A stretch of 37,166 nt of DNA from Devosia equisanguinis. GTDB taxonomy: Bacteria; Pseudomonadota; Alphaproteobacteria; Rhizobiales; Hyphomicrobiaceae. The translations under genes were made by a program, and so were the position numbers. Location of the stretch: positions 1 to 37,166 of the forward strand of contig CAMDBL010000014.1 in the NCBI GenBank assembly GCA_945889015.1, written 5' to 3'. Below, one piece after another: positions 1-37,166 of this stretch (its first letter is position 1; each line of letters starts with the position of its first letter). The notes under the pieces are model-generated. The model saw nothing but the letters and a program-made list of their open reading frames with translations. It did not search any database and was not told the origin of the DNA.

Positions 1-138
1 CTGAAGAGCCTGCTGCGCAAAGCCGCCGCCCGCACCGTGGCTGCGCTCTGGAATGCCATCGCCGACCTGATCCCAACCGTCACCCCCAACGAAGCCCTGA
101 ACTGCTTCCGCAATTCAGGCTATGTACGGTCAGCCTGA
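1..138 (+). pseudogene. IS630-family transposase, C-terminal fragment (cut by window edge)
   Basis: The first 45 codons, open from the window edge to a TGA stop, read as the tail of an IS630-type DDE transposase. The stretch KAAARTVAALWNAIADL followed by a final NCFRNSGYVR segment is typical of the family's extreme C-terminus. The catalytic domain would lie upstream, outside the window, so it cannot be seen whether the gene is intact. Codon use and GC resemble the neighbours. No clear terminal inverted repeat of the element is visible between 139 and 245. Marked as a fragment because only the tail is present; it could be the end of a complete insertion sequence. Confidence 0.7.
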
Positions 139-245
139 ATCCGCTCTAAGCTCCTTTGTATCGTTGTCGCCATAACTGACCTCGTCAGGAGCGAACGAAA
201 AAAGCCACTATCCGCACCGAGCGTGCCCAAATCAGGATTGCAGTA

Positions 246-1307
246 ATGGCGACAGCGAAAACTCTCTCGAGGCGCGAAGGGGAAATGGGCATCGGCAGCA
301 AGAGAGAAATTCGCGAGGCGCCTCGCAGGGACGTCCAGGCCGTCGAGATCGGCCTAAATGCGGCGATCGTGGCCGTGCGGCAGGACGAGCCGGTCGTGCT
401 CACCGTCCGCACCGAATCCGAAAGGGGTGTCGCCACCGACGGGTTGCCATTCGGTCCGTTCTCTCCCCAACAGCATCGTACTCTGGATGGCGGCTTGCGC
501 AGCTGGGTGCAGGAGCAGACCGGGCTCGACCTCGGTTACGTCGAGCAGCTCTACACCTTCGGCGATCGCGGACGCCACGCTCAACCCGGCGACATCGGTC
601 CGCATGTCGTCTCGATCGGTTATCTAGCACTGACGCAACCCGTCGAGATCGACGATGCCAGCCGCGGCAGCTGGCGGAGTTGGTACAATTATTTTCCCTG
701 GGAGGATTGGCGCAAGGGCCGGCCCGAGATGCTCGAGGCCGAGATCGTGCCAAAGCTGAAGGAGTGGGCCGAGCGGCCGAGCCACACGCCCCAGCCAGCC
801 CGCCCTCTGGAGCGGCAGGACCGCATCCGCATCTGCTTTGGCGCGGACGGGGCGGCATGGGACGAGGAAAAGGTGCTGGAGCGCTTCGAGTTGCTCTACG
901 AAGCCGGCCTCGTCGACGAGGCGCGTCGCGACGGCCGCGAATCCGCACTGGCCTGGGGACCGCTTCCACGTCTGGGCGGTGCGATGCGCTTCGACCATCG
1001 CCGCGTGCTGGCGACAGCCATAGGCCGCGTCCGCGCCAAGATCAAGTATCGCCCGGTGATCTTCGAGCTCATGCCGGACGAGTTCACGCTGTTCGAGTTG
1101 CAGAAGACGGTGGAGGCCATTCTGGGACCGCACCTGCACAAGCAGAATTTCCGCCGCCTGGTCGAAAGCGCCGGGCTGGTCGAGCCGACCGGCGAGGTGC
1201 GCACCCGCACCGGCGGGCGCCCCGCCAAACTGTTCCGCTTCCGTCGCGAAGTACTGCTGGAGCGGCCCGCGCCCGGCGTTCGCGTCAAGCCCGGCCGCGT
1301 CGTCTGA
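246..1307 (+). CDS. nadQ: NadQ-type transcriptional regulator of NAD synthesis (degenerate NUDIX domain plus winged helix)
   Basis: A 353-residue protein with an N-terminal NUDIX-like fold (about residues 35-180) and a C-terminal winged-helix DNA-binding domain (about 265-335, ending in the RTRTGGRPAKLFRF segment). The NUDIX box around residues 80-110 is degenerate (RSWVQEQTG in place of the catalytic REUXEE pattern), as expected for a regulator that senses a nucleotide rather than hydrolysing it. This architecture is that of the alphaproteobacterial NAD regulators related to NrtR. The gene directly precedes nadABC on the same strand, which fits a local repressor. An in-frame ATG at 285 is an alternative start. 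The function as nad regulator is inferred from domains plus context. Confidence 0.8.
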   Translation: MATAKTLSRREGEMGIGSKREIREAPRRDVQAVEIGLNAAIVAVRQDEPVVLTVRTESERGVATDGLPFGPFSPQQHRTLDGGLRSWVQEQTGLDLGYVEQLYTFGDRGRHAQPGDIGPHVVSIGYLALTQPVEIDDASRGSWRSWYNYFPWEDWRKGRPEMLEAEIVPKLKEWAERPSHTPQPARPLERQDRIRICFGADGAAWDEEKVLERFELLYEAGLVDEARRDGRESALAWGPLPRLGGAMRFDHRRVLATAIGRVRAKIKYRPVIFELMPDEFTLFELQKTVEAILGPHLHKQNFRRLVESAGLVEPTGEVRTRTGGRPAKLFRFRREVLLERPAPGVRVKPGRVV

Positions 1308-1313
1308 CACGGC

Positions 1314-1365
1314 TTTGCCCGATAACCCGTCAGCGCATAGCTGCGCTGACGCGGGATCGGGCAAA
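1314..1365. repeat. Long imperfect palindrome after nadQ
   Basis: Outer arms TTTGCCCGAT (1314-1323) and ATCGGGCAAA (1356-1365) are perfect complements. The inner arms CGTCAGCGCA and TGCGCTGACG are a perfect 10-bp pair around the loop TAGC (1338-1341). It starts 7 bp after the nadQ stop. No T-run follows on the plus strand, so it is a poor intrinsic terminator; it may be a REP-like element or a transcript-stabilising hairpin. Confidence 0.7.
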
Positions 1366-1426
1366 ATCCCACTCGTAGGGTCTAGTAAAAGCAAAATTGC
1401 GAACCTATTATTACAACAGCCCATCA

Positions 1427-1443
1427 ATGCTCGTCCAGAGCAT
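1427..1443. promoter_or_regulatory. Candidate NadQ operator, copy 1
   Basis: A perfect palindrome ATGCTC-N5-GAGCAT lies about 110 bp upstream of the nadA start. A near copy lies 64 bp downstream, which is close to six helical turns. The position between the regulator gene and nadA suggests it is the regulator's binding site. This is inference from symmetry and position. Confidence 0.5.
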
Positions 1444-1490
1444 AATGAGAACCTAACCGGCAGGACAGCCGGATTTCTCAGGGTCGCCAT

Positions 1491-1507
1491 ATGCTCATGT
1501 CGAGTAA
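1491..1507. promoter_or_regulatory. Candidate NadQ operator, copy 2
   Basis: ATGCTC-N5-GAGTAA repeats the left half-site and the 5-bp spacing of the upstream palindrome, with two mismatches in the right half. It sits 46 bp ahead of the chosen nadA start codon, a position suited to blocking transcription. Confidence 0.45.
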
Positions 1508-1552
1508 ATGGTGAAGTCCCGACGACCACGAGAGGGAACGAGGAGACCGGCG

Positions 1553-2626
1553 ATGGCCACGGTTCACATCAATCATGCGGCGCGCGCGACCGAGCGGCGC
1601 CCCGGTAGCCCACCTGCGGGCCCGCAGCGGCCCGCGCTCGAGTTCACTCCCGCCCTCGCCCGCGAGATGGAGCCGCTCTACCAGCGCGTGAAGCATGTCG
1701 TCACGCCGATGGAGTGGGTGCAGTACGCGCCGCTGGTCAAGGAGATCAACGAGCTGAAGGCGCAGCGCAACGCGGTGATCCTGGCGCACAACTACATGAC
1801 GCCCGAGATCTTCCATTGCGTTGGCGACTTCCGTGGCGACAGCCTGCAGCTCGCCCGCGAGGCCGCGCGCGTGGAAGCGGACGTCATCGTCCAGGCCGGC
1901 GTGCACTTCATGGCCGAGACCTCGAAGCTGATGAACCCGGACAAGACCGTTTTGATCCCGGATCTCGAGGCCGGCTGCTCGCTCGCCTCCTCGATCACGG
2001 GTGCGGACGTGCGGATGTTGCGCGAGGCCTATCCTGGCGTGCCGATCGTCACCTACGTCAACACGTCCGCCGACGTGAAGGCGGAAAGCGACATCTGCTG
2101 CACCTCCTCCAACGCCGTGAAGGTAGTGGAGAGCCTCGGCGTGCCGCGCGTGCTGCTGATCCCGGACGAGTTCCTGGCGAAGTGGGTGGCGACACAGACC
2201 AAGGTCGAGATCATCGCCTGGAAGGGCCACTGCGAGGTGCACGAGCGCTTCACGCCCGAGGAACTGCTGGCGTTCCGCGCCGCCGATCCCGGCACCAAGA
2301 TCATCGCGCATCCGGAGTGCCCGCCCGAGGTGATCGAAGTCGCCGACTTCACCGGCTCGACCGCGGCCATGATCGACTGGGTCAAGGGCAAGCGGCCGCG
2401 CAAGGTGCTGCTGGTGACGGAGTGCTCGATGTCATCGAACGTGGCGGCCGAGGTTCCCGACGTGGAGTTCGTGCGGCCGTGCAACCTTTGTCCGCACATG
2501 AAGCGGATCAGCCTCGAGAAGATCCGCGACAGCCTGCTCTACCTGCAGCACGAGGTGACAGTCGATCCGATGATCGCCGAGCGGGCGCGCCGCGCCGTCG
2601 AGCGGATGGTCAACCTGACGAACTGA
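1553..2626 (+). CDS. nadA: Quinolinate synthase NadA
   Basis: NadA condenses iminoaspartate with dihydroxyacetone phosphate to quinolinate in cytoplasmic de novo NAD synthesis, using an oxygen-sensitive [4Fe-4S] cluster. The 357-residue product has the family's signature segments: [11 protein letters not shown] (about 76-86), [10 protein letters not shown] (Cys142), HPEC (Cys256), ECSMSSN (Cys291) and [11 protein letters not shown] (Cys310 and Cys313). Three of these cysteines should hold the cluster. The ATG at 1553 is preferred over the in-frame ATG at 1508 because GAGGAG stands just upstream of it, and because the earlier start would begin on the second candidate operator. First gene of a nadABC row. 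Confidence 0.93.
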
Positions 2627-2635
2627 TCGAGAGAA

Positions 2636-2664
2636 GCGGTGTCTGACTTCTGGTCTGACACCGC
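2636..2664. repeat. GGTGTC-type hairpin after nadA
   Basis: GCGGTGTC (2636-2643) pairs perfectly with GACACCGC (2657-2664) ten bases after the nadA stop. Similar GGTGTC..GACACC hairpins recur at 2711, 5474 and 31841, each in a gene-end gap. It may end or stabilise the transcript; there is no T-run. Confidence 0.6.
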
Positions 2665-2710
2665 CCCTCCATCGTCTCGATTGGTAGCCGATATCGGCGC
2701 TACCGGAAAC

Positions 2711-2737
2711 GGGTGTCAGACCAGAGGTCGGACACCC
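2711..2737. repeat. GGTGTC-type hairpin, second copy in the nadA-nadB gap
   Basis: GGGTGTC (2711-2717) pairs with GACACCC (2731-2737), with further AGACC/GGTC pairing inside. Same family as the hairpin at 2636. Confidence 0.55.
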
Positions 2738-2746
2738 TTCAATGCC

Positions 2747-2869
2747 GTAGGTTGGGTCAGCGCAGACCAAATCAGTCGATGTTCGGGCAACGTGCAGGGC
2801 CCCGCGCGCAACCCAACGGTTTCATGAGACGCATGTTGGGTTACGGCCCTGCGGCCTAACCCAACCTAC
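2747..2869. repeat. Palindromic intergenic element, GTAGGTTGGGT family (copy 1)
   Basis: Terminal inverted repeats GTAGGTTGGGTCAG (2747-2760) and the complement of GTAGGTTGGGTTAG (2856-2869) match at 13 of 14 positions. An inner AACCCAAC / GTTGGGTT pair gives the element four alternating half-units. It ends one base before the AGGAC ribosome binding site of nadB. A relative lies at 23726-23863. It resembles non-coding miniature or palindromic repeats of alphaproteobacterial genomes. Confidence 0.7.
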
Positions 2870-2881
2870 AGGACACAGACA

Positions 2882-4441
2882 TTGGCCGGCATCGTCATCA
2901 TCGGCGCGGGACTGGCAGGGCTCTTCACCGCGCTGAAGCTCGCACCGATGCCCGTCACCGTCATCGCCGGCGCGCCGCTCGGCGAGGGCGCGTCCAGCAT
3001 GTGGGCGCAAGGCGGGATCGCGGCCGCCGTCGGTGAAGGCGACACGACGGAAGCGCACGCGCTCGACACCATCGCGGCCGGCGCTGGGATCGTGGACGAG
3101 AAGATCGCGCGCATGGTCGCGAGCGAGGCGCCCGACCGCATCCGCGACCTGCTCCGCTACGGCGTCCCCTTCGACCGCGACCTCGAAGGCCATTTCGTTC
3201 TCTCGCGCGAGGCAGCGCATTCCGCCAAACGTATCGTGCGCGTCTCCGGCGACCGCGCCGGTGCCGCGATCATGCAAGCCCTGATCGCGGCCGTGCGGGC
3301 GACGCCGTCGATCCGGGTGATGGAGGGGTGGGAGGCGGACGGACTGTACCCGCCCGTCGATGGCACAAGCTGGACTGTGATCGCCACGCGAGGCTTTGAA
3401 AACTTCGTCGAGCTGGAATGCAGCGCGGTCATACTCGCCACGGGAGGCGTCGGCCAGCTCTATGCGGTGACGACCAATCCAGTCAACAGCCGGGGCCAGG
3501 GCCTGGCCCTGGCGGCAATCGCCGGCGCCGTCATAGCCGACGCCGAATTCGTCCAATTTCATCCGACGGCAATAGATATCGGGATTGATCCCGCGCCGCT
3601 GGCCAGCGAGGCTTTACGTGGCGAAGGAGCCATCCTCGTCAATCGCGCGGGACACCGCTTCATGGTAGACCAGCATCCTGATGCCGAGCTTGCGCCGCGC
3701 GATGTGGTCGCTCGCGGTGTCTTTCGTGAGTTGCAAGCCGGACGCGGCGCGTTCCTGGATTGCACCAGTGCCATCGGCCGGCACTTCGCGACCGCGTTTC
3801 CCACCATCTATGCGCATTGCCAACGAGCCGGGATCGATCCATCGACCGCTCTCATCCCCGTCGCGCCCGCGGAGCATTTCCACATGGGCGGGGTGAAAAC
3901 CGACAAACGCGGAAGAGCGAGTGTTCCCGGCCTATGGGCGGTCGGCGAGGTTGCCTGCACAGGGCTCCACGGCGCAAACCGCCTCGCCTCGAACTCCCTG
4001 CTGGAAGCAGTCGTTTTCGGTGCCCGCGTCGCCGAGGACGTAGCTGACGCCTGTGGCCAGGTGAGCGCGATCGATATCGTGCCTCGTCTGGCGACACAGT
4101 CACAACAGGTCACGCCAGAGGAAATTGCAGAAGATCGCATTGCCTCATCCAGGCTTCGCAAGCTCATGACCGAAAACGTCGGTGTCGAGCGGTCAGCCGC
4201 AGGGCTGAGTTCGGCACTCGCTGAGATCGTGCAATTGAGGAACAGCCACCAAGCCGCCGATCCTCACTTGAGTGGCATGCTGAATACGGCCGAGATCATC
4301 ACGGTCGCCGCACTAAAGCGTGAAGAAAGCCGAGGCGGGCACTTCCGCACCGACTTCCCAGTTGCTCGCGCAGAGCTTGCCCAGCCGAGCGAGTACAGGT
4401 TCCGCGATGTCGTCCGCACAACAATCGAGGTGTGCGAATGA
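2882..4441 (+). CDS. nadB: L-aspartate oxidase NadB
   Basis: A flavoprotein that oxidises L-aspartate to iminoaspartate, the substrate of NadA. The 519-residue sequence opens with a dinucleotide-binding motif (IIGAGLAGLFTALKL, about 5-19) and carries the family's SMWAQGGIAAAVG, SREAAHSAKRIV, EFVQFHPT, HFHMGG and RLASNSLLEAVVFG segments, so FAD- and substrate-binding parts are complete. The start appears to be TTG at 2882, with AGGAC seven bases upstream; no ATG gives a full FAD motif. The gap to nadA is 255 bp because two hairpins and a repeat element occupy it. nadC follows. Confidence 0.93.
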   Translation: MAGIVIIGAGLAGLFTALKLAPMPVTVIAGAPLGEGASSMWAQGGIAAAVGEGDTTEAHALDTIAAGAGIVDEKIARMVASEAPDRIRDLLRYGVPFDRDLEGHFVLSREAAHSAKRIVRVSGDRAGAAIMQALIAAVRATPSIRVMEGWEADGLYPPVDGTSWTVIATRGFENFVELECSAVILATGGVGQLYAVTTNPVNSRGQGLALAAIAGAVIADAEFVQFHPTAIDIGIDPAPLASEALRGEGAILVNRAGHRFMVDQHPDAELAPRDVVARGVFRELQAGRGAFLDCTSAIGRHFATAFPTIYAHCQRAGIDPSTALIPVAPAEHFHMGGVKTDKRGRASVPGLWAVGEVACTGLHGANRLASNSLLEAVVFGARVAEDVADACGQVSAIDIVPRLATQSQQVTPEEIAEDRIASSRLRKLMTENVGVERSAAGLSSALAEIVQLRNSHQAADPHLSGMLNTAEIITVAALKREESRGGHFRTDFPVARAELAQPSEYRFRDVVRTTIEVCE

Positions 4442-4459
4442 GTTTCGCCGGCCGCCCCG

Positions 4460-4570
4460 TCATCCCGGCCGCCACAGGCGATCCGGAAACCAGGGGCCAC
4501 ATCGTACCCGATCTCCCGGGTCTCGGTTCTGCTGCGCCGCGCTTGCTGCGCGACGCATTGGACGGGATGA
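4460..4570. repeat. Palindromic element in the nadB-nadC gap
   Basis: Ends are TCATCCCG (4460-4467) and CGGGATGA (4563-4570), perfect complements. The interior carries short GC-rich self-complementary parts such as GCGC pairs near 4540. It fills most of the 160-bp gap. The pattern resembles the dispersed TCATCCCGG-type repeats of Rhizobiales genomes, from memory and unchecked. Confidence 0.55.
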
Positions 4571-4601
4571 GAGTCGAGGCTGGGCAATCAAGGAGCGTTC
4601 C

Positions 4602-5462
4602 ATGACCCGCCCCACCTTCGACTCTAGCCTCCCCTCCACCCTGATCGACCGGGCGGTTGAAGCCGCGCTGGCGGAGGATCTGGGGCTGGCCGGTGACGTC
4701 ACTACGGATGCCTGCATCCCCGCCGAAACGCGCGCGAAGGCCGTGCTCGCCACCCGCAAGCCGGGCGTGATCGCGGGCCTCGCCGTCGCCGAGGCTGCGT
4801 TCCGGCATCTCGATCCGGACGTAACGTTCACGGTCGAAATCCCCGACGGCAGCACCGCCAAGCCGAAAGCGGTCATCGCCCACATCGAGGGACGCGCCCG
4901 CGCGCTGCTCACCGCCGAACGCGTCGCGCTCAACTTCATGGGGCGAATGTCCGGCATCGCGACGCTGACACGGGCCTACGCCGACGCCATCTCAGGCACC
5001 AAGGCGCACATCATCGACACCCGCAAGACGACGCCGGGACTGCGCGCGTTCGAGAAATACGCGGTGCGAGCAGGCGGGGGCATGAACCATCGCGTCGGCC
5101 TGTTCGACGCCGTGCTGATCAAGGACAACCACATCGTCGCGGCGGGTGGAGTTGCATCAGCGATCGAGGCTGCGCGCGCCCGCGTCGGCCACATGGTCAA
5201 GATCGAGATCGAGGTCGACACGCTCGATCAGCTCAGGGAGGTGCTCGGCCACAAGGTCGACGCCGTGCTGCTCGACAACATGAGCCCCGCGCAACTGAAG
5301 CAGGCGGTCGGAATCGTCGGCGGGCGCGTCCTGACAGAGGCCTCCGGCGGCGTCACCCTGGAGACGGTGCGCGCCATCGCGGAATCGGGCGTCGACCTGA
5401 TCTCGTCGGGCGCGCTGACGCACTCCGCCCCCGTCCTCGACCTTGGATTGGACTTTCTCTAG
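4602..5462 (+). CDS. nadC: Nicotinate-nucleotide pyrophosphorylase (carboxylating) NadC
   Basis: NadC converts quinolinate plus phosphoribosyl pyrophosphate to nicotinate mononucleotide with loss of CO2, the third step of the pathway built by its two neighbours. The 286-residue protein has the family landmarks EDLGLAGDVTTDA near residue 20, the ERVALNFMGRMSGIAT helix, DTRKTTPGLRAFEKYAV, GGGMNHRVGLFDAVLIKDNH, and the barrel end EASGGVTLETVRAIAESGVDLIS. The ATG at 4602 is chosen because AAGGAG precedes it and it yields the typical length; the reading frame stays open far upstream through repeat DNA. Confidence 0.94.
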   Translation: MTRPTFDSSLPSTLIDRAVEAALAEDLGLAGDVTTDACIPAETRAKAVLATRKPGVIAGLAVAEAAFRHLDPDVTFTVEIPDGSTAKPKAVIAHIEGRARALLTAERVALNFMGRMSGIATLTRAYADAISGTKAHIIDTRKTTPGLRAFEKYAVRAGGGMNHRVGLFDAVLIKDNHIVAAGGVASAIEAARARVGHMVKIEIEVDTLDQLREVLGHKVDAVLLDNMSPAQLKQAVGIVGGRVLTEASGGVTLETVRAIAESGVDLISSGALTHSAPVLDLGLDFL

Positions 5463-5473
5463 CGCTCGACATC

Positions 5474-5500
5474 GGTATCGGACGCGGAGCGTCAGACACC
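5474..5500. repeat. GGTGTC-type hairpin after nadC (diverged)
   Basis: GGTATCGGAC (5474-5483) and GTCAGACACC (5491-5500) are complementary at 8 of 10 positions, twelve bases after the nadC stop. A diverged member of the hairpin family also seen after nadA and coxS. Confidence 0.4.
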
Positions 5501-5596
5501 GCCTGCCTCACCCGCTCTCCCCTTTTTCCGCCACAGTCGGTTCCCATCTGATAGCTTTCGCCCGTCGCGAGGCACTGGACGTTGGAGTGACCATCC

Positions 5597-5815
5597 ATGA
5601 AAACGATCGCCATTTGGGGGCTGGTCTCTATCGCTGCTTGCTTGCTGGCCTGGCCGATCAGCACCTGGAAGAACCGAGACCACTCGACCTGGATGGCATG
5701 GTGCTTCATCCTCCCGCCGGCGCTGGTGCTGCTCCTGATCCTGCCGCGTCGAAGGGGTGCGCCTCCCCGCCGGCGTACGCTTGACGAGATCGATCGGATC
5801 GAGGACCACGCGTAG
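5597..5815 (+). CDS. Small two-helix membrane protein, unknown function
   Basis: A 72-residue product with two hydrophobic segments, about residues 4-20 (IAIWGLVSIAACLLAW) and 33-49 (MAWCFILPPALVLLLIL). A basic stretch (RRRGAPPRRR) and an acidic tail (DEIDRIEDHA) follow. GGAG lies nine bases before the ATG. I do not recognise the family. The size, clear membrane pattern and ribosome binding site favour a real gene over chance. It stands alone between nadC and the CoA-transferase gene. Confidence 0.55.
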   Translation: MKTIAIWGLVSIAACLLAWPISTWKNRDHSTWMAWCFILPPALVLLLILPRRRGAPPRRRTLDEIDRIEDHA

Positions 5816-5897
5816 GATACTTGACGCCGCGCATGGCGGGCTGAACTCTCCATTCCCAGACTGAAACGGGCGAAAGACCCGCCAGAGGGAGTGAACG

Positions 5898-7919
5898 ATG
5901 CACCAGGAGACCGACCAGCGGCTGCACACGCTGCGGGCCATCCACCATGGCAAGATCGTATCGGCGCGCGAGGCGGTGCAGCTCGTGCGCACCGGAGATA
6001 CCATCGCCACCGGCGGCTTCGTCGGCATCGGCTTTCCCGAGAATATCGCCGTCGCACTCGAAGCCCGCTTCTTGGAAAGCGCGACCTCCGGCATCGGCTC
6101 CCCCCGCGATCTGACGCTGGTTTATGCGGCCGGACAGGGCGACGGAAAGGAGAAGGGCCTCAACCATCTCGGCCACAAGGGTCTCATCAAGCGCGTCATC
6201 GGCGGCCACTGGGGCCTCGTTCCCAAGTTGCAGAAGCTCGCGGTGGACGGCGATATCGAGGCCTGGAATCTGCCGCAGGGTGTCATCACGCACCTTTATC
6301 GCGACACCGCCGCCGGCAAGCCAGGACATCTCAGCCGCGTCGGCCTCGGCACCTTCGTCGACCCGCGTCACGGCGGCGGCCGGATCAACGAACGGACGAA
6401 GGACGATCTCGTCCGGCTTATGCAGGTCGACGGCGAGGATTACTTGTTCTACCGCGCGATCCCGATCCACGTCGGTATCATCCGCGGCACCACCGCCGAT
6501 CCAGACGGAAACATCACGATGGAGCGCGAGGCGCTGACGCTGGAGGCCTTGTCGATCGCGATGGCCGCGCGCAATTCCGGCGGCCTCACCATCGTGCAGG
6601 TCGAGCGGATCGCCGAGCGCGGCTCCCTCAATCCGCGCCAGGTCAAAGTGCCCGGCATCCTCGTCGACTGTGTCGTCGTCGCGGAGAAGCCCGAATACCA
6701 CATGCAGACATTCATCGAGCCTTATAGCGCCGCGTTCGCCGGCGAGATCAAGGTGCCGATGACGACGATCCAGCCGATGCCGATGAGCGCACGTAAAATC
6801 ATCGCGCGACGCGCGGCGCTGGAGTTGCAGGCCAACGCCGTCGTCAATCTCGGCATCGGCATGCCCGAGGGGATTTCGGCGGTGGCCGCCGAGGAGAACA
6901 TCGTCGACCTCATGACGATGACCTGCGAGCCGGGCGTCATCGGCGGCGTACCCGCATCAGGCCTCAACTTCGGCGCGGCGACCAACACCCAGGCGATCAT
7001 CGACCAGCCCTATCAATTCGACTTCTACGACGGCGGCGGCCTCGACATTGCTTTCCTCGGCCTCGCCCAGGCCGACCGGCACGGCAATCTCAATGTCTCC
7101 AAGTTCGGCCCGCGGCTCGCCGGAGCGGGCGGCTTCATCAACATCTCGCAAAACGCCAAACAGGTGGTGTTCGTTGGAACGTTCACGGCGGGCAAGCTCG
7201 CACTGAAGATCGCGGACGGACGGCTCGTCATCGCGCGAGAAGGGCGCGAGCGGAAATTCGTCGGCGAGGTCGAGCACCGCACCTTCTCGGGCGACTACGC
7301 CCTGAAGCGCGGCCAGAGCCCGCTCTACGTGACGGAGCGCTGCGTCTTTCGACTGACGGCGGATGGGATGGAGCTGACAGAGGTCGCGCCCGGGATCGAC
7401 ATCGAGCGGGACATCCTCAGCCACATGGACTTCAAGCCCGTGGTCAAGTGTCCGGTCGCGATGGAGGAGGCCATCTTCGAGCCCGGCCCGATGGCGCTGC
7501 GCGAGCGGCTGCTGACGATCCCGCTCGACAAGCGCTTCGCCTATGACCCGGCGCTCAACGTGCTGTTCATCAATTTCGAGCGGCTGTCGGTGAGGAGCGA
7601 GCGGGATGTCGAACGCATCCGCTCCGAGGTCACGAAGCGGATCGCACCCCTCGGCCGCAAAGTCTATGCGATCGTCAACTACGCGGGTTGCACGATCGAG
7701 CCGGAGGTATTCGAGAGCTACAGCCGCATGGTCGAAGACTTGGTTCATCGTTTCTATATCGACGTCACCCGCTATGGCACGAGCGGGTTCTTGCGCATGA
7801 AGCTCGGGAGCGCGCTGGAGCAAAGGGGCGTCGCCAGCCACATCTACGAAAGCGCCGAGGAAGCGCATATGCACCTGAAGGAACAGGAGCGGAAGGGGCG
7901 CGAGGATCCGCACGCTTGA
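5898..7919 (+). CDS. Acyl-CoA:acetate/3-ketoacid CoA-transferase (fused alpha and beta) with extra C-terminal domain
   Basis: A 673-residue family I CoA-transferase with both halves in one chain. The alpha-like half (about 1-280) contains [10 protein letters not shown]. The beta-like half (about 295-530) contains [10 protein letters not shown] and the catalytic segment [12 protein letters not shown], with Glu344 as the likely thioester-forming glutamate. YdiF-type enzymes are near 530 residues, so about 130 C-terminal residues are extra, rich in [14 protein letters not shown] and [13 protein letters not shown] segments. The substrate cannot be told. GAGGGAG precedes the ATG. It is not obviously in an operon with its neighbours. 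Confidence 0.88.
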
Positions 7920-7920
7920 G

Positions 7921-8259
7921 ATCGGTGTTGATATAAGTATCCTCAGCACCACGGAGCCTATCGCCATCTCTGCCATCGCCCTGGGGGAAATCTCCTTTGA
8001 CCTTCGCAAACGGTCGAACCTGGGAATGTCCGAGATTCTAGAGCGGTTTGTCGACGTATCCGAGGTGCTGTCGTGATCAGCCGCGACCGCCGAGAATTAT
8101 GCCAACATTCGCGCCGACTGCACGCGGCGCGGCCGCGCGATCGGAGGCTTCGACATGCTGATCGCCGCGCACGCCGTCGCAGCCAACGCCCGCCTCGTGA
8201 CCCGCGACAAGGCGTTCGCCAATCTTGGGCTCGATGAGCTGCAAATCGTGGGATATTGA
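7921..8259 (+). pseudogene. vapC-like PIN-domain toxin remnant
   Basis: One plus-strand frame reads AISAIALGEISFDLRKRS, then LERFVDVSEVLS, a TGA at 8074-8076, then AENYANIRADC, IGGFDMLIAAHAV, NARLVTRDKAF and LGLDELQIVGY before a TGA at 8257-8259. This is the second half of a VapC ribonuclease of a type II toxin-antitoxin pair. The TGA stands where relatives usually have a tryptophan. The N-terminal part with the first catalytic aspartate is missing, and no vapB is visible. So it is a dead gene; the conserved acidic residues of the C-terminal half (GGFD, TRD) survive. Confidence 0.75.
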
Positions 8260-8308
8260 GGGTCAAAGTCATCGTCGCCAAGCTGGCGGCCGATACGGAG
8301 CCCCGCCC

Positions 8309-9937
8309 ATGCGCCCCTCGCTCGGATCATTCGACTACATCATCGTCGGCGGCGGCTCGGCCGGCTGCGTGCTGGCGAACCGTCTCTCGGCCGACCGAAA
8401 TATCGAGGTGCTGCTGGTCGAGGCAGGCGGCAATGACAACTACCATTGGTTCCACATCCCGGTCGGCTACCTCTACATGATCGGCAACCCGCGCGGCGAC
8501 TGGTGCTTCAAGACGACGGAGGAGCCCGGTCTCAATGGTCGCAGTCTTGGCTATCCGCGCGGCAAGGTGCTCGGAGGCTGCTCTGCCATCAACGGCATGA
8601 TCTACATGCGTGGCCAGGCTCGCGACTACGACACCTGGCGGCAGATGGGCTGCGAGGGCTGGGGTTGGGACGACGTATTGCCCTATTTCCTGCGCCACGA
8701 GGACCAGTGGGCGCTCGAGCCCGGCGGGTTCGACAGCCTGCACGAGCGCGGCGGCGAATGGCGCATCGAGAAGATGCGTCTGAAGTGGGAGATCCTCGAT
8801 GCCTTCCGCGACGCCGCAGCCGAAGCCGGGATCCCGCGAACGGAGGATTTTAACCGAGGCAACAACGAGGGCGTGGGATATTTCCACGTCAATCAGCGGA
8901 AGGGCCTGCGCTGGAGCGCGGCGAAAGGATTCCTCAAGCCGGTGATGAACCGGCCCAATCTGACCGTGCAAACCCAAGCGCAGGTGGAGCGCGTGCTGCT
9001 CGAGGGGCAGCGCGTCACCGGGCTCGAGCTGCGGGTCGGCAGTGAAGCTATGCAAGCGACCACCCGGCGCGAGGTGATCCTATCCGCCGGCTCGATCGGC
9101 ACGCCGCAGATCCTGCAGCTCTCCGGAATCGGGCCAGGCGCATTGCTGCAGCGTCATGGCATCACGGTGCGGCACGAGCTGAGTGGCGTCGGCGGCAACC
9201 TTCAGGACCACCTCCAGATGCGCTGTGCCTACAAGGTCAGCGGCGTCACCACGCTGAACGAGCGTTCGCACAGCCTGTTCTGGAAGGCCATGATGGGCGC
9301 CGAGTTCGCGCTGTTCCGCACCGGGCCGATGACGATGTCCCCGTCCCAACTCGGCGCATTCGTCAAGTCGGATGACCGGCGCGAGACGCCGAACCTGCAG
9401 TATCACGTGCAACCGCTGACGCTGCCCAAGTTCGGCGAGCCGCTCGATCCGTTCCCTGCGTTCACGGCGAGCGTCTGCAATCTGAGGCCGACCAGCCGTG
9501 GACACGTGAACATCACATCGCCCGATCCCACAGCTCACCCCGAGATCCGGCCCAACTATCTCTCGACGGAGGAGGATCGCCGCGTTGCCGCCGACGCGAT
9601 CCGCATCACCCGCCGCATCGTCTCGCAGCCCGCGCTCCAGAGGTATCGACCCGAGGAATTCCGCCCAGGCCCTGGCTTCGATGACAGCGACGAGGCGCTG
9701 GCTCGGGCCGCTGGTGACGTCGGCACCACCATTTTCCATCCGGTCTCGACCTGTCGGATGGGTACCGACGCTCTCGCCGTCGTCGATCCGGCCTTGAGGG
9801 TGCGAGGCCTCACCGGGCTGCGCATCGCCGATGCCTCGGTGATGCCGACGATCACGTCTGGCAACACCAACTCGCCGACCATGATGATCGCCGAAAAGGC
9901 CGCCACCATGATTCTCGCCGACTGTGCGCGGGTTTAG
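8309..9937 (+). CDS. GMC-family FAD oxidoreductase (choline dehydrogenase-like)
   Basis: A 542-residue flavoprotein of the glucose-methanol-choline family. The N-terminal FAD motif DYIIVGGGSAGCVLANRL, the GGCSAINGMIYMRG signature near residue 90, the GSIGTPQILQLSGIG signature near 265, and the C-terminal HPVSTCRMG (His477) and SGNTNSP (Asn521) active-site segments are all present. It should oxidise an alcohol to an aldehyde; the substrate is unknown and it need not be choline. The ATG at 8309 puts the FAD motif about nine residues in. It lies alone, downstream of the vapC remnant. Confidence 0.9.
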   Translation: MRPSLGSFDYIIVGGGSAGCVLANRLSADRNIEVLLVEAGGNDNYHWFHIPVGYLYMIGNPRGDWCFKTTEEPGLNGRSLGYPRGKVLGGCSAINGMIYMRGQARDYDTWRQMGCEGWGWDDVLPYFLRHEDQWALEPGGFDSLHERGGEWRIEKMRLKWEILDAFRDAAAEAGIPRTEDFNRGNNEGVGYFHVNQRKGLRWSAAKGFLKPVMNRPNLTVQTQAQVERVLLEGQRVTGLELRVGSEAMQATTRREVILSAGSIGTPQILQLSGIGPGALLQRHGITVRHELSGVGGNLQDHLQMRCAYKVSGVTTLNERSHSLFWKAMMGAEFALFRTGPMTMSPSQLGAFVKSDDRRETPNLQYHVQPLTLPKFGEPLDPFPAFTASVCNLRPTSRGHVNITSPDPTAHPEIRPNYLSTEEDRRVAADAIRITRRIVSQPALQRYRPEEFRPGPGFDDSDEALARAAGDVGTTIFHPVSTCRMGTDALAVVDPALRVRGLTGLRIADASVMPTITSGNTNSPTMMIAEKAATMILADCARV

Positions 9938-10238
9938 CCGGCAGGATCCGCCTCGAAATCGCATCACATGCAATCATGGTTAGCGAACTGTGAAGCGATC
10001 CATTACCGAGACGTGAACGTGCGCCCGGTTGCAGCGCGAATTGCCGCGCGCCCGCACATGGCGCAACGTTTCGTTCATCTCGATTGCGACCAGGTTGCTG
10101 CATTCAGTCGGCGGTCTTTACCAGTTCATCATCACGCCACTGACATTCTCCCCTCGCGCCGAACACGGTAAACGGCGGCGCTGGAGCAGCCGGAAGGGGC
10201 TCTCCACGTATCGCGTGGCTTCAAAGTGGAGAATCAAG
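9938..10238. other. Intergenic region with a possible RBS-sequestering leader
   Basis: No protein family is recognised in this 301-bp gap. Close to its end TCTCCAC (10201-10207) is perfectly complementary to GTGGAGA (10226-10232), which contains the ribosome binding site of the next gene. CCACG (10204-10208) can alternatively pair with CGTGG (10214-10218). The two hairpins exclude each other, so translation could be switched by RNA folding; this is inference only. Confidence 0.4.
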
Positions 10239-10508
10239 ATGGCGCGACTGGAACTCACCTCGCGTGACACCGTCGAGTATGCCCCGCAAGGCGGCGGCGC
10301 CGACGTCCTGTTCCAGCTCGGACTGGATTATTGCACCGGCCGGGCCGGCATGACCGACCTCGTGCAGGCACACAAGTGGTTCAATCTCGCCGCGCTCCGC
10401 GGCAACGCCTCGGCCAAGCACTACCGCCAGGACATCGCCGGCGAGATGACGAAGGCCCAGATCGCCCGCGCCCAGCGCATGGCGCGCGAGTGGCTGGCCG
10501 TGAACTGA
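10239..10508 (+). CDS. Short Sel1-like repeat protein
   Basis: An 89-residue protein with a helical Sel1/TPR-like motif (FQLGLDYCTGRAGMTDLVQAHKWFNLAALRGN, split over about residues 24-55) and a basic helical tail (QIARAQRMAREWL). Small stand-alone Sel1-type proteins of this length occur in Rhizobiales; their function is not known, and the fold suggests protein binding. GGAG stands eight bases before the ATG at 10239. A nine-bp-stem hairpin follows the stop and separates it from the convergent TRAP operon. Confidence 0.75.
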   Translation: MARLELTSRDTVEYAPQGGGADVLFQLGLDYCTGRAGMTDLVQAHKWFNLAALRGNASAKHYRQDIAGEMTKAQIARAQRMAREWLAVN

Positions 10509-10511
10509 AAA

Positions 10512-10537
10512 CGGCGTCCGAACACGGCCGGACGCCG
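10512..10537. terminator. Hairpin between convergent sel1-like and dctM genes
   Basis: CGGCGTCCG (10512-10520) and CGGACGCCG (10529-10537) form a perfect 9-bp stem with an 8-nt loop. It lies 4 bp after one stop and before the facing dctM stop, so it could serve both directions. The tail is poor in T. Confidence 0.5.
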
Positions 10538-10590
10538 CCTGATCTCGCTTCAACTCTCTGGGCGGCCGGCCTGGCGGGCCGCAAATCGCG

Positions 10591-11907
10591 TCATCCTTTG
10601 CCGAGCATGATGTCGGGCAGGAAAGTCGAAATGGAGGGAAACAGGATCAACAGCAGCAGCGTGAAGATCTCCATCGCGAGAAACCACCAGATTCCCTTGA
10701 ACACGTCCTCGAGCGCGATCGTGTTGCCGACGACCCCCTTCACCACGTAGACGGTGATGCCGAAGGGCGGCGTGATGCATCCGATCTCGACCAGCTTGAC
10801 GACGACGATGCCGAACCAGATCAGGTTGATGTCGAGTTGCTTCAACACCGGCAGCAGCACGGGGATCGTCAGAAGCATCATCGAGATCGAGTCGAGGAAG
10901 CAGCCGAGGAAGACGTAGAGCACCCCGACGATGGCGATGACCGAATACATGCTGAGGTTGGCGTCCGTGATCGCCTGCGCGATCAGCTGAGGAAGTCCGC
11001 TCAACGCCATGAAGCCGGTGAACATGGTCGCACCGACCAACAGCAGGAAAATCATCGCCGTGGTGCGGGCGGTCTCCAGCAGCGAGTCCTTGAATGTGGC
11101 CCAGCTGAGCTGACCAGCCGCGATCATGAGGATGAAGGCACCCAGAGCGCCCAATGCAGCAGCCTCGGTCGCCGTGACGAAACCCGAGAAGATGCCACCG
11201 AGCACCAGCCCGATCAGAACGACGATGCCCCAGGCGTCACCGAGCGAAACGATCTTGTCCTTGAACGATGGCTTGAAGGGCACTTCCGGCGCCAGCGCGG
11301 GATTCAGCTTCACCCGAACATAAATCATGCCCATCAGGATCAGGGCCGACAGAAGACCCGGAAGATATCCCGCCATCAGCAGGCGCCCGATCGAGGCCTC
11401 GACCAGAATGGCATAGACGACCATGACGATCGACGGCGGGATCAGCACCGCCAGCGTCGCTGCCGCGGCGATCGAGCCGCAGGCCATCCTCTTGTCGTAG
11501 CCATAGCGCAGCATTTCCGGGATCGCGACACGCCCCATCGCGCCCGCTGCGGCCACACCAGAGCCGGCACACGCGCCGAACAGCGCACAGCCCGCGACGC
11601 TCGCCATCGCAAGCCCGCCCGGTAATCCAGCCAGCCATATCCGGGCTGTAGAGAACGCCGCGCGTGTGAGGCCCGCGTGAAAGGCGAAGTAGCCCATCAG
11701 CAGAAACAGCGGCACAGCCGACAGCGTGTTGACGGCGACAGCCGAGTACAGCTGCGTCGACAACATCGCGACGGTGGCATCCCACCCGACCAGCGAGAAC
11801 ATGCCGCCGAGGCCGACGAGCGCGAGCGTGAAGGCGATCGGCACGCGTATCGCGATCAGAAACAGCAGGACGACGAAACCGAGTATGCCGAGCCAGTGGC
11901 TTTCCAT
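10591..11907 (-). CDS. dctM: TRAP transporter large permease DctM
   Basis: The 438-residue, strongly hydrophobic protein has about twelve membrane segments and the DctM-family parts PLFLLMGYFAFHAGLT, CALFGACAGSGVAAAGAMG, IPEMLRYGYDKRMACGSIAAA and VEIGCITPPFGITVYVVKG. It forms the translocation channel of a sodium-coupled TRAP importer with the small permease and binding protein encoded just upstream. The ATG at 11907 is chosen because GGTGGAA precedes it and the protein then begins directly with a membrane helix; the frame is open upstream to 12003. A strong hairpin lies in the 196-bp gap to dctQ. Confidence 0.92.
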   Translation of the reverse strand: MESHWLGILGFVVLLFLIAIRVPIAFTLALVGLGGMFSLVGWDATVAMLSTQLYSAVAVNTLSAVPLFLLMGYFAFHAGLTRAAFSTARIWLAGLPGGLAMASVAGCALFGACAGSGVAAAGAMGRVAIPEMLRYGYDKRMACGSIAAAATLAVLIPPSIVMVVYAILVEASIGRLLMAGYLPGLLSALILMGMIYVRVKLNPALAPEVPFKPSFKDKIVSLGDAWGIVVLIGLVLGGIFSGFVTATEAAALGALGAFILMIAAGQLSWATFKDSLLETARTTAMIFLLLVGATMFTGFMALSGLPQLIAQAITDANLSMYSVIAIVGVLYVFLGCFLDSISMMLLTIPVLLPVLKQLDINLIWFGIVVVKLVEIGCITPPFGITVYVVKGVVGNTIALEDVFKGIWWFLAMEIFTLLLLILFPSISTFLPDIMLGKG

Positions 11908-12002
11908 GTAACGTTCCACCCGTCTGGTATTCTGCAAAAGGTACGAATTGCCGGTCACCCGACGGATGGCGCACCAGTCGTTCTCGCGGATTTTGTGAAG
12001 CA

Positions 12003-12033
12003 CCGCGGAACGGGAACAATCCCGGTTCCGCGG
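12003..12033. repeat. Strong hairpin in the dctQ-dctM gap
   Basis: CCGCGGAAC with GGGA on the left arm pairs with TCCC and GGTTCCGCGG on the right around the loop ACAA, with one bulged base. It may act as a transcript-processing or attenuation point that lowers dctM relative to dctP and dctQ. Confidence 0.5.
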
Positions 12034-12103
12034 CTCACCTCAGGCGCCCCTCACTCCCTCACTCGCTGGAGTGCGTGTTGCCTCGTTCGGATCGCGAAGC
12101 CTG

Positions 12104-12631
12104 CTATCGCAGCTCCGCTTCCATCATCGAGGGTTCCTCCGCACCAAATGCACGGCCGAATTCCTCGATCACCGTCATCAGCAATTGGACCACCATCAAG
12201 CCGGTTCCGACCACGATCACCCAGCGAAAGGGCCAGATCGGAACCGAGACGATGGAGACCCGGTACTCGTTGATCATCGTCGAATCGAGAGCCTTGACGA
12301 ATGCGAGCCAGGTGAGAAAGCCGAAGATCGCCATCCCCACGATTGCCGCGACCGCGTCCAGAAAGCATTGGAACCGGTTCGGGAATGCCATCGTGGCCAC
12401 GCCGACGAAGACGTGCTCCCGCTTCGATTGCACGAACATCAGCGGCAGGAACACCGCTGGGATCATTAACGCCTCGCTGAATTCGAAGGCGCCGGGTACG
12501 GCGCCCCACGGTGTCTTGCGACCGATCGCGTCGGCGACCACGAGGATCATCAGAGTGAAGACCACGAGGCCGCCGATGATGGCGAGCCATTCGGCCAGAC
12601 CGTCGACGACGGTCCGTCTCTTCTCAGCCAT
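12104..12631 (-). CDS. dctQ: TRAP transporter small permease DctQ
   Basis: A 175-residue protein with four predicted membrane helices (about 13-33, 54-70, 88-110 and 131-155), the DctQ topology. The EFSEALMIPAVFLPLMFVQSKREHVFV segment (split near 49-75) is typical. It bridges the binding protein and the DctM channel. It begins 12 bp after the dctP stop, indicating co-transcription in the order dctP, dctQ, dctM. Confidence 0.88.
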   Translation of the reverse strand: MAEKRRTVVDGLAEWLAIIGGLVVFTLMILVVADAIGRKTPWGAVPGAFEFSEALMIPAVFLPLMFVQSKREHVFVGVATMAFPNRFQCFLDAVAAIVGMAIFGFLTWLAFVKALDSTMINEYRVSIVSVPIWPFRWVIVVGTGLMVVQLLMTVIEEFGRAFGAEEPSMMEAELR

Positions 12632-12643
12632 GGCCCTGCCCTC

Positions 12644-13723
12644 TTACTTCTTGGCCCAAGGATAACCCTCGGCAGCGACCTTCTTCTCGCAAGCACGCTG
12701 CTTGTCCTGGAACATGGTCCAAGCGGCGCGTGCCGGCACGTTCTTCTTGTCCATGTCGGCCAGCCAAAGCTCCTGGGACTCCTTTGCCGCCTTCGCGAAC
12801 GCGGCCTTATCCTCAGCGGAGAACTCGAGCACTTTCATGCCCCGCTTCTCCTGGAACTCCTTCAGCTTGACGCCCTCCTGCTCCATCATCAAGCGCGCCC
12901 AATCCATGTCGTGCTCCTTGGCGGCATCCTTGAAGATCTGCTTCAGGCTCGCCGGGAAGCTGTTCCACTTCTTGAGGTTGATCGAGTAGCTGGAACCGAC
13001 CACGTAGCCGGTGCGCGCGAGCGTCAGGTTCTTGGCGATCTCGTAGTGCTTGAAGCTGTCGGTCAGCAGGATCGTCGCCTCGGCACCGTCGACGACGCCG
13101 CGCTCGACCGCTTCGTAGATCTGACCGTAGGGCATGAAGATCGCGGAGATGCCGAGCACGGTCGACATGCCGATGCGGGCGCCGCCGTAGCTACGGATGC
13201 GCTTGCCCTTCAGCTCAGAGATCTTGGTGACCGGCTCCTTCGAGAGGAAGTGGAAGTGGCCGCTCGAGTAGCCGACGATCGGCAGGAAACCGAGCTCGTC
13301 GAATTTCTTCTTGAGGTCGGGCTGCTCCTGCTGCGTCTCGACCGCCGAGGAGATGCCGCACCAGTAGTCGTTGGCGTTGAACGGCATATCCAGCGTCATC
13401 CAGAGCTGGGTCTTGGCCGGATCATAGGTCGAGGCGACACGCGCGAAATCGGACACGCCAGCCGCGAGATTGGTGGCACCGTCGGCCTGCTTGAAGAGGG
13501 AATCGGACCAGAAGAACTGGAACTTGACCTTGCCGCCCGTCTTCTTGGTGATGTTCTCGGCCCAGCTCTTCGCGCGCTCGGGCACGAAACCCTGCGAGGG
13601 GAAGGTGTCGGCCACCTTCAGCGTCATCTCGGGGATGTCGGTGGGCACCGCTTGGGCCCAGGCAGTTGCCGGCGCCAGGAGCGCAAAGGCCGCTGCAGCT
13701 TTGATCACGTTTCGAGCACGCAT
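12644..13723 (-). CDS. dctP: TRAP transporter solute-binding protein DctP
   Basis: A 359-residue periplasmic binding protein. The first ~22 residues form a Sec signal peptide (MRARNVIKAAAAFALLAPATAWAQ). The mature part has the DctP pattern: GKVKFQFFWSDSLFKQ, ELKGKRIRSYGG (the ligand-carboxylate arginine region), EAVERGVVDGAEAT and a C-terminal helical bundle. The ligand is probably an organic acid, but cannot be named. The ATG at 13723 is preceded by GGGAGG. It is the promoter-proximal gene of the operon, as is common for binding proteins. Confidence 0.9.
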   Translation of the reverse strand: MRARNVIKAAAAFALLAPATAWAQAVPTDIPEMTLKVADTFPSQGFVPERAKSWAENITKKTGGKVKFQFFWSDSLFKQADGATNLAAGVSDFARVASTYDPAKTQLWMTLDMPFNANDYWCGISSAVETQQEQPDLKKKFDELGFLPIVGYSSGHFHFLSKEPVTKISELKGKRIRSYGGARIGMSTVLGISAIFMPYGQIYEAVERGVVDGAEATILLTDSFKHYEIAKNLTLARTGYVVGSSYSINLKKWNSFPASLKQIFKDAAKEHDMDWARLMMEQEGVKLKEFQEKRGMKVLEFSAEDKAAFAKAAKESQELWLADMDKKNVPARAAWTMFQDKQRACEKKVAAEGYPWAKK

Positions 13724-13771
13724 AGGTGGTCGTCCTCCCAATCGGACTAAGGCTTCCAGTCGAGCTGCCGC

Positions 13772-13779
13772 CGACAATT
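13772..13779. promoter_or_regulatory. Possible operator upstream of dctP
   Basis: The 8-bp palindrome ACAATTGT lies about 50 bp upstream of the dctP start, in an otherwise unremarkable 243-bp gap. GntR-type regulators often bind such AT-rich palindromes ahead of TRAP operons. No regulator gene is adjacent, so this is weak. Confidence 0.2.
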
Positions 13780-13966
13780 GTACGCTGATCGGTCGATAGC
13801 CTCGCGGCCAACGCTAGCTGGCCTAGATGGAGCGGTCAACGACCGCGATGGCCTGTTGAGCAGTTTATCAATTACGGAGTGTGGGTTGCGCTGCAACGCA
13901 GCATCAAACCGGCTGTCCGGCTGCAACCGCGGCCGTCCTGATGCCCTCCCGCGATGGCCCCCGTGA

Positions 13967-14629
13967 TCAGCCGCCGCCCCCCGCTTTCGCCGCCTCGCGC
14001 TTCGCCATACGATCGATATGATAACGCTGGAAGTTTCGGTCCTTCTCGTAGGCTTGCGTCCTCACCCATCCGAACAGGTCGACGAACGTGCCCGTGCCAA
14101 AGCTCTGCGACATCCGCGCGATCTCTAGCGTCGGACCTGATTTACCTGCCAGGCCCGACAGGTCCTCCTTGAGAAAAACGATGGTCGGCGTGAACAGCAC
14201 GCCCCATTTCTCAGCCAGCTTCTTCTCGGGCAGCTTTTCGCCGTCGAAGTCGGTGACCTCGCGGGCGCCGAACAAATCGAGCTGCACGATGTCGAAATTC
14301 TGCGCCACATAGTCGTTGACGTATTTCTCGGCCAGCACCTCGGTATGCATCTTTGTGCAGTAGATGCAGCCGCGCTGCTCGAACACCACGGCGAAGTTGC
14401 GCCCCTTGCCGGTCGCGGCCGCGTGGTCCTCTTTCAGGTCCAGGAAACCCTGCACGTACCAGCTCTGGTGGTGAAGCCCATCGTCGCCCTTAACGGCCTC
14501 GACCCTCGGCGTCTTGGGGCCCGACAACGGCGGCTCGGGCCGGGGGCTGGCGGCCGATTGCGCCGTCAGGGCGGTCGGCCAGACGGCGAGCAGAAGCGTC
14601 AGGAACGGGATTGCGAACGAGCGACGCAT
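13967..14629 (-). CDS. Secreted thioredoxin-fold protein (SoxW-like)
   Basis: A 220-residue protein with a signal peptide (MRRSFAIPFLTLLLAVWPTAL, cleaved near TAQSA) and a thioredoxin fold. The redox motif is CIYC (in the FEQRGCIYCTKMH segment), followed by the conserved cis-proline region GVLFTPTIVFL. The spacing and the CxYC type match SoxW-like periplasmic thioredoxins, which reduce disulfides on exported proteins. No sox cluster is nearby, so the partner is unknown. AGGAGAG precedes the ATG at 14629. Confidence 0.8.
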   Translation of the reverse strand: MRRSFAIPFLTLLLAVWPTALTAQSAASPRPEPPLSGPKTPRVEAVKGDDGLHHQSWYVQGFLDLKEDHAAATGKGRNFAVVFEQRGCIYCTKMHTEVLAEKYVNDYVAQNFDIVQLDLFGAREVTDFDGEKLPEKKLAEKWGVLFTPTIVFLKEDLSGLAGKSGPTLEIARMSQSFGTGTFVDLFGWVRTQAYEKDRNFQRYHIDRMAKREAAKAGGGG

Positions 14630-14693
14630 GGAACTCTCCTCGACCATGTGCATACCGACCATTCTACGACGGCGAGAGGCGGCTCGCTACGTC

Positions 14694-15758
14694 TCAAGCC
14701 GCGTCTTCGACCGCGACCACGCGCCCCGAAGCGATCTCGATCGCCTCCCTGATCACCTCGAGTCCGGCACCGGCCTTCACGGCATTCTCCCCGAGATGCC
14801 GGCGGAAGCGGCGCGCGCGGGGTGCGCCGTGATAAAGGCCCAGGACATGCCGCGTAATGTTGTTCAGCCGGCCGCCACGCTCCAGGTGCCAAGCCAGATA
14901 AGGCACCAGCCTCTCCAGAACGGCCTCACGTGCAGCTGCCTCGCCGGCCTCACCGAAGAAGCGGCGATCCACGTCCGAGAGCAGCCACGGCGTCTGATAC
15001 GCCGCCCGGCCGAGCATGACGCCATCGAGCGCGACGCCGTTCTCGGGCGCGAGCAGAGCCTCCGCCTCGTCGAGCGAGCCGATGCCGCCGTTGATCACGA
15101 TGGTCAGATCCGGCCGGGACGCCTTGAGACGGCGGACGCGCGCATAGTCGAGTGGCGGAACCTCCCGGTTCTCCTTGGGCGAGAGCCCCTTCAGCCAAGC
15201 CTTGCGCGCGTGAACCACGAACAGCCGGCATCCGGCCGACGCCACCACCTCGACGAAACGCTGCAAATCGGCCTCGCCGTCCTGGTCGTCGATGCCGATG
15301 CGGCACTTGACCGTGACCGGCATGGCGACGTGGGCGCGCATGGCGGCGATGCACTCCGCCACCAGTTCGGGCTCGGCCATCAGGCAGGCTCCGAAGCGGC
15401 CTTCCTGCACGCGGTCGGACGGGCAGCCGCAGTTGAGGTTGATCTCGTCGTAGCCGTAGTCCGCGCCAATTGCGGCAGCCGCAGCCAGCCTCGCCGGATT
15501 GGAACCACCGAGTTGCAGCGCGACAGGATGCTCGGATACATCGAAGCCGAGCAGCTGATCGCGCTTGCCGTGCAGGATCGCCTCCGCCGTCACCATTTCC
15601 GTATAGAGAAGGGCGCGGCGCGTCAGTAGCCGGTGGAAGAACCGGCAATGCCGATCCGTCCAGTCCATCATGGGTGCGACGGAGAATTTATGCGATTGGA
15701 ATTGCAAGGTTCTGGCTCGTTGCGAGGCCCCTGGCGGGCGATCCTCGCGGTTGGTCAC
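14694..15758 (-). CDS. dusA: tRNA-dihydrouridine(20/20a) synthase DusA
   Basis: A flavin enzyme that reduces U20/U20a in the D-loop of tRNAs. Family landmarks are SVAPMMDWTDRHCRFFHRLL near the start, VALQLGGS, YDEINLNCGCPSDRVQ, the catalytic cysteine in RFGACLM, TVKCRIGIDD, FVVHARKAWLKGLSPKENRE, INGGI and MLGRAAYQTPW. The DusA-specific ARKAWLKGLSPKENR stretch separates it from DusB and DusC. A GTG at 15758 with GGAG upstream gives 354 residues; a GTG at 15833 would overlap the upstream gene's end. It lies 43 bp downstream of the binding-protein-like gene. Confidence 0.92.
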   Translation of the reverse strand: MTNREDRPPGASQRARTLQFQSHKFSVAPMMDWTDRHCRFFHRLLTRRALLYTEMVTAEAILHGKRDQLLGFDVSEHPVALQLGGSNPARLAAAAAIGADYGYDEINLNCGCPSDRVQEGRFGACLMAEPELVAECIAAMRAHVAMPVTVKCRIGIDDQDGEADLQRFVEVVASAGCRLFVVHARKAWLKGLSPKENREVPPLDYARVRRLKASRPDLTIVINGGIGSLDEAEALLAPENGVALDGVMLGRAAYQTPWLLSDVDRRFFGEAGEAAAREAVLERLVPYLAWHLERGGRLNNITRHVLGLYHGAPRARRFRRHLGENAVKAGAGLEVIREAIEIASGRVVAVEDAA

Positions 15759-15801
15759 ATCTGCGGCTCCAGGTCGAGCGGGGGCCGAACGGCGCGCATC
15801 C

Positions 15802-16584
15802 TCAGTCCGGCGCGACGACCGCGCCCTGCGCACCGGTCTCGGCGATGATGCGCGCTATGACGCCGGTCCTTTTCGCCTCGCCGACGATCTCCGCAAGGGC
15901 GGCCAAGGCGGCGGCAGAGCGCGTCTTCGGCATCGTCACGGCAAATCCGACAGTATTGAAGACACCGGGGACGAGCCGCGCGCCGGGAAGCTGCTCGGCG
16001 ATGAGGCCGACGCTGCTCGCTATCGTTCCGTAAACGTCCATCTCGTCGGCGCGCATCATCGCCAACGCCGTGGCGGTGGTGCCGTCCATGCGGACGAGCT
16101 CGGCCGCCTTCAGTCGATCCTTCAGAAAGGCATCGGCGGAGGCGTTCCGCGGCACCCCGACGCGCACGCCGGCGCGATCGACGTCGCTCGCGCTGGCAAT
16201 GTCGAACCCCGGCCGCGCGACGAAGACGTACTCGGTGAGGATGATGTCGGGGCCGAATGCCACCTTGGTCAGCGCGAACGGGTTACGCCCCGTGACGATG
16301 ATGTCCCACGCGTCCGCCTCGAAGCTCGCAGTATACGCCTCCGAGCCCGAATAGACGATGGTCTCGAGCGGCACGCCGAGCTTGCCCGCGATGTGGGCGC
16401 CGACCGCGGCGGCCAGGCCGCCCACGCTTCCGTCTGCCTTGCGCGAGACGAGCGTCGTATTCGAGCCGTTGAGACCGATCCGGAGCGTACCGGTCGGCGC
16501 CAACAGATCCCGCGCCCAGGCTTCCGATCGGCCTTGATCGGCCGGTGCATACACAGCGGACACCTGCAGCGGCAACCTCGGCAT
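15802..16584 (-). CDS. Family 3 solute-binding-fold protein lacking a signal peptide
   Basis: A 260-residue protein of the amino-acid ABC-transporter binding-protein fold: TLRIGLNGSNTTLVSRKADGS at lobe 1, GGLAAAVGAHIAGKLGVPLETIVY, a hinge near ADAWDIIVTGRNPFAL, and GVRVGVPRNASADAFL at lobe 2. The N-terminus (MPRLPLQVSAVYAPADQGR) has no hydrophobic export sequence, although AGGAGA directly precedes the ATG and supports this start. No ABC permease or ATPase lies nearby. It may be a cytoplasmic ligand-binding or enzyme-like derivative, or use another export route. Its neighbours are dusA and hmgA. Confidence 0.75.
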   Translation of the reverse strand: MPRLPLQVSAVYAPADQGRSEAWARDLLAPTGTLRIGLNGSNTTLVSRKADGSVGGLAAAVGAHIAGKLGVPLETIVYSGSEAYTASFEADAWDIIVTGRNPFALTKVAFGPDIILTEYVFVARPGFDIASASDVDRAGVRVGVPRNASADAFLKDRLKAAELVRMDGTTATALAMMRADEMDVYGTIASSVGLIAEQLPGARLVPGVFNTVGFAVTMPKTRSAAALAALAEIVGEAKRTGVIARIIAETGAQGAVVAPD

Positions 16585-16680
16585 GATCTTTCTCCTCCAC
16601 CTCCGGCACAGGCCGACCTTGGCCGGGCAGCAGATCCTATCATGCCGCGACCGCCTTGTAGCGCCTGCTTGCGAGCCTCG

Positions 16681-18036
16681 TTACCGCCGCGTCGGGTCGA
16701 AGTGCTTCTTGAGGCCGGCCCAGCAGCTCGCATAATCGTGCTGCAGCGTGCCGAGACCGGCGGCGTAACGCGTGACGATCTGGGGAAAACGGCTCTCCCA
16801 CATGAAGGCCATCGTGTCGGTCTGGCGTTGCGGCTCGAGCTTCATGTTGCTCGCACGCTCGAACGCGGCGACATCAGGACCGTGCGGAAGCATGGCGTTG
16901 TGCAGCGAGAAGCCACCGGGCACGAACCCCTCCGGCTTGGCATCGTAGACGCCCTGCACCAGGCCCATGAACTCGCTCATCACGTTCATGTGGTACCAGG
17001 GCGGCCGGAAGGTGTTCTCGGCCACCATCCAGCGATCGCAGAAAACCACGAAGTCGATATTTGCGGTACCCGGCGTTTCCGACGGCGAGGTCATCACCGT
17101 GTAGATCGACGGATCGGCGTGATCGTAGAGCACCGGGCCGACCGGCGCGTAGTGGCGCAGATCATATTTGTACGGCGCGTAGTTGCCATGCCAGGCGACG
17201 ACATCGAGCGGCGAATGCTCCAGTTCCGTCCGCCAGAGATTGCCGCCCCACTTCACGGTCATCGTGCACGCCCCATCGCGATCCTCGTAGGCGGCGGTGG
17301 GGGTCAGGAAATCGCGCTGGTTCGCCATGCAGTTGGCCCCGATGGGACCGCGCTCGGGCAGAGTGAACGCCCCACCGTAATTCTCGCAGACATAGCCGCG
17401 CGACGGAGCGCCCCTCAACTCGACACGGACCTTGACGCCGCGCGGAATGACGGCGATCTCGCACGGCTCGACATCGATGATGCCGAACTCGGTCGCGAGG
17501 CGCAGATCGCCCTCCTGCGGCACGATCATCATCTCGCCGTCGGCGTTGTAGAAATACTCGTCCTGCATCGAGCGCGTCGCGAAATAGACGTGGACCGCCA
17601 TACCCGCCCTATTGGCGGCATCGCCCGCCGTCGTGATCGTCCGCACGCCGCCGAGGAAGCTCATCGTCTCCTTCGGAATCGGGATGGGACTCCAGCGCAG
17701 CGGCGCGATCGGCATCTCGTGCTCGAGGCACGGCGCAGTACGCCACAGTCCCGGATCGAGCTTCTCGAAGCGGCCCCAGTGCTGCACGGTCGGCCGGATG
17801 CGGTAGAGCCAGGAGCGCTCGTTGGCGATGCGCGGCGCGGTGAACGGCGATCCCGAGATCTGCTCGGCATACAGGCCATACGGGCATCGCTGTGGGCTGT
17901 TGCGTCCGACTGGAAGCGCGCCCGGCAGAGCCTCGCTCTCGAAGCCATTGCCGAAGCCCGACATGTAGCCGGCATTGCCCTCGGCGATCGAGGCCGCGCA
18001 CTCTCGGCTCGGGCGTCTGGCCTTGGAACGGGTCAT
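16681..18036 (-). CDS. hmgA: Homogentisate 1,2-dioxygenase HmgA
   Basis: HmgA opens the aromatic ring of homogentisate to maleylacetoacetate with Fe(II) and O2, in tyrosine and phenylalanine breakdown. The 451-residue protein has the cupin-fold landmarks [40 protein letters not shown] and [12 protein letters not shown]. The iron ligands are visible as His349 and Glu355 ([12 protein letters not shown]) and His385; the spacing equals that of the human enzyme (335/341/371). The ATG at 18036 is preceded by GGGAGGAG. It lies 26 bp behind hpd on the same strand, the preceding enzyme of the pathway. Confidence 0.96.
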
Positions 18037-18062
18037 CCTGCTCCTCCCTGTCGCGCCGGCGA

Positions 18063-19166
18063 TCAAGAGGCCTCGAGCACACCCCGGCGGAGCTGGTCCT
18101 CCTCGATGCTCTCGAACAGCGCCTTGAAATTCCCCTCGCCGAACCCGTCGTCACCCTTGCGCTGAATGAACTCGAAGAAGATAGGGCCGATCACCGTCTT
18201 GGAGAAGACTTGCAGCAAAATACGGGTCGCGCCGCCGTCGACCACGCCCTCGCCGTCGATCAGGATGCCGTGCCGCTTCATGCGCTCGATCGGCTCGGTG
18301 TGGCCGCGGACACGCTGGCGCGAGCGCTCGTAGTAGGTTTCGGGCGGTCCCGGCATGAACGCGATCCCGCGCGCGGCGATAGCGTCGGTTGCGGTGTAGA
18401 TGTCGTCGCAGCCGACCGCGATGTGCTGGATGCCCTCGCCCTTGTACTGGCGCAGGTACTCCTCGATCTGGCTCTTGTCGTCGGCGCTCTCGTTGATCGG
18501 AATGCGGATCTTCCCGCACGGCGAAGTCAGTGCGCGACTGGTGAGACCCGTGACCTTGCCTTCGATGTTGAAGAAGCGTATCTCGCGGAAATTGAAGGTG
18601 TCACGATAGAACTTGTACCACGTCTCCATGTTGCCGCGCATGACGTTGTGCGTGAGGTGATCGATGTAGTGAAAGCCGACGCCGGCTGGCTGCGGATCAG
18701 CTTCCCCCAACCAGTCGAACTCGGCGGTGTAGGGCGAGCCCTTCGCACCATACGTCTCGACCAAATAGAGCAGTGAGCCGCCGATTCCGATCACGGCCGG
18801 TACGTCGAGCGTTTTGTCTGCCCCGGGGTATTCCCTGCCTCCGAGGTCGAGCACGCGCCTCAGGGCATGCCGGGCGTCCACCACGCGCCACGCCATCGCC
18901 GGCGCGCAGGGCCCGTGCTCGCCAGTAAAGCGGACGGCGTGCGAGCCAGGCTCACGATTGAGCACATAGTTGATGCTGCCCTGCCGATAGAGCGAGATAT
19001 CCTTGCTCCGATGTCGGGCGATCTCCGTGTACCCCATCCGCTCGAACAACACCTCGATCTCGGCCGGATCAGGATGGGCGAACTCGACGAACTCGAACCC
19101 ATCCGTACCCGCCGGATTGGCGGCGCTGATCACGGCGGGCGGTGCATCGTGCGGGAAAGGACCCAT
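18063..19166 (-). CDS. hppD: 4-Hydroxyphenylpyruvate dioxygenase Hpd
   Basis: Hpd converts 4-hydroxyphenylpyruvate to homogentisate using Fe(II) and O2, feeding HmgA encoded just downstream. The 367-residue protein has two vicinal-oxygen-chelate modules. The iron ligands are His170 (YIDHLTHNV), His248 ([11 protein letters not shown]) and Glu332 ([19 protein letters not shown]). AGGAG precedes the ATG at 19166. The gene diverges from an Lrp/AsnC regulator across a 118-bp gap that carries a FNR/FixK-like site, so its control may answer both amino-acid supply and oxygen. Confidence 0.95.
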
Positions 19167-19187
19167 CGCGCATCTCCTGCATGCGAT

Positions 19188-19201
19188 TTGACGTAGATCA
19201 A
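19188..19201. promoter_or_regulatory. FNR/FixK-like box upstream of hpd
   Basis: TTGACGTAGATCAA matches the TTGAT-N4-ATCAA consensus at nine of its ten defined positions. It lies 22-35 bp upstream of the hpd start codon. So close to the gene, bound protein would more likely repress than activate, which would make sense for an O2-consuming enzyme. Confidence 0.4.
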
Positions 19202-19284
19202 TTTAGCTCACCGAACACGCAAGGGGCTTGCAAAGCATCCTCTGGAAACCTCAGATACGCATAGATCATGCATTTTTTTGCCTT

Positions 19285-19866
19285 ATGGCGCACGAGATCC
19301 GCATGGATGCTTTCGACATCAAGTTGCTGGCCGCGCTGCAGCGGGACGGACGCCTCACCAACTTCGAGTTGGCGGAATGCGTCGGCCTCTCCGCCTCGCA
19401 GTGCTCGCGGCGCAGGGTAGCGCTCGAGGAAGCCGGCGTCATCGAAAGCTATCGAGCGCATCTGTCGGCGGAAGCGCTGGGGCTTGGCGTCGCCGTGTTC
19501 GTGCAGGTGACGCTCGCCACCCACTCGCCCGACAACTCCAAACGCTTCAAATCCTTGATCGAGGGTCTGGACGAGGTGCAGGAAGCCTATGCACTGACCG
19601 GCGAAGCCGACTATCTGGTCAAGCTTGTTGCGGCGGACCTTAAGGCATTGTCGCGCATCCTCAACGAGATCTTCTTGCCGCACGAGAGCGTCGCTCACGT
19701 CAGATCTTCCGTCGTCCTCGACCGTCTGAAAGAGACGTCGCGGCTGCCGCTGTCGCACCTCTCAGCACCCGGAGCAGAGAAGCCGGAGCACGTTTCGGGG
19801 AAAACCAGAACCACGCGGCACGGGCGCGGCCGTCGCTCCGATCAGACGACTGATCGAAGAAAATAG
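19285..19866 (+). CDS. Lrp/AsnC-family transcriptional regulator
   Basis: About 193 residues: an N-terminal helix-turn-helix (MDAFDIKLLAALQRDGRLTN, then LAECVGLSASQCSRRRVALEEAGVI) and a C-terminal effector domain (RAM/SAM fold) with the EAYALTGEADYLVKLVAADL segment typical of amino-acid-sensing Lrp/AsnC proteins. The last ~35 residues are a basic, poorly ordered tail. It is divergent from hpd-hmgA, so it likely senses an aromatic amino acid or a pathway product and controls that operon. ATGs at 19285 and 19303 are both possible starts; neither has a strong ribosome binding site. Confidence 0.85.
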   Translation: MAHEIRMDAFDIKLLAALQRDGRLTNFELAECVGLSASQCSRRRVALEEAGVIESYRAHLSAEALGLGVAVFVQVTLATHSPDNSKRFKSLIEGLDEVQEAYALTGEADYLVKLVAADLKALSRILNEIFLPHESVAHVRSSVVLDRLKETSRLPLSHLSAPGAEKPEHVSGKTRTTRHGRGRRSDQTTDRRK

Positions 19867-20013
19867 CCGGGATCCTAGCCTCACGCCCAAACCCCGCCAC
19901 AATCATCAGTCATCAGCCGGCCTCCCTTACGGACGCCATGGGTGCCGGCTCTTCGAGACCGGCCTGGCGCGCGCCGCTCTGCGGAGTGCGTGTTCCGCTT
20001 CCATCGGGGATCC

Positions 20014-20085
20014 GAGGCCGTAGCTCAGTGGTAGAGCATCCGGGCAACCGGAAGGTCTGGGGTTCGATTCCCCGGGGCTTCTCCA
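20014..20085 (+). ncRNA. tRNA-like RNA with GCAA tetraloop instead of an anticodon loop
   Basis: The sequence folds as a tRNA: acceptor GAGGCCG/GGGCTTC with six of seven pairs, D-stem GCTC/GAGC with the GG-bearing loop AGTGGTA, T-arm with loop TTCGATT, a 5-nt variable loop, and an encoded CCA end (20083-20085). The anticodon stem TCCGG (20039-20043) / CCGGA (20048-20052) is perfect but closes on only four bases, GCAA (20044-20047), a GNRA tetraloop. There is no anticodon, so it cannot decode. It may be a tRNA mimic or an inactivated tRNA. Confidence 0.7.
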
Positions 20086-20158
20086 AGCGACTAGCTCAGT
20101 GGTTAGAGCACCTGACTGTTAATCAGGCTGTCGCGGGTTCGATTCCCGCTTCGCACCC
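20086..20158 (+). tRNA. tRNA-Asn(GTT)-like gene with defective acceptor stem
   Basis: D-arm GCTC-AGTGGTTA-GAGC, anticodon stem CCTGA/TCAGG around loop CTGTTAA (anticodon GTT at 20118-20120), variable CTGTC and T-arm GCGGG-TTCGATT-CCCGC are all canonical. The acceptor ends pair only at the four central positions (GCGA/TCGC); both outer pairs and the innermost one mismatch, and no CCA is encoded. It begins directly at the CCA of the preceding tRNA-like gene. It may be a degenerate tRNA or a second tRNA-shaped functional RNA; a normal tRNA-Asn presumably exists elsewhere. Confidence 0.6.
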
Positions 20159-20472
20159 TCCGTAAAAGGAGGACTACACACGGGAAGCCGGCTGCTTCTC
20201 CAGTCTTTGCGGCCAATCTCCGAGCTTCGGCGAGGAGTGAGACTGCAAGGCCAAGCGTCGAGACGCTTCGCGCTCCCGCGGATACCGTCCGGCGGCAACG
20301 CCCGAGCCCGGGCTCCGGCGCGCTGCACTCTGCGGAGGCGGCGCGGACGCAACCCAGGGCACACGGCCGCGCCACCGGGCTCAAGCGGGAGCCCGCGCAC
20401 TCGCCGTGGGGCGGCGGCCGGCGACCTGAGCGGTCGATGTTTTTTGCAAGAAGAAGAAAAGGAGATTTCCAG
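20159..20472 (+). other. Hairpin-rich leader between tRNA-like genes and the slipin gene
   Basis: No protein is recognised in these 314 bp. Several perfect hairpins follow one another: GAAGC/GCTTC near 20188, AAGCGTC-GA-GACGCTT (20253-20268), the palindrome GAGCCCGGGCTC near 20310, and CGGGCTC/GAGCCCG near 20380-20400. CCTCC/GGAGG straddles the 3' side of the second tRNA-like gene (about 20157-20171). It ends in the AAGGAG ribosome binding site of the slipin gene. It could be a long 5' leader or a further non-coding RNA. Confidence 0.45.
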
Positions 20473-21636
20473 ATGAACCGGGCCGGCTTTCTGAATCGCG
20501 TCGTGACCGTCAAAGACGACGAGCGCGCGTTCCTCATCCGCGACGGCCGGTTCGAGCGCCTGCTCGGGCCCGGCCGCCACACGCTGTTCGACCCCTTCGG
20601 CCATTGCAGCGCCGAGGTGGTGAAGATCGTGCGCGCCGAGCTGCCGGCCGACCGGGCGCTGTTGATGCAGCGCACGCACCCGGCGGTGGCGGACGAGCAT
20701 GTCGAGATCGTCCAGGCAGGCCCGACGGAAGTGGCGATCATCTCATTCGACGGCGAGCCCAAGCACCTCGTCATGCCCAACACCACGCGCGCGTTCTGGA
20801 CGTCGGTCACGTCGGTGGAGGTCGAGCGCATCGACACCGCCGCCGACATCCGCGTCGCCAAGCGTCACCTCGACAGGATCGACCTCGCCCGCAATACGGT
20901 CGTGGTGCAGGCCGTGGTCGAGGCGCACGAGGCGGGTCTTCTGATCGTCGATGGTGAGCTGACCGAGCGGCTGAAGCCCGGGCGACATGCGTTCTGGCAG
21001 GTCGGTCGCACGGTCCGTATCCAGAAGGTCGACCTGCGTCCGACGCCGCTCGAGGTGACGGCGCAGGAGATCCTGACCAAGGACCGCGTCGGAATCCGCG
21101 TGACGCTGACCGCCTTCTACCGGGTCGTCGATCCGGAGAAGGCGGCAATGACCACGGGCGATCTCGCCAACACGCTGTACCGGCTCGTGCAGTTCGCGAT
21201 CCGGGAGGCGGTGGCGACGCGCACACTCGACGAAATCCTCGCCGCGCGCGACGAGATCGACGGGCAGGTGCGCGGCTACGTGGCGGAGCGGGCGAAGGCG
21301 CTCGGTGCGGAGATCGGCGAGATCGGCGTCAAGGACGTCATCCTGCCGGGCGACGTACGCGAGCTCCTGAACAAGGTCGTGGAGGCGGAGCGGGTGGCGA
21401 AGGCCAATCTGATCCGCCGCCAGGAGGAGACGGCGGCGACGCGGTCCCTGCTGAACACGGCGCGGCTGATGGAGGACAACCCGATCCTCGTCCGCCTGAA
21501 GGAGCTCGAGGCGCTGGAGAAGCTCGTCGAGAAGGTCGGCCGCATCGATCTGCACACTGGCCAAGGCGCCGGTGGCTTCGACGCGCTGCTGACCAACCTG
21601 TACCGGCTGCGCGGGGAGGGCGGAGAGACGAAGTGA
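20473..21636 (+). CDS. Slipin (SPFH/band-7 domain) protein
   Basis: A 387-residue protein with an SPFH domain (about 150-325): VDLRPTPLEVTAQEILTKD, VTLTAFYRVVDPEKA, FAIREAVATRTLDEILAARDEI, then the coiled-coil-like VVEAERVAKANLIRRQEETAATR. Ahead of it stands a duplicated RDGRFERLLGPGRH / VDGELTERLKPGRH motif at residues 23-36 and 159-172. No membrane helix is seen at the N-terminus, unlike stomatin. From memory, similar long slipins are often encoded beside RtcB RNA-ligase loci; no rtcB lies in this window. AAGGAG precedes the ATG at 20473. A terminator hairpin follows. Confidence 0.85.
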   Translation: MNRAGFLNRVVTVKDDERAFLIRDGRFERLLGPGRHTLFDPFGHCSAEVVKIVRAELPADRALLMQRTHPAVADEHVEIVQAGPTEVAIISFDGEPKHLVMPNTTRAFWTSVTSVEVERIDTAADIRVAKRHLDRIDLARNTVVVQAVVEAHEAGLLIVDGELTERLKPGRHAFWQVGRTVRIQKVDLRPTPLEVTAQEILTKDRVGIRVTLTAFYRVVDPEKAAMTTGDLANTLYRLVQFAIREAVATRTLDEILAARDEIDGQVRGYVAERAKALGAEIGEIGVKDVILPGDVRELLNKVVEAERVAKANLIRRQEETAATRSLLNTARLMEDNPILVRLKELEALEKLVEKVGRIDLHTGQGAGGFDALLTNLYRLRGEGGETK

Positions 21637-21644
21637 AAGGGAAA

Positions 21645-21669
21645 GGCGGCCCCTGGCGACGGGGCCGCC
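21645..21669. terminator. Bidirectional terminator between slipin and cytochrome b561 genes
   Basis: GGCGGCCCC (21645-21653) and GGGGCCGCC (21661-21669) form a perfect 9-bp stem with a 7-nt loop between two convergent genes. The tail is pyrimidine-rich in both directions (TCTCTCATTTCC on plus, TTTCCCTTTC on minus). Confidence 0.75.
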
Positions 21670-21673
21670 TCTC

Positions 21674-22264
21674 TCATTTCCGGCCCGGCAGCATGCGGCT
21701 GATGAGACGGTCCTTGAGGCCGAAGTGATGTCCGAGCACCAGTCCGAGGTGGAGGCCGAGCGGCAGCAGAAGCAGGATGGCGCTGGCCACATGGAGCCAT
21801 TGGGCCAGCACCGCCAACCGCGGAGCCGACCCGATCGGATTCGGCAAGTCGAAGATACCGAACAGCCGGACGCCATACCCACCGGCCATGACGTAAACGA
21901 GGCCGCTCAAGGGCATCACGAGCATGGCCGCGTAGAGCAATTGCTCGGCCCTGTGCACCATCACCTGCTCGAGTGGCGTCAGCGTCGGCGCCCATGGCGG
22001 CAGCGCTCCCGAGCGGCGGTTGACGAGGCGGGCGATGGTCAACAACAGCGCCAAAAGGCCGAGCGACTTGTGCCAGTTGTAGTATTCAGCCTGCGTCACA
22101 CCGAGAGTTGTCGCCTCCGCCGGCACCCGCAGCATGATGATTGCCGACGCATACTGCAACGCGAACAGCGCGGCGATCAACCAATGCAGGAGCTTGGTGA
22201 GGGCGCCATAGCCGCTGCTCGAGTTCAGTAATTGCAAGGCTCTCTCCGCAGACTGTCGGGCCAT
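21674..22264 (-). CDS. Cytochrome b561-type membrane protein
   Basis: A 196-residue membrane protein with four hydrophobic helices and histidines placed for two hemes: KLLHWLIAALFALQY (His27), YNWHKSLGLLALLLTI (His70), and LHVASAILLLLPLGLHLGL in the last helices. This is the prokaryotic cytochrome b561 (CybB) pattern, an inner-membrane electron carrier between quinone and another acceptor. The partner is unknown. The ATG at 22264 has only a weak ribosome binding site (GGTAGA). It is convergent with the slipin gene and 37 bp downstream of metZ. Confidence 0.85.
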   Translation of the reverse strand: MARQSAERALQLLNSSSGYGALTKLLHWLIAALFALQYASAIIMLRVPAEATTLGVTQAEYYNWHKSLGLLALLLTIARLVNRRSGALPPWAPTLTPLEQVMVHRAEQLLYAAMLVMPLSGLVYVMAGGYGVRLFGIFDLPNPIGSAPRLAVLAQWLHVASAILLLLPLGLHLGLVLGHHFGLKDRLISRMLPGRK

Positions 22265-22301
22265 TCTACCATGTGACCGACCGAATTCAGACCGGCCACT
22301 G

Positions 22302-23507
22302 CTACCCTCTTGCCGCCATCAGCCCGCGTTCCACGTCCTCGGCGATGTCCTCGTAGGCTTCCAGGCCCACCGACAGCCGGATCATGCCGTCGGAGATGCC
22401 GAGTTCGGCGCGGGCCTCGGACGTGAGGCGCTGGTGCGTCGTCGTGGCGGGATGGGTGACGAGACTCTTGGTGTCGCCGAGGTTGTTGGAGATCTTGGCT
22501 AGGCGTAGCGCGTTCAGGAAGCGGAACGCCGCCGCCTTGTCGCCGTCGATGACGAACGTCACGACCTGCCCGCCGCCGCTCATCTGTCTCTTGATGAGGG
22601 CGGCCTGGGGATGATCGGCGCGACCGCAGTACATGACCTTCGCCATGCCCTTGAGCTTCGCCATGTGGTCCGCGAGGCGTGCCGCCGTCTCGCACTGCGC
22701 CTTGACGCGGATCGGCAGCGTCTCGAGGCTCTTCAGCATCACCCAGGCGTTGAACGGCGACAGCGACGGCCCGGTCTGGCGGACGAAGTCGTGCACGTAC
22801 TTCTTGATGTGGTCCTTGCTCGCCAGCACCACGCCACCGAGGCAGCGGCCCTGGCCGTCGATATGCTTGGTCGCCGAGTACACCACCACGTCGGCGCCGT
22901 GCTGGAGGGGGCGCTGCAGCATCGGGGTCGCGAACACGTTGTCGACGATCGTCACCGCGCCGATGCGCTTGGCGATCTTCGACACGCCGGCGATGTCGAC
23001 GATGTCGAGTGTCGGATTGGCCGGCGTCTCGAAGAAGAAGGCCTTGGTGTTCGGCTTGACCGCACTCTCCCACTGGTTGAGATCGCGGCCGTCGACGAGC
23101 GTGAACTGAATGCCGAAGCGAGGGCAGAGCACCTCGACGATATAGCGGCACGATCCGAACATCGCCTTCGCCGCGATGATATGATCGCCCGCGCTCAAAC
23201 ACGAAAGGATCGAAGCCGTCACCGCCGCCATGCCGGTCGCGGTGGCGCGCGAGTCCTCGGCGCCCTCGAGCAGCCTGATCCGCTCCTCGAACATCGCGAC
23301 GGTCGGATTGCCGAAGCGCGAATACTGGAAGCCCGGATCGAGATTGAGGAAGCGCGCCTCGGCCTGCTCGGCGCTGTTGTAGACGTAGCCCTGCGTGAGG
23401 TACAACGCCTCGGAGGTCTCGCCGAACTGTGAGCGCAGCGTGCCACCGTGCACGAGTTGCGTCTCGGGACGCCAGTTGATGGCTTCGTCTTTCGGATCGG
23501 TCGACAT
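22302..23507 (-). CDS. metZ: O-succinylhomoserine sulfhydrylase MetZ
   Basis: A PLP enzyme that joins sulfide to O-succinylhomoserine to give homocysteine for methionine synthesis. The 401-residue protein has the Cys/Met-metabolism PLP-family parts: FQYSRFGNPT (57-70), ATATGMAAVTASILSCL, FFFETPANPTLDI, VDNVFATP and the PLP-lysine segment VVYSATKHIDGQGR (Lys214). The pattern fits MetZ better than cystathionine lyases, mainly from the QTGPSLSPFNAWVMLKSLETL region and the riboswitch context. A SAM-II riboswitch lies 78 nt upstream, so SAM should lower its expression. Confidence 0.92.
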   Translation of the reverse strand: MSTDPKDEAINWRPETQLVHGGTLRSQFGETSEALYLTQGYVYNSAEQAEARFLNLDPGFQYSRFGNPTVAMFEERIRLLEGAEDSRATATGMAAVTASILSCLSAGDHIIAAKAMFGSCRYIVEVLCPRFGIQFTLVDGRDLNQWESAVKPNTKAFFFETPANPTLDIVDIAGVSKIAKRIGAVTIVDNVFATPMLQRPLQHGADVVVYSATKHIDGQGRCLGGVVLASKDHIKKYVHDFVRQTGPSLSPFNAWVMLKSLETLPIRVKAQCETAARLADHMAKLKGMAKVMYCGRADHPQAALIKRQMSGGGQVVTFVIDGDKAAAFRFLNALRLAKISNNLGDTKSLVTHPATTTHQRLTSEARAELGISDGMIRLSVGLEAYEDIAEDVERGLMAARG

Positions 23508-23584
23508 GGCGCGCGGACTCCCTCGTAGGGGCCGACTTTGCCGCTGACGAAAACCGGGCGCCTGTATAGACGGGTAACGCGCAC

Positions 23585-23641
23585 GGCCTTTTTAGCGGAG
23601 TTATTTAACGTGGCTGCAAGCCGGCCGGCCAAATCACCACG
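23585..23641 (-). promoter_or_regulatory. SAM-II riboswitch ahead of metZ
   Basis: On the minus strand the segment begins CGTGGTGATTTGG, contains CTTGCAGCCACGTTAAATAA and ends CCGCTAAAAAGGCC. CGTGG and CCACG form the P1 stem. The conserved TGATTT, TTGCA, AAAT and GCTAAAAAGG blocks of SAM-II are in the right order for its pseudoknot. SAM binding should reduce metZ expression. The ~78-nt distance from its 3' end to the start codon is longer than the usual near-RBS placement. Confidence 0.85.
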
Positions 23642-23725
23642 AGTGCTGGCGCTCTCTTAGGCCCGGCGCGGAACGCGGTCAAGACGAGGCACCGGCAGCG
23701 GTTGAGCGCGGATGCCGTAGCGGGC

Positions 23726-23863
23726 CGTAGGCTGGGTTAGCGTCGACCGCCACGGTCTTCGTGTAAAGCGATGTATGACCCGGAGCGTAGTCCAGCAGAT
23801 GCGTGGTGCCGTGGATGCTGGGTTACGGACCAGCGCTGCGCGCCGCTCCTAACCCAGCCTACG
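23726..23863. repeat. Palindromic intergenic element, GTAGGTTGGGT family (copy 2)
   Basis: Perfect 15-bp terminal inverted repeats CGTAGGCTGGGTTAG (23726-23740) and complement (23849-23863). An inner TGCTGGGTTACGG segment matches the equivalent part of the copy at 2747-2869. No coding capacity. It lies between the metZ promoter region and the next element. Confidence 0.7.
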
Positions 23864-23899
23864 CTTGAAAATCGGCGAGCTGATAAGAGACCGGTAGAT

Positions 23900-24010
23900 G
23901 TAGGTCGGAGCGAGGCGGCCCTGCACGTGCCGCCGGAGGTCCGACGGATCGCGTTGTGGATGTCGGACCTCCCCCGGCTGAGTGCAGGTGCCGGGGTCGC
24001 CCCGACCTAC
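23900..24010. repeat. GTAGGTCGG palindromic element overlapping the hlyD stop
   Basis: Ends GTAGGTCGG (23900-23908) and CCGACCTAC (24002-24010) are perfect complements. Inside, GGAGGTCCGAC and GTCGGACCTCC form a perfect 11-bp pair. The four alternating half-units copy the architecture of the GTAGGTTGGGT elements with a different core. Its right end contains the stop codon of the minus-strand membrane fusion gene. Confidence 0.65.
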
Positions 24011-25092
24011 TTCGCACCGTAGGCCGAGGTCGCCGCGGCCGAGCCGTTGAACAGGTTGGTGATGCGGCGCTCGCGCTCGGTGTCGATACGGACCGTCGCG
24101 GTCATGCCGGCGCGAAGCGGCGGCTCGCCGGAACGCTGCTTCAAGCGCAGCTTGACCGGCAGGCGCTGGACCACCTTCACCCAGTTGCCGGTGGCGTTCT
24201 GCGGCGGCAGGATCGCGAACTCGGCCCCCGTCGCCGGGCTGATGGTGTCGACCTCCGCCTCCCACTCGAGGCCTGGATAGATGTCGAGCAGAACCGTCGC
24301 CGTCAGCCCAGGGCGAACGTGGGTCAGCTCCGTCTCCTTGAAATTGGCCTCCACCCAGGGCCGCGTGTCGGCGACGATGGCGAACAGCGTCGTCGCGAGC
24401 TTGAGCTGCTCGCCGGGCTGCACCTTGAAATTGACGACGACGCCGGAGACCGGTGCGCGAACCGTGGTGCGCTCCAACTCCAGTCTGGCGCGATCACGCT
24501 CGGCGATCTTCTGGCGCACGAGCGCATACTCGTCGATCTTGCGGTCGGGGCGATTGCCGAGCTGTGCCAGCGTGCGCGCCACCTTCTCGCGAACCACCGC
24601 CACGTGATCGCGGGCGGAGACGGCATTGCTCTCGACCTCCTCGAACTTGGACGACGCGACGATGCCGCGCTCTGTGAGCTGCTTCTGGCGAGCAAGCTGT
24701 GCCGTCCAGTAGACGACCTTGCTTTCGGCCTCCGCCAGCTCGCTCTTGGCCTCCATCCACTGGGCCACCAGGGTCGCCATCTGCGCGCGCGAGGAGTCGA
24801 GCTCGGCCTCGGCCTTGGCGAGCGCCAGCCCGAACGGCTCGGGATCGATGCGGAGCAGGACGTCGCCGGCCTTGACGGTGGCGTGGTCACGCACGCGCAC
24901 TTCCGCGACCCGGCCGGCAACCTCGGTTGCAACTTGTGCGATATCGGCCTTCACATAGGCGTTTTCGGTCGAGATGTAGCGGCCGCCCATCAGCCAGAAC
25001 ATCAACCCGCCGAACACCGCGATCACGGGCAACACGACGAGCAGGAACGGACGCAGCCATCCACGCCCGTGCTTCAACTCTGATAGGGTCAT
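24007..25092 (-). CDS. HlyD/EmrA-type membrane fusion protein
   Basis: A 361-residue periplasmic adaptor: one N-terminal membrane helix (about 16-34, FLLVVLPVIAVFGGLMFWL), the GRYISTENAYVKADIAQV start typical of EmrA-like proteins, a biotinyl-lipoyl half (VAGRVAEVRVRDHATVKAGDVLL), a long alpha-helical hairpin (about 85-205) and the second lipoyl half (RAPVSGVVVNFKVQPGEQL). It should link the inner-membrane MFS pump encoded nearby to an outer-membrane channel. The gene ends inside a repeat element, so its last residues may be newly acquired. It follows the MarR gene by 20 bp. Confidence 0.88.
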   Translation of the reverse strand: MTLSELKHGRGWLRPFLLVVLPVIAVFGGLMFWLMGGRYISTENAYVKADIAQVATEVAGRVAEVRVRDHATVKAGDVLLRIDPEPFGLALAKAEAELDSSRAQMATLVAQWMEAKSELAEAESKVVYWTAQLARQKQLTERGIVASSKFEEVESNAVSARDHVAVVREKVARTLAQLGNRPDRKIDEYALVRQKIAERDRARLELERTTVRAPVSGVVVNFKVQPGEQLKLATTLFAIVADTRPWVEANFKETELTHVRPGLTATVLLDIYPGLEWEAEVDTISPATGAEFAILPPQNATGNWVKVVQRLPVKLRLKQRSGEPPLRAGMTATVRIDTERERRITNLFNGSAAATSAYGAK

Positions 25093-25112
25093 GGCACCAT
25101 CTCGCTCGTGTG

Positions 25113-25595
25113 CTAGGTCTCGACCTCGGCCGGCGCCGTCTCGTCCACGGCAGCGGTCTGGTCCGCCATCACGTGCAGACGCGACTTCATGCGGTCGAGC
25201 AGTCCCGTGAGCACCCGGCGCTCCTCCTCAGTCAAATCACTCATGGCTTCGTCATTGGTCGCAGCGGCTACCGGCCAAAGTTGCTCCAGCAACAGCTCTG
25301 ATTCACGGCTTAGGTAGATCCGGTTGACGCGGCGGTCGCGCGGATCGTCGCGGCGCTCGACCAAGCCGTTGGCTTCCAGCCGGTCGATCAGCCGGCCCGC
25401 CGTCGCCTTCTCGATCTCGAGCATGTCGGCGACGTCGGACTGGCTCGCGCCGGGGCGGCGATCCAGCCGGGTGAGCGCCAGCCACTGAACACGAGTCACG
25501 CCGAGATGGCGGACGCGTCGGTCGAACACCGTGCGCAATAGGCGCGCGACGTCCGAGATCAGATAGCCGATATACCGCTCGTGGTTGGCTGGCAC
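25113..25595 (-). CDS. MarR-family transcriptional regulator
   Basis: About 160 residues with the MarR winged helix: VQWLALTRLDRRPGASQSDVADML, the recognition segment EIEKATAGRLIDRLEANGLVERR and the wing DPRDRRVNRIYLS. It probably represses the adjoining efflux genes and lets go when a drug or phenolic compound binds. The GTG at 25595 with an upstream GAGG is preferred; a TTG at 25616 would begin directly against the palindromic operator candidate. It is the first gene of the MarR-HlyD pair and divergent from the MFS gene. Confidence 0.85.
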   Translation of the reverse strand: MPANHERYIGYLISDVARLLRTVFDRRVRHLGVTRVQWLALTRLDRRPGASQSDVADMLEIEKATAGRLIDRLEANGLVERRDDPRDRRVNRIYLSRESELLLEQLWPVAAATNDEAMSDLTEEERRVLTGLLDRMKSRLHVMADQTAAVDETAPAEVET

Positions 25596-25616
25596 CCTGT
25601 GAGACCTCGTCGACAA

Positions 25617-25639
25617 ATGATAACCAGACTTACTATCAT
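25617..25639. promoter_or_regulatory. Candidate MarR operator
   Basis: ATGATA (25617-25622) and TATCAT (25634-25639) form an inverted repeat with an 11-bp spacer. It lies in the short gap between the divergent marR-hlyD and MFS genes, where one bound dimer could control both promoters. Confidence 0.45.
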
Positions 25640-25675
25640 CCTGGCTACCATCTCAATAACGACGAAGGGTCTCAG

Positions 25676-27235
25676 ATGCGCGATGACGACAATGCACTGA
25701 TGCCGCCAGCGCAACGCTGGCTCCTGCTGTGCACCGTCGTCGTGACCAATACGCTCTATTCCTCGACCATCATCATCTCCTCGACGCTGCTGCCACAGTT
25801 GCAGGGCGCACTACTCGCGACCCAGGACGAGGTATCCTGGACGATGACCTTCAACATCGTCGCGAGCGCGGTGGCCACCCCTCCTTCAGGCTGGTTGGCA
25901 GCACGACTCGGCGTTCGCCGGTCGCTGCTCCTTTGCGTCGTCCTGTTCGGGCTGTCCACAGTGATGTGCGGCGCCGCCGGCTCGCTCGAGGAAATGATCC
26001 TCTGGCGAGTCTTGCAGGGCGCTGCCGGCGCCCCCCTCGTGCCAATCGGCCAGACGCTCCTGCTGAACAGCTTTCCCAACCACCAGATGCCGACCGTCCA
26101 GTCGATCTTCGGCATGGCCAACATGGTCGGACCGGTGGCCGGGCCGATGCTCGCCGGCTGGGTTGCGGCCGAGTACGGCTGGAGATGGGCGTTCTGGATG
26201 CTTGCACCGATCATCGCCGCAGCGTTGGTCGGGATCTGGTTCCTGTTGCCCCGCGACCGCATCACCGGCCAGAAGGTCGAGCTCGATTGGACCGGCTTCC
26301 TGACGCTTTCACTCTCGGTGGCGGCCGCACAACTCGTCTTCTCGCGTGGGCAACGGCTCGACTGGTTCGCATCCTACGAAATCGTGGTCGCCACGTTCAT
26401 CGCGGTCATCGCGCTCTATATGTTCCTAGTGCACACGATGACCAGCGAGCGCTCGTTCCTCGATTTCCGCCTGCTCAACGACCACAACTACGTCGTCGGC
26501 GCCTGCATGGTGTTCATCTTCGGCGCGCTGTCGTTCGCGCCGTTGATCCTTCTGCCCTCGCTGCTCCAGCAGCAGGCCGGCTTTCCGGATGCCGCGATCG
26601 GCGAGATGATCGCCTGGCGCGGCGTCGGCGCCATTCTCGGGTTCGGCGTCTCGATGATGGCGCAGCGCATGGACCCGCGTGTCCTGCTGCTGGTCGGCGC
26701 CTGCCTGCAGACGCTCACGGGGATCTGGTTGCTGAGCTTCAACCTCGACGTCTCGACGACCGAACTCGCGCTGAACTCGATGATGCAGGGGCTGTGCATC
26801 GGCCTGTTCTGGGCGCCGATGTCCCTGGTCACGTTCTCGACGCTGCCGGCCGACCGCCGCGCCACGGGCATGTCGTTGTTCCACCTGCTGCGCACGTTCG
26901 GATCGAGCTTCTTCATATCGATCTCGGTCGCCGAGATCATGCGTGCGACGGGCTCGAACTACTCGCGCCTGACAGAGCTGATCTCCCCGTACAACCGGGT
27001 GCTCGACATGCCGGCCTCGATGGGGGGCTTCACGCTCGAGACGCTGCCCGGCATCGCCAAGATCGCCAAGGAGATCGACCGGCAGGCGATCATGCTCGGC
27101 TACACCAACGCCTGGCTGATGTATGTGCTGCTGTCGGCGTCGGCGATTCCTCTGTGCCTGCTGGTCAAGGTGCCGAAGGCCAAGCCGACGACCGACACAA
27201 TGCCCGCTGGCGACGACACTCCCGTGCGGCGCTGA
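25676..27235 (+). CDS. MFS efflux pump, DHA2 family (EmrB-like)
   Basis: A 519-residue, 14-helix drug:H+ antiporter. DHA2 marks are the WTMTFNIVASAVATPPSGWLAARLGVRR loop (motif A region, about 60-88), WRVLQGAAGAPLVPIGQTLL (motif B arginine, about 115-135) and MVGPVAGPMLAGWV (motif C, about 152-165). It should work with the HlyD/EmrA-type adaptor encoded on the opposite strand, forming an EmrAB-like tripartite exporter with an unlinked outer-membrane channel. The ATG at 25676 follows the shared operator region. Substrates are unknown. Confidence 0.9.
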   Translation: MRDDDNALMPPAQRWLLLCTVVVTNTLYSSTIIISSTLLPQLQGALLATQDEVSWTMTFNIVASAVATPPSGWLAARLGVRRSLLLCVVLFGLSTVMCGAAGSLEEMILWRVLQGAAGAPLVPIGQTLLLNSFPNHQMPTVQSIFGMANMVGPVAGPMLAGWVAAEYGWRWAFWMLAPIIAAALVGIWFLLPRDRITGQKVELDWTGFLTLSLSVAAAQLVFSRGQRLDWFASYEIVVATFIAVIALYMFLVHTMTSERSFLDFRLLNDHNYVVGACMVFIFGALSFAPLILLPSLLQQQAGFPDAAIGEMIAWRGVGAILGFGVSMMAQRMDPRVLLLVGACLQTLTGIWLLSFNLDVSTTELALNSMMQGLCIGLFWAPMSLVTFSTLPADRRATGMSLFHLLRTFGSSFFISISVAEIMRATGSNYSRLTELISPYNRVLDMPASMGGFTLETLPGIAKIAKEIDRQAIMLGYTNAWLMYVLLSASAIPLCLLVKVPKAKPTTDTMPAGDDTPVRR

Positions 27236-27303
27236 TCCGGCGGCCCGTCACTCACGCAGACACGGCCGGTCCTCGACCAAGCGGCGAGCACGGCTGTGCC
27301 CGC

Positions 27304-27495
27304 TCATCGCGACAGGTCAGTCTCCTTGGCCATGCGCTCGAAGGCCTCGGAGACCCCCTTGATCCGATAGAGGTTCTGGCCGTCCTCGGGTGGTAACAGC
27401 CGGACGACGGTGTACTTGCCCGCTCCCGCCTGCATGCTGGACCGTCCAGGCGAAAACTGCACCATCTGGCCAACCTTGTACTTATGCAGTGCCAT
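27304..27495 (-). CDS. Small conserved-looking protein, unknown function
   Basis: A 63-residue protein beginning MALHKYKVGQMVQFSPGR and ending in a helical acidic/basic tail (EAFERMAKETDLS). The middle (KYTVVRLLPPEDGQNLYRIKGV) looks like a small beta barrel of the kind found in short RNA- or protein-binding domains. GAGGAG stands before the ATG. I recall similar short proteins in Bradyrhizobium-type genomes, without known function. The longer upstream open frame lacks support. Confidence 0.6.
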   Translation of the reverse strand: MALHKYKVGQMVQFSPGRSSMQAGAGKYTVVRLLPPEDGQNLYRIKGVSEAFERMAKETDLSR

Positions 27496-27536
27496 GGTGC
27501 TCTCCTCGATCTGTCGCAGTCCAAGACCGCGCTGGT

Positions 27537-27737
27537 TCAACGATGACCGAAGCCGCGGTCTCGACGCAGCTTGACCGTCGCCGTTCCCTGCTTTTCGTCC
27601 GCCCTCGCGAAACGCTGCCTCTTGGCCGCAGCGTCCTTGGCCTTCTTGGCAGCGGTGACCCTGAACTCGCGGTACAGGATCAGTGCCCACAGCAGGATGC
27701 TGCCGAGCGCGCCAGCGAAGAAAAATATATATGACAT
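27537..27737 (-). CDS. Small membrane-anchored basic protein
   Basis: A 66-residue product: one N-terminal membrane helix (SYIFFFAGALGSILLWALIL, 2-21) followed by a strongly basic cytoplasmic tail with AAKKAKDAAAKRQRFARAD. No family is recognised. The helix and the consistent hydrophobic-to-basic layout favour a real gene, but the ribosome binding site is weak. It lies 41 bp upstream of the 63-residue gene on the same strand and could be co-transcribed with it. Confidence 0.45.
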   Translation of the reverse strand: MSYIFFFAGALGSILLWALILYREFRVTAAKKAKDAAAKRQRFARADEKQGTATVKLRRDRGFGHR

Positions 27738-27902
27738 TGCAGGTTTTACCTAGCCAAGATCAGGCGTGGTGAATGACCAGCTGTCGGCCGGGGCGGGTCA
27801 TGACCGGCTCGAGGCTAGCAACAAACCGTTAACAACCCGGCCGAACGGCCGCGATTGATCGTAGTCGACCAGGATTAGACGACGCAGAAAGTGGAGATAG
27901 AC

Positions 27903-28511
27903 GTGTCGAGCCCAGATCCGAGACGCACGGCCCCGTCCGTCCAACGCAACCGCGATCCGATTCTCGACGTGCTCAAACGCGTACTGCCAGGTTCCGGCCT
28001 GGTGCTCGAGATCGCGAGCGGCAGCGGCGAGCATGTGATCCACTTCGCAGCGGCACTCACCCACCTGTCTTTCCAACCGAGCGATCCCGACGAGACGGCG
28101 CGCGCGAGCATCGACGCGTGGGCCGCCGGTTCGGGCCTCGGCAACGTGCGCCCCGCGATCGCGCTCGACGCGGCCGCCGTGTCCTGGCCGATCGAGAGCG
28201 CCGACGCGATCGTCTGCATCAATATGATCCACATCTCGCCCTGGTCCTCCACGCTGGGGTTGATGCGGGGCGCCGCCCGCACGCTGCCGACGGGCGGGTT
28301 GCTCTATCTTTACGGTCCCTACAGGCGCGGCGGAAACCACACCTCCGAAAGCAACGCCGCCTTCGACGCCGATCTCACAGCACGCGATTCTGCCTGGGGC
28401 ATCCGCGACCTGGAGACGGTGGCCGAGATCGCACGCGTGGAGGGATTCTCGGCTCCCGCGATCGAATCCATGCCGGCCAACAATCTCTCGGTCATGCTGC
28501 GCCGGACGTGA
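27903..28511 (+). CDS. DUF938 family SAM-dependent methyltransferase
   Basis: A 202-residue protein with the class I methyltransferase motif I LVLEIASGSGEHVIHFA, the motif region FQPSDPDETARASIDAW, VCINMIHISPW at motif IV, and GGLLYLYGPYRRGGNHTSESNAAFD, which marks the DUF938 family. The substrate is unknown. The GTG at 27903 with GGAGA six bases upstream is preferred over the GTG at 27891. It lies ahead of the HU gene but has its own gap of 218 bp. Confidence 0.85.
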   Translation: MSSPDPRRTAPSVQRNRDPILDVLKRVLPGSGLVLEIASGSGEHVIHFAAALTHLSFQPSDPDETARASIDAWAAGSGLGNVRPAIALDAAAVSWPIESADAIVCINMIHISPWSSTLGLMRGAARTLPTGGLLYLYGPYRRGGNHTSESNAAFDADLTARDSAWGIRDLETVAEIARVEGFSAPAIESMPANNLSVMLRRT

Positions 28512-28729
28512 CGGAAGCACGCGGTTTTGCAGGATCGATCGTGCGATCAGGCCACAAAAACCCCGTTTTCAACGGAAAAAACCGCTGTGCACGCAAAGAA
28601 ACCCGCTTGAAAGCGCAACAACGCGTTGACAGCACCGCCACCAATCGCCATCCGTCCCTCATCGAGTTTGCGCCTGCGTCGCACCCGTCTGCGTTAGACT
28701 TTCAGTCACTGCATAGGAAAGAAAAGCCA

Positions 28730-29059
28730 ATGGCCATCGCGAAAACCGACAAAGCCGCCGCCAAAACCGACAAGCCGGCCGTCGAGACCGTCACCCTCAG
28801 CCAGCTCGCAGCGAAGCTCGCCGAGGAGAACAGCATGTCCAAGAAGGACGTGAACGCCATGCTCGCCCGGACCATCGAGTTGATCGGCGGCCATCTCAAG
28901 AAGGGCAAGCGCATCCGGATGTCCGGCCTCGGCATCCTTCAGGTCAAGAAGCGGCCGGCGCGCATGGGTCGCAACCCCGCCACAGGTGCAGCGATCAAGA
29001 TCAAGGCATCGAAGAAGATCGCGTTCCGTGCCGCCAAGGATCTGAAGGAATCGATCTGA
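28730..29059 (+). CDS. HU-family DNA-binding protein
   Basis: A 109-residue histone-like protein. An N-terminal basic-alanine extension (KTDKAAAKTDKPA) precedes the HU/IHF fold: LSQLAAKLAEENSMSKKDVNAML (helices), RIRMSGLGILQVKKRPARMGRNPATG (the DNA-bending arm, with the RNP motif that inserts at kinks) and KKIAFRAAKDLKESI. It is likely a nucleoid protein. The lysine-rich N-terminal tail is longer than in canonical HU. AGGAAAG precedes the ATG, and a perfect terminator hairpin follows. Confidence 0.9.
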   Translation: MAIAKTDKAAAKTDKPAVETVTLSQLAAKLAEENSMSKKDVNAMLARTIELIGGHLKKGKRIRMSGLGILQVKKRPARMGRNPATGAAIKIKASKKIAFRAAKDLKESI

Positions 29060-29099
29060 CCGCTTGGTCCACGTCGCCTCGCGGCGTCGCTTAGACCGC

Positions 29100-29132
29100 A
29101 AGGCCGCGCACCGTCGACCGGGGCGCGGCCTT
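29100..29132 (+). terminator. Terminator after the HU gene
   Basis: AAGGCCGCGC (29100-29109) and GCGCGGCCTT (29123-29132) form a perfect 10-bp stem with a 13-nt loop, followed by CTCCGTTTC. It lies 41 bp after the HU stop and also faces the convergent TRAP gene. Confidence 0.65.
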
Positions 29133-29176
29133 CTCCGTTTCAAGATGCCGACCCGCCGCTTCGACAGGCCGGTCGC

Positions 29177-30220
29177 TCAGGCTTTCGCATGCTTGGCGAT
29201 CGCCGCCTTGGCGTCCGCGATGAGCTTCTCGCCGTCGCGACCTTTCTCCTTCATCGCCTTGATCCATGCCTCCTGCACCGGCGCGGTGGTCTTGATCCAA
29301 CGCTGCTTCTCCTCATCGGTAATGGAGGTGATGGTGTTGCCGCGCTTCGCGACCATCGCGCGCACCTCGGCGCCGGCCTCGTCCCAGACCTTGCCAGCGG
29401 AAGTGGCGAACGCCATGCCGGTGGTGTCGTCGATCACCTTCCTGAGTTCGGCCGGCAACCCAGAGTAGCGGGCCTTGTTCATGGCCAGGAAGAAGCCCGC
29501 AGTGTAAAGCGTCGGCGATCCCGGGATCTCGGTATGGAACTTGACGAGCTCGTGCACCTTGATCGCGGGGACGACCTCCCACGGGACCACCGCGCCGTCG
29601 ATCACGCCCTGGGCGAGGCTCTCGGGCACTTGCGGCACGGGCATGCCGATGGCGGAAGCGCCCAGCGCTTTCAAGGCCTCGCCGGCGAGCCGGGTCGGGA
29701 ATCGCAGCTTGAGCCCCCTCAGGTCCTCCATTGTCTTGACCTGCTTCTTGGCATGGATCAGCCCGACATCATGGGACCAGAAGGAAAGCAGCTTCACGTC
29801 CTTGGTCTCGTTGGCGAGATGCGCGTCGCCGAACTCCTGTGCCGCACGCGCATTGACGATGCCGCGGCGGTCGCAGATGAACGGCAGATCGAAGACCTCG
29901 GTCGAGGGAAAGCGGCCGGCGGTAGTGCCGGGCAGCGTCCAGATGATATCGACGACGCCATCCTTGGCCTGGTCGTATAGCTGCGGAGGCGCACCGCCCA
30001 GTTGCATCGACGGGAAGATCTGGACCACCAGCTTTCCATCCGATGCCTGCTGCACCTGCTTCGCCCAGGGCGCCAGCAGCTTGGCGTGAACGTTCGATAT
30101 CGGCGGCAGGAAATGATGCAGCTTCAACGTCATCGCCTGGGCGGACGCAGGCCTTACGATTGCGGGGCTGGCGACAGCGGCACCAGCGGTCACGATGAAC
30201 CTGCGGCGTGAAACGGTCAT
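29177..30220 (-). CDS. TRAP transporter solute-binding protein DctP, Tat-exported
   Basis: A 347-residue binding protein with a twin-arginine signal (MTVSRRRFIVTAGAAVASPA, RR followed by F and I), so it is probably exported folded. The mature part has DctP-family features: LKLHHFLPPISNVHAKLLAPWAKQV, KLVVQIFPSMQLGGAPPQLYDQAKDG, LRGLKLRFPTRLAGEALKALGA and GVIDGAVVPWEVVPAIKV. GGGAGG precedes the ATG. No dctQ or dctM lies beside it, so it is an orphan receptor here. It diverges from the coxM-type gene across 244 bp; a shared regulator or substrate is possible but unproven. Confidence 0.88.
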   Translation of the reverse strand: MTVSRRRFIVTAGAAVASPAIVRPASAQAMTLKLHHFLPPISNVHAKLLAPWAKQVQQASDGKLVVQIFPSMQLGGAPPQLYDQAKDGVVDIIWTLPGTTAGRFPSTEVFDLPFICDRRGIVNARAAQEFGDAHLANETKDVKLLSFWSHDVGLIHAKKQVKTMEDLRGLKLRFPTRLAGEALKALGASAIGMPVPQVPESLAQGVIDGAVVPWEVVPAIKVHELVKFHTEIPGSPTLYTAGFFLAMNKARYSGLPAELRKVIDDTTGMAFATSAGKVWDEAGAEVRAMVAKRGNTITSITDEEKQRWIKTTAPVQEAWIKAMKEKGRDGEKLIADAKAAIAKHAKA

Positions 30221-30464
30221 GGAGCCTCCCTGTTGATTATAAGCCCGCCGCTTCTGGCGAGCGGTTCTCGGCGATCGATGCCGACGGCAAGCCACTATCG
30301 CAGACGGCCGCAGCCGAAACCAGAGCTGGGATGCGCGCCGATGGAGACAGGCATGCGCCGCTCGTCGGCCCCTCTGCGAGGAAGGCAGTAGCGGAGGGCG
30401 GGCGCGGACGCTAGGTTGGGCCCGAACAGGCAACATCACGAAACGCCAAAGAGGGAGCGTGCCA

Positions 30465-31325
30465 ATGCGATACGAGGCACCGGAAACATCCGAGGCCGCA
30501 GCAGATCTGCTGGCCAAGTTCAAGGGGGAAGCGAGGATCCTCGCCGGCGGCACCGACTTGCTGGTGCAGATGAAGACCGACATGGTCACCCCCGAGCTGA
30601 TCGTCGACATCAAGGGGATCAAGGAGACGCGCACCATCGTCGAGAAGGACGGCGCGTTCACCATCGGCGCGGCCGTGTCCGGCGCCGAGCTCAAAGAGCA
30701 TCCGACCTTGAGCAAGATCTGGCCCGGCATTGTCGAGGGCGCCAATCTGATCGGGTCGACCCAGGTTCAGGGCCGCGCCAGTCTCGGCGGCAACCTGTGC
30801 AACGCCTCGCCCGCAGCCGACAGCGTGCCGACGCTGATCGCCGCCGGCGCCACGGTGGTGATCGCGGGTCCGAATGGCCGCCGCGAGGCCCCGGTCGCTG
30901 ACGTCGCGGTCAAGCCGCGGACGACCTCGCTCGCCAAGGGCGAGTTCGTGGTCGCCTTCAAGCTTCCGAAGAAGGCGCCGCACACGGGTGACGCCTACCT
31001 CCGCTTCATCCCACGCACCGAGATGGACATCGCCGTCGTCGGCTGCGGCGTGGTGCTGACGCTCGACGGCAAGGGCGTGTGCACGGCCGCCCGCGTCTCG
31101 CTCGGTGCCGTCGCCGAGCGCTGCCTGCTGGTCCCCGAGGCCGGTGCAGCTCTGGTCGGCAGCAAGCTGGACAAGGCCGCCTTGGACAAACTCGAGGCCG
31201 CCGCCCGCGCCGCTTGCCGTCCGATCGACGACAAGCGCGGCACCAAGGAATTCCGCATCGACATCGCCGGCGTGCTCGCCCGCCGCACCGCATTGATCGC
31301 GCTCGAGCGCGCCAGCAAGGCCTGA
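30465..31325 (+). CDS. FAD-binding subunit of a xanthine dehydrogenase/CO dehydrogenase-family enzyme (CoxM-like)
   Basis: A 286-residue medium subunit. The FAD-site motif AGGTDLLVQMK (about 28-38), the LIGSTQVQGRASLGGNLCNASPAADS segment (about 97-122) and FIPRTEMDIAVVGCGVVL are typical of the CoxM/XdhB family. It passes electrons from the molybdenum subunit via the [2Fe-2S] subunit to FAD. The ATG at 30465 with GAGGGA upstream is chosen. coxS follows after 11 bp, but no large molybdenum subunit gene is present on either side. Confidence 0.9.
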   Translation: MRYEAPETSEAAADLLAKFKGEARILAGGTDLLVQMKTDMVTPELIVDIKGIKETRTIVEKDGAFTIGAAVSGAELKEHPTLSKIWPGIVEGANLIGSTQVQGRASLGGNLCNASPAADSVPTLIAAGATVVIAGPNGRREAPVADVAVKPRTTSLAKGEFVVAFKLPKKAPHTGDAYLRFIPRTEMDIAVVGCGVVLTLDGKGVCTAARVSLGAVAERCLLVPEAGAALVGSKLDKAALDKLEAAARAACRPIDDKRGTKEFRIDIAGVLARRTALIALERASKA

Positions 31326-31336
31326 GGTACCGCCCC

Positions 31337-31828
31337 ATGAAGCATCACATCACCACCACCGTGAACGGCGACGAGGTCGAGTTCCTCTGCGACACGGACG
31401 CGACGCTGCTCGACATCCTGCGCAACGATCTCGACATGACCGGCACTAAGGAAGGCTGCGCCACAGGTGACTGCGGCGCGTGCTCGGTCACCATCGACGG
31501 CCGCCTCGTCTGCGCCTGCCTGGTGCTCGGCGTCGAGACCGCCGGCAAGAGGATCGAGACCATCGAGGGCATGGCCCCGCGCTCGGCGGACGCCAAGTCC
31601 GACACGCTGCATCCGCTGCAGCGCAAGTTCCTGGAGCACGCCGCCCTGCAATGCGGCATCTGCACGCCCGGGTTCCTGGTCGCGGCCAAGTCGCTGCTCG
31701 AGAAGAACCCCGATCCGACCGAGACCGAGGTGCGCTACTGGCTCGCCGGCAACCTTTGCCGGTGCACCGGCTACGACAAGATCGTCCGCGCGGTGATGGA
31801 CGCCGCGGCCGAGATGCGGGCGGCCTGA
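31337..31828 (+). CDS. [2Fe-2S] subunit of a xanthine dehydrogenase/CO dehydrogenase-family enzyme (CoxS-like)
   Basis: A 163-residue two-cluster protein. The plant-type cluster is held by Cys41, Cys46, Cys49 and Cys61 (GCATGDCGAC...C); the second cluster by Cys106, Cys109, Cys141 and Cys143 (CGICTPGF ... NLCRCTGY). All eight ligands are present, so it should be functional. It is translationally close to the FAD subunit. Normally a ~780-residue molybdopterin subunit completes the enzyme; none follows, and a TauE-type permease gene comes next instead. Confidence 0.93.
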   Translation: MKHHITTTVNGDEVEFLCDTDATLLDILRNDLDMTGTKEGCATGDCGACSVTIDGRLVCACLVLGVETAGKRIETIEGMAPRSADAKSDTLHPLQRKFLEHAALQCGICTPGFLVAAKSLLEKNPDPTETEVRYWLAGNLCRCTGYDKIVRAVMDAAAEMRAA

Positions 31829-31840
31829 GGTTGCGCAACC

Positions 31841-31865
31841 GGTGTCCGGCCGATCGCCGGACACC
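31841..31865 (+). terminator. GGTGTCCGG hairpin after coxS-like gene
   Basis: GGTGTCCGG (31841-31849) and CCGGACACC (31857-31865) are perfect complements with a 7-nt loop, 12 bp after the stop. It belongs to the GGTGTC hairpin group also seen after nadA and nadC. It may terminate the coxMS transcript. Confidence 0.55.
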
Positions 31866-32012
31866 GAAATCGCCGGGCGCGCCTACTGATCACCGGTTGC
31901 CGATAAATGGCGGTTGGTCTTCAGGTAGCGGCTGGTGGGCGGTCGCACGGGTAGCCGCCCGACGGGTATCTTGCTCGTCCTCTTGCGCGGGCTGGCGTGA
32001 ACAGTCGCGCCG

Positions 32013-32813
32013 GTGGTATGCGGACGGCGGACGACCGTTCGATCGAAAGTCCGCCCCTTGTCCTTCCTTTCCCTTCTTGCCGACATCGGATGGCCGGCCT
32101 GGACCGGGTTGGCCGCCGTGGTGTTCATCGGCACCGTTCTGCAGGTCGGTGCGGGGCTCGGCTTCGGCTCGGTGGCGGCCCCCGGCGCGATGCTGCTGGC
32201 GCCACAATTGATGCCCGGCTCGGTGCTCTGCCTCTCGTTCGCCTCGGCTTCGCTCGGGGCCAGCAAAATGGGCGGCCGCATCGTAAAGCGCGAGGTCGCG
32301 ATCGCTCTCGCCGGCCGCACCGTCGGCGCTGCCGCTGCCGCCTGGCTGGTCGCCAGCATCGCCTCGAAAGATCTGTTCGCTCTGGTTTTCGCCGTGCTGA
32401 CACTGCTCGGCGCCGCGATGAGCGCCACCGGCCTCAAGCTGCAGCCGACAACCACCACCTTGCTCGTCGCTGGCGCGCTGTCCGGGCTGATGGCGACCGT
32501 CACTACCATCGGTGGCCCACCGATCGCCTTGGTGTACCGCTATCAGCCAGCGGAGCAGGCAAGGGCGACGATGAACGCCTACTTCGCACTCGGGCAGATC
32601 CCGCCGCTGGCGGCGTTGTGGGTCGCGGGACTGCTGGACCTCTCCGCGCTGGTTTATGCGGCGGCATTGCTTCCCGCGGTAGCGGCCGGAGTCGCCGTCG
32701 CCCATTTCGCGAAAGGTCTCATCGACCGCCGCTACACGTCGATCCTGCTCGGTTTCTGCATCGTCGCCGCCGTCGTCATCGGCGGCCGGGCGATCTGGCG
32801 GCTGGCCGCGTGA
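32013..32813 (+). CDS. TauE/SafE-family membrane transporter
   Basis: A hydrophobic protein of about 250-266 residues with roughly eight helices. The GTVLQVGAGLGFGSVAAPG repeat segment near the start and the second repeat GLMATVTTIGGPPIALVYRYQ are the signature halves of the TauE/SafE (sulfite/organosulfonate exporter) family. Substrates of such proteins are usually sulfur oxyanions or organic sulfonates, but none can be named here. The start is uncertain: GTG at 32013 or TTG at 32058; the region before 32058 is charged and unlike the family. The alpha/beta hydrolase gene follows. Confidence 0.82.
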   Translation: MVCGRRTTVRSKVRPLSFLSLLADIGWPAWTGLAAVVFIGTVLQVGAGLGFGSVAAPGAMLLAPQLMPGSVLCLSFASASLGASKMGGRIVKREVAIALAGRTVGAAAAAWLVASIASKDLFALVFAVLTLLGAAMSATGLKLQPTTTTLLVAGALSGLMATVTTIGGPPIALVYRYQPAEQARATMNAYFALGQIPPLAALWVAGLLDLSALVYAAALLPAVAAGVAVAHFAKGLIDRRYTSILLGFCIVAAVVIGGRAIWRLAA

Positions 32814-32987
32814 TCCCGACCGAGCCAGGCCCGGCAATGCAGCCGACGCACTGCTGGCTCCCGCCTGCCCACATGGAGCACACCGCGCCATGTGCTACCC
32901 ATTCGGGACCGGCGCATCCGTGGCTCGCCAGCCATGAATGCGAAGACAGAACACGCCAGACGCCCACAGCCACGAGACCGACCGACG

Positions 32988-33872
32988 ATGATCGCTGCCT
33001 CAGCCGGACCGACCTCCCGCTTCTACATCTCGCAGCGGCTGAAGCTGCACTACGCCGACTGGGGCAATCCCGGCGCACCGCCGCTGTTGCTGCTGCATGG
33101 CGGTCGCGACCATTGCCGGAGCTGGGACTGGGTCGCCTCCCGGCTCTGCCACAAGTGGCACGTGATGGCGCTCGATTGGCGCGGACACGGCGACAGCGCC
33201 TGGTCGCCCGACGGCAGCTACGGCACGACGAGTTTCATCTACGACCTCGCCCAGTTCATTCACCAGCTGAAGCTCGCCCCGATCACCATCGTCGCGCACT
33301 CCTACGGCGGCAGCATCTCGCTGCGCTACGCCGGTATCTACCCCGACCACGTCAAGCGCATCGTCGCCATCGAGGGCCTCGGCTGGTCACCCAAGATCCT
33401 GGCCGAGCGCAATGCCAAACCGGTCGAGGAGCGAATGCGGGCCTGGATCGAGGGGAAGCGGGTGCGCGCCGGCAAGGACTTGAAGCGCTATGCCTCGATC
33501 GAGGACGCCGCCGACCGCATGCAGGAGGCCAACGCCCACCTCTCACCCGCGCAGGTGCGCCACCTCACCGAGCACGGTGTGTTGTCCAACGAGGACGGCA
33601 CCTACAGTTGGAAGTTCGACCGCTATTTCCGCTCATGGCCGCCTTACGATATTCCAGAGGACGACGTGCACCGCCTTTGGAGCCGCATCACCTGTCCCGC
33701 GCTGATGATCTACGGCCGCCAAAGCCCCGCCTCCAATGCGACCGAGGACGGCCGCAGCGCGCATTTCAAGACCGCCCGCTTCGAGTTCGTCGACAACGCG
33801 GGCCACTGGGTCCACCACGACCAGCTCGAGCTGTTCATGGCGATGACGGAGGGGTTCCTTGGAGAACCGTGA
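32988..33872 (+). CDS. Alpha/beta-fold hydrolase
   Basis: A 294-residue alpha/beta hydrolase. The oxyanion segment LLLHGGRDHCRSWDW, the nucleophile elbow IVAHSYGGS (Ser105) and the catalytic histidine in NAGHWVHHDQ (His273) are visible; the acid is expected in the ITCPALMIYGRQSP region. The fold is clear but the substrate is not: family members act on esters, epoxides or C-C bonds. The ATG at 32988 is chosen for the family-like N-terminus; ATG 32934 is possible and both ribosome binding sites are weak. The gene ends 3 bp from the facing carbonic anhydrase gene. Confidence 0.83.
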   Translation: MIAASAGPTSRFYISQRLKLHYADWGNPGAPPLLLLHGGRDHCRSWDWVASRLCHKWHVMALDWRGHGDSAWSPDGSYGTTSFIYDLAQFIHQLKLAPITIVAHSYGGSISLRYAGIYPDHVKRIVAIEGLGWSPKILAERNAKPVEERMRAWIEGKRVRAGKDLKRYASIEDAADRMQEANAHLSPAQVRHLTEHGVLSNEDGTYSWKFDRYFRSWPPYDIPEDDVHRLWSRITCPALMIYGRQSPASNATEDGRSAHFKTARFEFVDNAGHWVHHDQLELFMAMTEGFLGEP

Positions 33873-33875
33873 GCA

Positions 33876-34514
33876 TTAGAGCGGCACGAACTCGCTGGTC
33901 GCCTGGTTGAGCACGGAGAGCGTTCCCGACGAGATGTCGAAGTAGGCACCGTGCAGCGCGATGCGACCCCTTCCTTCCAGCGTCTTGATGCAGGGGAAGG
34001 TTCGCAGATTGTCGAGCGAAGTGCGCACGCCCTCGCGCTCGAGCTCCTGGCGCTGGACCTGGAGCGGCTGGCTGCCGAACGCGTTTACGACTCGCTCCCG
34101 GCTCTCCTCCAGCATCGACATCCAGTTGCGGATGAACTGTGCCTCGGTCTGGCGCGCGGCGTCGTCCTCCAGGCAGGCACGCACGCCGCCGCAACTGGAG
34201 TGGCCCATCACCACGATATGCTTGACACGCAGGTTCAAAGCCGCGAACTCGAGTGCCGCCGAAACGCCGTGATATTTGCCGCTGGTCTCGAACGGGGGCA
34301 CCAGGTTGGCCACGTTGCGCACCACGAACAGCTCGCCCGGCATCGCCGAGAACACCGTTTCGGGATCGACCCGGCTGTCGCAGCACGAGACGATCATCAC
34401 CTCCGGGTTCTGTCCGTTCGACGCCAGCTCCTCGTAGCGATCCTGGTTCGGCGCGAAATGACGATATTTGAAGCGGCGGAAGCGGTCGGTGAGCGTCTCG
34501 GGAAAGTGCGTCAC
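33876..34514 (-). CDS. Beta-class carbonic anhydrase
   Basis: A 212-residue zinc enzyme that interconverts CO2 and bicarbonate. The zinc ligands are Cys44 (SCCDSRVDP, motif CxDxR with Asp46 and Arg48), His105 and Cys108 (VMGHSSCGG). RNVANLVPPFE, the GVSAALEFAALNL region and KTLEGRGRIALHGAYFDISSG complete the type I beta-class pattern. The start is GTG at 34514. The gene may supply bicarbonate or buffer pH; it lies 38 bp downstream of nhaA on the same strand, so both could serve pH balance. Confidence 0.92.
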   Translation of the reverse strand: MTHFPETLTDRFRRFKYRHFAPNQDRYEELASNGQNPEVMIVSCCDSRVDPETVFSAMPGELFVVRNVANLVPPFETSGKYHGVSAALEFAALNLRVKHIVVMGHSSCGGVRACLEDDAARQTEAQFIRNWMSMLEESRERVVNAFGSQPLQVQRQELEREGVRTSLDNLRTFPCIKTLEGRGRIALHGAYFDISSGTLSVLNQATSEFVPL

Positions 34515-34552
34515 GGGAGAAGCCCTTTGTCAGCTCGATCTTGCACCGGAAG

Positions 34553-35770
34553 CTAAGCCGATGCAGGCGCCCGACTGCCGGCGATGTCGCTGCCGGCGAT
34601 CGACCGCCTCAGTATCACGACACCCCATAGCGCAGACAGGAGCGAGCCGACAATGACGCCGAGGCGAATATCGGTCGCCATGGCCGGGTCGGGAAACGCG
34701 AGCATGCCAATGAACAGGCTCATGGTGAAGCCTATACCGCCGAGGATGGCCACACCATACACCTGCAGCCAACTCGCCCCCACCGGCAAACGGCCAAACC
34801 CGAGCCGAACCGCGGCCCATGTGAAGCCGAAAATGCCGATCTGCTTGCCGAGGAACAAGCCCGCGGCGATGCCGAGCGGGACCGGCGCTACGAGCTCGTC
34901 GAACGTCAGCCCGGCGAGCGACACTCCGGCGTTGGCGAAGGCGAACGCGGGCAGCACCAGGAATATCACCCATGGATGGAGCATCTCCTCGAGTTGCTCC
35001 AGCGGCGAGGGATCCCCATGCTCGCGACCGGCGAGCGGGATGGCAAAGCCCGTTACCACGCCGGCGAGAGTTGCATGGACGCCCGATTTGAGCACGCAAA
35101 CCCACAGGAATACGCCGACCAGGATGTAGGGCGCGATGCGACGTACGCCGAGCCGATTCATCGCGACCAGCGCGACGATGCCGACTCCGGCCCAGGCCAG
35201 CGCGACCGGCGAGAGATTGGCCGTGTAGAACAGCGCGATGATCACGATGGCGCCGAGATCGTCGATGATCGCCAGCGCCAGCAGGAAGACCTTGAGCGAG
35301 GAGGGAATGCGCGGTCCGAGCAGCGTCAGCACGCCGACGGCGAAAGCGATATCGGTGGCGGACGGGATCGCCCAACCGGCTGCAGCACCCGGCTGGCGGG
35401 CGGCAATTCCGAGATAGAACATCGCCGGCACCAGCATGCCGCCGACGGCTGCGATCGCCGGCAGCATCGCTTGCTGGACGCTGGAGAGTTCCCCCACGGT
35501 CAACTCGCGCTTGATCTCGAGCCCCACGAGCAGGAAAAACACGGCCATCAGACCGTCGTTGATCCACAGCAGCAGGCCCTTGTCGATCGCCAGCGCGCCG
35601 ATACGGACGGTCACAGGCGTGTCGAGGATCGTGCCATAGGCGCCGCTGAGCCCGCTGTTGGCCATTACCAGGGCCACGATCGAGGCCGCGATCATGAAGA
35701 TGCCGCCGGCCGCCTCGTGATGCACGAACGCCAGCGCACCGCCGAGCTTGCCTTTGACACCTGCCGCCAT
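34553..35770 (-). CDS. nhaA: Na+/H+ antiporter NhaA
   Basis: A 405-residue, 12-helix antiporter that expels Na+ for H+ at the inner membrane. The ion-site aspartates are present: Asp140 in PSATDIAFAVG and the pair Asp170-Asp171 in LALAIIDDLGAI, each shifted by seven from the E. coli positions 133, 163 and 164. Other family blocks are MAVFFLLVGLEIKRE and VLPAFAFANAGVSL. The ATG at 35770 (GGAAGG upstream) is preferred over the adjacent GTG at 35773. The leader carries a large hairpin. The carbonic anhydrase gene follows. Confidence 0.95.
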   Translation of the reverse strand: MAAGVKGKLGGALAFVHHEAAGGIFMIAASIVALVMANSGLSGAYGTILDTPVTVRIGALAIDKGLLLWINDGLMAVFFLLVGLEIKRELTVGELSSVQQAMLPAIAAVGGMLVPAMFYLGIAARQPGAAAGWAIPSATDIAFAVGVLTLLGPRIPSSLKVFLLALAIIDDLGAIVIIALFYTANLSPVALAWAGVGIVALVAMNRLGVRRIAPYILVGVFLWVCVLKSGVHATLAGVVTGFAIPLAGREHGDPSPLEQLEEMLHPWVIFLVLPAFAFANAGVSLAGLTFDELVAPVPLGIAAGLFLGKQIGIFGFTWAAVRLGFGRLPVGASWLQVYGVAILGGIGFTMSLFIGMLAFPDPAMATDIRLGVIVGSLLSALWGVVILRRSIAGSDIAGSRAPASA

Positions 35771-36205
35771 CACGAGCCTTCCGCCGTAGTCACACCCCAG
35801 CCGTTCATGTGGCCTGCTTCGAGAGGCGGCGCAAGACGGGGAGAAATACGCATCGAAGCCACATGATCACCGTCCCTAGCTCATGGCGATCGCAATTGCC
35901 CAAGCGGTGGGAATCCGCTTGCCTTGCAAAGTGTGGTCGCGGGATGGTTCGGCACGAAATCAAACCTCTTGCCCGACGAGGAAGAGGACAGAGGGAGGGG
36001 CGCATGGCTTGGTCGATGCCACGGGCGACGAGCCTGTTCGGTCCGATGCGACACCACCACCTGCGCGGGGCAGGGGAACCAGTGCAGGCGGGCGGCGCGT
36101 TTCTTTTTGACACGATGTTGCTGCTTGGACGCCTGGCCGCCGTATTGTCCCTCCACCTTGCTCGAGCCGTCGGTCTGTCGTTGGCGTCACGGGAAAGGTG
36201 AACCG
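35771..36205. other. Divergent intergenic region of nhaA and the PHB depolymerase gene
   Basis: No convincing gene is seen in these 435 bp; the open frames here read as random basic sequence. For nhaA (minus strand) it would form the leader, holding the hairpin at 35805-35866 and a smaller AAGCGG/CCGCTT hairpin at 35902-35920. The remainder, 35925-36190, shows nothing recognisable. Confidence 0.5.
35805..35866 (-). promoter_or_regulatory. Candidate structured nhaA leader hairpin
   Basis: TCATGTGGC and TTCGA on the left (35805-35813 and 35818-35822, split by a CTGC bulge) pair with TCGAAGCCACATGA (35853-35866), giving a 14-bp stem about 35 nt upstream of nhaA. It could be a regulatory leader; whether it belongs to the described nhaA RNA motifs cannot be judged by eye. 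Confidence 0.4.
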
Positions 36206-37166
36206 ATGCGGTCACTGCCCCCCCTGTCCCGCCCCCGATCGCGAGTTCGGTCTCCAGACCGGCTCCTGTCGCGAGCCCGCCAACTCTCGCGAGTACGCGG
36301 GCTGATTTTGCTGACCATTTCGCTCGCGACGGCGGCCATTCACGACGCGGCGCATTCAGCGGAACTACCGCGGCTCGGCGCTCTGCTCGAGGAGACCAGC
36401 GTCTCGGGCCTGTCGAGCGGCGCCTACATGGCCGGTCAGATGCAGCTTGCGCACTCGCGCATCATCATCGGTGCCGGCATCGTCGCCGGCGGACCCTACG
36501 GCTGTGCCGAAAGCACGTTCGCCGATGCCATTCCTGGACCCGGTGCGATCTTTTTCAATGCCGGCAAGGCGGTCAACGGCTGCATGCTCGACGGGCTCAA
36601 AATGATGGGTGTACCCAATCCCGAGATGCTCGCCCGGCGTGCCCGTCATCTCGCCGAGACCGGCCGCATCGATCCGATCGACGGCGTCATAGGGGACAAG
36701 ATCTACCTGTTCTCAGGCCGCGAAGATCACACCGTCGTTGCCGCCATCGTCGCCAAGGCAGTGGAATTCTACGGCGCGATCGGCGTGCCGAAGGACGCCA
36801 TCAAGTATGTTGCCGACGTTGGCTCCGGGCACGGCTTCGTCACGGCCGGACACGGGCTCGCCTGCGCTCGCACTGGGCCGCCCTACATCGTCGACTGCAA
36901 CTACGACCAGGCCGGAGAACTGCTGCAGCATCTGTTGGGCCCCCTGAAATCGCCGGAAGCCGGTGCGGCCCATACGGGTCTCGAGGATTTCGACCAGCGC
37001 AGTTTCGTCAAGGACATCGGGGAGCACAGCCTGTCGGATACCGGTGCCATCTATGTGCCGGCCGAGTGCCGGCGGCAGCAAGGCTGCCGGGTGCACGTTG
37101 TCTTCCACGGCTGCGGGCAAAGTCGCAGCGTGGTAGGGGCCGGCTTGCCCGCACAGACCGGATTTG
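36206..37166 (+). CDS. Secreted PHB depolymerase, type-2 catalytic domain (partial, runs off the window)
   Basis: The first 320 residues of an extracellular short-chain polyhydroxyalkanoate depolymerase. A long basic N-terminus precedes a signal-like helix (LILLTISLATAAI, about 33-45). The lipase box is GLSSG with Ser70, followed by Asp174 (FSGREDHTVV) and His209 (GSGHGF). The oxyanion segment VVFHGCGQS comes last, near residue 303; this inverted order marks the type-2, circularly permuted catalytic domain. The C-terminus with any substrate-binding domain is beyond the end. AAGG stands before the ATG. The substrate is probably PHB or its oligomers. Confidence 0.82.
   Translation, partial: MRSLPPLSRPRSRVRSPDRLLSRARQLSRVRGLILLTISLATAAIHDAAHSAELPRLGALLEETSVSGLSSGAYMAGQMQLAHSRIIIGAGIVAGGPYGCAESTFADAIPGPGAIFFNAGKAVNGCMLDGLKMMGVPNPEMLARRARHLAETGRIDPIDGVIGDKIYLFSGREDHTVVAAIVAKAVEFYGAIGVPKDAIKYVADVGSGHGFVTAGHGLACARTGPPYIVDCNYDQAGELLQHLLGPLKSPEAGAAHTGLEDFDQRSFVKDIGEHSLSDTGAIYVPAECRRQQGCRVHVVFHGCGQSRSVVGAGLPAQTGF

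What the first reader, a model, noticed from the sequence alone, without database searches (positions are those of the whole stretch)
20014..20085. A tRNA-shaped RNA whose anticodon loop is a GNRA tetraloop, next to a slipin gene
All tRNA parts are kept: a nearly complete acceptor stem with encoded CCA, D- and T-loops with their conserved bases, and a 5-nt variable loop. The anticodon stem is a perfect 5-bp helix closed by GCAA. Three bases are missing exactly where a decoding loop should be. A decayed tRNA would be expected to lose stems first; here the stems are intact and the loop is replaced by the most stable tetraloop type. That suggests selection for a tRNA mimic, for example a decoy or substrate for RNA-repair or tRNA-cleaving enzymes. 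The following slipin belongs, from memory, to a type often seen near RtcB RNA-ligase loci. The alternative is a dead tRNA.
Basis: partly seen in the sequence, partly recalled or inferred. Interest (0 to 1): 0.82.

Follow-up and report, generated by a model that had tools for sequence, protein, structure and literature searches.

The report
Twin tRNA-like RNA beside slipin gene
The odd tRNA is one of two tRNA-shaped domains in a conserved RNA of about 500 bases in front of a slipin gene in many proteobacteria, in some of them next to an RNA-repair ligase, and its anticodon is free to change while the rest of the tRNA shape is kept.

Summary
In detail: 20014-20085 is a tRNA-like element with a perfect anticodon stem, a 4-base GCAA loop and an encoded CCA. 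It is not a stray tRNA. A second tRNA-like element (20087-20155) abuts it, and both lie inside a structured RNA of about 500 nt (about 19930-20427) before a slipin (SPFH/Band-7) gene. A 110-pair structure covaries in 17 relatives and again in 31 rows, 30 of them new. In 103 genomes of the family 36 have both RNA and slipin, 3 only the RNA, 2 only the slipin, 62 neither. Homologous loci outside the class hold rtcB (11 of 11 fetched, of 14 found). The GCAA form is not conserved: first-element loops run from 4 to 9 nt; the second keeps 7 nt in 67 of 74, with 23 different anticodons. Most likely this is the RNA partner of a slipin-based RNA-repair complex, a kind described by Burroughs and Aravind 2016 (recalled, and seen through a citing paper). 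New here, as far as I could check: twin, non-decoding tRNA domains in a large RNA, the unfixed anticodon, and a copy without rtcB beside it. The bait or scaffold role is inferred.

The parts
19930..20003 (+). 5' domain of the RNA: closing stem around two hairpins, motif CCGGGCTC..GAG.CCCGG-CTGGCGCGnGCCGCnnTGCGG..CGTGTTCCG
   Evidence: R1 model match 19923-20004, E 1.9e-19 (the window's row is in the model); helices 1-4 of A1; weaker matches in 8 of 16 wider loci at E below 0.003
20014..20085 (+). tRNA-like domain 1: full acceptor with G3.U70, U73 and CCA, GCAA loop instead of a decoding loop
   Evidence: ARAGORN, Rfam 46 bits, covariation of helices 5, 7 and 8, homologues
20087..20155 (+). tRNA-like domain 2: 7-nt loop (GTT), mismatched acceptor, no CCA
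   Evidence: Rfam 56.5 bits; helices 10 and 11 covary; perfect anticodon stem in 74 of 74 homologues
20157..20172 (+). short linker hairpin (CCTCC/GGAGG); similar hairpins of other sequence in several relatives
   Evidence: read by eye; no test run
20182..20427 (+). 3' domain of the RNA: long closing helix (GGG.GCCGG.../...GCCGGCGACC) around a branched core with the conserved GGATACC motif
   Evidence: helices 12-19 of A1, transferred to A3 where the outer parts of the core hold less well
20422..20446 (+). terminator-like hairpin plus T-run at the end of the RNA; a T-run at this place was seen in only 3 of the 28 relatives in which the motif was found, so not a general feature
20437..21636 (+). 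slipin (SPFH/Band-7) gene; likely start ATG 20473 behind AAAAGGAGA (by eye); no membrane segment apparent by eye
   Evidence: Pfam Band_7 1.7e-30; AF2 model and fold search

Best explanation
The locus encodes a structured non-coding RNA of about 500 nt whose middle is a pair of tRNA-like domains, followed by its protein partner, a probably soluble SPFH/Band-7 (slipin) protein that should assemble into a ring or dome. Shown here: the RNA fold, its close pairing with the slipin gene, and the presence of rtcB beside homologous loci in other classes. Inferred: RNA and protein form one complex that serves RtcB-type RNA repair. In the window neither domain should translate: domain 1 has an acceptor and CCA but no readable anticodon, domain 2 has an anticodon loop but a mismatched acceptor without CCA. 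They would present tRNA elbows and anticodon arms as scaffold or as sacrificial bait for anticodon-cleaving enzymes, so that cleavage and re-ligation occur on, or are sensed by, this particle. In the window's genome the unit stands apart from rtcB and would act with the unlinked rtcB genes.
For: Structure: 110 pairs, 94.6% of cells paired, covariation score 0.432 against 0.183 in shuffles (0 of 500) and at most 0.103 when slid; transferred unchanged to A3 (31 rows, 30 new): 85.5% paired, 0.325 against 0.144 (0 of 500), slid at most 0.108. Linkage: in 103 family genomes 36 have both, 3 RNA only, 2 slipin only, 62 neither. At least one tRNA-like element parsed upstream of slipin in 97 of 98 loci and a pair in 81 of 98. 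rtcB in 11 of 16 wider loci: 11 of 11 from outside the window's class, 0 of 5 from inside. Slipin fold like stomatin, HflK and prohibitin and like the shoulder of major vault protein. Non-decoding design: CCA in 45 of 76 domain 1 and 6 of 74 domain 2; CCA plus a 7-nt loop with T33 and purine 37 in 1 of 150 elements (L201).
Against: No transcript, binding or repair data. An rtcB-like gene was seen in only 3 of 80 named alphaproteobacterial loci (flanks of at most 2.5 kb, some cut), so joint action with RtcB is by homology. The RNA lies upstream of and co-oriented with slipin, which a cis-acting leader would also do. The split of roles is not strict: 9 of 76 domain 1 copies have CCA and a 7-nt loop, 4 of 74 domain 2 copies too. 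In G025 slipin is broken while both clover leaves remain. Anticodon variability is extreme in Bradyrhizobium (34-36 at the 97th to 100th percentile), but in the window's own family only position 34 stands out (35 and 36 at the 48th and 59th), and the rate in close pairs equals that of the fastest tenth of other sites (0.31 against 0.29), so loss of constraint explains it as well as an arms race. The AF2 model rests on 16 sequences (mean pLDDT 78.8, pTM 0.55).
Confidence: 0.6

Rival explanations
1. The RNA is a cis-acting leader: the tRNA-like domains sense a tRNA-handling state (processing, charging or cleavage) and set slipin expression.
For: Upstream and co-oriented with slipin in the loci read and in the 36 shared genomes; the 3' domain ends close to the slipin ribosome site; a terminator-like hairpin with T-run lies there in the window.
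Against: A T-run there is seen in only 3 of 28 relatives; the spacing between RNA and slipin varies. A 110-pair RNA with two tRNA domains is large for a leader. None of this excludes it.
Confidence: 0.2
2. Domain 1 is a non-decoding tRNA charged with alanine through G3.U70 (as tmRNA is) and serves as an amino-acid donor or charging sensor.
For: Pair 3-70 is G.U in 15 of 17 and A-U in the other 2, while the other six acceptor pairs change on both sides; CCA is encoded in the window; AlaRS does not read the anticodon (recalled).
Against: G3.U70 is not kept in other lineages (A3: GU 21, AU 3, GC 2, UA 1, unpaired 3, gap 1); CCA at the canonical place in only 45 of 76; the base at 73 is U in the window and in many relatives, not A.
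Confidence: 0.1
3. Two decayed tRNA genes that happen to lie before a slipin gene.
For: Mismatched acceptor of domain 2, broken loop of domain 1; in G025 the slipin itself is broken.
Against: Compensatory changes in both elements and in the flanking domains; tRNA-like elements kept beside this slipin across the phylum; co-occurrence with slipin. In two genomes where slipin is missing or a remnant (G463, G467) ARAGORN finds no tRNA-like element either.
Confidence: 0.03
4. Integration-site debris of a mobile element that uses tRNA genes.
For: tRNA genes are common attachment sites (general knowledge).
Against: No integrase family among the 9 window proteins scanned (not the whole window); the unit is conserved and co-inherited. 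No search for flanking repeats was run.
Confidence: 0.02

Closest known systems
SPFH/Band-7 modules with a 'novel tRNA-like molecule' in RtcB RNA-repair systems (Burroughs and Aravind 2016, Nucleic Acids Res 44:8525; not held; wording of the abstract recalled; citing passages seen in PMC13404743)
   Same: SPFH gene, tRNA-like non-coding RNA beside it, rtcB in the same loci in other classes
   Different: Here a tandem pair inside a ~500-nt covarying RNA, with unfixed anticodon and loop, and in the window no rtcB next door. Whether these points are in that paper could not be checked.
YrlA-type Y RNAs of rsr-yrlBA-rtcBA operons (Hughes 2020, PMC7790460, passages seen)
   Same: tRNA-mimicking RNA tied to RNA repair; YrlA fragments were not detected after nuclease activation, and it was proposed there as a possible competitive inhibitor
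   Different: Order here is an ordinary D-anticodon-T clover leaf; two permuted, Y-RNA-like stretches lie in this genome's Ro60-like/rtcB locus instead (by eye; vWA_Ro60)
Eukaryotic vault (major vault protein plus vault RNA)
   Same: Slipin model matches the MVP shoulder region (VIA Z 12.2, 192 residues, 2.7 A; Foldseek E 1.2e-10); protein shell plus small RNA
   Different: MVP is about twice as long; the sequence profile finds stomatins, not MVP; a shared fold shows no function
tmRNA tRNA-like domain
   Same: G3.U70 acceptor, no decoding anticodon
   Different: No tmRNA match in ARAGORN or Rfam at the locus

Membership tests
SPFH/Band-7-linked tRNA-like RNA of RNA-repair systems | tRNA-like RNA encoded beside an SPFH/Band-7 gene | tested here: met
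SPFH/Band-7-linked tRNA-like RNA of RNA-repair systems | rtcB in the same locus | tested here: inconclusive
   The own-genome search puts rtcB on contigs C79 and C132, not in the window; rtcB-like gene in 3 of 80 named alpha loci and in 11 of 16 wider homologous loci. Whether adjacency is defining could not be read in the source paper.
SPFH/Band-7-linked tRNA-like RNA of RNA-repair systems | RtcR/sigma54 control | tested here: inconclusive
   TGGCACG-type sites by eye in L193, L195, L196, L197; in the window no site with fewer than 3 mismatches near the RNA; an rtcR-like reading frame upstream of L193 judged by eye only
Decoding tRNA gene | 7-nt anticodon loop together with paired acceptor and CCA in one molecule | tested here: not met
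   Domain 1 loop 4 nt; domain 2 no CCA, mismatched acceptor
YrlA / bacterial Y RNA | tRNA-like module in permuted order (T arm, acceptor hairpin, D arm), recalled | tested here: not met
   Order is that of an ordinary tRNA
YrlA / bacterial Y RNA | Ro60-like gene in the locus | tested here: inconclusive
   None among the 9 window proteins scanned, not the whole window; a vWA_Ro60 gene lies on contig C79
tmRNA | tmRNA match by ARAGORN or Rfam covariance model | tested here: not met
   No tmRNA
Major vault protein family | SPFH-like shoulder fold | tested here: met
Major vault protein family | MVP repeats in the N-terminal half | tested here: inconclusive
   N-terminal half predicted alone gave mean pLDDT 55.4 and was not searched

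The most novel reading that the evidence does not exclude
A cell-made bait RNA: two clover leaves that cannot translate are displayed on a vault-like slipin shell, one offering an acceptor end and the other an anticodon loop whose three decoding bases are free to drift or are driven to change, so that anticodon-cutting toxins of changing specificity are trapped and the cut RNA is sensed or re-sealed by RtcB.
Probability: 0.25. Interest if true: 0.85.

Novelty: new variant of a known kind. Interest (0 to 1): 0.6.

Why it matters
A tRNA finder reads these elements as tRNA genes with scattered identities (Asn, Pro, His, Glu, Stop and so on), so a conserved RNA that seems to belong to RNA repair can pass as broken or spurious tRNAs. 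The fold, its limits and its slipin partner are now defined well enough for direct tests. The pattern in the Bradyrhizobium clade (kept stem and A37, fast 34-36) gives a clear hypothesis about what anticodon-cleaving enzymes might see.

Tried and rejected
Dead tRNA: rejected by covariation and co-inheritance. Sigma54 promoter in the window: no good site. Sigma70 scan of 19840-20480: none. Selected GNRA tetraloop: rejected as a general feature. General terminator at the RNA end: only 3 of the 28 loci in which the end motif was found. Diversifying selection on the anticodon: not separable from loss of constraint. The N-terminal half of slipin folded alone was too poor to search. The PF05731 search found no TROVE domain in the genome, though a vWA_Ro60 protein is there. 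A search for anticodon-nuclease bait papers held 693 papers, of which the 12 listed were unrelated. No held paper has both 'SPFH' and 'tRNA-like'; in the listings and the passages I opened I saw none that describes this RNA itself. Most papers of subscription journals are not in that library.

Rows dropped and corrections: L100 (cut by its contig end) is shown but left out from then on; L111 was left out. L067 could not be parsed although two clover leaves are visible. One search counted L113 as a pair by a wrong parse; the counts given here are those, without it. A few other rows have uncertain first elements (L153, L195, L198 and L201 pair 4 of 5). For the site-rate run in the window's family 8 of the 36 loci L083-L118 were left out because they were cut, unpaired or oddly parsed; for the Bradyrhizobium clade 6 of 41 were left out as more distant. 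A3 used 30 of the 80 named loci plus the window's row, so that row is in both A1 and A3, and some A3 rows may be close relatives of A1 rows. Of the 14 slipin loci found outside the class wider DNA was fetched for 11.

Full report
What is there. The finding's element at 20014-20085 is real. Directly behind it lies a second tRNA-like element, 20087-20155, with a readable 7-nt loop (GTT) but a mismatched acceptor and no CCA. The next gene, 20437-21636, is an SPFH/Band-7 protein (Pfam E 1.7e-30). Apart from tRNA, only matches below their families' gathering scores, all lying on the two tRNA-like elements, were listed for 19880-20480 in Rfam 15.

Homologues. In 60 relatives the slipin search rang in 23, two of them weakly (G032, G036) and one with a broken gene (G025). 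ARAGORN found at least one tRNA-like element by the slipin in 19 of the 21 loci L050-L070, with 'anticodons' of many kinds, and none in the two weak loci L071 and L072. One of the two misses (L063) is cut by its contig end and still shows part of the second element; in the other (L069) none was recognised. A scan of named genomes kept 80 loci of 147, in Hyphomicrobium, Filomicrobium, Rhodomicrobium, Bradyrhizobium, Methylopila and others. A direct parse found at least one anticodon-plus-T arm set upstream of slipin in 97 of 98 regions (79 named, 3 from the family search, 16 from the phylum search) and a tandem pair in 81. In 398 genomes of the phylum the slipin subfamily is in 23, and ARAGORN finds tRNA-like elements in 16 of the 22 loci other than the window's.

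It is one structured RNA. An alignment of 17 loci (A1) folds into 110 pairs: a 5' domain with two hairpins, two clover leaves, and a 3' domain closed by a long helix. 94.6% of cells pair, 66 pairs show changes on both sides, and the covariation score is 0.432 against 0.183 in shuffles (0 of 500) and at most 0.103 with slid partners. The structure was derived from these rows, so I moved it without change onto another alignment (A3; 30 other loci plus the window's row): 85.5% paired, score 0.325 against 0.144 (0 of 500), slid at most 0.108. Outer helices hold poorly there (helices 1, 16 and 18-21 pair in 35-70% of cells), so those parts of the fold are uncertain outside the family. Related sequences can exceed shuffles without structure, as the tool warns; the slid control is the better one. 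The acceptor of domain 2 was not in the predicted structure. The single-sequence fold of the window is only mildly better than shuffles (z -2.1).

RNA and slipin travel together. A covariance model of the 5' domain (R1) and the slipin profile were run over the same 103 genomes of the family: both in 36, RNA only in 3, slipin only in 2, neither in 62. The exceptions: G017 ends at a contig edge; G467 keeps only a slipin remnant (residues 312-399); G463 has the 5' domain hit but no slipin and no tRNA found; G460 has two tRNA-like elements that R1 missed; G001 is cut before the 5' domain. Against strict coupling, G025 has a broken slipin but both clover leaves. The Fisher P value (8e-22) ignores relatedness. 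R1 also matched, at E below 0.003, 8 of the 16 wider loci and missed the other 8.

Link to RNA repair. Of 14 slipin loci found outside the class, 11 were fetched with more flank, together with 5 from inside it. rtcB was found in 11 of 11 and 0 of 5. By the match positions it lies within about 0.55 kb of slipin in 9 of the 11 (in L199 on the upstream side, with the tRNA-like stretch between), about 0.9 kb in L189, and 2 to 4 kb away in L194. In the 80 named alpha loci (flanks of at most 2.5 kb) an rtcB-like gene was seen in 3 (L128, L131, L135). Sigma54-type sites are visible in L193, L195, L196 and L197 (by eye). PMC13086221 (passages) places the Pseudomonas aeruginosa SPFH protein PaFlo8 in the rtc locus. 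PMC10272220 (passages) lists an rtcB gene and a slipin gene together in a table of genes affected by the regulator TrcR in Anabaena. The window's genome has rtcB on contigs C79 and C132. At C79 it follows a vWA_Ro60 protein and two permuted tRNA-like stretches that look like YrlA Y RNAs (by eye).

Anatomy that speaks to function (non-redundant elements). Domain 1: 72 of 76 copies have a perfect 5-bp anticodon stem, but the loop is 4 nt in 21, 5 in 10, 6 in 23, 7 in 13, 8 in 8 and 9 in 1; GCAA in 3, any GNRA in 8; CCA in 45. Domain 2: 74 of 74 perfect stems, 7-nt loop in 67, CCA in 6; among those 67, T33 in 50 (C in 13), A37 in 56 (G in 8), and 23 different triplets at 34-36 (GTT 18). Position 36 is T or G in 64 of 67, so it is not wholly free. 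Elements with both CCA and a 7-nt loop are 9 of 76 and 4 of 74; with T33 and a purine at 37 as well, 1 of 150 (L201). So a decoding loop and an acceptor end are kept apart, though not by a strict rule of which domain holds which.

Is the anticodon hypervariable? In 35 Bradyrhizobium-clade sequences, positions 34, 35 and 36 are at the 100th, 97th and 99th percentile of site rate over 586 sites (32 is at the 97th too), while 37 is A in 34 of 35. In 17 close pairs, 34-36 differ at 0.31 per site against 0.079 for the sites outside the loop and 0.024 for the stem, but the fastest tenth of other sites, chosen for being fast, reaches 0.29. In the window's own family (29 sequences) only position 34 stands out (97th; 35 and 36 at the 48th and 59th). 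So the anticodon is not conserved as in a decoding tRNA, and in one clade it is among the fastest sites, but an arms race is not shown.

The protein. AF2 on 16 sequences gave mean pLDDT 78.8. Best solved matches are stomatin (E 1.7e-14), with HflK/C, QmcA and prohibitin; major vault protein also scores (E 1.2e-10; VIA Z 12.2 over 192 residues, 2.7 A). Sequence search finds stomatins (5e-25), not MVP, at E up to 0.01. SPFH proteins and MVP form rings, domes or shells (established knowledge), so a ring is expected here.

Reading. The best account is a ribonucleoprotein of RNA repair: SPFH shell plus a tRNA-mimicking RNA. That pairing is not new in kind. I recall from the abstract of Burroughs and Aravind 2016 the phrase on SPFH/Band-7 modules with a novel tRNA-like molecule; [quoted passage not shown] What this work adds, as far as I could check, is the extent and covarying fold of the RNA, its twin design that keeps decoding loop and acceptor end apart, the unfixed anticodon, the near one-to-one co-inheritance with slipin, and a family in which the unit stands apart from rtcB. 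The mechanism (scaffold or bait) remains inference.

Noticed in passing
window 23571-23650 (-): SAM-alpha riboswitch (79.9 bits) upstream of an O-succinylhomoserine sulfhydrylase gene (22302-23507, -); ordinary.
   Followed up: partly
L006 about 1300-1640 (-), own genome C79: Two permuted tRNA-like stretches (T arm, acceptor hairpin, D arm) between a vWA_Ro60 gene and rtcB, probably YrlA-type Y RNAs (by eye); not listed by ARAGORN or the RF00005 search.
   Followed up: partly
L003 about 1501-1523 (-), own genome C252: 23-base exact D-arm copy of the tRNA-like element with no tRNA found around it; possibly a tRNA fragment.
   Followed up: no
window 20014-20085, acceptor: G3.U70, the alanine identity pair (recalled), is kept in 15 of 17 family rows while the other six acceptor pairs covary; less so in wider rows.
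   Followed up: partly
L108, L097, L104: In these loci domain 2 ends in ACCA while domain 1 ends in TCCT or TCCC, and the domain 2 loop is 6 nt or lacks T33: the CCA seems to have changed places, and the loop that goes with it is again non-decoding.
   Followed up: partly
L185 / L201 (G066): Three tRNA-like elements in a row before slipin and rtcB instead of two; the third is the one element with CCA, a 7-nt loop, T33 and purine 37.
   Followed up: no
Bradyrhizobium loci, for example L122 upstream of the RNA: A -10-like TATTAG followed by a GC-rich stretch shortly before the 5' domain, similar in several loci (by eye); the window has no clear counterpart.
   Followed up: no
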